Positions 1-33,264 of a stretch of 33,264 nucleotides of DNA are shown here, piece after piece. Positions within the stretch are counted from its first letter, which is position 1. The number at the start of each line of letters is the position of its first letter. The DNA is taken from NCBI GenBank assembly GCA_017883305.1, contig JADGNU010000007.1, forward strand, positions 1 through 33,264, in the 5' to 3' direction. Source of the stretch: Candidatus Aminicenantota bacterium (GTDB lineage: Bacteria; Acidobacteriota; Aminicenantia; Aminicenantales; Saccharicenantaceae). Both the position numbers and the translations under genes were made by a program. The notes under the pieces are model-generated. The model saw only the letters and a list, made by a program, of their open reading frames with translations. It searched no databases and was not told where the DNA came from.

Positions 1-75
1 CTGCAGATGCGAGGCGTCAAAGGGTGAAGCTGTACTCCGAGTACTGCGAACCCTTTGCAACGAAGCAGATGCGGC
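1..75. repeat. Putative dispersed intergenic repeat with dyad symmetry
   Basis: The nonamer GCAGATGCG occurs twice in direct orientation (3-11 and 65-73), flanking an imperfect palindrome. The stem CAAAGGGT (18-25) pairs with ACCCTTTG (50-57), and at the centre GTACTC (32-37) faces GAGTAC (39-44) with one base between. CGT (15-17) can also pair with ACG (60-62). From memory this layout resembles a repeat scattered between genes in several deltaproteobacterial genomes; no copy of it appears elsewhere in this window. A second hairpin, GATCGGC (78-84) with GCCGATC (104-110), follows. Neither has a clear T-run, so terminator function is not shown. The window edge may cut the repeat. Confidence 0.55.
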
Positions 76-162
76 CGGATCGGCTTGCCCGAAGGGTAAT
101 AACGCCGATCTTGGGTCTTTAGGTCTTACTGATAAAACCGGCGTTTTTATGAATAGTGCAGG

Positions 163-1239
163 CTAATAGCTTTTCCAGAGAGGTCCCCACTCCGATTTCA
201 TGAATTTCCGGATCCGGGATTTGCCGATCGTCGGATACCAGATCAGGTCGTGGTAAATGTTGCTGGCCAGGGGCGCCCAGAAGACGAGCGGAGAATGGAG
301 GAGAGGGCCTTCGAAGCACCGGAGGCAGCCCTTCCGGATCAGCTGATCACCCCAGATCACGAGGCTTCGTTTTGTCTTGAACCCGAAGTCGACGCCTGCG
401 ACATCGTCGCCAACCATCTCGATCTCCCGAACGTCGCCGACGCCGAGGCCACGGTCGTGGGCCATCCGGATGTAGGGGATGCTCAGCGGATCGAAGCCCA
501 TGATCCTGGCCGCTACGGCATCGATGGCCACCGAATCGCCCGAAGCGAGGAGGATATTCTGGATGCATGGCGCCATGGTCCTCGGACCAGCCCCGTTCCC
601 GCAGACGGTCCCGTCCATGACACAAAAAAGACTAGGGTGGATTTCCTTCTGCATATAGAGGAGATCTACGAGGACTTCATGGATGTATTTGTGCGCATAA
701 TGGCGGACTTCCTTCAACAAGCCGCCGAACGCGTTCTTGACAGCCCCCGTGGTCGTGGAATGGCCATGCGTCTTGACCGTCGGCAAATGGAGGATATTCT
801 TTCCGACGTACATGGCCGGGATCTCGATCCCTTCGGGAAAGATCTCGTTGAGCTTGAGGAGCGGACTCTTGAACGGATAAACGACCCATTCGACCTCGGG
901 CAGAGCGATGAAGGGAAGCCCGTAGCGGTCGAGCACCGAAAGCCAGCGATTGTTTCGGGCCCCCTTCCTAGGATTGGTCACCACGGTCTTGTTCTCGACG
1001 GGGAAAAGCCGGTCCTGGGGGAAGCCCGCTGCAAGAAGAGAACGCAGGACTCCTTCGACCTGCCAGGGCTGGCTCGAACAGGCAGGGAAGTACTTGGTCC
1101 AGGACAGGTTGAGCTTAACCAGAGTGTCCCGATCCGGAGGGATGAACCTCCTCCAGTCGGCGAGATCCATGAGCCTCCCGTAGTCGTCCAGAACGCGCTC
1201 CGGGGTCGTGCGAAGGACGGCGACACGAGCTCGATCCAT
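163..1239 (-). CDS. DUF362 domain-containing protein
   Basis: A 358-residue protein of the DUF362 family, whose biochemical role is not established; some members carry ferredoxin-like Fe-S domains, but this one shows no CxxCxxC cluster, only a lone CLRC pair near the C-terminus. Family features visible are the opening RARVAVLRTTPERV, the central KTHGHSTTTGAVKNAFGGLL segment and a following DSVAIDAVAARIMG segment. I chose the ATG at 1239 rather than the upstream in-frame codon at 1284: AAGGTGA lies 5 nt before it, and it sits 5 nt after the stop of the UbiA-family gene at 1245, so the two are probably co-transcribed and translationally coupled. No signal peptide or membrane segment is obvious. 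A second, distinct DUF362 gene lies at 26601-27500. Family assignment is fairly sure; function is unknown. Confidence 0.85.
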   Translation of the reverse strand: MDRARVAVLRTTPERVLDDYGRLMDLADWRRFIPPDRDTLVKLNLSWTKYFPACSSQPWQVEGVLRSLLAAGFPQDRLFPVENKTVVTNPRKGARNNRWLSVLDRYGLPFIALPEVEWVVYPFKSPLLKLNEIFPEGIEIPAMYVGKNILHLPTVKTHGHSTTTGAVKNAFGGLLKEVRHYAHKYIHEVLVDLLYMQKEIHPSLFCVMDGTVCGNGAGPRTMAPCIQNILLASGDSVAIDAVAARIMGFDPLSIPYIRMAHDRGLGVGDVREIEMVGDDVAGVDFGFKTKRSLVIWGDQLIRKGCLRCFEGPLLHSPLVFWAPLASNIYHDLIWYPTIGKSRIRKFMKSEWGPLWKSY

Positions 1240-1244
1240 GGGCG

Positions 1245-2120
1245 TCACCTTAGCTGTAGGATCAACGCCGCGGTAATGACCCATAGGAAGATATCGATCA
1301 GTAGCGGCTTGTCTCTGATGACCAAGGCCTCCGGCGTCCCGCCCTCGGCCTTCTGATGGATGAGATAAAGGTAGCGGAAGATCCCGTAGAGGACGAAGGG
1401 TATCGTGAAAATGAGGTTTTTCGTTCCGAACTTCTCGACCGTCTCGGCGGAGATCGTATACAAGCAGTACGCGACGAAGGTCGAGGCCGTCACCACGGAG
1501 ATCATCTGGTCGAGAAGATAGGTGTTATATTCCTTCAGGATTGGACGGTGATCCGCCGCCCCCTCTTGAAGAAGGGTCAGTTCGTAGCGCCTCTTCCCCA
1601 AGGCGAGAAACAGAGACAGCAGGATCGTGCAGATGAGCAGCCAGGACGAAACTTCGACCGCGATGGCCAAACCTCCAGCGACGACTCGGATGAGGAAGCC
1701 GGCGGCGATGATGAAGACGTCCAGAATGACAATGTGCTTCAGCCATAGGGTGTAGAGGACTTGGAGGACGAAATAGCCGGCCGCGATCAGGAGGAACGAC
1801 AGGTTGATCGTCGCGGCAACGAGCATCCCGCCCACGCCCATTCCGATAAGCAGAGCGATCGCCGTGCCTCTTTTCATCCGTCCGGAGGCCAGGGGCCTCC
1901 GGCACTTGACCGGATGGGCACGATCGTCTTCGAGGTCCTTGATGTCGTTGAAAATATATTGGGCGCTCGAGATCATGCAAAAAGCGACAAAAGCTCGAAT
2001 GGTCAGGAGTAGGAGAGGCTTGTTGGTCAGGTTCTGGGAAAAGAGGAGCGGCGCGAAGATAAAAAGATTCTTGATCCACTGCTGAGCCCGCAAGGCTTGG
2101 AGCAGGGCAAGATCTCGCAT
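1245..2120 (-). CDS. UbiA-family prenyltransferase, decaprenyl-phosphate phosphoribosyltransferase-like
   Basis: A 291-residue polytopic membrane protein of the UbiA superfamily. The prenyl-diphosphate/Mg2+ motif is seen as NDIKDLEDDRAHPVKCRRP at about residues 58-76, and the N-terminal QQWIKNLFIFAPLL resembles decaprenyl-phosphate phosphoribosyltransferases (DPPR synthase, Rv3806c type), which join a phosphoribosyl group to a polyprenyl phosphate. A second conserved stretch is GKRRYELTLLQEGAADHRP. About eight to nine hydrophobic segments follow one another. DPPR synthase makes the arabinofuranose donor in mycobacteria; in other phyla these homologues often sit among glycan or lipid genes and the substrate is not known. 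No Shine-Dalgarno sequence precedes the ATG at 2120, and a promoter ends 12 nt upstream, so the mRNA may be nearly leaderless. DUF362 follows after 5 nt. Confidence 0.82.
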   Translation of the reverse strand: MRDLALLQALRAQQWIKNLFIFAPLLFSQNLTNKPLLLLTIRAFVAFCMISSAQYIFNDIKDLEDDRAHPVKCRRPLASGRMKRGTAIALLIGMGVGGMLVAATINLSFLLIAAGYFVLQVLYTLWLKHIVILDVFIIAAGFLIRVVAGGLAIAVEVSSWLLICTILLSLFLALGKRRYELTLLQEGAADHRPILKEYNTYLLDQMISVVTASTFVAYCLYTISAETVEKFGTKNLIFTIPFVLYGIFRYLYLIHQKAEGGTPEALVIRDKPLLIDIFLWVITAALILQLR

Positions 2121-2132
2121 GATGGCGCGCCT

Positions 2133-2162
2133 ATTCTAATGGAATACCCTTTATCATTTCAA
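2133..2162 (-). promoter_or_regulatory. Sigma70-type promoter for the UbiA-family gene
   Basis: On the minus strand TTGAAA (2162-2157) is followed after 18 nt by TAGAAT (2138-2133). The -35 box lies in the last codons of the EamA gene. The start codon at 2120 is only 12 nt past the -10 box. This would let the UbiA-DUF362 pair be transcribed separately from queF and the EamA gene. Confidence 0.5.
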
Positions 2163-3092
2163 TAATGGCTCGGCCTTCCGCTCGAAGAACCGGTAGCCGG
2201 ACCGCGTGAGATAAACGCCCGCCAGCGTGATTGCCGCGCCGACGGCCTGCACCGCGGCCAGGTGCTCGCCCAGGACCAGGCTGGCGAAGAAGATGGTCAG
2301 GATCGGCGACAGATTGCTGTAGACCCCGGTCTTGGCGCTGCCGACCTCTTTGACCGACTCGTACCAGATCACGAAACATAGAAAGATGGCCACGAGACCG
2401 GAATAAAAGATGGCGCCCCAGGCCTGCCAAGAGATCTCGGCCCACGCCACTTTGGCCAGGTCCCGGGCGGCGAACGGCAAATAGACAGCTGTCCCCACGA
2501 TCGTGCCCACGGCGGCCAGCCGGAAGGCCGAGTTCCGGTCGAGGATGGGCTTCGAGAAAACCGTGTACCCGGCCCAGCAGATGTTGGCCAGCAGGATCAG
2601 GACGGCCCCGCGCCAGGCCTCCCACGTGAAGACCAATCCGCCGTTCTCTCCGGCGACGACGAGAAGGAACCCGGCGAAGGAAATGCCGATGCCGGTCCAG
2701 CCGGCGATTGAGATCCGCTCCTCCCCGACCGCCGTCGCCAGCAGGGCGATGAAGATCGGGCTCGTCCCCATGACGATCGAGGCCGTCGACGCGTCCATGA
2801 TGCTCACGGCCTTGATGAAGAAGACCTGGTAGAAGGTAATGCCCAAAAGGCCCAGGCCCGCCGCCTTCCAGCCGTCGCCCTTTTTCGCCAGCCGATGCGC
2901 CCTGGGCCGGGCGATGAGAACGGCCGCGTAGGCGAGCGCCGCCAGCCCCAGCCGGATGGCGTTGAAGCCGTGGGGGGAAAGCGAGCGCAAGCCGATCTTG
3001 ATGACCGAGAGATTGACGGCCCAGAGAACGATGACCAGGAGGATCAGGAGATCGGTCCGGCCCATGCGCGAGCCGTTCGGTGGTCTGGTCAT
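2154..3092 (-). CDS. EamA/DMT-superfamily transporter
   Basis: A 312-residue integral membrane protein of the drug/metabolite transporter superfamily. It has the usual ten hydrophobic segments in two EamA repeats: the first opens with LLILLVIVLWAVNLSVIKIG, the second with GAVLILLANICWAGYTVFSKPIL. The hallmark W-[AG]-x-N/T after the first helix and the late repeat ending LVLGEHLAAVQAVGAAITLAGVYL are typical. Substrate cannot be inferred. The start is uncertain: ATG at 3092 gives a ten-residue hydrophilic head, and a second ATG at 3065 begins right before the first helix; neither has a clear Shine-Dalgarno sequence. It lies 63 nt downstream of queF and may be read from the same promoter. The hydrophilic C-terminus after about residue 300 is short. 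Confidence 0.88.
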   Translation of the reverse strand: MTRPPNGSRMGRTDLLILLVIVLWAVNLSVIKIGLRSLSPHGFNAIRLGLAALAYAAVLIARPRAHRLAKKGDGWKAAGLGLLGITFYQVFFIKAVSIMDASTASIVMGTSPIFIALLATAVGEERISIAGWTGIGISFAGFLLVVAGENGGLVFTWEAWRGAVLILLANICWAGYTVFSKPILDRNSAFRLAAVGTIVGTAVYLPFAARDLAKVAWAEISWQAWGAIFYSGLVAIFLCFVIWYESVKEVGSAKTGVYSNLSPILTIFFASLVLGEHLAAVQAVGAAITLAGVYLTRSGYRFFERKAEPLLK

Positions 3093-3155
3093 GCGGGTGC
3101 TCGGGGATGGCCTTTTCGAGGGAAGATCGTCTTTCGGCGGGGGATCCGCTTCCGC

Positions 3156-3554
3156 TCAGGACCGCCGTTTACGCGGCCGCGGATGGCGCGCTTCGACGAC
3201 TGAGCTGAGGCCGCCCCGTGGGTTGAACTCGCCCCTGACGAGGGCGCTGGCCGGACGGCAGGCGTGGACGACGTCCTCGAGGATGCGGTTGACGACGTTC
3301 TCGTAGAAGATGCCCAGGTTCCGGTAAGCCAGAAGATATTCCTTGAGCGACTTGAGCTCCAGGATCCTTCCGGCGGGGACATAGCGCAGGGTGATCGTCC
3401 CGAAATCCGGCAGGCCCGTCTTGGGGCAGACGGACGTGAACTCGGGGAACTCGATGGCGATCTCGTAGTCCGGGAACTGGTTGGCGAACGTCTCGAGCGG
3501 CGGCAGCCTCGCGTCGAGGCCGGCCTTGGCCTCGCGATCCGTGTATCCGGGCAT
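3156..3554 (-). CDS. queF: NADPH-dependent 7-cyano-7-deazaguanine reductase QueF (short form)
   Basis: QueF reduces preQ0 to preQ1, a step in synthesis of the queuosine tRNA modification. The 132-residue product matches the short (YkvM-type) class. The catalytic Cys is at about residue 43 in EFTSVCPKTGLPDF, with the acid/base Asp at about 50, and the NADPH-binding signature reads ELKSLKEYLLAYRNLGIFYENVVN. I use the ATG at 3554 because GTGAGGA lies 5 nt upstream; an in-frame GTG at 3566 overlaps that Shine-Dalgarno sequence. It is first in the minus-strand group queF-EamA-UbiA-DUF362. No other queuosine gene is nearby, and I see no preQ1 riboswitch between its promoter and start. Confidence 0.95.
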   Translation of the reverse strand: MPGYTDREAKAGLDARLPPLETFANQFPDYEIAIEFPEFTSVCPKTGLPDFGTITLRYVPAGRILELKSLKEYLLAYRNLGIFYENVVNRILEDVVHACRPASALVRGEFNPRGGLSSVVEARHPRPRKRRS

Positions 3555-3585
3555 CGTGGTCCTCACTAAATTCTTGATGCGGGCT

Positions 3586-3614
3586 ATGATACCGGAAATC
3601 TAGGTCTTCGGCAA
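3586..3614 (-). promoter_or_regulatory. Sigma70-type promoter of queF
   Basis: On the minus strand TTGCCG (3614-3609), a 17-nt spacer and TATCAT (3591-3586). The queF start codon is 31 nt past the -10 box, leaving room for its Shine-Dalgarno sequence. Confidence 0.55.
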
Positions 3615-4009
3615 TTCCGGCTGCCTCATGGGGGCCTCGGGGCGGCTCGGAGGGGCAGTCTCTCCCTCCGGCGGGAAGCGGAGTCTTCGGAGCGACCTGC
3701 AGAATTTTGGCTGAGTGCTCGAAGCCGCACTTCTGATAGATATCTAGAACAAGAGTCTTTATGCAGATATCTCCCAGAAGCTCTCCTCCGAGCCGCTCCG
3801 TCGCGCTTCTGACGGTCACTCCGCAGACTCCGCTCCCTGCCGCTCCTCCGGGCATCGCCCCTGCGCCACTGTCCTTATACGTTCACTCCGATGACACCCC
3901 CTCAGCCTCTTGCTCCGCGGCCTCTTTCGGGATTAGCCAAGAGCGCTTTTGAGAGGGCTCGATAGATTTTGTGACCGTGTGTCGCGAGATCTCGCGGGAG
4001 GGAAAAGGC
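3615..4009. other. 395-bp non-coding stretch between queF and the M23 gene
   Basis: I see no convincing gene here on either strand: open frames are short or run out of frame into queF, with no Shine-Dalgarno sequence or recognisable domain. It holds the long hairpin described at 3673-3837 and a perfect 14-bp palindrome CGCGAGATCTCGCG at 3983-3996, 13 bp beyond the stop of the M23 gene. The palindrome has no loop and no T-run, so it is not a standard terminator. Confidence 0.6.
3673..3837. repeat. Long imperfect inverted repeat (about 165 nt hairpin)
   Basis: Two arms of about 73 nt can fold on each other around a 19-nt loop (3746-3764). The outer stem 3678-3697 pairs with 3814-3833 at 18 of 20 positions, and pairing continues outward through 3673-3677 with one bulged A. 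Further in, CAGAA (3700-3704) pairs with TTCTG (3807-3811), GAGTG (3713-3717) with CGCTC (3794-3798, one G-T), CTCG (3718-3721) with CGAG (3789-3792), CTTCTG (3730-3735) with CAGAAG (3775-3780), and AGATATCT (3738-3745) with AGATATCT (3765-3772). It could be a structured RNA, a MITE/REP-like element or a DNA-level hairpin; strand and function are unknown. Confidence 0.65.
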
Positions 4010-4963
4010 TCAGAGAGGTAGGCGGAGCATGGCTTCGGGATCGACGCGGGCGTCGAAAATCTTGAAGGACCAGTGGAGGTGCGGCCCGGTCGAGCGGCCG
4101 GTCGTGCCGCAGAGCCCGACCGTCTGGCCTTTCTTCACGCTCTCTCCCCGCTTCACGAGCAGCTCCGACATGTGGCCGTAGGTGCTGAAAACGCCGAGCC
4201 CGTGGTCGATGATCACGGTCTTGCCGCCCATGTAGAGGTCGCTGGCCATGACCACCCGGCCGGAGTTCGAGGCCTTGATCGGCTCGCCGAAGGGAACGCG
4301 GATGTCGAGGCCCGTGTGGAGCGATTGCAGGACGTTGTTGTTGAGCCGTCTCTGGCCGAAGTTCGACCATGACGGCGCGTCGTTCGGCACGACGAACGGC
4401 CCTTCGCCCAGCCATTCGGGCGTGACGACGCTCATGGCCAGGCCGATGAGCTCGGCCTCCCGCTTGATCCGCGCCTGAAGGGACGCGGGCGGCGTCACGT
4501 ACTCGGGCTTGAATTGGAGTTTGGTCGAAGGGAAGGTCCTGGCGACGACGAGGAGGTCCTTACGGATGTTCTCCACGACGCCGCCCGCCTTGCGCAGCCT
4601 GACGGTCAAAACATACGGGCCGGGCTTGGTTTGGACGTCGATCCCGAGGAACGCGAAGACGCTCGCGACGTCCGCACCAGGCGGGTTGCCGGGCGCCGTC
4701 CGCGACAACCGGGTTGTCGGCGACGACCGGGTCGGCCTCAGCTCCGCGGTCCGGCCGAGGAACGTCACCGCGGCCGACTTGACCGAGCGGTCGGCTTCGA
4801 GAAAAACAATGATTGGCTCCCCCGGCTGCAGGGACCGGTAGGCGAGGCGAATGACCGGGCCCGACGGGGCCGGCGCCGTCTGAGCGCCAAGCGCCGCCGC
4901 GATAAGGGCGACGAGCGTAACCGCAAGCACGGCGGGTTTCCCGGCCGGGGGAAAAGGCCTCAC
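4010..4963 (-). CDS. M23-family peptidoglycan endopeptidase (LytM domain), exported
   Basis: A 317-residue exported protein with an N-terminal signal peptide (hydrophobic core at about residues 10-27, likely cleavage near ALGAQT). The C-terminal third is a LytM/M23 zinc metallopeptidase domain: His216 and Asp220 in HTGLD, His264 in TYGHM, and His295/His297 in GPHLHW form the expected zinc site and catalytic set, so it looks active. M23 enzymes cut cross-bridges or stem peptides in peptidoglycan. The region at about residues 35-140 looks like a beta-rich exported domain of unknown role. The start is a GTG overlapping the stop of the upstream deacylase gene by 4 nt (GTGA), with a G-rich GGAG element upstream, so the two genes are translationally coupled. 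Pairing with a D-amino-acid deacylase suggests a shared cell-wall peptide role, which is inference. Confidence 0.9.
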   Translation of the reverse strand: MRPFPPAGKPAVLAVTLVALIAAALGAQTAPAPSGPVIRLAYRSLQPGEPIIVFLEADRSVKSAAVTFLGRTAELRPTRSSPTTRLSRTAPGNPPGADVASVFAFLGIDVQTKPGPYVLTVRLRKAGGVVENIRKDLLVVARTFPSTKLQFKPEYVTPPASLQARIKREAELIGLAMSVVTPEWLGEGPFVVPNDAPSWSNFGQRRLNNNVLQSLHTGLDIRVPFGEPIKASNSGRVVMASDLYMGGKTVIIDHGLGVFSTYGHMSELLVKRGESVKKGQTVGLCGTTGRSTGPHLHWSFKIFDARVDPEAMLRLPL

Positions 4964-6669
4964 GCCACCGCTCCCCCCGCGTTCTTCCTTAGCACCCGTC
5001 CCGGAAGCCGTCCGGTGTGCGTCCCGTCGTCCACAACGATTTGGCCGTTGACGATAACTTTCTTAATGCCTTCGGGGTAAACGGCCGGTTCCTTAAAGGT
5101 CGCTTTGTCGATGACCCGAGCCGGGTCGAAAACGCAGACGTCGGCGGCCCAGCCGACCTTGAGCAGGCCGCGGCGGACGAACCCCATCTGGCCGGCGGGC
5201 ATGGCGGTCATCTTGCGGATCATCTCTTCGAGCGGCACGATCTTCTCTTCGCGGACGTACCTGCCGAGGACGCGGGGAAAAGTCCCGTAGAACCGGGGAT
5301 GGGGCCGGCCCTTGCTCAGGGGCCCGTAGGGCGCGATGGCCCCGCTGTCCCCTCCGACACCGACGAGCGGGTGCGCCAGGATGCGTTTGAGGATGTCTTC
5401 GGTGCCGTAGAAGCTGATCATGCCGACGCGTCCCGACTCTTCGATAAGCAGGTCGCGCATGAAATCATAGGCGCTCTTTCCGGCTTTGGCCGAGGCCTCG
5501 AGGACGCTCAGGCCCTCGACCGTGCGGTTCTTCTCCGTGGCCACCTCGGAAATGAGGACCTTGTCCCACGAGCCGTACCGTTTTTCCTGCTCGGCCAGGG
5601 CCTCGCGGAGACGCCGGTCGAGCGCGGGGTCCTTCAGCCGGGCGACGAAATCCTCGTTGACGCCCTCGCGCGACCACATCGGGAAGAGCAGGTTCAGGCT
5701 CGTCGCCCCGGCGATATAGGGGTACCGGTCGCAGCGGAAATCGACCCCGGCGGCCCGGGCCTCCTCGAGCTTGGCCATAAGGGCGTCGATCTTCGGCCAA
5801 TTGACGGCCTCGCCGATCTTGAGATGCGAGATCTGGAGGCGGATGGGCGATTCTTTGGCGATGCGCAGGGCCTCGTCCACGGCTTCGAGGACGCCGGCCT
5901 CCTCGTCCCGCATGTGCGTCGCATAGACACCGCCCGTCTTCGCCGCGACCCGGCTGAGCTCGATGAGCTCCTCCGTCGGGGCGAAGCTCCCCGGAGTATA
6001 TTCGAGCCCCGAGGACAGGCCCAGGGCGCCGCCGGCCATGGCCTCCGAGACGAGCTGTTTCATCCGCTCGAGCTCGGCCGCCGTGGCCGGCCGATCGCTG
6101 TAGCCCATGGCGGCGCCCCGCACCGTTCCATGCCCGACAAATGTGGAGTAGTTCAGGGCCATGCCGGTCTGTTCGAGCCGCCCGAAAAAGCCGCGGATGT
6201 CGCGCCAATCGGCGTCGAGCCCATATTCCTCGGCCAGGCTATGGCGCAGGTCTTCGACGTCCTTTTCGGTGAGCGGAAAGGGAGAACCGCCGCACTGGCC
6301 GCTGACGAGGGTCGTCACGCCCTGGCGGACGGCGCTTTCGGCCCGGGGATTGACCAGGAGGCCGGTATCGGTGTGGTCATGGACGTCGATGAACCCGGGC
6401 GAGACGGCCAGGCCATCGGCCTCGATCACGGCCGAGGCCCGGGACCGCGGGATCCGGCCGATGTTCCGGATCGCGTTGCCCTGGATGCCGATATCGGTTC
6501 GAAGCGGCGGACCGCCCGTGCCGTCGTAGACCGTGCCGCCGGCGATGAGCAGGTCCAAGTCTTTGCCCTTGGCGCAGCCCTGGAGGAGAAGACCGGCGCC
6601 TCCGGCGGAGGCGACGGCCGCCGTCTTCAGCGCGCCCTGGATGAAAACCCGTCGTTTCATGGTGTCCAT
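4960..6669 (-). CDS. N-acyl-D-amino-acid deacylase-family amidohydrolase, Tat lipoprotein
   Basis: Amidohydrolase-superfamily protein of the D-aminoacylase group, which removes N-acyl groups from D-amino acids or peptides (some members hydrolyse N-acyl-D-Glu or dipeptides). Visible family motifs: metal site GFIDVHDHTD (residues about 92-101), the bridging-Cys motif SGQCGGSP (Cys126), SGLEYTPGSFAPTEEL, THMRDE, ISHLK, DRYPYIAG and GGDSG. The N-terminus carries a twin-arginine motif (RRVFIQG) followed by a hydrophobic stretch and a lipobox-like LLLQGC (Cys32), so it is probably exported folded and lipid-anchored. Length 569 (or 566 from the ATG at 6660) is slightly above the roughly 480-530 usual, owing to the signal. 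The promoter lies only 9 nt upstream of the ATG at 6669. The M23 gene follows with a 4-nt overlap. Confidence 0.88.
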   Translation of the reverse strand: MDTMKRRVFIQGALKTAAVASAGGAGLLLQGCAKGKDLDLLIAGGTVYDGTGGPPLRTDIGIQGNAIRNIGRIPRSRASAVIEADGLAVSPGFIDVHDHTDTGLLVNPRAESAVRQGVTTLVSGQCGGSPFPLTEKDVEDLRHSLAEEYGLDADWRDIRGFFGRLEQTGMALNYSTFVGHGTVRGAAMGYSDRPATAAELERMKQLVSEAMAGGALGLSSGLEYTPGSFAPTEELIELSRVAAKTGGVYATHMRDEEAGVLEAVDEALRIAKESPIRLQISHLKIGEAVNWPKIDALMAKLEEARAAGVDFRCDRYPYIAGATSLNLLFPMWSREGVNEDFVARLKDPALDRRLREALAEQEKRYGSWDKVLISEVATEKNRTVEGLSVLEASAKAGKSAYDFMRDLLIEESGRVGMISFYGTEDILKRILAHPLVGVGGDSGAIAPYGPLSKGRPHPRFYGTFPRVLGRYVREEKIVPLEEMIRKMTAMPAGQMGFVRRGLLKVGWAADVCVFDPARVIDKATFKEPAVYPEGIKKVIVNGQIVVDDGTHTGRLPGRVLRKNAGGAVA

Positions 6670-6678
6670 GTCCTACGC

Positions 6679-6707
6679 ATCATAATGAAAACTCCGCCCT
6701 GAGTAAA
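6679..6707 (-). promoter_or_regulatory. Promoter of the deacylase-M23 operon
   Basis: Minus strand TTTACT (6707-6702), a 17-nt spacer and TATGAT (6684-6679). Only 9 nt separate the -10 box from the ATG at 6669, implying a very short or absent leader; with the ATG at 6660 the leader would be about 12 nt. Confidence 0.55.
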
Positions 6708-6710
6708 CAC

Positions 6711-6746
6711 GCGGCCCGCGTCGCGGAAAGTCCCGCGCCAGGCCGC
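6711..6746. promoter_or_regulatory. Palindrome centred between two divergent promoters
   Basis: GCGGCC (6711-6716) pairs with GGCCGC (6741-6746), and inside it CGCGG (6722-6726) pairs with CCGCG (6733-6737). Its centre (about 6728.5) coincides with the midpoint between the two outward-facing -35 boxes at 6702-6707 and 6751-6756. This symmetry fits a shared operator, though no regulator gene is adjacent. Confidence 0.45.
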
Positions 6747-6750
6747 CGAT

Positions 6751-6779
6751 TTGCCTTCCCCGCCGGTTTCTGGTAGATT
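6751..6779 (+). promoter_or_regulatory. Promoter of the 55-residue gene
   Basis: TTGCCT (6751-6756), a 17-nt spacer and TAGATT (6774-6779). It points at the small gene that starts at 6833 and leaves a leader of about 47 nt. Confidence 0.5.
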
Positions 6780-6832
6780 AATCCTCCCCGGCGGGCGGCG
6801 GCGCCTACCGAGAGACCCGAAAGGAACAACCG

Positions 6833-7000
6833 ATGGCCGACGAAAAGCAAGAAACGACGACTCCCAAAACGAAAAAGATGAACGCCCTGACCCTGGCCGA
6901 GATCGAGGCCGAGCTCACCGAGTGCCGGGAAAAGCAGGGCGGGCTTACCTCAAAATACGCCCGTCAGCTCCTGGCCCGCAAGAAGGCCCTATCCGCCTGA
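6833..7000 (+). CDS. Small hypothetical protein (55 residues)
   Basis: A 55-codon frame beginning ATG GCC GAC GAA and ending TGA at 7000. AAGGA lies 7 nt upstream of the ATG, and a good promoter (6751-6779) precedes it. The product has a polar, Lys/Thr-rich N-terminus (about 16 residues) and then a probably helical segment, NALTLAEIEAELTECREKQG, ending in the basic GLTSKYARQLLARKKAL. The amphipathic, charge-alternating helix and basic tail would suit a small nucleic-acid- or ribosome-associated protein, but I recognise no family. It sits just upstream of rpsO-pnp, which has its own promoter at 7047. Coding status rests on the ribosome site, promoter and codon pattern. Confidence 0.65.
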   Translation: MADEKQETTTPKTKKMNALTLAEIEAELTECREKQGGLTSKYARQLLARKKALSA

Positions 7001-7046
7001 ATTCCCGGGACCTCCCTCCTGCCCCGCGCGGGTATTCCAGAAAATG

Positions 7047-7075
7047 TTGTCATTTCGCCAGATTTCTGTTAAAAT
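7047..7075 (+). promoter_or_regulatory. Sigma70-type promoter of rpsO-pnp
   Basis: TTGTCA (7047-7052), a 17-nt spacer and TAAAAT (7070-7075), one of the best matches to consensus in the window. A 10-bp palindrome CCCGCGCGGG (7023-7032) lies just upstream. The leader to the rpsO start is only about 26 nt, too short for the S15 autoregulatory pseudoknot known in E. coli. Confidence 0.65.
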
Positions 7076-7108
7076 AACCCGGAAAAAACATCAGGAGAAT
7101 AGAAAAGC

Positions 7109-7375
7109 GTGATTAGCAAGGAACAGAAGACGAAGATCGTCAGGGACAACCAGGCCCATCCCACCGACTCGGGGTCGCCTGAGGTCCAGGTCGCCTTGCT
7201 GACGGAGCGGATCAACCTGCTCGTCAAACACTTCGGCGACCACAAGAAAGACTTCCACTCCCGGTCCGGCCTCATGAAGCTGGTCGGGCAGAGAAAGCGG
7301 CTCCTCGAGTACATCAAGAACCAAGATGTCAGCCGCTACGAAAAGCTCATCCAGAAGCTCGGCCTGCGCAAGTAG
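7109..7375 (+). CDS. rpsO: 30S ribosomal protein S15
   Basis: An 88-residue protein of exactly the usual S15 length; S15 binds the 16S rRNA three-way junction early in 30S assembly. Recognisable family segments are DTGSPEVQ-like [48 protein letters not shown] and the closing [12 protein letters not shown]. Translation starts at a GTG (7109); AGGAGA lies 10 nt upstream. It is followed after 24 nt by pnp, the classic rpsO-pnp order, so ribosome assembly and RNA turnover genes share a transcript from the promoter at 7047. Confidence 0.97.
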
Positions 7376-7399
7376 GCCCCGCCTCCAAAGGAACCCCCC

Positions 7400-9580
7400 A
7401 TGTCCAACACTATCAGTCTAGAGATCAACAAGCGGACCCTCAGCATCGACATCGGCAAGATCGCCAAGCAGGCCGACGGCTCGGCCCTGCTGCGCTACGG
7501 CGACACGATGATGCTCGTCACGGCCACCTCCCGCAAGGAGCTCAAGGAAGGCAAGGACTTCCTGCCCCTCATCGTCGACTATCGCGAGAACACCTACGCC
7601 GCGGGCAAGATCCCCGGCGGGTTCTTCAAGCGCGAGGGCCGACCCTCGGAGCGGGAGATCCTTATTGCCCGCCTGATCGACCGGCCCATCCGGCCGCTCT
7701 TCCCCGAGGGCTACTTCTTCGACACTCAGATCGTCGGCCTGCTCCTCTCGGCCGACCTCGAAAACGAGCCCGACACGCTCGGCGTCATCGGCGCCTCGGC
7801 CGCCCTTTACTTTTCCGACATCCCCTACACGACCCCCCTCGGCGCGGTCAAGGTCGGCCTCGTCGATGGTCAGTACGTCGTCAACCCGACCGACGGCGAA
7901 CTCGACCGCAGCCCGATCAACATGACCGTCGTCAGCAACGAGAGCGGCATCATCATGATCGAAGCCGGGGCCCAGGAGGTCGAGGAGGATAAGCTCCTCG
8001 AAGCCCTGGCCCTGGCCCACGAAACGAACCAGCAGATCATCAAGGCCCAGAAGGACCTTTTCGCCAAGCTCGGCCTCAAGAAGCGCGAGTTCACTCCCAA
8101 GGCCGTCGACGCCGCGAAGCTGGCCCAGGTCGAGCGGGAGCATGGTCCGGCCCTGCTCGAGGCCATGCAAGTCCGGGGCAAGAAGGCCAACGAGGCCGCC
8201 CTCAAAGCCGTCCGCGAGTCCGCCCTAGCCCGGATCCCCGAAGAGAACCTCGAGGATCGGCTCCAAACCAAGGAGTGCTTCACCAAGCTCGAAGAGAAGC
8301 TTTTCCGCGAGCTCATCCTCAAGAAGAAGCTCCGGACCGACGGCCGCGGTTTCGACGACATCCGGCCGATCACGAGCGAGGTCGGCCTCCTGACCCGGAC
8401 CCACGGCTCGGCCCTGTTCACCCGCGGCGAGACCCAGGCCTTGGCCACCGTCACCCTGGGCACCTTCGAGGACGCCCAACGGCTCGACAGCCTGGGCGAG
8501 GAATCCAAAAAGCGGTTCATGCTCCATTATAACTTCCCGCCGTTCTCGGTCGGCGAGGTGGGCTTCCTGCGGGGCCCTGGGCGCCGCGAGATCGGGCACG
8601 GCGCTCTGGCCGAAAAATCGATCCTGCCCGCCATCCCCGATATGGACACCTTTCCCTACACCATCCGCATCGTCTCGGACATCCTGGAGAGCAACGGCTC
8701 CTCCTCGCAGGCGACCGTCTGCGGCGGCATCCTGGCGCTGATGGACGCCGGCGTCCCCCTGAAGATGGTCGTGGCCGGGATCGCCATGGGTCTCGTGTCC
8801 GACTGCGGCGATTACGCCATCCTGACCGACATCGCCGGCCTCGAGGACCACTTCGGCGACATGGATTTCAAGATGGCCGGCACCGAAAAGGGCGTCACCG
8901 CCATCCAGCTCGACCTCAAGATCCCCTGCGTCACTCTGCCCATGCTCCGCGAGATCATGGCCAAGTCCAAGGCCGCCCGGCTCAAGATCCTGGCCAAGAT
9001 GAAGGAGACCATCGCCGAGCCCCGCAAGGACATCTCGGCGTACGCCCCCCGGATCATCATCCTCAACATCAACCCGGAAAAGGTCGGTGAGGTCATCGGA
9101 CCCGCCGGCAAGATCATCAAGAAGATCATCAGCCAGACCGGGGCCAAAATCGATATCGAAGAAGACGGCAGGATCCTCATCGCCTCCACGGACATGTCCG
9201 CCGCCGAAGCCGCCAAACAGATGATCCTCGACCTCACGGCCGAAGCCGAGCTCGGCAAGGTCTACACCGGCAAGGTCGTCCGCCTCGAGGAGTACGGCGC
9301 CTTCGTCGAGATCATGCCCAACCTCGTCGGCCTGCTCCACATCTCCGAGGTCGCGCCGTACCGGATCGCCAGCATCCACGACGTCCTCCATCTCGGCGAC
9401 ACGGTCACGGTCAAGGTCGTCAACATCGACCCCGCCGACAACAAGATCCGCCTGAGCAAGAAGGCCTGCGAGGAAGGCGGAGGAGAGAATCCGGAATCGA
9501 CGCCCCGTCCGGACGCCCCCCCGCGGCGCTATCCCCGGGAACACGGTCCGGACCATCGGGGCGGTCGCGGCCGGTTTTGA
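7400..9580 (+). CDS. pnp: Polyribonucleotide nucleotidyltransferase (PNPase)
   Basis: PNPase degrades RNA 3' to 5' by phosphorolysis and can add tails; it is a trimeric exoribonuclease and degradosome partner. The 726-residue product has the full layout: first RNase PH domain (about residues 10-140, with FFKREGRPSEREILIARLIDRPIRPLFP), an all-alpha linker, second RNase PH domain (about 315-500, with TRGETQALATVTLG and SNGSSSQATVCGG), a KH domain (GEVIGPAGKIIKKI) and an S1 domain (YTGKVVRLEEYGAFVEI). The catalytic-site Asp pair lies in the GTEKGVTAIQLDLKI region. The last 40 residues are a Pro/Arg/Gly-rich basic tail ending RGGRGRF, probably disordered and RNA-binding. AAAGGA precedes the ATG. 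A promoter for the pilin cluster overlaps its stop. Confidence 0.97.
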   Translation: MSNTISLEINKRTLSIDIGKIAKQADGSALLRYGDTMMLVTATSRKELKEGKDFLPLIVDYRENTYAAGKIPGGFFKREGRPSEREILIARLIDRPIRPLFPEGYFFDTQIVGLLLSADLENEPDTLGVIGASAALYFSDIPYTTPLGAVKVGLVDGQYVVNPTDGELDRSPINMTVVSNESGIIMIEAGAQEVEEDKLLEALALAHETNQQIIKAQKDLFAKLGLKKREFTPKAVDAAKLAQVEREHGPALLEAMQVRGKKANEAALKAVRESALARIPEENLEDRLQTKECFTKLEEKLFRELILKKKLRTDGRGFDDIRPITSEVGLLTRTHGSALFTRGETQALATVTLGTFEDAQRLDSLGEESKKRFMLHYNFPPFSVGEVGFLRGPGRREIGHGALAEKSILPAIPDMDTFPYTIRIVSDILESNGSSSQATVCGGILALMDAGVPLKMVVAGIAMGLVSDCGDYAILTDIAGLEDHFGDMDFKMAGTEKGVTAIQLDLKIPCVTLPMLREIMAKSKAARLKILAKMKETIAEPRKDISAYAPRIIILNINPEKVGEVIGPAGKIIKKIISQTGAKIDIEEDGRILIASTDMSAAEAAKQMILDLTAEAELGKVYTGKVVRLEEYGAFVEIMPNLVGLLHISEVAPYRIASIHDVLHLGDTVTVKVVNIDPADNKIRLSKKACEEGGGENPESTPRPDAPPRRYPREHGPDHRGGRGRF

Positions 9581-9604
9581 TTTCTCCGGCCCTTGGCCTA
9601 TAAT
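9577..9604 (+). promoter_or_regulatory. Promoter of the pseudopilin cluster
   Basis: TTGATT (9577-9582), a 16-nt spacer and a consensus TATAAT (9599-9604). The -35 box overlaps the pnp stop codon. The first pseudopilin start at 9647 lies 42 nt beyond the -10 box. Confidence 0.55.
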
Positions 9605-9646
9605 TTACAGAGGGCCCTCGCGGCGGCGCGGCGGCCCGAGACGAAG

Positions 9647-10132
9647 ATGCTCCGCAAATACGACCGCCCGGGCTTCACCCTCGTCGAGCTGATCGTCGCC
9701 CTTTCGATCGTGGCCGTCCTGGCCATGCTGGCGCTTCCCCTCGGCAAGATGGCCGTCAAGCGGACCAACGAGATCGAGCTCCAGCGCGCCCTCCGGACCA
9801 TGCGGGAAGCGATCGACGCCTATAAGAAGCTCGCCGACGAAAAGAAGTTCGAGGTCGATGAGGAGACCGAAGGCTACCCTCCGACGCTCGAAACCCTGGT
9901 CAAAGGGGTCGAGATCCAGGACAAGGACTCCAAGGGCAAGGCGGGGGCCAAGAAGACCGTCAAGTTCCTCCGCCGCATCCCCAAAGACCCCATGACCGAT
10001 TCCTACGACTGGGGGCTGAGGTCCTATCAGGACGATTTCGATTCGGATGCCTGGGGAGAGGAGAATGTCTACGATGTCTATACGAAGAGTCCGGCCATCG
10101 CCCTCGACGGGACCAAGTACAAGGACTGGTGA
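9647..10132 (+). CDS. Type II secretion/type IV pilin-like pseudopilin (GspG-like), first of three
   Basis: A 161-residue prepilin-like protein. The leader MLRKYDRPG is followed by FTLVELIVALSIVAVLAMLALP: prepilin peptidase should cut after Gly9, and Glu5 of the mature protein, needed for assembly, is present. The hydrophobic helix is followed by ELQRALRTMREAIDAYKK and, later, RRIPKDPMTDSYDWGLRS, which recalls the P-x-DP-W loop of GspG major pseudopilins. I chose the ATG at 9647 (GACGAAG upstream, a weak ribosome site) over an earlier in-frame TTG at 9593, which falls inside the promoter. The final 68 nt overlap the next pseudopilin gene. Assembly ATPase, secretin and peptidase genes are not in this window, so the machine it joins is unknown. 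Confidence 0.88.
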   Translation: MLRKYDRPGFTLVELIVALSIVAVLAMLALPLGKMAVKRTNEIELQRALRTMREAIDAYKKLADEKKFEVDEETEGYPPTLETLVKGVEIQDKDSKGKAGAKKTVKFLRRIPKDPMTDSYDWGLRSYQDDFDSDAWGEENVYDVYTKSPAIALDGTKYKDW

Positions 10133-10520
10133 TCGCGGCTTCACTCTGATCGAGATCATCATCGTCCTTGGCATCATCGGGCTCCTGATCGGCGTGGCCC
10201 TTCCCAACTACAAGTCGGCGACGGTCAAGGCTCGCGAGGCCGTGCTCAAGGAGAACCTGTACATCATGCGCAAGCTCATCGACCAGTACGCCCAGGACAA
10301 GGGCAAGTACCCGGGGTCCCTCCAGGCCCTCGTCCAGGACAGCTACATCCGGGCCATCCCCGTCGACCCGATGACCCGGCTCTCGACGAGCTGGATTGAG
10401 GTCCGCGAGCTCCCCTCCCCCGAGGACCCGTTGCTGACCGAGATCCCCGGCGTCATCGACGTGAAATCCGGATCGGAAGGCAAGTCGCCCCTCGATGGAT
10501 CGCCCTACAACACCTGGTAA
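10065..10520 (+). CDS. Pseudopilin (GspG-like), second of three
   Basis: A 151-residue prepilin-like protein with RG/FTLIEIIIVLGIIGLLIGVALPNYKSA: cleavage after Gly25, Glu5 present. It then shows LKENLYIMRKLIDQYAQDKGKYPGSLQALV and IRAIPVDPMTRLSTSWIEV, the GspG-type calcium-loop region. The leader is long (25 residues from the ATG at 10065, 22 from the ATG at 10074) and rich in Arg, Ser and Pro, because its codons overlap the end of the preceding gene in another frame. GGAGAGGAGA directly precedes the ATG at 10065. No start codon exists closer to the cleavage site, so the overlap is real. It is the middle gene of the cluster. Confidence 0.85.
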   Translation: MSTMSIRRVRPSPSTGPSTRTGDRGFTLIEIIIVLGIIGLLIGVALPNYKSATVKAREAVLKENLYIMRKLIDQYAQDKGKYPGSLQALVQDSYIRAIPVDPMTRLSTSWIEVRELPSPEDPLLTEIPGVIDVKSGSEGKSPLDGSPYNTW

Positions 10521-11097
10521 CGGTCCCCGACGGCCGGGCTATGCCCTCATCATCCTGATGATGGCCGTTTTCGTCCTCAGCCTCGGCGCCCTCATCGCCC
10601 TGCCGTTATGGCAGACCGAGCTCCAGCGCGATAAGGAAGAGGAGCTGATCTTCCGCGGCAAGCAGTACGCCGAGGCCGTCCGCATTTTCGTCCAGAAGAA
10701 CCCCGGCCGCTTTCCGACCAGCTTGAAAGACCTCCTCGACAAGAAGTGCATCCGGCGCCTGTACAAGGACCCCTTCGGTCCCGACGGCCAATGGAACGTC
10801 ATTCTGGCCTCGATCGGCGCCTCGACGAGTTCCTCGGCCAGCTCCGCGATGGACGAGTCCGGCGGCACCTCCCCGGGGATGATGGGGGGCGGCCAGGCGG
10901 TCCAGGAGGTCCTGGTCGCGCCTGAACGTGTCCTCCCGGCCATCAAGAACCCCCGCGTCCTTGGCGTCGTCAGCTCGTCGAAGAGCAAGTCGATCAAGAT
11001 CTACAACGACCAGGAATCGCACGATAAATGGCTGTTCTTTTTCGGGCAGGACCCCAAGAAGCCGCCGCGGATCGTCTACTACGGCGAGAAGCGCTGA
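10495..11097 (+). CDS. Pseudopilin-like protein lacking Glu5, third of three
   Basis: A 200-residue protein with a prepilin-like start: a proline-rich 14-residue leader, then G/YALIILMMAVFVLSLGALIALPLWQTELQR. The cleavage Gly is present, but the FTLxE block is replaced by YALII, so Glu5 is missing, as in minor pseudopilins that cap the filament (GspK-like). The soluble part includes RDKEEELIFRGKQYAEAVRIFVQKNPGRFPTSLKDLLDKKCIRRLYKDPF, a segment often annotated as a type II secretion-system protein in Acidobacteria. A Ser/Gly/Met-rich stretch (about residues 105-130) follows. The ATG overlaps the previous gene by 26 nt and has no clear Shine-Dalgarno sequence, so translation may depend on coupling. 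It ends 18 nt before the convergent pcm gene. Confidence 0.75.
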   Translation: MDRPTTPGNGPRRPGYALIILMMAVFVLSLGALIALPLWQTELQRDKEEELIFRGKQYAEAVRIFVQKNPGRFPTSLKDLLDKKCIRRLYKDPFGPDGQWNVILASIGASTSSSASSAMDESGGTSPGMMGGGQAVQEVLVAPERVLPAIKNPRVLGVVSSSKSKSIKIYNDQESHDKWLFFFGQDPKKPPRIVYYGEKR

Positions 11098-11115
11098 GCG
11101 CGACGCCGGCCGCCG

Positions 11116-11748
11116 TCAGGACGCCTTGACGAGCGGGACGAAGCGGACCCCAAGCAGCCTGTCCCGTTCGAACCCTTTTTTAACCCGGCGGACTAGAAAA
11201 AGCTCCTGAAGGTCCGTCCCCACGGGGACGATCATCCGCCCCCCCTGGGCGAGCTGATTCTCGAGCGCGGCCGGCATCCGGGGCGCGGCGGCGGTGACGA
11301 TGATCGCGTCGAAAGGCGCCTCCTCGGGCCAGCCCTCCGAACCGTCGCCGACCCGGTAGTGGATGTTGGTGTAACCGAGGCCGTCGAGGATGGCCCGGGC
11401 CCGCAGGGCGAGCGTCTCGACGATCTCAACCGTCCAGACCTCGCCGGCGATCACGGCCAGGACGGCGGTCTGGTAGCCCGACCCGGTCCCGACCTCGAGG
11501 ACCTTCTCGCCGCCGTCGAGCCCGAGCGCCTCGGTCATGTAGGCGACGATGTAGGGCTGGGAGATTGTCTGGCCTTCCCCGATCGGCAGGGGCTCGTCCG
11601 CGTAGGCGTGGGCCCACAGGCCTTCCGGCATGAAGAGGTGGCGGGGGACCCTGGCCATGGCGGCCAAGACGAGAGGATCGCGGACCCCCCTGGCCCGGAT
11701 CTGGGACTCCGTCATCAGCCGCCGCTCGCGGGCGTGGTCGCCGTCCAT
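11116..11748 (-). CDS. pcm: Protein-L-isoaspartate O-methyltransferase
   Basis: A cytoplasmic SAM-dependent repair enzyme that methylates L-isoaspartyl residues in aged proteins. The 210-residue product matches the family's usual length. Visible motifs are VPRHLFMPEGLWAHAYADEPLPIGEGQTISQPYIVAYMTEAL, the SAM site VLEVGTGSGYQTAVLA, and FDAIIVTAAAPRMP with LENQLAQGGRMIVPVG. I start at the ATG at 11748, which has GGAGG 7 nt upstream; longer in-frame extension back to 12066 lies inside proS and is spurious. The gene follows proS after 16 nt and is probably co-transcribed from the promoter at 13249-13277. Confidence 0.95.
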   Translation of the reverse strand: MDGDHARERRLMTESQIRARGVRDPLVLAAMARVPRHLFMPEGLWAHAYADEPLPIGEGQTISQPYIVAYMTEALGLDGGEKVLEVGTGSGYQTAVLAVIAGEVWTVEIVETLALRARAILDGLGYTNIHYRVGDGSEGWPEEAPFDAIIVTAAAPRMPAALENQLAQGGRMIVPVGTDLQELFLVRRVKKGFERDRLLGVRFVPLVKAS

Positions 11749-11764
11749 TGGAGGTCCTCCCGGA

Positions 11765-13219
11765 CTAATAGGCGCGGGCGAAATAGGCCAGGACTTGTCC
11801 CTTGGCGCCGCAGGCCACGCAGGGCTCGCTCGTCCCGGCCTCCTTTTCGTCGAGCGGGATAACCCGGATCGTGGCCATCGTCTCGGCCTTGATCCTGGCC
11901 TCGCAGGCCTCGTCGCCGCACCAGGGCGCCCGAACGAAGCCGCGCTTGTCTTCGATGATGTCCTTGAAGGCGGTATAATCGGCCGCGTCCCGGATGTTCG
12001 CTTCGAGAAAGGCCCGGGCCTGGGCCAGCAGTCCGGCCTGGATCTCGTCGAGGAGCGCGGGGACACGGGCCCCGAGCGAGGCCAGCGGCACGGTTTCCTT
12101 GGCCCGCGTATCGCGGCGGACGAGCACGGCTTGGCCGGCCTGGACGTCGCGGGGACCGATCTCGACCCGGAGGGGCACGCCCCGCATCTCGTATTCAGAG
12201 AACTTCCACCCCGGGGTCATTTCTTCGCGGGCATCGATGACGGCCCGGAGGCCGGCCTTTTGGAGCCCGTCGGCGACGGCTTCGGCGGTCGGGAGCACCG
12301 TTTCCCTCCACTTGCCGATCGAAATGGGCACGACCACGACCTGGACGGGGGCGATGCGGGGCGGGAAACGCAGGCCGGAATCGTCGCCGTGGACCATGAT
12401 CAGGGCGCCGATCGTCCGGGTCGTCATGCCCCAGGAGGTCTGCCAGACGTATTGGAGCGTTTGACCGCGGTCCTCGAACTTGATGTCAAAGGCCTTCGAG
12501 AAGTGCTGACCGAGGTTGTGGGATGTCCCCATCTGGAGCGCCTTGCCGTCGGACATCAGGGCCTCGATGGCGTAGGTCATGGACGCCCCAGCGAACTTCT
12601 CGCTCAGGGACTTGCGGCCCGAGAGGACCGGGATGGCCAGCTCCGATTCGCAGAACTCCCGGTAGAGGGCCAGGATGGCCAACGTCTCGGCTTCGCCCTC
12701 TTCGGCGGTCTCATGGCAGGTATGCCCTTCCTGCCAAAGGAACTCCGTCGTCCGCAGGAAAGGCCGGGTGACCTTCTCCCAGCGGACGATGTTGGCCCAC
12801 TGGTTGATCAGGACGGGCAGGTCCCGCCAGGACTTGATCCACTTGGCGTACATGTAGCCGATGATGGCCTCGGAGGTCGGCCGGACGGCCAGCCGCTCCT
12901 CGAGCTCCTCCTTGCCGCCGATCGTCACCCAGGCGACCTCGGGCGAGAAGCCTTTGACGTGCTCGGCTTCCTTCTTGAGGAAGCCCTCGGGGATGAACAG
13001 CGGAAAATAGGCGTTGACATGGCCGGCGGCCTTGATGCGCTGGTCGAGCCCCTTTTGGATGTTCTCCCAGACGGCGTAGCCGTGGGGACGGATGACCATC
13101 ATGCCCTTCATCGGCGTATAGTCGGCGAGCTCGGCTTTCTGCACGATCTCGACGTACCATTTCGAAAAGTCCGCGCTCTTGGGTGTGATCTGCATGACCT
13201 TGCGTTCTGACTCGTTCAC
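11765..13219 (-). CDS. proS: Prolyl-tRNA synthetase, archaeal/eukaryal type
   Basis: Charges tRNA-Pro with proline. At 484 residues it is the short ProS type 3 (archaeal-like) form, which lacks the editing insertion of the E. coli-type enzyme. Evidence: TSEAIIG and FLRTTEFLWQEGHTCH (class II motif 2), the later TSHNLGQHFSKAFDIKF and SWGMTTRTIGALIMVHGDDSGLRFPP (motif 3), an anticodon-binding domain from about residue 280, and a C-terminal zinc-like domain with CGDEACE and CVACG. The protein ends in Tyr (YFARAY), as the archaeal type does. Translation begins at a GTG with AAGGAGA 4 nt upstream. Its own consensus promoter lies just upstream. pcm follows. Confidence 0.96.
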   Translation of the reverse strand: MNESERKVMQITPKSADFSKWYVEIVQKAELADYTPMKGMMVIRPHGYAVWENIQKGLDQRIKAAGHVNAYFPLFIPEGFLKKEAEHVKGFSPEVAWVTIGGKEELEERLAVRPTSEAIIGYMYAKWIKSWRDLPVLINQWANIVRWEKVTRPFLRTTEFLWQEGHTCHETAEEGEAETLAILALYREFCESELAIPVLSGRKSLSEKFAGASMTYAIEALMSDGKALQMGTSHNLGQHFSKAFDIKFEDRGQTLQYVWQTSWGMTTRTIGALIMVHGDDSGLRFPPRIAPVQVVVVPISIGKWRETVLPTAEAVADGLQKAGLRAVIDAREEMTPGWKFSEYEMRGVPLRVEIGPRDVQAGQAVLVRRDTRAKETVPLASLGARVPALLDEIQAGLLAQARAFLEANIRDAADYTAFKDIIEDKRGFVRAPWCGDEACEARIKAETMATIRVIPLDEKEAGTSEPCVACGAKGQVLAYFARAY

Positions 13220-13248
13220 GTCATCTCCTTGAATTTGAGCGTTTTACG

Positions 13249-13277
13249 ATTCTAGCCGCCGCCTCCCGAATTGTCAA
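13249..13277 (-). promoter_or_regulatory. Sigma70-type promoter of proS-pcm
   Basis: Minus strand TTGACA (13277-13272), a 17-nt spacer and TAGAAT (13254-13249), close to perfect. The GTG start is 29 nt past the -10 box. On the plus strand the same bases give TTGTCA (13271-13276) with AAGAAT 17 nt later, so a weaker divergent promoter for the PilZ gene may overlap it. Confidence 0.7.
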
Positions 13278-13393
13278 GGAACCCGCCCTCGAGAAGAATA
13301 TCCCCCGCGTGTTCACCGTTAGGGGTGATTGACCGGCCGCGGAGGCCCATGCCATGCTGGATTCGCCAATTTCAAAGGAAAAGGAAAGTCGCT

Positions 13394-13759
13394 ATGCTGA
13401 GCAGGATCTCCTGGGAGTCCAGGCCCATCCGGCAGCGTCCCCCCGAGCGGGGATTCAAAATGGCCCTGCCCATGACCGTCGAAGGGCCCGATCCGAACGG
13501 GACCTTCTTCCATGAGGAGTCGACGCTCCTGTTCATGAGCCACCAGGGCGCCCTATTCCCGCTCTCGAGCCCGGTGGCCATCGGCTCCCGTCTCAAGCTC
13601 TCGATCGCCCTCCCGCCCAAGCTCGGAGAAGGGCGAGGCCTCACCCTGGTCGTCAAGGGGACGATCGTCGATGTCGACGCGGGCGACGGGGACGGGGCGG
13701 CCCACCAGGTCGCCATCCGTCTTGAATCCCGCTACATCATCCAGGCGGACTCCGCATGA
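13394..13759 (+). CDS. PilZ-like domain protein, degenerate
   Basis: A 121-residue protein that looks like a single PilZ domain, the c-di-GMP-binding fold. An RxxxR element (RPPER) is present near residue 19, but the second motif, normally [D/N]xSxxG, reads FMSHQG, losing the first acidic/amide residue. The rest follows the fold: SPVAIGSRLKLSIALPP, then LVVKGTIVDVD and QVAIRLES. Ligand binding is therefore doubtful. The start is the ATG at 13394, with AAGGAAA 6 nt upstream; earlier in-frame codons lie in the divergent proS promoter region. It is first in a plus-strand group of PilZ-like genes and a LuxR regulator. Confidence 0.7.
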   Translation: MLSRISWESRPIRQRPPERGFKMALPMTVEGPDPNGTFFHEESTLLFMSHQGALFPLSSPVAIGSRLKLSIALPPKLGEGRGLTLVVKGTIVDVDAGDGDGAAHQVAIRLESRYIIQADSA

Positions 13760-13894
13760 CCCCCGGGCGGACGGGCCGGAGCCGGCCCTGACGCCTAGCC
13801 GCTGACGGTGAGACGGGCGGCCCGAATATGACCCCGCGATTCCCCGTAAAAAGCGATTGTCCGGGGCGGCCTCAACTGTGAAAATGGCAGCGAC

Positions 13895-14281
13895 ATGGAA
13901 ATGGCCAAGTCTCTTCATGATCCCTCCACTCCAGGCGCGGCCAGGGCCGGAAAGAGGGAGCGCTCCTTCGAGCTCTCTCTTCCGGCCTTGGTCAAGGGCC
14001 TCGATGCGACGGGCCGGAAGTTCGAAGAGCGGACTGCGGTCTGCGGTATCAGCGCCCAGGAGGTGTCCCTGCGCCTCAAGGCCCGGCTCATGATCGACTC
14101 GCGGGTGACCCTGTTCCTCGACATCCCGAGGACCCTCATCCTCGAGAGCCCTCTGCGCATGGTCCTGTCCGGGGGGGTCGTCTACGTGCGCCTGGAAGAG
14201 AAAGCCGAAAAGACGCAGTTCATCATCGTCCGCCTCGACCGCGGATTCCGGCTCCACCCGAACAGCGCGCCCCCGGCCTAG
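13895..14281 (+). CDS. PilZ-like domain protein, degenerate
   Basis: A 128-residue, probably cytoplasmic protein with a PilZ-like layout: basic RAGKRERSFELSLPALVKGLDATGRKFEERTAVCGISAQEVSLRL, then SRVTLFLDIPRTLILESPLRMVLSGGVVYVRLEEK and a terminal TQFIIVRLDRGFR. The [D/N]xSxxG motif is replaced by GISAQE, so canonical c-di-GMP contacts are lost. No clear Shine-Dalgarno sequence precedes the ATG at 13895; the ATG at 13901 is an alternative. The spacing from the preceding PilZ-like gene is 135 nt, without a convincing promoter. A strong hairpin at 14317-14344 follows. Family assignment is moderate; it could act as a protein-protein adaptor. Confidence 0.62.
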   Translation: MEMAKSLHDPSTPGAARAGKRERSFELSLPALVKGLDATGRKFEERTAVCGISAQEVSLRLKARLMIDSRVTLFLDIPRTLILESPLRMVLSGGVVYVRLEEKAEKTQFIIVRLDRGFRLHPNSAPPA

Positions 14282-14316
14282 GCCTCGTCGGGTAGCGGTT
14301 GCGCCGGCCCGGCGGC

Positions 14317-14344
14317 GGGGGGTGAGGAACCTCTCTCACCCCCC
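14317..14344. terminator. GC-rich hairpin after the second PilZ-like gene
   Basis: GGGGGGTGAG (14317-14326) pairs perfectly with CTCACCCCCC (14335-14344) around an 8-nt loop. It lies 36 nt after the PilZ-like stop and 15 nt before the next promoter, the right place for a terminator, but there is no T-run after it. Confidence 0.45.
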
Positions 14345-14358
14345 CTCACCCCCTATGC

Positions 14359-14388
14359 TTGACAAGCCATCGGAAAATAACTTATGAT
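14359..14388 (+). promoter_or_regulatory. Sigma70-type promoter of the LuxR-type regulator
   Basis: TTGACA (14359-14364), an 18-nt spacer and TATGAT (14383-14388), a strong match. The first T of the -35 box coincides with an in-frame TTG, so a start there can be ruled out if this promoter is used. Confidence 0.65.
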
Positions 14389-14451
14389 TCCGTCGACCCG
14401 ATGCAAAAAATGCCGAAACCGCCAAAACCTCAAAAAGGGGACGAGACCAGC

Positions 14452-15144
14452 ATGGAGAAAAAGAAGATCCCTGCCACAACCCCCGAATCGAAGATCACGC
14501 TCCTTGTCTTTTGCCCGTCCGACATCATTCTCTCCGGCATCCTGCGGGCGCTCGAAGCGGACCCTGACCTGGATATCCTGAATATCGAGAAGAACACGAT
14601 CGAGTCGTTCATGGATTCGATCAAGAAGCTCAAGCCCCAGGTCATCCTCTTCGCCCACATGGAGGCCCTGCCCAATCTCCGCGAGATCTGCAAAGCCATC
14701 CGCGACCTCTCCAAGACGCAGGGTCGCTCGGAGCTGCTGCTCATGGGCAGCATCCCGGCTCACGAAGAGATCGTCAATCTCATCAACGCCGGGGCCCGGG
14801 GCTATTTCGACCTCAACGACGCCTCGTCCCAGCTGCCGGAGGCCGTCCGGGCCGTCCACAAGGGCGAGATCTGGCTGCCCCGGGACAAGATGTCCAGCAT
14901 CATGGACCGCATCATCTCCGTCGTCGGCCGGGAGCTCAAGGAGAAGACGCTCGACCAGCTCACCCCGACCGAGTTCCAGGTGCTGCGCCTGATCGGCCAG
15001 GGCAAGAGCAACGACGAGATCGCCGAGCTGATGTTCATCAGCAAGAACACGGTCCGCTCCCATATCAAGAGCATCTACGCCAAGCTCGACACCCATAGTC
15101 GCCTCCAGCTGGCGCTCTACGCCATCAATTCGGCCCTGTTCTAA
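14452..15144 (+). CDS. LuxR-family transcriptional regulator with a pseudo-receiver domain
   Basis: A 230-residue, two-domain regulator. The C-terminal LuxR/FixJ helix-turn-helix is clear: LTPTEFQVLRLIGQGKSNDEIAELMFISKNTVRSHIKSIYAKL. The N-terminal domain is receiver-like (ITLLVFCPSDIILSGILRALEADPDLDI..., ending GARGYFDLNDASSQLPEAVRAVHKGEIWLP), but where the phosphorylated Asp should follow the third strand the sequence reads QVILFAHMEALP, and the conserved Lys is also replaced (FDLND). It is therefore probably not controlled by phosphorylation. The ATG at 14452 has only a weak ribosome site (GGGGACGAG); an ATG at 14401, 12 nt after the -10 box, would give a nearly leaderless mRNA and 17 extra residues. 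A PilZ gene follows after 20 nt. Confidence 0.82.
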   Translation: MEKKKIPATTPESKITLLVFCPSDIILSGILRALEADPDLDILNIEKNTIESFMDSIKKLKPQVILFAHMEALPNLREICKAIRDLSKTQGRSELLLMGSIPAHEEIVNLINAGARGYFDLNDASSQLPEAVRAVHKGEIWLPRDKMSSIMDRIISVVGRELKEKTLDQLTPTEFQVLRLIGQGKSNDEIAELMFISKNTVRSHIKSIYAKLDTHSRLQLALYAINSALF

Positions 15145-15164
15145 AGCGAGGAAGCAAGGACGCC

Positions 15165-15584
15165 ATGACAAAGAAAGCCGCTCCCAAGAAGAAGACCGCG
15201 AAGAAGAAAGCCGTGCCCGTCCCCGAGGACCTGGAGATCAACCGCCGCCGGGAATGGCGGTTCGACTTCCCGCTCGACACGTTCATCGAGGGCAGCCTCG
15301 CCGACGGCGCCAAGTTCAAGGAAGAAACCCGCCTCGAGAACATCTCCTCGGGGGGGGCCTATTTCACCCTGGATTCCGGGGTGGTCGTCGGCTCCAAGCT
15401 CAACCTCTTCATCGAGCTCCCGGAAAAGCTCGCCGACGGCAAGAGGATGCGGCTGCGGATCGGCGGCATCACCGTCCGTTTGGAAAAGCCCGACAAGCAA
15501 GCGAAACACCAGGGCGTCGCCGTACGGTTCAGCGATGACTTGTTCAAAATCGTCCCGGTCAAGAAGACCGGCAAAAAGAAATAG
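15165..15584 (+). CDS. PilZ domain protein (canonical c-di-GMP-binding motifs)
   Basis: A 139-residue protein with a Lys/Ala-rich basic N-terminal tail (about 16 residues) and a PilZ domain. Both c-di-GMP contact motifs are intact: RREWR (RxxxR) at about residues 27-32 and NISSGG ([D/N]xSxxG), followed by AYFTLDSGVVVGSKLNLFIELPEK and a closing HQGVAVRFSDDLF. It should bind c-di-GMP, the second messenger of surface and motility control; the partner is unknown. The ATG has AAGGA 4 nt upstream and follows the LuxR-type gene after 20 nt, so they form an operon. Its last 50 nt overlap the start of coaE. The basic C-terminal KKTGKKK is unusual and may be a contact tail. Confidence 0.85.
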   Translation: MTKKAAPKKKTAKKKAVPVPEDLEINRRREWRFDFPLDTFIEGSLADGAKFKEETRLENISSGGAYFTLDSGVVVGSKLNLFIELPEKLADGKRMRLRIGGITVRLEKPDKQAKHQGVAVRFSDDLFKIVPVKKTGKKK

Positions 15585-16212
15585 CGTCCTCCGGGTCGCT
15601 CTGACCGGGGGGATCGCCTGCGGGAAATCCGTCGTCGCTAAGATCCTCGCTGAAAATGGTTGCGTCGTTTATTCGGCCGACGAGGCCGCCCATGATCTGA
15701 TGCGTCCCGGGCGGGCCGCCTGGAAGCTGGTGGCTGCCCGGTTCGGTCCTTCCGTCCTTCGCCCTGACCGGACGATCGACCGGCCCGCGCTGGCCGCTAT
15801 CGTCTTCTCCGACCTGGCCGCCCGCCGCTTCCTCGACCAGCTCGTCCACCCTCTTGTCCTGGCCGAGCAGGCCGAGGCCGTCCGACGGCTCGAGCGAGAG
15901 GGCCGGGCCCGCATCTTCGTCGTTGAGGCGGCCCTGACGATCGAAGCGGGTTATACCGGGCATTTTGACAGGGTGGTCGTCGTCCACTGCGGCAAAACGG
16001 AGCAGGTCCGGCGCTTGCGCGGCCGCGACGGCATCAGTCGGACGGCCGCCCTACGGAAGATCGGGTCCCAGATGCCGCTCCGGGAAAAGCTCCATCACGC
16101 CGATTATGCGGTCAACACTTCGGGAACACTGGCAGCGACGGTCGATCAAACGGAGCGGGTCTACGCCCAGCTGGTGCGCGACGCCGAATTAAAAAGAAGG
16201 GGTCAAACCTAA
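15535..16212 (+). CDS. coaE: Dephospho-CoA kinase
   Basis: Catalyses the last step of coenzyme A synthesis, ATP-dependent phosphorylation of dephospho-CoA. The P-loop GGIACGKS is at residues 25-32, followed by VVYSADEAAHDLMRPG (DxxxH substrate region), and later AALTIEAGYTGHFDRVVVVHC and QVRRLRGRDGISRTAALRKIGSQMP (lid Arg/Gln motif). The only ordinary start codon is the ATG at 15535, overlapping the PilZ gene by 50 nt and giving a 15-residue basic head before the core; no GTG or TTG lies nearer. The last six codons (KRRGQT) and the stop lie inside the left arm of the inverted repeat at 16194, so the native C-terminus was probably altered by that element. Confidence 0.92.
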   Translation: MTCSKSSRSRRPAKRNSVLRVALTGGIACGKSVVAKILAENGCVVYSADEAAHDLMRPGRAAWKLVAARFGPSVLRPDRTIDRPALAAIVFSDLAARRFLDQLVHPLVLAEQAEAVRRLEREGRARIFVVEAALTIEAGYTGHFDRVVVVHCGKTEQVRRLRGRDGISRTAALRKIGSQMPLREKLHHADYAVNTSGTLAATVDQTERVYAQLVRDAELKRRGQT

Positions 16213-16298
16213 ACTTTTAAACTTTTCGTCCGGGGCGGGGCGGACCGACAAGAAGGATGGGGGGAAAAAGTTTAAAAGTTTAGGTTTGACCCCTTCTT
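16194..16298. repeat. 33-bp perfect inverted repeat between convergent coaE and HU genes
   Basis: The arm at 16194-16226 (beginning AAGAAGGGGTCAAACC) is the exact reverse complement of 16266-16298 over 33 bp, with a 39-nt G-rich centre. The left arm encodes the end of CoaE including its stop; the right arm ends 4 nt from the HU stop at 16303. As RNA it would form a very strong hairpin in either direction and probably ends both transcripts. The GGGGTCAAACC core resembles, from memory, REP-type repeats mobilised by TnpA_REP (RAYT) transposases; no such gene is in this window. A small inner stem GTCCG/CGGAC (16228-16232, 16241-16245) is also present. Confidence 0.85.
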
Positions 16299-16302
16299 GG
16301 GG

Positions 16303-16590
16303 CTAAGCGGATTTGGTTTTGGATAGAAGGGTCTTGAGCTCCTGGCCGGGCCGGAACTTGATCCGCTGGCCCTTTTCGATGCGGATCTGCTTCTGACGGC
16401 GGATGTCGCGCCCGAAGCCGGTCTTCTTGGCCACGACTTTGAAGCTCCCAAAGCCGCGGATCTCGACTTTTTCCCTCTTCGCGAGAGCGGTTTTGAGCGA
16501 CTCCAGAACGGCCTCGACGATCGACAGGGCCTTGGCCCTGTTGAATTCGGTCTTCTTCTCGATCGCCAAGGCGATATCGTTCTTGATCAT
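16303..16590 (-). CDS. HU/IHF-family DNA-binding protein
   Basis: A 95-residue nucleoid protein that bends DNA as a dimer. The family layout is clear: MIKNDIALAIEKKTEFNRAKALSIVEAVLESLKTALAKREKVEIRGFGSFKV, then a beta-arm with the RPG tip (FRPGQELKTLL). The usual GRNPxTGE stretch reads GRDIRRQKQIRIEKGQ, which is more basic and lacks the Asn-Pro, so it is a divergent HU or IHF-like paralogue. I start at the ATG at 16590, with AAGGAG 8 nt upstream; a GTG at 16599 overlaps that site. It has its own AT-rich promoter and converges on coaE across the inverted repeat. Confidence 0.93.
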   Translation of the reverse strand: MIKNDIALAIEKKTEFNRAKALSIVEAVLESLKTALAKREKVEIRGFGSFKVVAKKTGFGRDIRRQKQIRIEKGQRIKFRPGQELKTLLSKTKSA

Positions 16591-16622
16591 CGAAGTCACT
16601 CCTTACGCGAAAACGAATACTA

Positions 16623-16651
16623 TATTTAATTTATTGATAACAAAAAGTCAA
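16623..16651 (-). promoter_or_regulatory. Promoter of the HU-family gene
   Basis: Minus strand TTGACT (16651-16646), a 17-nt spacer and TAAATA (16628-16623), in a markedly AT-rich stretch unlike the surrounding GC-rich DNA. The ATG at 16590 is 32 nt downstream with a good Shine-Dalgarno sequence. Confidence 0.5.
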
Positions 16652-16678
16652 GCACAAACATCCTGAGCGGCGCGGCGT

Positions 16679-16707
16679 TTGACTTGGCCTGTGCGGCTTC
16701 TTATAAT
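16679..16707 (+). promoter_or_regulatory. Consensus promoter of the nfeD-to-rnc run
   Basis: TTGACT (16679-16684), a 17-nt spacer and TATAAT (16702-16707). The GTG at 16717 is 9 nt past the -10 box, so the transcript start should fall within a few bases of the start codon. The HU promoter points the other way 27 nt to the left. Confidence 0.7.
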
Positions 16708-16716
16708 GAGGACACG

Positions 16717-17991
16717 GTGAAAGGCAAATTCTTCGTCGGTTTGTTTCTGCTGGCGCCCGTCTTCGCGTCCGCGGCCGTGGTCAAGATCAAGGTCGACGCG
16801 CCCATCCACCCGGTCACTTCCGAGTACGTCGTCAAGTCTCTGGAGAAGGCCGACGGCCAGGGCGCCGACCTCGTCATCCTGACGCTCGACACCCCAGGGG
16901 GGCTGGACACCTCCATGCGCCAGATCATCGAGGCGATCGTCAACGCCAAGACCCCCGTGGCCGCGTTTGTCGGCCCGAGTGGCTCCCGGTCCGCTTCGGC
17001 GGGGTTCTTCATCGCCATCGCCTGCGACATCTTCGTCATGGCCCCGGGCACGAGCACCGGCTCCGCCCATCCCGTCGGCGTCTCGCTGACGGGCCAGACG
17101 ATGGATTCGACCATGGCGGAGAAGGTCACCAACGACGCCGCGGCCTATATCCGTTCGCTCGCCGAGAAGCGGGGACGGAACGTTCGCCTGGCCGAGGACG
17201 GGGTCCGCAAGAGCCTGTCCTACACGGAGAAGGAAGCCCTCGAAGGCGGCCTCATCGACTTCGTGGCCGGGTCCGAGGAGGACATCGTCGCCCGGCTCGA
17301 CGGCCGGGCGGTCAAGCGCTTTGACGGCTCCGAGCGGACGCTGGCCCTGGCCGGGAAGCCGATCGTCGAATGGCCCATGACCTTCCGGCAGAAGGTCCTC
17401 CTGACCATCTCCAACCCCAACCTGGCCTACATCCTGCTCATGATCGGGCTCCTGGGGCTGTTCTTCGAATTCTCCCATCCGGGGGCCATCCTGCCGGGCG
17501 TCCTGGGAGGCATCTCCCTTCTCCTGGCCGTTTTCGCCTTCCAGATCCTGCCCATCAACTATGTCGGCCTGGGCCTCATCCTCCTGGCCATCATCCTCTT
17601 TATCCTCGAGGTCAAGGTCCAGAGCTTCGGCATGCTGGCCGTCGGAGGGATCGCCGCCATGATCATCGGTTCGCTCATGCTCATCAAGTCCCCCATCGCC
17701 GAGCTCCGGCCGAGCCTGTCCTACATCCTGCCGGTCGTCCTGGCCCTGTCCCTGATCGTCCTGTTCCTCCTCACCCTCGTTTTCAAGGCGCACCGCCGCC
17801 GCTCCTTCTCCGGGCGGGAAGGGATGATCGGCGAAACGGGGACGGCCCGGACCGACCTCTCCCCTACCGGCAAAGTCTTCGTCCACGGCGAGCTCTGGGA
17901 AGCCGAAGCGGTCGAGCCCGTCCGGACGGGCGAAAGAGTCAAGGTCATCGCAGTCCTCGAAGGACTCAAGCTTAAAGTCGGAAAGGCCTGA
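16717..17991 (+). CDS. NfeD-family membrane serine protease (ClpP-like)
   Basis: A 424-residue NfeD1b-type protein: signal peptide ([18 protein letters not shown]), a ClpP-class protease domain ([40 protein letters not shown] with the Ser nucleophile, and the TGSAHPVG segment), four or five membrane helices (about residues 225-345), and a C-terminal OB-fold NfeD domain ([28 protein letters not shown]). These proteases cut the C-termini of partner stomatins and the two are usually encoded together, as here. The GTG at 16717 is chosen because any earlier start lies in the promoter; the AGGA 4 nt upstream may not be transcribed. It leads a nine-gene plus-strand run. Confidence 0.92.
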
Positions 17992-18004
17992 AAAGGAGCC
18001 ACTC

Positions 18005-18772
18005 ATGATCACCTATCCGCTCATCATCGTCGGTCTCGTCGTCCTCTATCTCCTGAATTCGATCAAGGTCCTGAGAGAATACGAGCGCGGGGTCATCTTC
18101 CGTCTCGGCCGCCTCCTACCCCAGCCCAAGGGGCCCGGCCTCATTTTCGTCTTCTCCCCCATCGACCGTATTGTCCGGATCAGCCTGCGGCTTATCACCA
18201 TGGACATCCCGCCGCAGGACGTCATCACCAAGGACAACGTCACAGTCAAGGTCAACGCCGTGCTCTACTTCCGCGTCATCGACCCGCTCAAATGCGTGAT
18301 CGAGGTCCAGGACTATATCTACGCCACTTCCCAGCTGGCCCAGACGACCCTGCGCAGCCTCCTCGGTCAGGTTCCGCTCGACGACCTGCTTTCGGAGCGG
18401 GAAAAGTTGAACACCCGCCTCCAGGAGATCATCGAACAGCATACCGGCCCGTGGGGCATCAAGGTCCAGCTCGTCGAGATGAAACAGGTCGACCTGCCGG
18501 AGAACATGCAACGGGCCATCGCCAAGCAGGCCGAGGCCGAGCGGGAACGCCGGGCCAAGGTCATCCACGCCGACGGCGAATTCCAGGCCGCCGACAAGCT
18601 GACCCAGGCCGCCGACATCATCTCCCGGAACCCCCAGGCCCTCCAGCTGAGATTCTTGGGGACTCTGGCGGAGATCGCGACAGAGAAGAATTCGACGATC
18701 GTCTTTCCACTTCCTCTTGAGCTTTTGCGGGCCTTCTCTTTTGATAAGAATCAGGAGAAAAAGCAGAGCTGA
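18005..18772 (+). CDS. Slipin/stomatin-family SPFH membrane protein
   Basis: A 255-residue SPFH (prohibitin-homology) protein with one N-terminal membrane helix ([16 protein letters not shown]), then the band-7 domain: [58 protein letters not shown], and [23 protein letters not shown] coiled coil ([29 protein letters not shown]) follows. Slipins form membrane-associated oligomers and are the partner and substrate of the NfeD protease encoded just upstream (13 nt gap). AAGGAG precedes the ATG. The stop codon overlaps the next start by one base. Confidence 0.95.
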
Positions 18773-19383
18773 TGAAAAACAAAGATTTCCGCGAGATCCA
18801 GGTCTCGAGCAGCCTGCTCGTCGTCATTTTCCTCGGCGTCCTCGCCCTGGGCGTGTTCATATTCCTGCTCGGCGTCTCGGTCGGCAAAAGGCAGGCGGGC
18901 GTCGCCACCCCGACCCAGATCGTCACCCAGCAGATCCCCGAACCGGTCAAGGAGCCTCCGGTCAAGCCGACCTCCACAGAGACGGCCACTGCGGCCGCGG
19001 CCACCTATCCGATCACCGGAGATTCCCGGCCGGCCGCCGAGCCGCCCGCTCCCAAGCCGTCGGTGAAGGAGCCCGTCGTCGAAAAGTCCCAGGCCGTAAA
19101 AACGCCCACGCCGACGAAAAAGGCGCCCGAGGTATCGCCGAGCGGCCTATACTATGTCCAAGTCGGCGCCTTCACGGATCGGTCCCAGGCCCAGGCGGCG
19201 GCGGACAAGTACAAGAAACAGGGCTACACCGCGGTCGTGGCCAATCCCAAGCCCTCGGACACCAGAACCTGGTATCGGGTCCGGCTGGGCGGGTTCGCGT
19301 CGAGGGAAGGGGCCGCCGGCCTCCTGGCCAAGCTGAACGCGGCGGCCGGGAAGAAGACCGATTTCCAGATCGTCCACGACTGA
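18772..19383 (+). CDS. SPOR-domain membrane protein
   Basis: A 203-residue bitopic protein: short cytoplasmic head (KNKDFREIQVSSS), one membrane helix (LLVVIFLGVLALGVFIFLLGVSVG, about residues 14-37), a long Pro/Ala/Lys-rich periplasmic linker, and a C-terminal SPOR domain (SGLYYVQVGAFTDRSQAQAAADKYKKQGYTAVV, then TWYRVRLGGFASREGAAGLLAKL). SPOR domains bind denuded peptidoglycan at division sites, so a role in septal wall remodelling is likely. The ATG overlaps the slipin stop (TGATG). It lies in the nfeD-rnc run and probably depends on coupling for translation. Confidence 0.92.
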   Translation: MKNKDFREIQVSSSLLVVIFLGVLALGVFIFLLGVSVGKRQAGVATPTQIVTQQIPEPVKEPPVKPTSTETATAAAATYPITGDSRPAAEPPAPKPSVKEPVVEKSQAVKTPTPTKKAPEVSPSGLYYVQVGAFTDRSQAQAAADKYKKQGYTAVVANPKPSDTRTWYRVRLGGFASREGAAGLLAKLNAAAGKKTDFQIVHD

Positions 19384-19415
19384 TCCTCAAGCCCTCGCAA
19401 AGGAATGACACCGTC

Positions 19416-20544
19416 ATGACACCTGTCGACAACAAGACGATAGACCTCAAGACTCGCATCGCCAGCCTCTTCGCGAAGATCGAAGAGGTTCGAGGTTTTC
19501 TTTGACCTCGACAACAAGAACGCCGAACTGGAGAAGCTGAACGCCCGGCTGTCCTCGCCCGAGGTCTGGCAGGACCAGAAGGCTTCTCAAGCCCTTCAGC
19601 AGAGGAAAAAGCTCCTCGAGAAGGATCTCCAGTTCTTCAAGCGGATCCTCGGCCAGAAGGAGGAGCTCGAAGTCCTGACCGAGCTCGCGGCCGAGGGTGA
19701 GAGCGTCCAAACCGACGTCGACGCGGCGGTCCTTCGCCTCGAGAAGGACCTCCAAGAGGCCGAGCTGCGGGCGCTGTTCTATGACTCCGACGACCCCCGC
19801 GACGCCATCTTGACCATCCACCCCGGCGCCGGCGGCACGGAATCCCAGGATTGGGCCCAGATGCTCCTGCGGATGTATCTGCGCTATGCCGAGCGCAGGG
19901 GCTTCAAGGCCGAGGTCCTCGACCACCAGCCGGGGGAAGAGGCGGGCCTCAAGAGCGCCACGATCCGCTTCGAAGGCGACTACGCCTTCGGCAACCTGAG
20001 CCAGGAAACCGGCGTCCACCGGCTCGTCCGCATCTCGCCGTTCGACGCCGCCAAGAGGCGCCACACGTCTTTCGCCGCGGTCTTCGTCTATCCCGACGTC
20101 GACGAGGACATCCAGATCGACATCAACCCCGACGAGCTCCGGATCGACACCTACCGGGCCTCGGGCGCCGGCGGCCAGCACGTCAACCGGACCGACTCGG
20201 CCGTCCGCATCACCCACATCCCGACCGGCATCGTCGTCCAGTGTCAGAACGAGCGCTCCCAGCATAAAAACAAGGCCATGGCCATGAAGATCCTCAAGGC
20301 CCGCCTCTACGAGCTCGAAAAGAGGAAGCAGAACGAAAGGATGGAGAAGCTCGAGGACGCCAAATCCGACATCGCCTGGGGGAACCAGATCCGCTCCTAC
20401 GTCCTCCACCCCTACCGGATGATCAAGGACCTGCGCACCCGCGTGGAAACGGGCGATACCGACCGCGTTCTCGACGGCGACCTCGACGAGTTCATCAAGG
20501 CCGCTCTCGTCCTGCGTAAGAAATCGGTCCCGGCCGCGAGCTAA
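19416..20544 (+). CDS. prfB: Peptide chain release factor 2, with programmed +1 frameshift
   Basis: RF2 ends translation at UGA and UAA codons. The gene is read in two frames: 29 codons from the ATG at 19416 to an in-frame TGA (19503-19505), then a +1 shift continuing GAC CTC GAC AAC to the stop at 20544, giving 375 residues (usual length about 365). The downstream part is unmistakable: the tripeptide anticodon-like SPF in RISPFDAAKRRHTSFA, the peptidyl-hydrolysis GGQ in SGAGGQHVNRTDSAVRITHIPTGIVV, and NERSQHKNKAMAMKILKARLYE. The shift site has the classic internal Shine-Dalgarno-like GAGG, then CTTTGAC. Automated callers may report two pieces or start late at 19810. It sits between the SPOR gene and the DUF1844 gene. 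Confidence 0.95.
19490..19506 (+). promoter_or_regulatory. prfB programmed +1 frameshift site
   Basis: An internal Shine-Dalgarno-like GAGG (19492-19495 region), followed by the slippery CTT (19500-19502), the stop TGA (19503-19505) and C (19506). At low RF2 levels the ribosome slips +1 on CTT; this is the known autoregulatory mechanism of the family. The position at codon 30 is close to codon 26 in E. coli. Confidence 0.93.
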
Positions 20545-20556
20545 AGGAACCCCCCC

Positions 20557-20874
20557 ATGACCCCTGACGACATGAAACCCGAAGACGAAGGCGGCAACCC
20601 CGGCGGTCCGGAATTCGTCCCGCCCCTGGACTTCAGCTCCATCGTCATCCTGCTCTACTTCCCAGCCCTCGTCCAGCTGGGCCTCGTCGAGGACCCGACG
20701 ACGGGCCAGCGGCAGGAGAACCTGGTCCTGGCCAAGAGGAACATCGACCTCCTCGACCTTCTCAAGGACCGGACGAAGGGCAACCTCGAAGCCGAGGAGC
20801 AGAAGTTCCTCGACGGCGTCATCGACCAGCTCAAGCTGGCCTATCTCAAGAAGGCCGAGCTCGTGAAGATGTAG
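20557..20874 (+). CDS. DUF1844 domain-containing protein
   Basis: A 105-residue soluble protein with an acidic N-terminus (TPDDMKPEDEGGNPGG) and a DUF1844 core: FSSIVILLYFPALVQLGLVEDP, then NLVLAKRNIDLLDLLKDRTKGNLEAEEQKFLDGVIDQLKLAYLKK. The family is found mostly in deltaproteobacteria, Acidobacteria and Planctomycetes and has no established function. AAAGGA lies upstream of the ATG, 12 nt after prfB. It ends 3 nt before ribF, so it is co-transcribed with it. Confidence 0.88.
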   Translation: MTPDDMKPEDEGGNPGGPEFVPPLDFSSIVILLYFPALVQLGLVEDPTTGQRQENLVLAKRNIDLLDLLKDRTKGNLEAEEQKFLDGVIDQLKLAYLKKAELVKM

Positions 20875-20877
20875 GGC

Positions 20878-21801
20878 ATGGTCGTCTATCGCGGCCTCAA
20901 CGATCCCCATCTCCATCTCCGCCCGGCCGCGGTGGCCGTGGGCAATTTCGACGGCCTCCACCTCGGCCACCGGAAGATCCTGTCGCACCTCTGCCGGCTG
21001 GCCGGCCGGCGGGGCCTGCGCTCCCTTGTCCTGACCTTCGAACCCCATCCCGAGCGCGCCCTGGGCAAGCGTTCCGTACGGATGATCGACACGCCCGAGC
21101 AGCGGCTGGCCCGGCTTCGGGGGACTTGCGTCGACGCGGTCGTCGTCATCCCCTTTAACTCGGCCTTTGCCCGCCTCGGGAGCATGGCCTTCGTCGACGA
21201 CGTCCTGCGGGACAAGCTCGGGGCCCGCGAGGTCGTCGTCGGGCGGGGCTTCCGCTTCGGGCGCGACCGCCGAGGCGACACGGCCCTCTTGCGGCGGCTC
21301 GGCCGGCGGGCCGGATTCGGCGTCCACGCCGTTCCCCCCGTCATCCTCGGCGGCCTGACCGTCAGCTCGACGGCCGTTCGCGCTCTCGTCGATCGGGGCC
21401 GGGTCGAGGAGGCCGCCCGGCCGCTCGGCAGGCCCTACGAGATCGCTGGCCGTGTCGTGCCTGGGCGGCGGCGCGGACGGCTTCTTGGCTTCCCCACGGC
21501 CAACTTGGAGACCGCGAACGAGATCCTGCCCGAAGGCGTATTCGTCACCGAGACCGTGCGCGGAGGCCGGACCACCCCCTCCCTGACCAGCATCGGGACC
21601 AATCCGACCTTCGGGCCCCATCCGCTGACTGTGGAGACCCTGCTTCTCGACTTCCATGGCTCGCTTTACGGGAACGCGATCACCGTCAGGCTCCTGCGGA
21701 AGCTCAGGCCGATACGGGCGTTCCCCAATGCCGAATCCCTCGCCGCGCGCATCGGCCAGGACGTCGAAGAGGCCCGGGCCTGGTTTGCCCGGCGGGGTTG
21801 A
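20878..21801 (+). CDS. ribF: Bifunctional riboflavin kinase/FAD synthetase
   Basis: Converts riboflavin to FMN and then FAD. The 307-residue product has the N-terminal nucleotidyltransferase domain (VAVGNFDGLHLGHRKIL with the GNFDGxHxGH signature, LTFEPHPE, and the STAVRALVDRGRVEEAARPLGRPY region of the HIGH/KMSKS class) and the C-terminal kinase domain (GRRRGRLLGFPTANLE with the PTAN motif, SIGTNPTFG, and the ETLLLDFHGSLYG segment). Length and layout are usual for bacterial RibF. The ATG lies 3 nt after the DUF1844 stop. The weak AGGG at the junction suggests coupling. Its stop overlaps a TTGACA (21798-21803) that could begin a weak promoter for pyrR. Confidence 0.95.
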   Translation: MVVYRGLNDPHLHLRPAAVAVGNFDGLHLGHRKILSHLCRLAGRRGLRSLVLTFEPHPERALGKRSVRMIDTPEQRLARLRGTCVDAVVVIPFNSAFARLGSMAFVDDVLRDKLGAREVVVGRGFRFGRDRRGDTALLRRLGRRAGFGVHAVPPVILGGLTVSSTAVRALVDRGRVEEAARPLGRPYEIAGRVVPGRRRGRLLGFPTANLETANEILPEGVFVTETVRGGRTTPSLTSIGTNPTFGPHPLTVETLLLDFHGSLYGNAITVRLLRKLRPIRAFPNAESLAARIGQDVEEARAWFARRG

Positions 21802-21860
21802 CATTTTGGCAGGGTTCATGCATGTTCAAGAGAGCGGATAAGCCGCACGAGGAGCGTCGC

Positions 21861-22430
21861 ATGGTTGAAAAGACAAAAGCCCGGATCATGGACGCGACGC
21901 GCATCCGCCGTGTCCTCGCCCGGGTCGCCACCGAGATCATCGAACGGAACCGCAAGCTCAAAAACCTCGTCATCGTCGCCGTCAAGCCCCGGGGCCTGGC
22001 CATCGGCCAGCGCATCGCCCGCCTCATCAAGGACCTCGAGGGCGTCGATGTTCCCGTCGGCCTGCTCGATATCACCCCTTACAGGGACGATATGCCGGAC
22101 CGGCCGCAGCAATCTCCTCTCGACGATGCCGCGCTAGGCTTCTCGGTGGTCAAGAAGGACGTCCTTCTCGTCGACGACGTCCTCATGACGGGGCGGACGA
22201 TCCGCGCCGCCATGGACGCCCTCATCGGCCGGGGACGGCCGCAGTCGGTCCAGCTCGTCGTCCTCGTCGACCGGGGTCACCGGGAGCTGCCCATCCGCCC
22301 CGACTACGTGGGCAAGGTCCTGCCGACCTCCCACCGCGAGCGCGTGCGGGTCCGGCTCAAGGAGACCGACGGCGGCGAGGAGATCGTCATCGCCGAGCCG
22401 GTCAAGATCGGCAGGGCGGGAAAGCGGTGA
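21861..22430 (+). CDS. pyrR: Pyrimidine operon regulator / uracil phosphoribosyltransferase PyrR
   Basis: A 189-residue phosphoribosyltransferase-fold protein. The PRPP-binding signature reads DVLLVDDVLMTGRTIRAAMDALIGRGRP, with the upstream MDATRIRRVLARVATEI and VDVPVGLLDITPYRDD typical of PyrR, and VVLVDRGHRELPIRPDYVGK near the end. In Gram-positive bacteria PyrR binds leader RNA to attenuate pyr operons. Here it heads pyrC with a 4-nt overlap, and no pyrB lies between them as is common. I start at the ATG at 21861, with GAGGAG 6 nt upstream. The 59-nt gap behind ribF contains only a small GCGG/CCGC hairpin and no recognisable PyrR-binding loop, so target sites in this genome are uncertain. 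Confidence 0.93.
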   Translation: MVEKTKARIMDATRIRRVLARVATEIIERNRKLKNLVIVAVKPRGLAIGQRIARLIKDLEGVDVPVGLLDITPYRDDMPDRPQQSPLDDAALGFSVVKKDVLLVDDVLMTGRTIRAAMDALIGRGRPQSVQLVVLVDRGHRELPIRPDYVGKVLPTSHRERVRVRLKETDGGEEIVIAEPVKIGRAGKR

Positions 22431-23728
22431 TCCTTCTTCGCGGCGGCCGCGTCGTCGATCCTACGGAGGGTCTCGACGCCCTCCTCGACGTGCTCATCGA
22501 CGGCGGCCGGATCGCCGCGGTCGGCTCTCCCATCGATACTGCCGCGGACCGGACGGTCGACGCCCGGGGCCTGGTCATCGTCCCCGGACTCATCGACATG
22601 CACGTCCACTTGAGAGAGCCGGGCGACGAAGCCAAGGAGACGATCCTCACCGGCGTCCGGGCGGCCGTCCGCGGCGGTTTCACCACGGTCTGCGCCATGC
22701 CCAACACCCGCCCCGTCAACGACCGGCGGGAGATCACCGAGAGGATCCTGGCCGAGGCCCGGAGGGCCGGCCTGGCCAATGTCCTGCCCATCGCGGCGAT
22801 CACGCGGGCCTCGGGAGGCCGTGATCTCGTCGACATGGCGGACCTCGTCGCGTCCGGAGCCATAGCCTTCTCGGACGACGGCCGCCCGGTCACGGACAGC
22901 CGGATCATGCGCCAAGCCCTGGCCGCCGCGGCCGCCGCCGGAAGCCTCGTCATCGATCACTGCGAAGACCGGTCTCTCGCCGAGGGCGGCGCGATCAACG
23001 AGGGCCCCGTTTCGGCCCGGCTGGGGATACCCGGCATCCCCGCCGCGGCGGAAGATATCATCGTCGCCCGCGACATCATTCTCGCCGAAGCCGCCGGTGC
23101 CCGCGTTCACATCGCCCACCTCTCGACAGCGGGCGCCGTCCGCATGGTCGGCGAGGCCAAGGCCCGGGGCGTCCGGGTCTCGGCCGAGGCGACGCCGCAT
23201 CACCTCCTCCTGACCGAGGAGGCGCTCGCCTCGCGCGACGCCAATCTCAAGATGAACCCGCCGCTTCGGTCCGCCTCCGACGCGGCCGCCCTGGTCGAGG
23301 CCCTCCGGACAGGTGTTGTCGACGTCATCGCCACCGACCACGCCCCTCATACGCCCGAAGAAAAGAGCCGCGATCTCTCGGCGGCCCCCTTCGGCATCGT
23401 CGGCTTGGAGACGGCCGTGTCCCTCGTCCTCGACCGGCTGGTGCGACCGGGGACGATCTCCCTGCCTCGCTTCGTCGAGCTTCTGTCCGCCGGACCGGCG
23501 CGCCTGCTCGGCCTGTCGGGGAAAGGCCGCATCGCCGCCGGGGCGGATGCCGACCTGACGCTTCTCGATCCGGACCTGCCGGTCACGATCGACAAGACCC
23601 GGTTCGAATCCAAGGGACGCAATACGCCCTTCGACGGCTGGAAGCTCCATGGCGGGCCGGTCATGACCATCGTCGGCGGCCGGATCGTCTACCCCTTCGA
23701 CGAGAAAAACCCCCGGGGCCGCCCATGA
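22427..23728 (+). CDS. pyrC: Dihydroorotase
   Basis: Third step of UMP synthesis: cyclises carbamoyl-aspartate to dihydroorotate. The 433-residue class I (PyrC, type 1) enzyme shows GLIDMHVHLREPG (zinc ligands HVH), GFTTVCAMPNTRP, AFSDDGRPV, HCED, HIAHLSTAGAV, and ATDHAPH (catalytic Asp), all intact. It ends NTPFDGWKLHGGPVMTIVGGRIVY, typical of the family. Translation starts at a GTG overlapping the pyrR stop (GTGA), and the stop overlaps the start of rnc (ATGA). No pyrB accompanies it, so aspartate transcarbamoylase must be encoded elsewhere. Confidence 0.96.
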   Translation: MILLRGGRVVDPTEGLDALLDVLIDGGRIAAVGSPIDTAADRTVDARGLVIVPGLIDMHVHLREPGDEAKETILTGVRAAVRGGFTTVCAMPNTRPVNDRREITERILAEARRAGLANVLPIAAITRASGGRDLVDMADLVASGAIAFSDDGRPVTDSRIMRQALAAAAAAGSLVIDHCEDRSLAEGGAINEGPVSARLGIPGIPAAAEDIIVARDIILAEAAGARVHIAHLSTAGAVRMVGEAKARGVRVSAEATPHHLLLTEEALASRDANLKMNPPLRSASDAAALVEALRTGVVDVIATDHAPHTPEEKSRDLSAAPFGIVGLETAVSLVLDRLVRPGTISLPRFVELLSAGPARLLGLSGKGRIAAGADADLTLLDPDLPVTIDKTRFESKGRNTPFDGWKLHGGPVMTIVGGRIVYPFDEKNPRGRP

Positions 23729-24492
23729 CCTCGGATAAGAGGAAGCTCGAGCGTCTGGAAAAGACCCTCGGCCACGCGTTCCGCGACCGCGGGCTTCTCG
23801 AAAAGGCCCTGACCCACAGCTCCCACGCCTACGAATCGCACCTGGAGTCTCCGGACGACAACGAGCAGCTCGAATTCCTGGGTGATTCGGTCGTCGGGCT
23901 CATCTCCGCCGAATTCTTCTTCCGCGCCTTCCCGGAAAGGAGCGAGGGCGAACTCTCGAAGCTCAAGGCATCGGCCACGAGCACGCTGGCCCTGGCCCAA
24001 CTCGCCCGGGCCATCAAGCTCGACAAGGCCATCCTCCTCGGCCGCGGGGAAGAGAAGTGCGGCGGCCGGAAGAAAGTCTCGATCCTGGCCGGGGCCTTCG
24101 AGGCCCTGACCGGCGCGCTCTACCTCGACGGCGGCTTCGACGCAGCCAAGGCATTTGTCTGCGGCTTGCTCGAGTCGTCACTCGAACCCATCAAGTCCAA
24201 TTCCCAGACGATCAACAATGCCAAATCGGCCCTCCAGGAGATCTGCCAGAAGGCCGGGCTTGCCACCCCCGTCTACGAATTGATCTCGGAGAAGGGCCCG
24301 GCCCACCGCCGGACTTTTCTGGTCGAGGTCCGTCTTGGCGACAAGGTCGTGGCGAAATCGAAGGGGGGCTCGAAGAAGGCCGCCGAGCAGGCGGCCGCCG
24401 AAAAGGCCCTCAAATCCTTTTTCGGGCGTAAGATCAAAAGGATATCGTCCGAGGCCTTCATCATCGAAGCCGACGATCTGAATCTCCCCTGA
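23725..24492 (+). CDS. rnc: Ribonuclease III
   Basis: Double-strand-specific endoribonuclease acting in rRNA processing and mRNA decay. The 255-residue product has the catalytic domain with NEQLEFLGDSVVGL (signature, metal-binding Glu/Asp), GRGEEKCGGRKKVSILAGAFEALTGALYLDGG, and a C-terminal double-stranded RNA-binding domain (NAKSALQEICQKAGLATPVYELISEKGPAHRRTFLVEVRLGDKV then GGSKKAAEQAAAEKAL). About 25 residues extend past the dsRBD (RKIKRISSEAFIIEADDLNLP). The ATG overlaps the pyrC stop by 4 nt. It is the last gene of the plus-strand run and ends 17 nt from the convergent permease gene, with no clear terminator. Confidence 0.96.
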   Translation: MTSDKRKLERLEKTLGHAFRDRGLLEKALTHSSHAYESHLESPDDNEQLEFLGDSVVGLISAEFFFRAFPERSEGELSKLKASATSTLALAQLARAIKLDKAILLGRGEEKCGGRKKVSILAGAFEALTGALYLDGGFDAAKAFVCGLLESSLEPIKSNSQTINNAKSALQEICQKAGLATPVYELISEKGPAHRRTFLVEVRLGDKVVAKSKGGSKKAAEQAAAEKALKSFFGRKIKRISSEAFIIEADDLNLP

Positions 24493-24509
24493 ACTTCGGC
24501 GGATCCGGG

Positions 24510-25523
24510 TCAAGGCCCCATCAGCACCGCGACGGGCCGGAGCGCGGGAATGTTCTGGCAGACGATCCGGACGACGGCCGTCAAAGGCACCGACAGGATC
24601 ATGCCCGGTATCCCCCAGAGCCAACCCCAGAAGAGAAGGGAGAAAAACACGAGGAGCGGGCTGAGACCCAGGCCCTTGCCCATGACCCGGGGCTCGATGA
24701 AATTGCCCAGGATATTGTCCAGGCCCACGGTGATGATGAGGATCCAGAAGGGCGTCCAGAAGGTCCCAAATTGGAAGAGGGCGAAGCCGACGCGGAGGAC
24801 CGTGGCGATGAGCGAACCGATGTTCGGGATGTAGTTCAAGGCGAACGCCAGAAGGCCGAAAAGAAAAGCGAAATCGACGCCGAACGCCTTCAAGACGATC
24901 CAGACCATCAGACCGTTCCCGATGCCGATCGCCGTCTTGATGATCAGGTACTTTCGGATCTGGACGTTGATCCGTTCGAGGACGCCGTGGACGCGTCCGG
25001 CGTGCCCGTCGCCGATGGCCTTGGGGATCTTCGCTTCGGCCCGGCCGCGGCCCGCGACGATGAACACCAGAAAGAGGAAAACGAGAAAGAGCTTTCCCAG
25101 GACGGTGAAAAAGGGTCCGATGGCCTTGAGAATGGCGCTTCCGGCGCGGTTGATGTCCAGGTTCCCCAAGGCCGTGGGGACGTCGATCTTGAACGGGCCC
25201 AGGCCGTTCTCCAAGAGGCGGCTGATGTCCCCGAGCCGTTCCTGGTACCTCGGCAGCTCCGTCACGAACGCCTTGCCGCTCGAATAGACGAGAACGCCGA
25301 CGAGATACAAAAAGACGGCCATCATCACCAGAACGATCGGCACGGCCCACGGCCGCGGGCAGCGGCATCGGGTCAGGAACGTCAACGCGGGATCGATGAT
25401 ATAGGAGAGGAAGACGGCCAGGATGAACGGGATGAGGACCGGCCGGGCCAGCTTCATGACGACGCACGCGACGAAGAGAAGGACGATCGCGAGCGCCCCC
25501 TTGAAGAACTTGTCGTCGCTCAC
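24510..25523 (-). CDS. AI-2E family transporter (YdiK/TqsA/PerM family permease)
   Basis: A 337-residue polytopic membrane protein of the AI-2 exporter superfamily, whose members export small molecules, antiport Na+ or have no known substrate. The features are an N-terminal helix pair (ALAIVLLFVACVVMKLARPVLIPFILAVFLSYIIDPALTFL), a periplasmic/cytosolic soluble segment, and the C-terminal block FALNYIPNIGSLIATVLRVG, DNILGNFIEPRVMGKGLGLSPLLVFFSLLFWGWLWGIPGMILSVPLTA. The NxIEPxxMGxxLGLSP motif is diagnostic. I start at the GTG at 25523 (GAGG 5 nt upstream), 31 nt after the DUF6599 stop; the open frame continues upstream into that gene but is out of frame with it. It ends 17 nt from convergent rnc. 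Confidence 0.9.
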   Translation of the reverse strand: MSDDKFFKGALAIVLLFVACVVMKLARPVLIPFILAVFLSYIIDPALTFLTRCRCPRPWAVPIVLVMMAVFLYLVGVLVYSSGKAFVTELPRYQERLGDISRLLENGLGPFKIDVPTALGNLDINRAGSAILKAIGPFFTVLGKLFLVFLFLVFIVAGRGRAEAKIPKAIGDGHAGRVHGVLERINVQIRKYLIIKTAIGIGNGLMVWIVLKAFGVDFAFLFGLLAFALNYIPNIGSLIATVLRVGFALFQFGTFWTPFWILIITVGLDNILGNFIEPRVMGKGLGLSPLLVFFSLLFWGWLWGIPGMILSVPLTAVVRIVCQNIPALRPVAVLMGP

Positions 25524-25554
25524 CCCGGCCTCGACTTTCTCTTTCGGGCGGCCG

Positions 25555-26490
25555 TCACTTCGGCGCTGGTTTTTCGGCCAGAGCGGCGGCCGTGGCACGG
25601 AGAAGCGATTCCCCGGCCGCTTCGAGGCCGTCCGGCACGCGCATCGCGCCGCAGAGAACGCTTCGGACCCGTCCGATATACAGATGCTGACCGTAGCGGT
25701 TCCGGGCGTGGAAGCCAAGCGCCAGCTTCTCCACGGACTGGTTGTCCGCGCCCAAGGCCGCAAGGAGCTTGGTCAGCATCTCTTCCGCCGCCTTATCCGA
25801 CCCCCCGTCGATGAAGAAACCCTCCAATTCGCGGCCGCCGGGCTTATAAGTCGCGACATAGCCGTCGTGGAGGAATTCGTAGCCCATGAAGTTCTTCTTG
25901 ATGTACTTCTCGCTCCGGGAGACAAGGTTATCCTTGGGAAAGGCCCGGACGAGCGCCGGGAGCCCGCCCCCGGCCTTGATGGCCCCGGCGATTTTGGCCC
26001 CGATCTCTCCGAGGGTTGATTCGGTGGCCTCCCCGAGCCCGAAAGCCAGCATCTTCACATAAAAGCGCCCCGACAGAAAATTCAGGGCCTCGCCCTCGAC
26101 ATAGCCCAGATCGCCCAGAGCCACCACCTTGTTTTCGGGATAGCGCTCGGCGCCGAAGATACCGAAAGCGTTGAGCGGCAAGCCCATATCGTAGATCTCG
26201 AGGGTCATCGTCGCGTCCGTGCCCTTTCTGACCAGGTCGGCGACGAGCAGCTCGCGGAAATCATAGCTCAGGTAGCTTTCGGCGGCCCCGTCGATATATT
26301 CGAAGAGGTTGTCGGGGAAATAGCTCCTCGGGGCTTCCGAAAGGGACCAGGCGGCGAGTTTCGGCACGAGAGCCGAAAGCTCGGGGTTCGCCGGACGCGT
26401 TTGGGAGGCCGCCGCGATCGGCGCCAGAAGACAGAAAACCGCCAGGGCGGCCGGAACGGCCGGCCCTCTCCGGATCCGGGCGCTGGGCAT
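25555..26490 (-). CDS. DUF6599-family exported protein
   Basis: A 311-residue exported protein with a signal peptide (ARIRRGPAVPAALAVFCLLAPIAAA). The core has the DUF6599-type block SYFPDNLFEYIDGAAESYLSYDFRELLVADLVRKG, then MTLEIYDMGLPLNAFGIFGAERYP and NFLSGRFYVKMLAFG; no enzyme motif is visible and the function is unknown. It may be periplasmic; no lipobox is seen. The ATG at 26490 is preceded by GGAGG with 6 nt spacing; an in-frame TTG at 26496 is less likely. It is divergent from the DUF362-radical SAM operon, with promoters back to back, and is followed by the AI-2E permease, probably in the same transcript. Confidence 0.75.
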   Translation of the reverse strand: MPSARIRRGPAVPAALAVFCLLAPIAAASQTRPANPELSALVPKLAAWSLSEAPRSYFPDNLFEYIDGAAESYLSYDFRELLVADLVRKGTDATMTLEIYDMGLPLNAFGIFGAERYPENKVVALGDLGYVEGEALNFLSGRFYVKMLAFGLGEATESTLGEIGAKIAGAIKAGGGLPALVRAFPKDNLVSRSEKYIKKNFMGYEFLHDGYVATYKPGGRELEGFFIDGGSDKAAEEMLTKLLAALGADNQSVEKLALGFHARNRYGQHLYIGRVRSVLCGAMRVPDGLEAAGESLLRATAAALAEKPAPK

Positions 26491-26520
26491 GATCAACCTC
26501 CACGGGGCGAAATATCAATT

Positions 26521-26549
26521 ACTATATCGGAGGGCCCCTGTCTTGGCAA
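26521..26549 (-). promoter_or_regulatory. Promoter of the DUF6599-permease pair
   Basis: Minus strand TTGCCA (26549-26544), a 17-nt spacer and TATAGT (26526-26521). The ATG at 26490 lies 30 nt downstream and has a good Shine-Dalgarno sequence. Confidence 0.62.
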
Positions 26550-26562
26550 GCCTGAGGTCCGG

Positions 26563-26594
26563 TTGACAGGTTCCGCCAAAAGGCCCATCATAAT
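26563..26594 (+). promoter_or_regulatory. Promoter of the DUF362-radical SAM operon
   Basis: TTGACA (26563-26568) and CATAAT (26589-26594), spaced 20 nt apart, longer than usual; CATCAT at 26586-26591 gives 17 nt but a poorer -10. Either way the ATG at 26601 is only 6-9 nt past the -10 box and has no Shine-Dalgarno sequence, so transcription would start at or beside the start codon. The -35 boxes of this and the opposite promoter are 13 bp apart. Confidence 0.45.
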
Positions 26595-26600
26595 TCAATC

Positions 26601-27500
26601 ATGGTCAGAGCCCGAGTCGTCGTCGTAAGATCGCCGAACGCCTGGACCACGGCCGGCGATCCCGATCCGGCCGTCGTCACCAGGATGTTCGGCCGCGGTT
26701 TCGCCCTTCTCGGGGACGGGGCCGACGAACGCTCCGCGGCGGCGGCGTTGTTCCGCCCCGACGACCGCGTCGGCATCAAGATCAACACGATCGGCGGCCG
26801 GGCCATCAGCACGCGGCCCGAGGTCGCCCTATCACTCGCCGGATGGCTCGCCGGGAACGGCCTGGCCGCGAAGAACCTCTTCATCTGGGACCGGACGACG
26901 CGCGAGCTCCGCGGGGCCGGCTATGCCCCGGCAGCCGGACCGGATGGCGTCCGGATCTTCGGCACGGACACGGACGGCGTCGGATACGGCACCGATCTTG
27001 TCTCCCACCTCGGCGTGGGCAGCCTCTTCTCCAAGATCCAGACGGAATTCGCCACGGCCTCGATCAGCCTGGCCATTCTCAAGGACCACGGCCTGGCCGG
27101 CGTGACGGCCGGCATGAAGAATTATTTCGGGGCCATCCACAACCCCAACAAGTACCACGATTCCCACTGCGATCCCTTCGTCGCCGAGGTCTTCGATTCT
27201 CCCCCGGTCAAATCCCGCCACCGCCTGACGATCCTCGACGCCCTGGTCGTCCAATTCCATAAAGGGCCCTCTTATCACGCCCGCTGGGCCAATAAATTCG
27301 GCGGCCTCGTCTTCAGTCTCGACCCGGTCGCGGCGGATGCCGTCGGATGGGCCCTCATCGAACGGCTGCGGGCCGCGGCCGGACTGCCGACCCTTCGGGA
27401 CGAAGACCGGGCCCCGGATTACCTCTTGACGGCCGAAAAGATGGGCCTCGGCCGGGCCGACCCGGCGTCGATCGATACGGTCGAGGAGACGGTCGCATGA
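26601..27500 (+). CDS. DUF362 domain-containing protein
   Basis: A 299-residue DUF362 protein without the CxxC-rich ferredoxin domain some members carry; it has a single Cys, in HCDPFVAEVF. Family features are VRARVVVVRSPNAW at the start, the VGIKINTIGG strand, LKDHGLAGVTAGMKNYFGAIHNPNKYH, ILDALVVQFHKGPSYH and SLDPVAADAVGWALI. Other DUF362 proteins in such neighbourhoods often carry a Tat signal; this one does not. No Shine-Dalgarno sequence precedes the ATG. The stop overlaps the next start by 4 nt (ATGA), so it is coupled to the radical SAM gene. Function unknown; it differs strongly from the other DUF362 gene at 163-1239. Confidence 0.85.
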   Translation: MVRARVVVVRSPNAWTTAGDPDPAVVTRMFGRGFALLGDGADERSAAAALFRPDDRVGIKINTIGGRAISTRPEVALSLAGWLAGNGLAAKNLFIWDRTTRELRGAGYAPAAGPDGVRIFGTDTDGVGYGTDLVSHLGVGSLFSKIQTEFATASISLAILKDHGLAGVTAGMKNYFGAIHNPNKYHDSHCDPFVAEVFDSPPVKSRHRLTILDALVVQFHKGPSYHARWANKFGGLVFSLDPVAADAVGWALIERLRAAAGLPTLRDEDRAPDYLLTAEKMGLGRADPASIDTVEETVA

Positions 27501-28621
27501 ACCGGCGGGGCTTCCTCCGCGGCGCGGCGGGTGCCGGCCTGGCCATCGGGGCGGGCGGCCTCCCCTCTTTCGGCCGCCGGCTGGCCGCGGCGAACGCGGG
27601 GCCGAACCTCTCGCGCGTCGAGGCCCGCTATTACGTCAAGCACCCGGACCGCGAGATCGAATGCAAGCTCTGCCCGAGGCTCTGCAAGCTCGGCGACAAG
27701 GAGCGGGGCTATTGCGGGGTCCGCGAGAACGACGGAGGCACCTATTACACGCTGGTCTACGGCAAGGTCTGCAGCGCCAACGTCGACCCGATCGAAAAGA
27801 AACCGTTCTTCCATGTGCTGCCGGGCACGACGGCTTTTTCGTTGGCGACGGCCGGCTGCAATGTGAACTGCAAGTTCTGCCAGAACTGGGAGATCGCCCA
27901 GGTCCGGCCCGAACAGGTCGAGGCCTTCGACCTCGCGCCGGAGGCCGCCGCGGCCCGGGCGGCGGGGTCAGGTTGTCCGTCGATCGCTTACACCTACACC
28001 GAGCCGACCGTTTTTTACGAGTACATGTATGATACCGCGGTCCGGGCCAAGGGCCGGCGCCTCCGCAATCTCGTCGTGACCGGGGGTCACATCAACCCTG
28101 AACCGCTGACCGACCTCCTGGCCGTCGTCGACGCCGTCAAGGTCGACCTCAAGGGATTCTCCGAGGAGTTTTATAGCGAGTACGTCCGAGGCAAGCTTAA
28201 ACCCGTTCTGGAGACGATCCGGACCGTCGCCAAATCCAAGGCCTGGCTCGAGATCGTGGCCCTCATCATCCCGACGCTGAACGACGGGCTGCCACAGATC
28301 CGGGAGATGTGCCGCTGGATCAAGGGCGAGGCCGGAGACAGCGTCCCTGTCCACTTTACGCGCTTTCAGCCGATGTACCTCGTCAAGAACCTTCCTCCCA
28401 CCCCGGTTTCGACGCTCGAGGCTGCGCGGAATATCGCCCTCGAGGAGGGCCTGCGTTTCGTCTACGTGGGCAACGTCCCCGGTCACGAAGGCGGGAATAC
28501 CTACTGTCCCGGCTGCGGCCAGGCGCTGATCACGCGAGCCGGCTACTCGATCGAGACCGTCCGGCTCAAGAAGGGCAAGTGCACGGCATGCGGGACGCCG
28601 ATCCCCGGCATCTGGTCCTGA
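27497..28621 (+). CDS. AmmeMemoRadiSam-type radical SAM enzyme with a Tat-like signal
   Basis: A 374-residue radical SAM protein of the group annotated as AmmeMemoRadiSam or PflA-like (COG1180). The SAM-cluster motif is CNVNCKFC (Cys121, 125, 128), preceded by IEKKPFFHVLPGTTAFSLATAG and followed by GCPSIAYTYTEPTVFYEYM. Before it, CKLCPRLCKLGDKERGYCGV gives a four-Cys motif, and the C-terminus has a zinc-ribbon-like CPGCG/CTACG pair. Unusually, the N-terminus reads MNRRGFLRGAAGAGLAIGAGGLP, a twin-arginine motif plus hydrophobic stretch. The ATG overlaps the DUF362 stop. Substrate unknown; no Memo or AMMECR1 gene is seen in the window. A membrane spermidine-synthase-like gene follows. Confidence 0.9.
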   Translation: MNRRGFLRGAAGAGLAIGAGGLPSFGRRLAAANAGPNLSRVEARYYVKHPDREIECKLCPRLCKLGDKERGYCGVRENDGGTYYTLVYGKVCSANVDPIEKKPFFHVLPGTTAFSLATAGCNVNCKFCQNWEIAQVRPEQVEAFDLAPEAAAARAAGSGCPSIAYTYTEPTVFYEYMYDTAVRAKGRRLRNLVVTGGHINPEPLTDLLAVVDAVKVDLKGFSEEFYSEYVRGKLKPVLETIRTVAKSKAWLEIVALIIPTLNDGLPQIREMCRWIKGEAGDSVPVHFTRFQPMYLVKNLPPTPVSTLEAARNIALEEGLRFVYVGNVPGHEGGNTYCPGCGQALITRAGYSIETVRLKKGKCTACGTPIPGIWS

Positions 28622-28644
28622 AGCCCTGGGCTCCCCCATTCCTG

Positions 28645-30762
28645 ATGGGCTTTCTGGCGGCCGCTTTTCAGGTCTATCTCCTCCGGGAATTTGGGGCCGA
28701 GTTCTACGGCAATGAGCTGATCTTCGGCTTGTTCCTCGGTTCCTGGCTCTTGTGGGGCGGACTGGGCAGCCTCGTCAAGCCCCCGCTTAAGACGCGGGCC
28801 GGTGAAACGAGACTGGCGGGGCTCTACGGCTGGGCCATCGTTCTCTTTTTTGCCGGGCTCGTCGTCCTGAGGTTTTCCCATAAGCTCATGGGCATCCTGC
28901 CGGCCGAGCTGACCGGCCTCGTCCCCGCTCTGGGATTCGCCCTCCTGCTGAGCCTCTTTCTAAGCTTCCCTTTGGGGCATTCGTTTGCCCTCAACGCGGG
29001 GTCCCACGCCGGCGGCGTTCCGTCCGTTTACATCCTCGAGTCGGCCGGCGCGGCGGCGGCCGGCCTCGTCGTCAACTTCGCGCTCGTTCCGAGATTCTCC
29101 AATTGGCAGGGGGCCGCCATCGTCGGCGCGGCGGCTGCGGTCATGGTCCTCGTGACGATGAAGCCCGGCCGGTGGAAGGTCCTGCTGGGGGCGGCCATTG
29201 TGCTGGCCGCTGGTCTGGCGGGATTCGATTTCCCGGCCCAGAAGGCCGCGTGGAGCCCCCTTCGCTTGGTCGAGGCCGGCGATACGCCCTACGGCAAGCT
29301 CCAGGTCATCCGGAACGAAGAGCAGGTCACGTTCTTCGACAGCGGCCTGGCCGTCTTCTCCCATCCCGATGAGGGAGCGGCCGAGGAATCGGTCCATTTC
29401 GCCCTGCTCCAGCGGGACGCGCCGCGGGACATCCTCCTCGTCGGCGGTGGCGCCAGCGGCGGTGCTGCCGAGGCCTTGAAATACCCCGGCGCGCGCGTGG
29501 ACTGCGTCGAGCTTGATCCCGCAGTCATCCGCCTGGCGAAAAAGCACCTGACCGGCCCCGACCGGTCCGCGCTCGAAGACCCGAGGGTCCGCATCTTCTA
29601 TCGCGACGGCCGCTCCTTTATCGCTCGCACGGCCGGGCGCTATGACGCGATCCTCCTCAGCTTGCCGGAGCCGGCGACGGCCCAGGTCAACCGCTACTAT
29701 ACCCGGGAATTCTTTTTCCAGGTGCGGCAAAAGCTCCGGCCCGAGGGGGTCTTCAGCTTCGTCGTCCCCTCGGCCGAGAACTATATCAGCGACGATCTCG
29801 GCCAGTTCCTGAGCTCGCTTGCGGCGACGCTCCGCGCGGTCTTCCCGAACGTCACGGCCGTCCCCGGCGCGAATTGCGTTTTCCTGGCCTCAGACGCGCC
29901 CCTCTCCATCGACCCCGTCCGGCTTTCAGCCTCCATCGCCAAGCTCGGCCTAAAACTCCGTTTTGTCAGCCCGGGCATGCTCCCCGCCCGCCTCGATCCG
30001 GGGCGTGTCGAGTACCTGGCCCGCAAGATCTCGGCGCCGGGCGCAAGGATCAATCGCGACCTAGTTCCCGTCAGCTATTATTTTCACTCGGTCCTTTGGG
30101 CGGGCCAGTTCCGCGGGATCGAGTCGAGCGTTCTTCGCGCGGCCGGACGCATCGGCCCGGCCTGGCTGCTCGACATGCCTCTCGGGGTCTTCGCTCTGGT
30201 GCTTCTCCTGCTGGCGATATTCAGGAGGCGTTCTCCGGCCCGATTCCTTGTCCCCGTGGCCGTAATGGGCTTCACCTCGATCGCCGTGGAACTGGCCGTA
30301 TTCATCGCCTTCCAGGCCCGATTCGGCTTTGTTTATGGCAGGATCCCTCTTCTTCTCGCGCTGTTCATGGCCGGACTGGCCATCGGATCGCTCGCCGCCA
30401 GGATACGGAGGCGGTCGGGCGGCTTCGATCTGCCCGCGATTCAGGGAGCGTTCGTCCTCCTGCTTCTCCTTACGTCCAAGGTCCTCTCAGGGGCCGGTGG
30501 CGAGGCCGCCTCGATAGCCGTTCTTTTCGGCTTCGGCGTCCTCGGGGGCTACCTGTTTGTCGCCGCAAACAGGCGGCTCGTCCCTGAGGTCCCCCATCCA
30601 GGCCTCGGCTACGGCGTCGACCTCCTGGCCTCGTTCGCCGGGGTCATCCTGGCCTCGGGCCTGATCATCCCCCTTTTCGGCATCCCCGCCTTGCTCCTCC
30701 GCCTGGCCCTCCTCAACGCCCTCTGCTTCGTCTACCTCCTCGTCTCTCCGCGTCCCCTGTAA
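28645..30762 (+). CDS. Membrane protein with spermidine-synthase-like domain
   Basis: A 705-residue protein: about six or seven membrane helices (from FLAAAFQVYLLREFGAEF onward, about residues 1-200), a Rossmann-like spermidine-synthase-fold domain, and several C-terminal helices (about residues 510-700). The SAM/decarboxy-SAM site reads DILLVGGGASGGAAEALKYP then VDCVELDPAVIRLAKKHL. The DxDP motif holding the catalytic acid of true spermidine synthases is replaced by LPEPAT (about residue 340), followed by QVNRYYTREFF. So aminopropyl transfer is unlikely; methyl transfer or sensing are possible. I use the ATG at 28645; a CTG overlapping the radical SAM stop is an alternative. No good Shine-Dalgarno sequence is seen, which fits coupling to the gene before it. 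Confidence 0.8.
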   Translation: MGFLAAAFQVYLLREFGAEFYGNELIFGLFLGSWLLWGGLGSLVKPPLKTRAGETRLAGLYGWAIVLFFAGLVVLRFSHKLMGILPAELTGLVPALGFALLLSLFLSFPLGHSFALNAGSHAGGVPSVYILESAGAAAAGLVVNFALVPRFSNWQGAAIVGAAAAVMVLVTMKPGRWKVLLGAAIVLAAGLAGFDFPAQKAAWSPLRLVEAGDTPYGKLQVIRNEEQVTFFDSGLAVFSHPDEGAAEESVHFALLQRDAPRDILLVGGGASGGAAEALKYPGARVDCVELDPAVIRLAKKHLTGPDRSALEDPRVRIFYRDGRSFIARTAGRYDAILLSLPEPATAQVNRYYTREFFFQVRQKLRPEGVFSFVVPSAENYISDDLGQFLSSLAATLRAVFPNVTAVPGANCVFLASDAPLSIDPVRLSASIAKLGLKLRFVSPGMLPARLDPGRVEYLARKISAPGARINRDLVPVSYYFHSVLWAGQFRGIESSVLRAAGRIGPAWLLDMPLGVFALVLLLLAIFRRRSPARFLVPVAVMGFTSIAVELAVFIAFQARFGFVYGRIPLLLALFMAGLAIGSLAARIRRRSGGFDLPAIQGAFVLLLLLTSKVLSGAGGEAASIAVLFGFGVLGGYLFVAANRRLVPEVPHPGLGYGVDLLASFAGVILASGLIIPLFGIPALLLRLALLNALCFVYLLVSPRPL

Positions 30763-30788
30763 CTCTTCGGGCCTGGCAGCGATTGTAA

Positions 30789-30794
30789 TATAAT
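30789..30794 (+). promoter_or_regulatory. -10 box upstream of the tonB-like gene
   Basis: A consensus TATAAT lies 23 nt before the ATG at 30818. The hexamer 17 nt upstream, TTCGGG (30766-30771), is a poor -35 box, so the promoter may need an activator or another sigma factor. Confidence 0.4.
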
Positions 30795-30817
30795 GGTGAG
30801 CCAGGAAAACAGGACCC

Positions 30818-31762
30818 ATGTTTGAGGATTCGCTAGTCAGGCCGAAAACCGAGAAGCCGACGCGCCGCGATGTGGCCATCGGCATTCTCGTCACCTTTCT
30901 TTTCCACGCGCTCCTGGCCATTGCCATCATCTTCGGCCGCATCACGGTCAAGGTCCTGCCAATCGGGAAGGAAGAGGTCCGCACGGTCCTCATTGTCCCC
31001 CCGCTCAAGGTGGCCATCCCGAAGGTCGTCGGCGGCCACGGTCTCTCCGAGGTCCCCGGCGAGGGGCGGGGGGCGGAGGGACCCGCAAAGGCCCTGCCGA
31101 AGCCCGAGGCCGCCCGGCCGGAACCTGAGGCCGCGCCCGCGGAGCCTGTCGAGTCCGGCGTCGCGGGATTGCCGGCCGGAGGGGGGACCGTCCCGCCCCC
31201 CGGTTCCGGATCCGCGATCCCCTCGCTGTCCTCGAGATTCCAGCAGTCGATCGCCATACACGGCAAGTCCGGCCTGACTATCCCTCTGGCCCCGCCGGGG
31301 ACTCCCCCCGGCCCTCCGGGCGTCGGTGCCGGCGCCCCCCTCCCCGATTTCACGAAATACAACCGCGGCGCGTACAGCGGCGGGGTCGGCGGATATGGGA
31401 CAGGAGGCGGCGGGACCGGACGTGGGGTCGGCGGCGGAGGCCGCCAGCGGGTCGGGATGTCCATTCCCCTCAAAGGCTACGACCTCCTGCCCTGGGCGAC
31501 CATGGTCATCGACCGGCTCCAGCTCAACTGGACTCTCCCCGCGGTGCCCGAGGTGCCCGACGCCGCCAGGATCAGCATGATCGTCGTCATCAAGAAGACC
31601 GGCGAGCTCGATTCGATCGAGATCCTCGAGGGGACCAGCCTCGAGGCGCTCGACCGGGCCGCCCTCGAGGCCGTCCGGGCCTCGCTGCCCTTCCCCGCCC
31701 TTCCCGCTGATTTTCCCGGCGACCTTCTCGAGATCACCTTCGAGTTCGTCTACAATGATTAA
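30818..31762 (+). CDS. Energy transducer TonB-family protein
   Basis: A 314-residue inner-membrane protein. After a 20-residue cytoplasmic head comes one membrane helix (VAIGILVTFLFHALLAIAIIFG, about residues 19-40), a long Pro/Gly/Ala-rich periplasmic region (about 70-215, including Gly-rich YSGGVGGYGTGGGGTG), and a TonB C-terminal domain: SMIVVIKKTGELDSIEILEGTSLEALDRAALEAVRASLPFPALPADFPGD. TonB passes proton-motive energy to outer-membrane transporters. AGGA 3 nt before the ATG. It overlaps the next gene by 8 nt. No exbB/exbD genes are nearby, and no outer-membrane receptor is in view, so its partner is unknown. Confidence 0.85.
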   Translation: MFEDSLVRPKTEKPTRRDVAIGILVTFLFHALLAIAIIFGRITVKVLPIGKEEVRTVLIVPPLKVAIPKVVGGHGLSEVPGEGRGAEGPAKALPKPEAARPEPEAAPAEPVESGVAGLPAGGGTVPPPGSGSAIPSLSSRFQQSIAIHGKSGLTIPLAPPGTPPGPPGVGAGAPLPDFTKYNRGAYSGGVGGYGTGGGGTGRGVGGGGRQRVGMSIPLKGYDLLPWATMVIDRLQLNWTLPAVPEVPDAARISMIVVIKKTGELDSIEILEGTSLEALDRAALEAVRASLPFPALPADFPGDLLEITFEFVYND

Positions 31763-32831
31763 GAGAATAGCGGCCGGCCTCCTCATCGCCTTCGCGCTCA
31801 CGGCCGCCCTCCGGGCGGATTGGAGGACGGAGCTCAACGCCCGACTCGGGCGCAACCCCGATTACCGGGCCGCCTTGGATTACCTTGTCGAGCAATCCAA
31901 GACGCTCGAGCCCGAGGACAAGCAGACGGCGGCCTTCATCCTGCCCTTCCTCGCGGCCCGGCTCGACGACAAGGAAGGCGAAAGGACCCTCGTTGCAGAT
32001 TACTTCGAGACCTACTTCGACAACGACCCCGACTTCGGATTTCTCAACGAATACACCCTGCGCAACTTCATCGCCTTCTGGATATCCTGGAAGCGGGTCT
32101 ATCCGCTCGTCCACGACGTCAACCTCCTGTCGTATTCGAGGACCCCGGCGACGGGGCTGCCGGCTTCGATCGATGTCGGCTTCGAACTCCTGAACGAGGC
32201 CTTCTACAGGGTCTCGCTCGGCCCTTACATCCTCGAAGGCGGCCACTGGCCGAAGGGATTCCATATCCTGACCATCCCGCTTCGCGACCTCTTCGCGCGC
32301 TCGGGCACCTATGAATTCGTGCTCGACCTCAAGGCCGGCGACCTCATCGTCCGCAAGCCCGTGCGCGTCCAGGTCGAGATCGCCGACATCGCTCCCTCCC
32401 GCGGTCCGGCACCCGAGGAGAGATTTGCACCCCCTCCGGCCACGTCGGCGAAGCCTATCCAGGAGGGCGAGATCTTGGTCTACATCGACGGCAAGCTGGT
32501 ACTGAGGAGCCGCAAGATCGCCGCCAGGCCCGCCCCCTTCACCTTCCCTCTCGGCGGGCCTCTCATGCGAGGCCAGAAGCCGTACATGCCGCCCCCGACG
32601 AACGACCCCATGATGATGAACGGCGTCAACATCGTGGACGCCCTGGCCCTGGCCTACAAGGCGATCAAGGACCTGGTCGCCAAGAAGCCGCCAAGGCCTT
32701 CGGCCCCCTCCTACCAGAAAGTCAGCGTCCTCTCATTCGCCTATTCCCGCACGACATCCGCCGGCCAATCGGTCTCGGCCCGGGCCTCCCTGTCCCTCCC
32801 CCCGGCCCGGGCGGTCATCCTCAAGGAATAG
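31755..32831 (+). CDS. Exported protein of unknown function
   Basis: A 358-residue protein with a signal peptide (IKRIAAGLLIAFALTAALRADW). I recognise no family. The N-terminal half has an alpha-helical segment with TLRNFIAFWISWKRVYPLVHDVNLLSY, then a beta-rich section (IDVGFELLNEAFYRVSLGPYILEGGHWPKGFHILTIPLRDLFA). A Pro-rich linker and VYIDGKLVLRSRKIAARPAPFTFPLGGP follow, then a Met/Pro-rich segment (RGQKPYMPPPTNDPMMMNGVN) and a C-terminus with many small residues. Its start overlaps the tonB-like gene by 8 nt, so it is co-translated; an envelope role tied to TonB is inference only. It ends 118 nt before the PilZ gene. Confidence 0.72.
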   Translation: MIKRIAAGLLIAFALTAALRADWRTELNARLGRNPDYRAALDYLVEQSKTLEPEDKQTAAFILPFLAARLDDKEGERTLVADYFETYFDNDPDFGFLNEYTLRNFIAFWISWKRVYPLVHDVNLLSYSRTPATGLPASIDVGFELLNEAFYRVSLGPYILEGGHWPKGFHILTIPLRDLFARSGTYEFVLDLKAGDLIVRKPVRVQVEIADIAPSRGPAPEERFAPPPATSAKPIQEGEILVYIDGKLVLRSRKIAARPAPFTFPLGGPLMRGQKPYMPPPTNDPMMMNGVNIVDALALAYKAIKDLVAKKPPRPSAPSYQKVSVLSFAYSRTTSAGQSVSARASLSLPPARAVILKE

Positions 32832-32840
32832 GGGCTCGAT

Positions 32841-32870
32841 TTGACTTCGGAACCAGGCCTCTGTTAATCT
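32841..32870 (+). promoter_or_regulatory. Candidate promoter of the last PilZ gene
   Basis: TTGACT (32841-32846), an 18-nt spacer and TAATCT (32865-32870), preceded by TG (32862-32863) one base before, as in extended -10 promoters. The -10 box is only moderate. It would give a leader of about 73 nt. Confidence 0.4.
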
Positions 32871-32881
32871 TCTGGCATGGA

Positions 32882-32943
32882 GGAGGCTTCCGTCGGACAG
32901 CCTCCGGCCGGAAGGCCGCGGGAATCGCCTGAAAGAACGGAGG
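32882..32943 (+). promoter_or_regulatory. Structured leader of the PilZ gene with a competing Shine-Dalgarno pairing
   Basis: GGAGGCT (32882-32888) pairs with AGCCTCC (32899-32905), with TCCG/CGGA inside. Next, CGGCC (32905-32909) pairs with GGCCG (32914-32918) around a GGAA tetraloop. The CCTCC at 32901-32905 is also complementary to the gene's Shine-Dalgarno GGAGG (32939-32943). The upstream GGAGG and the Shine-Dalgarno sequence thus compete for the same partner, a simple switch layout. It does not match the known c-di-GMP (GEMM) riboswitch consensus. Confidence 0.4.
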
Positions 32944-32949
32944 ACCGAG

Positions 32950-33264
32950 ATGGGCGAAAGGGAAGTCGAACGGCGTCTTTGTCGGCGGTTCAAGATCCCC
33001 GGAGCGACGATCTCCTATAGGAAAGAAGGGCTCTTTTCGTCCAAAACCAGGACCGATGAGGAGTTTTGCCCGGTCCTCGACCTCAGCCGGGGCGGCGTCC
33101 GCTTCCTGACCCAGAAACCCCTCAAGTTCAAGTCCAGGGTATTCCTCCAGCTGTCGATCCCCGGAGAAAGGGTGCCCCTCGACCTCAGGGGCCGGGTGCG
33201 CTGGTCGACTTTCAACGCCGGGAAGAGCTACAAATATCAGGCCGGCGTACAGATCAATCCTTAC
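32950..33264 (+). CDS. PilZ domain protein (partial, runs off the window)
   Basis: An open frame of 105 codons from the ATG at 32950 to the window edge without a stop, so the 3' end is missing. It begins MGEREVERRLCRRFKIPGA and contains the c-di-GMP contact motifs RLCRR (RxxxR) and DLSRGG (DxSxxG), then VRFLTQKPLKFKSRVFLQLSIPGE and LRGRVRWSTFNAGKSYKYQAGVQI, a full canonical PilZ fold. GGAGG lies 6 nt upstream of the ATG. It is the fourth PilZ-type protein in the window and, with the one at 15165, one of two with both motifs intact. It is preceded by the structured leader at 32882-32943. Confidence 0.85.
   Translation, partial: MGEREVERRLCRRFKIPGATISYRKEGLFSSKTRTDEEFCPVLDLSRGGVRFLTQKPLKFKSRVFLQLSIPGERVPLDLRGRVRWSTFNAGKSYKYQAGVQINPY

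Follow-up and report, generated by a model that had tools for sequence, protein, structure and literature searches.

The inverted repeat that separates coaE from the convergent HU gene in this genome of Candidatus Aminicenantota is very probably a small non-autonomous hairpin, which we infer to depend for its mobility on a TIRYT-type transposase, a single-copy Y1 (HUH) enzyme acting in trans. Dozens of such small mobile hairpins, this one among them, appear to have been spread through the genome by an IS200-like transposase. Systems of this kind are already known; the notable part is that the arms at the same sites differ between species. In the window, by which we mean the whole analysed stretch of 33,264 nucleotides, the sequence, the open reading frames and Pfam matches (Table 1) bear out the description given by the first-pass annotation, namely two perfect 33-bp arms around 39 bp between the convergent genes. 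The arms are exact reverse complements of each other, and positions 16299–16302 are the four nucleotides that, as also claimed, separate the right arm from the HU stop codon. Only ~2e-12 such arm pairs are expected by chance in the whole window given its own base composition, and a chance origin was therefore rejected. Because the coaE open reading frame overlaps the upstream PilZ gene, the true start of coaE may be further in.

Table 1. Features of the coaE–HU junction, in positions of the window
Feature	Position	Strand	Evidence
coaE ORF (dephospho-CoA kinase); stop TAA at 16210-16212, inside the left arm	15535..16212	+	Pfam PF01121, E 7.3e-43; ORF list
Left arm, terminal repeat of A type; holds the last five coaE sense codons and the stop	16194..16226	+	Exact inverted repeat; 20-base core with 22 exact copies in the genome
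Loop, 39 bp, not common to other A-type elements	16227..16265	.	Comparison of A-type loops
Right arm, exact reverse complement of the left arm	16266..16298	-	Exact inverted repeat
Gene for HU-type DNA-binding protein, convergent with coaE; stop 4 nt from the right arm	16303..16599	-	Pfam PF00216, E 2.1e-20; ORF list

The sense codons within the left arm encode R R G Q T, and the preceding Lys codon contributes only its last base. The first-pass annotation had placed the last six CoaE codons and the stop in this arm; the stop is indeed there, but six is reached only by counting it. Its further proposal that the original C-terminus had been replaced went too far. The Pfam CoaE domain is complete (residues 21–199 of 225), and, judged from the sequence, the element supplies only the last five or so CoaE residues and the stop. 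The case shows how the stop codon and final residues of a gene such as coaE can be determined by a small mobile hairpin. Among the 11 genomes of the genus in which the coaE end was compared, a full inverted pair is present in three, with different arms (the window's genome, G000, as well as G007 and G012). The stop lies inside the left arm in G000 and G007, and CoaE of G012 reads through as far as the right arm. A single GGGGTCA is left at this position in G001, G004 and G005, and TGATCCCTTCTT in G006, all of which we read as scars. The coaE end of G003 is ambiguous, and no trace of an element was found there in G002, G009 and G010. CoaE proteins without the full element end (in DAELKI or DLESK) about where the window's CoaE departs from homology, and therefore about five residues have been changed. 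The window's arrangement of arm and stop is not shared by the relatives. The coaE end of G005 (L043) also carries a different insertion of ~100 bp, absent from its near relative G004.

The window's assembly comprises 2.93 Mb in 358 contigs and is about 90% complete. The 20-base core of the arm, GGGGTCAAACCTAAACTTTT, occurs in it at 30 places with at most three mismatches, 22 of them exact, compared with 0 for a reversed-pattern control. The genome-wide count proposed in the first-pass annotation thus returned a multi-copy arm, and a single-copy feature was rejected. The shorter core GGGGTCAAACC has 74 occurrences in G000 (control 0), mostly in inverted pairs, and is present in all 13 genomes of the genus, ranging from two copies in G010 to 110 in G005, with 55 in G012. 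The repeats of the individual types are lineage-specific: the A-type 20-mer is found 22 times in G000, twice in G006 and in none of the 11 other genomes of the genus; the G004-type repeat has 14 exact copies in G004, two in G011 and none in 11 others; and the G001-type repeat occurs 11 times in G001, twice in G010 and in none of 11 others. The arm types of G000 share AAGANGGGGTCAAACC and differ inside (TAAACTTTTAAAC; TACCTTTCGTTAC; TACGGCAGGGAGCGG; TACGCGATGCCAG), and several G000 elements pair two arm types, one on each side. Chimeric elements with a different arm type per side were noted at L107/L161, L144, L146, L154 and L155, and nested elements, with one hairpin within the loop or arm of another, at L102, L127 and L130. 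At L150 (G000:C310) and L145 (G000:C235) the two flanks of the element are mutually reverse complementary, which looks like an assembly fold-back. The outer bases of 86 element ends, drawn from two genomes, are A (73%), A (85%), G (94%), A (94%), N and GGGGTC, the next base out being free; on the opposite strand they read NTCTT, which contains CT. A scan of named genomes returned 27 stretches with the same ends, mostly from MAGs of Candidatus Aminicenantes/Acidobacteria and three of them from Syntrophobacteraceae, Clostridiaceae and Haemophilus. Literature searches for insertion sequences and inverted repeats of Aminicenantes, or for the core letters, gave nothing relevant.

The search for a RAYT gene, also suggested by the first-pass annotation, identified in the same genome a Y1/RAYT-like transposase gene flanked by the same arms. 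G000 holds four Y1_Tnp matches, one of which (C329) sits between two arms of the same type; no arm-like flanking repeats were found at the other three (C305, C185, C308). The C329 element has 29-bp perfect arms on both sides, measures about 1.1 kb end to end and lies between kamA and geneX, a label used here for the gene that neighbours the transposase locus opposite kamA. Its terminal repeats are long, inverted and unrelated to GTAG REPs. The transposase matches PF01797 over the cut-off (E 6.4e-12), and its translation displays the motifs HYH and YIHGNP (for the meaning of these motifs, see PMC6006769). The C-terminal part has a weak match to the DnaA HTH (PF08299, E 0.011, 16.2 bits, against a Pfam cut-off of 31.5). 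The reading frame is broken near the N-terminus (L019, about 2450–2490); the G000 gene looks frameshifted and, because of this break, may be dead or misassembled.

Homologues of this transposase with E 1e-65 or better are encoded by six genomes of the genus or family, namely G001, G004, G007, G009 (on two contigs), G010 and G014, and they adjoin kamA and geneX, or whichever of the two their stretch contains. The flanking repeats mostly differ: AAGAAGGGGTCAAACCTAAAC in G000, GGGGTCAAACCTTTAA in G007, AAGAAGGGGTCAAATCTCCAC and a GGGGTCAAACCTACTTTTTT hairpin on the two contigs of G009, AAGAAGGTACCAGGTCTACGC or a close variant in G004, AAGAAGGGACCTGGTCTTCGC in G001 and AAGTAAGGGTCAAACCTACTC in G014; in G010 there is just a short repeat, 15 bp long and of a different kind. 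Where tested, the dispersed hairpins match the genome's own transposase repeats. When kamA has no transposase behind it, a solo hairpin is found in its place in G005, G011, G002 and G008, and only a seeming remnant in G006 and G003; the G012 contig ends inside kamA. At E 1e-15, no close homologue of the transposase was detected in G005 (96% complete, and the genome with most core copies), G003, G006, G008 or G011; G002 has distant matches only, and G012 one distant match and no close homologue at that threshold. This counts against the proposed role of the transposase; the genomes concerned have either lost it once their hairpins had spread or use a different enzyme to serve them. The two G009 contigs, C196 and C227 (L067, L092), hold two distinct transposase cassettes behind kamA, which share their flanks but not their terminal repeats, representing either strain variants or cassette exchange. 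A second Y1 gene of G004 (L300 12893–14294; G004:C17, about 213 kb) has GGGGACATGTAC inverted repeats nearby, and GGGGACATGTACC hairpins are present at several G004 junctions; these are probably a second repeat–transposase pair.

RAYT-like transposases with long terminal inverted repeats, some with GGGGWSAS, are known as TIRYTs (TIRtrons/TIRYT: Di Nocera et al. 2013, PMC3733652; the term is also used in PMC6006769). According to these sources, TIRYT repeats form families, and GGGGWSAS occurs in some TIRYTs, not all. TIRYTs probably correspond to TnpA-Y1 subclass 2.1 with a C-terminal HTH (Bac_DnaA_C, HTH_23 or HTH_28), a link described as needing confirmation (PMC6006769). The system described here resembles TIRtrons in having a RAYT-like Y1 transposase between long terminal inverted repeats that bear no relation to GTAG REPs, in its dispersed repeat dimers and in the GGGG-type motif, and Acidobacteria are among the reported TIRtron hosts. 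It differs in that the motif here is GGGGTCAA, which matches GGGGWSAS at 7 of 8 positions, with GGTACCAG or GGGACCTG in its place in other lineages of the genus; moreover, the HTH match is below the cut-off, the arms vary and the loops are unrelated. A doublet of GTAG-footed REPs, i.e., a REPIN of the canonical sort mobilised by a canonical RAYT, would account for much of the same picture, since inverted hairpin doublets, spacers less conserved than their ends (PMC3116915), a fixed, syntenic, single-copy transposase locus with different repeat classes in related strains (PMC3686654) and stop codons supplied to genes are all reported for REPs and RAYTs (see also PMC8266576). However, neither strand of the A arm has GTAG (or GTGG) as a palindrome foot, one arm alone forms no hairpin and lacks the layout of a palindrome footed by a tetranucleotide, and the C-terminal region of the transposase points weakly to subclass 2.1/TIRYT. 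We find the canonical REPIN scarcely credible. A canonical GTAG REP was rejected for the A arm, as it has no tetranucleotide foot; GGTAGG does occur within certain other arm types, but no palindrome follows it. The first-pass annotation, which likened the arm core to REP-like elements moved by RAYTs, was right in kind, in view of the Y1/RAYT-like transposase gene between the same arms, but the A arm is no canonical REP: it lacks GTAG and on its own does not form a hairpin with a GTAG foot. The TIRYT/TIRtron kind is preferred, and the system seems to fit the TIRYT definition better than that of a canonical REP. TIRYTs are little-studied cousins of RAYTs, and the genus provides a natural series, with one transposase locus, many species, mostly different terminal repeats and matching dispersed hairpins, so that one can test directly how the transposase recognises an arm and what becomes of old sites.

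In the mechanism that we propose, each hairpin consists of two inverted terminal repeats (AAGANGGGGTCAAACC plus an inner arm specific to the lineage) that enclose a dispensable loop, and would be mobilised in trans by the transposase encoded between kamA and geneX in the same genome and flanked by the same terminal repeats. The hairpins are linked to this enzyme because multi-copy arms flank the Y1_Tnp gene and the arms change between genomes together with the transposase-flanking repeats. By analogy with TnpA-REP enzymes, which cut at CT (PMC8266576), the transposase would act on the single-stranded hairpin, with a predicted cut at the CT of the outer NTCTT, beside the GGGGTC core. The excised piece would be pasted elsewhere as single-stranded DNA and would survive mostly between genes. 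At coaE the insertion would have reached the 3' end of the gene, CCTAA inside the arm becoming the stop, and the AA at the outer end of the repeat appears to complete a TAA after a host T in many further copies.

Arms and loops show strikingly different degrees of conservation. Across twelve small A-type elements the arms are 97.0% identical over 27 bases, and the loops are on average 44.5% identical, compared with 42.5% when shuffled (66 pairs); a loop is common to only two of the 66 pairs, in one of them inverted. Either the arms alone may have been homogenised, or the loops may change fast while the transposase holds the arms. These elements could also be viewed as classical MITEs, i.e., internal deletion derivatives of the C329 transposase element moved as whole units, as they are short, non-coding and share their arms with the terminal repeats of that element. 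The transposase partner of a MITE is usually a DDE enzyme. Here, by contrast, it is a Y1/HUH enzyme, the interior is not common to the copies, and arms of two different types are combined in several elements, making the MITE origin highly improbable. A recent whole-unit spread is unlikely because arms that are 97% identical would then come with a common loop.

The conservation of sites was analysed with 43 elements (30 from G000 and 13 from G005), defined by GGGGTCAAA..TTTGACCCC within 260 bp at the listed loci; neither degenerate elements nor solo arms belong to the set, nor do the transposase element itself and C194, whose right end has one mismatch, and the G005 elements represent only the first of its listed core places. 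Fourteen of the 30 G000 elements and six of the 13 from G005 had no identifiable position in the 1.98 Mb of G004 sequence used and were left out. The two site lists overlap at one site (L154:3565 and L129:3927). A hairpin of a terminal-repeat family is present in G004 at 4/16 placed G000 sites and 2/7 placed G005 sites, versus 13/1533 junctions in a G004 control from which junctions longer than 600 bp or containing withheld stretches were excluded (P 9e-6 and 0.0015, respectively). Against the highest rate of any hairpin in a junction class (5.9%), the corresponding values are 0.0018 and 0.06. Orthologous sites carrying other-armed elements more often than expected is only suggestive, because the control is unmatched for everything that makes junctions permissive. 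The remaining placed sites (12/16 and 5/7) have no such hairpin in G004, some holding remnants and some nothing, and a clean, undisputed empty site that would fix the exact borders of the element was not found. At two other junctions, one compared among G005, G000 and G001 and the second among G005, G004 and G000, the flanks are alike as far as the arms, which differ. Arm uniformity and the shared-site excess suggest replacement of arms in place or re-insertion at old sites. Tentatively, and with considerable doubt, we consider that the sites are old docking stations at which the arms move, either by refilling of a scar (AAGANGGGGTC or CCCCNTCTT) or by overwriting of the arms in place by the dominant type of the lineage. 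Docking stations would explain the uniform arms with unrelated loops, the chimeric arm pairs and the species-specific arms at coaE–HU, kamA–geneX and the two other junctions; if true, the arms would evolve in concert within a genome, with loops and sites staying old. The literature consulted on such elements contains no description that we could find of arm turnover at common dispersed sites.

Gene ends around the elements were called with a simple codon-usage gene finder. The 3' end of a gene is faced by 41 element sides; exactly 3 nt separate the end of the stop from GGGG in 12 of these, whereas the stop is 14 nt inside the element in three, as in coaE. TAA before GGGG is best read as a host T followed by the AA of the element, because the base before AAGAN is free. 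A published parallel is the supply of TAG stops by GTAG REPs (PMC3733652). The 30 G000 elements are distributed over nine convergent, ten tandem and eight divergent junctions and three contig edges. An immobile, host-evolved bidirectional terminator or mRNA 3'-end hairpin between convergent genes would agree with the location of the coaE–HU element and with its strong folding as a single RNA strand (−59.6 kcal/mol, z −8.8 versus shuffles), and convergent junctions account for 9/27 classified G000 elements compared with 221/1533 G004 junctions. Nevertheless, 18/27 are at tandem or divergent junctions, the transposase gene is flanked by the same arms, and the arms are wholly different from one species to the next. 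A search of the coaE–HU element for a U-tract terminator found none, so that a classical terminator of this type was rejected, and the host-evolved hairpin in general is very unlikely. A known RNA family was likewise rejected, as Rfam gave none at the gathering threshold. Elsewhere in the window (3665–3846), a longer imperfect inverted repeat without GGGGTCAAACC ends is similar to the C-type interior (GGAGCGGA..TCCGCTCC) of other elements in the same genome.

Follow-up and report, generated by a model that had tools for sequence, protein, structure and literature searches.

We describe an operon from a Candidatus Aminicenantota bacterium that quite probably encodes the radical SAM half of an AmmeMemoRadiSam system working outside the cytoplasm. 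It would belong to a widespread export version of the AmmeMemoRadiSam set, new with respect to the known cytoplasmic set and apparently undescribed. The components of this version seem to be exported, judging from Tat motifs, Sec-type signals, exported partners and, in one clade, a CXXCH motif. Since SAM, reductant and the assembly of iron-sulphur clusters are located in the cytoplasm, radical SAM enzymes are taken to work there. The literature searched describes no extracytoplasmic radical SAM enzyme, names AmmeMemoRadiSam only in passing and yielded no paper on a Tat radical SAM protein together with DUF362.

The operon lies in a window of 33,264 nucleotides (the whole stretch of DNA analysed), in which all four genes claimed in an initial annotation were found:

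25555-26490, minus strand: DUF6599 gene for an exported protein (PF20244 at 159.9 bits, Pfam cut-off 27); starts with ATG, or else with a TTG at 26496
26521-26549, minus strand: promoter-like site for DUF6599, TTGCCA-17-TATAGT (consensus match only)
26563-26591, plus strand: promoter-like site for the DUF362 operon, TTGACA-17-CATCAT (consensus match only)
26601-27500, plus strand: DUF362 gene (PF04015), LarA N-terminal-domain fold
27497-28621, plus strand: radical SAM gene with Tat signal, AmmeMemoRadiSam family (TIGR04337), ATG start
27497-27580 (end approximate), plus strand: twin-arginine signal MNRRGFLRGAAGAGLAIGAGG, read from sequence and missing from cytoplasmic paralogues
27857-27880, plus strand: radical SAM [4Fe-4S] motif CNVNCKFC (CX3CX2C), read from sequence
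28588-30762, plus strand: gene for a membrane protein of 14 helices that carries a spermidine-synthase-fold insertion; start assigned by comparison with relatives
29224-30156, plus strand: spermidine-synthase-fold domain (residues 213-523), following helix 7 and preceding helix 8; outward orientation predicted

The plus-strand genes had been described as packed by a 4-nt overlap and a short junction. The overlap is present, the DUF362 stop (27500) and the radical SAM ATG (27497) sharing the sequence ATGA at 27497-27500. The membrane gene likely starts at ATG 28588, 34 nt within the radical SAM gene, so that the supposed short junction would really be an overlap as well; ATG starts 3' of the radical SAM stop would cost part of the first helix, and the same internal start is seen in relatives (e.g. 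L045, L051 and L055). The divergent DUF6599 gene starts 110 bp (ATG 26490) or 104 bp (TTG 26496) from DUF362, and the gap holds three promoter-like sites, both strands combined, against 0.1 expected, in keeping with the back-to-back promoters proposed earlier.

With 366.9 bits against TIGR04337 (cut-off 220), the radical SAM protein belongs to the AmmeMemoRadiSam enzymes; the initial annotation had its superfamily and Tat signal right and missed this membership. A reading from the window alone, as four unrelated families, was dropped after this NCBIfam match and the inspection of relatives. The radical SAM domain (PF04055) scores 53.9 bits, and the CX3CX2C motif is kept in 191/191 aligned relatives. 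At the N-terminus an NRRGFLRG motif precedes a hydrophobic stretch, as in Tat-type signals, and the same genome encodes TatC (contig C329). It also holds a second radical SAM copy that lacks a signal and, with unfused Memo and AMMECR1, makes up an ordinary cytoplasmic AmmeMemoRadiSam set in parallel. Among 122 exported-type enzymes, with signals called by motif and hydropathy rather than by a trained predictor, 95 have a Tat motif and other lineages have Sec-type signal peptides; the type of signal varies by lineage and its presence is kept. Exported enzymes fall mostly in one clade (116/122 versus 1/66), the exported/cytoplasmic split having a clade support of only 0.65. A CXXCH haem-c motif occurs in 18 enzymes, 17 of which group in a single clade (support 1.0); attachment of haem c takes place solely outside the cytoplasm. 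A cytoplasmic location of the radical SAM protein, which would speak against the initial proposal, is not borne out: the protein carries a predicted export signal.

The secreted Memo-AMMECR1 fusion appears to be an obligate-looking partner of the exported enzyme, one that the initial annotation missed. The window itself contains no Memo-AMMECR1; the fusion, with a signal peptide, is coded elsewhere in the genome on contig C51, and scores 254.8 bits against TIGR04336 (system protein B, Memo; cut-off 26) and 176.6 bits against TIGR04335 (system protein A, AMMECR1; cut-off 99). All three components of the known system are therefore present above curated cut-offs, the differences being that they carry export signals, that A and B are fused, and that the set is extended by DUF362 and a spermidine-synthase-like membrane protein. 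Unfused Memo (C282) and AMMECR1 (C40) are found in the same genome. Both domains of the fusion match known structures, human MEMO1 (7kq8, 3bcz) and archaeal AMMECR1 proteins (1vaj, 1zq7, 1wsc), although MEMO1 is intracellular and the bacterial protein is a secreted fusion. The iron ligands of MEMO1 are H49, H81 and C244 (PMC11081632). Fusion residues H72 and H104 align with H49 and H81, and H72, H104 and C248 are invariant.

Unlinked to the Tat radical SAM gene in this genome, the secreted fusion adjoins the same genes in many related loci. Counting genes near 122 exported and 36 cytoplasmic-type enzymes, we found the fusion at 72/122 versus 1/36 loci, DUF362 at 49/122 versus 0/36, and a spermidine-synthase-like gene at 66/122 versus 5/36. 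The last five loci were left in the cytoplasmic counts, although L184 has lost its N-terminus at a contig end and groups in the haem clade, and the other four (L168, L182, L185 and L200) form a separate small clade with ambiguous starts. Across genomes of the class, the fusion is present in 85/93 with an exported enzyme and 8/26 without (Fisher p 1.4e-9, shared ancestry ignored). Exceptions were checked: the fusion forms a single reading frame in G120, it is split in G230 and G138 into pieces whose coordinates place them at contig edges, and in G261 it shares its contig with a divergent enzyme. In other groups, 18 of 23 genomes with no fusion near the enzyme have one elsewhere, with a signal peptide or lipobox in nearly all that are readable.

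The gene set recurs in Acidobacteriota, Planctomycetota, Omnitrophota, Latescibacterota, KSB1 and others. DUF362, the Tat radical SAM gene and the membrane protein are linked throughout the class and in much of the phylum, so the proposal that they form a conserved joint set stands, and the free variation of neighbours that would speak against it is not seen for these three. Their placement in the envelope, also proposed earlier, is consistent with the predicted export signal of the radical SAM enzyme, the exported partner and the membrane protein. The membrane gene is on the opposite strand in 25/66 loci. DUF362 and the membrane protein are missing from some loci and hence are accessory.

The membrane protein agrees with its earlier description as a polytopic protein with a spermidine-synthase fold. 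It scores 73.7 bits against PF01564, its model has a pLDDT of 91, and the inserted domain, which the positive-inside count suggests probably faces outward, matches 1uir (E 1.5e-12, TMt 0.74). Likeness to spermidine synthase (SpeE) extends to the fold (1uir, 3anx) and to the GGG and E-D-P positions that bind nucleotide. However, the domain is set between 7+7 membrane helices, and a test for the catalytic aspartate (DxxDP) found SLPEP in place of DLTDP, meaning that this aspartate is lost. The best equivalog score for an aminopropyltransferase, 114, does not reach its cut-off of 472, and that to the MFS_SpdSyn model of fused MFS/spermidine synthase proteins is 33.9 bits (cut-off 40).

The initial annotation envisaged an envelope-located redox or modification route in which the radical SAM protein would modify a product that the other proteins handle. 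In the mechanism we propose, Tat would carry the folded [4Fe-4S] radical SAM enzyme over the inner membrane, where, with SAM and low-potential electrons, it would act on Memo-AMMECR1 or on a substrate at its metal site. The point of electron entry may be the haem-c insertion in one clade and DsbD-like or NosR/NapH-like neighbours in others. With its outward SAM-type binding fold, the membrane protein could bind SAM or its products at the membrane, or exchange them, and DUF362 might act on the product. We lean slightly towards a pathway that lies entirely outside the cytoplasm in many phyla, comprising the exported enzyme and Memo-AMMECR1, an outward SAM-type binding protein, and electrons delivered via haem c or trans-membrane thiol or iron-sulphur carriers. 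If so, SAM and low-potential electrons would be available in the periplasm; we know of no SAM supply outside the cytoplasm, and Sec-type versions would need extracellular [4Fe-4S] insertion, for which no machinery is known to us. An exported, haem-bearing version across phyla would break the cytoplasm-only rule and pose the question of how SAM reaches the periplasm. It would also provide a handle on the chemistry of Memo and AMMECR1, both widely conserved, human included; since the two here make up a single secreted protein that has an enzyme dedicated to it, enzyme, partner and compartment become testable together.

The cytoplasmic location of SAM, reductant and cluster assembly would be accommodated if the N-terminal signal were a membrane anchor or chaperone-binding tail, the enzyme working on the cytoplasmic side like an ordinary AmmeMemoRadiSam enzyme. 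The DUF362 protein of the window, which has no signal peptide of its own, fits this reading. We nevertheless consider it quite unlikely, given that Memo-AMMECR1 partners have cleavable-looking signals or lipoboxes, that many DUF362 relatives from outside the order do carry a Tat signal, that one clade carries CXXCH, and that signals change type between lineages and are retained. Within the exported system that we favour, the radical SAM enzyme might be an activase that generates a glycyl-type radical in AMMECR1 (RGC.G), this domain then being the extracellular catalyst. R356, G357, C358 and G360 (RGC.G of the LRGCIG loop) are invariant in A2. Among characterised proteins, glycyl-radical activases come nearest to the enzyme: by profile it shares its radical SAM subgroup with pyruvate formate-lyase activating enzyme (3c8f), and it matches the YjjW and PflA models below their cut-offs. 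Its scores lie far below activase cut-offs, and its family differs in extra N- and C-terminal Cys clusters, an export signal and, in one clade, the haem-c insertion. In the searches made AMMECR1 showed no relation to glycyl-radical enzymes, and human AMMECR1 occurs without the radical SAM enzyme; this sub-mechanism is unlikely.

DUF362 suggests another chemistry, in which it would be a relative of the lactate racemase LarA needing the nickel-pincer cofactor in the envelope, and the radical SAM enzyme would prepare its substrate or cofactor. DUF362 and DUF2088 belong to one Pfam clan, CL0471, the LarA superfamily (PMC11770544). No PDB entry is related to DUF362 in sequence; the DUF362 model has the fold of the LarA N-terminal domain (Z 14-16, next unrelated fold 4.7), aligning with 7s91 over 210 residues (Z 16.1, 3.4 A). 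Invariant His and Lys residues are present, H163 and K173 being in register and equally spaced with H182 and K192 of neighbouring LarA homologues. In LarA enzymes a His is catalytic and a Lys tethers the cofactor; for DUF362 this is a correspondence that is suggestive only, as the DUF362/LarA profile comparison is not significant (probability 0.3 percent). With 299 residues and one domain aligned, DUF362 also falls short of two-domain LarA (~420 residues), the second domain being absent. LarC is present in this genome and, in family f6, in the genomes of 8/9 loci that have DUF362 versus 3/8 that do not, a small and related sample. However, one DUF362 genome lacks LarC, several genomes have the exported system without LarC, which does not track it strictly, and some exported systems lack DUF362, making nickel-pincer chemistry a rather improbable account. 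That unrelated envelope genes are adjacent here by chance is most improbable. For the core genes this reading is largely refuted, as those for DUF362, the radical SAM enzyme, the membrane protein and Memo-AMMECR1 recur in many phyla with order and strand changed. Chance would better suit DUF6599, an AI-2E transporter and a TonB-like gene, neighbours at order, family or genus level only.

DUF6599, on which the literature search found no paper, had been counted as a member of the joint set. By inspection it has a signal peptide, MPSARIRRGPAVPAALAVFCLLAPIAAASQ, and it is a recurrent neighbour of DUF362; it adjoins this operon mainly within the order to which the window belongs. More widely, it is linked to Tat-type DUF362 genes. 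Its place in the set holds in part: it is a loose, recurrent DUF362 neighbour, and in the window's order an optional exported partner of DUF362.

The four genes that the initial annotation had placed in the window are present and correctly positioned:

26490 (ATG; alternative TTG at 26496) to 25555, minus strand: DUF6599 protein, with a signal peptide by inspection
26601-27500, plus strand: DUF362 protein
from 27497, plus strand: radical SAM enzyme, sharing an ATGA overlap with the DUF362 gene
from ATG 28588 (most likely start, from relatives), within the 3' end of the radical SAM gene: membrane protein

The 110-bp gap, for which divergent promoters had been proposed, contains three promoter-like sites, covering both directions, against 0.1 expected. 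Directly downstream of the operon lie genes for a TonB-like protein (30818-31762) and then an exported protein (31755-32831), conserved at genus to family level only. A second DUF362 gene (163-1284, minus strand; PF04015 match at C53:505-1122, C numbers denoting contigs of the window's own genome) lies outside the operon.

The radical SAM call itself was sound, but it missed that the enzyme belongs to AmmeMemoRadiSam, a system defined by AMMECR1 (A), Memo (B) and a radical SAM enzyme: the window protein matches the radical SAM family of this system, TIGR04337, at 366.9 bits (curated cut-off 220). The genome encodes two TIGR04337 enzymes, the window copy with a twin-arginine (Tat) signal in its N-terminal residues (MNRRGFLRGAAGAGLAIGAGG) and a copy on C8 without one. 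AMMECR1 and Memo domains likewise occur twice each in it, with one pair unfused on C40 and C282, the Memo on C282 having no signal at its N-terminus, and the other fused in one protein on C51, which exceeds both system cut-offs (A and B) and begins with a signal peptide (MSRTFRALIVLGLLAPAAALAQ). Since enzyme, Memo and AMMECR1 are each duplicated, with one version of each bearing a signal, the genome appears to hold one cytoplasmic and one exported set. As read from sequence, the locus is a widespread, probably exported variant of the known AmmeMemoRadiSam system, of which we found no description in the literature searched.

Across 80 loci of a phylum survey, the DUF362, Tat radical SAM and membrane genes remain linked, often in altered order or strand; non-Tat paralogues in this survey had no such neighbours. 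Outside the window's order, DUF362 has its own Tat signal and the secreted Memo-AMMECR1 fusion is an additional fourth gene of the locus. An independent contig scan using the radical SAM profile alone gave 80 further loci, with the same partners in Planctomycetota (including Scalindua and Brocadia), Omnitrophota, KSB1, Latescibacterota, Poribacteria, Elusimicrobia, WOR-3 and others; in this set, 52/70 exported enzymes had one or more of the three partners within 4 kb. Overall, the fusion was near 72/122 exported versus 1/36 cytoplasmic-type enzymes (p 2.6e-10), DUF362 near 49/122 versus 0/36, and a spermidine-synthase-like gene near 66/122 versus 5/36. In one surveyed family (f6) the minimal form consists of secreted Memo-AMMECR1 and Tat radical SAM alone, which makes both DUF362 and the membrane protein accessory parts. 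Six loci (L094, L097, L104, L107, L111, L152) have a LarA-like protein of the DUF2088 type and an exported, von Willebrand-like protein on the flanks of the exported system.

Enzyme and fusion also co-occur without linkage. Among 119 genomes of the class, 85 have both, 8 the exported enzyme only, 8 the fusion only and 18 neither (Fisher p 1.4e-9, a test that ignores shared ancestry), several exceptions being due to broken contigs or a divergent enzyme. In other groups, 18 of the 23 genomes lacking the fusion near the enzyme carry it elsewhere, nearly always with a readable signal peptide or lipobox. Genome G316 (L251 and L257) has an unfused exported pair, with a lipoprotein-like signal on each of Memo and AMMECR1.

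We believe that the variant is exported because four lines of evidence concur, with signals called from motif and hydropathy only: Tat motifs in 95/122 exported-type enzymes; Sec-type signal peptides substituting in other lineages, mainly Omnitrophota; export signals on the partner proteins; and a CXXCH haem-c motif between signal and radical SAM core in 18 enzymes. Attachment of haem c occurs on the outer side only. Seventeen of these 18 enzymes (L086, L095, L098, L101, L102, L105, L106, L108, L109, L110, L115, L190, L193, L198, L202, L208 and L210), with the motif inserted after the Tat signal, form together with a contig-truncated member (L184) a single clade (support 1.0); L172, also with the motif after its Tat signal, falls outside it. 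The main exported-enzyme clade takes in 116/122 exported versus 1/66 cytoplasmic-type enzymes, that one a truncated gene, the split having moderate support (0.65).

The membrane-protein model (pLDDT 91) has 14 helices; helices 7 and 8 are separated by a domain of spermidine-synthase fold, which matches polyamine aminopropyltransferases. Over 35 relatives, Lys+Arg counts are 12.0 in one loop set versus 2.5 in the other, which would place this domain outside. The nucleotide-binding positions of aminopropyltransferases are kept, although SLPEP replaces their DLTDP, so that aminopropyl transfer is unlikely.

The DUF362 model (pLDDT 96) has the fold of LarA's N-terminal domain, with Z 14-16 against 4.7 for the next unrelated chain, in agreement with their common Pfam clan (PMC11770544). 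Its invariant H163 and K173 are in register with LarA homologues adjoining some systems; the profile match is not significant. DUF6599 adjoins the operon chiefly within the order to which the window belongs, and its broader association is with DUF362 of the Tat type. The genome has six DUF6599 genes and about nine DUF362 places; the DUF6599 genes on C53, C33, C338 and C228 adjoin a DUF362-type gene. DUF6599 neighbours Tat-type DUF362 in this genome at:

L127:3905-5938
L130:701-3370
L131:5289-7461

The pair recurs at L134, L138 and L145, suggesting a separate DUF6599-DUF362 module. Given this recurrence, the pairing with DUF362 first proposed is meaningful, but DUF6599 is not a core part.

Building on the observed gene content, linkage, co-occurrence, signals and folds, we propose that Tat would deliver a folded iron-sulphur enzyme, which outside may use SAM to act on Memo-AMMECR1 or on a substrate at its metal site; the membrane protein might handle SAM or products, and DUF362 may act downstream. 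H72, H104 and C248 of Memo-AMMECR1 are invariant, and the two histidines align with H49 and H81 of MEMO1, which are iron ligands (PMC11081632). Electrons might come from the haem-c insertion, from a DsbD-like protein (PF13386) adjoining Omnitrophota enzymes, or from NosR/NapH-like FMN and 4Fe-4S proteins at other loci. Such a mechanism, if true, raises the problem of how SAM and [4Fe-4S] would be supplied beyond the cytoplasm, most acutely for the Sec-type versions. In Omnitrophota (L160, L171, L174, L188, L195, L197), a DsbD/CcdA-like membrane protein, confirmed as PF13386 at L174, adjoins the Sec-type-signal enzyme. A small radical SAM clade (L168, L182, L185, L200), with unclear signal and uncertain starts, has a spermidine-synthase-like gene nearby, and NosR/NapH-like neighbours also occur at L168 and L182.
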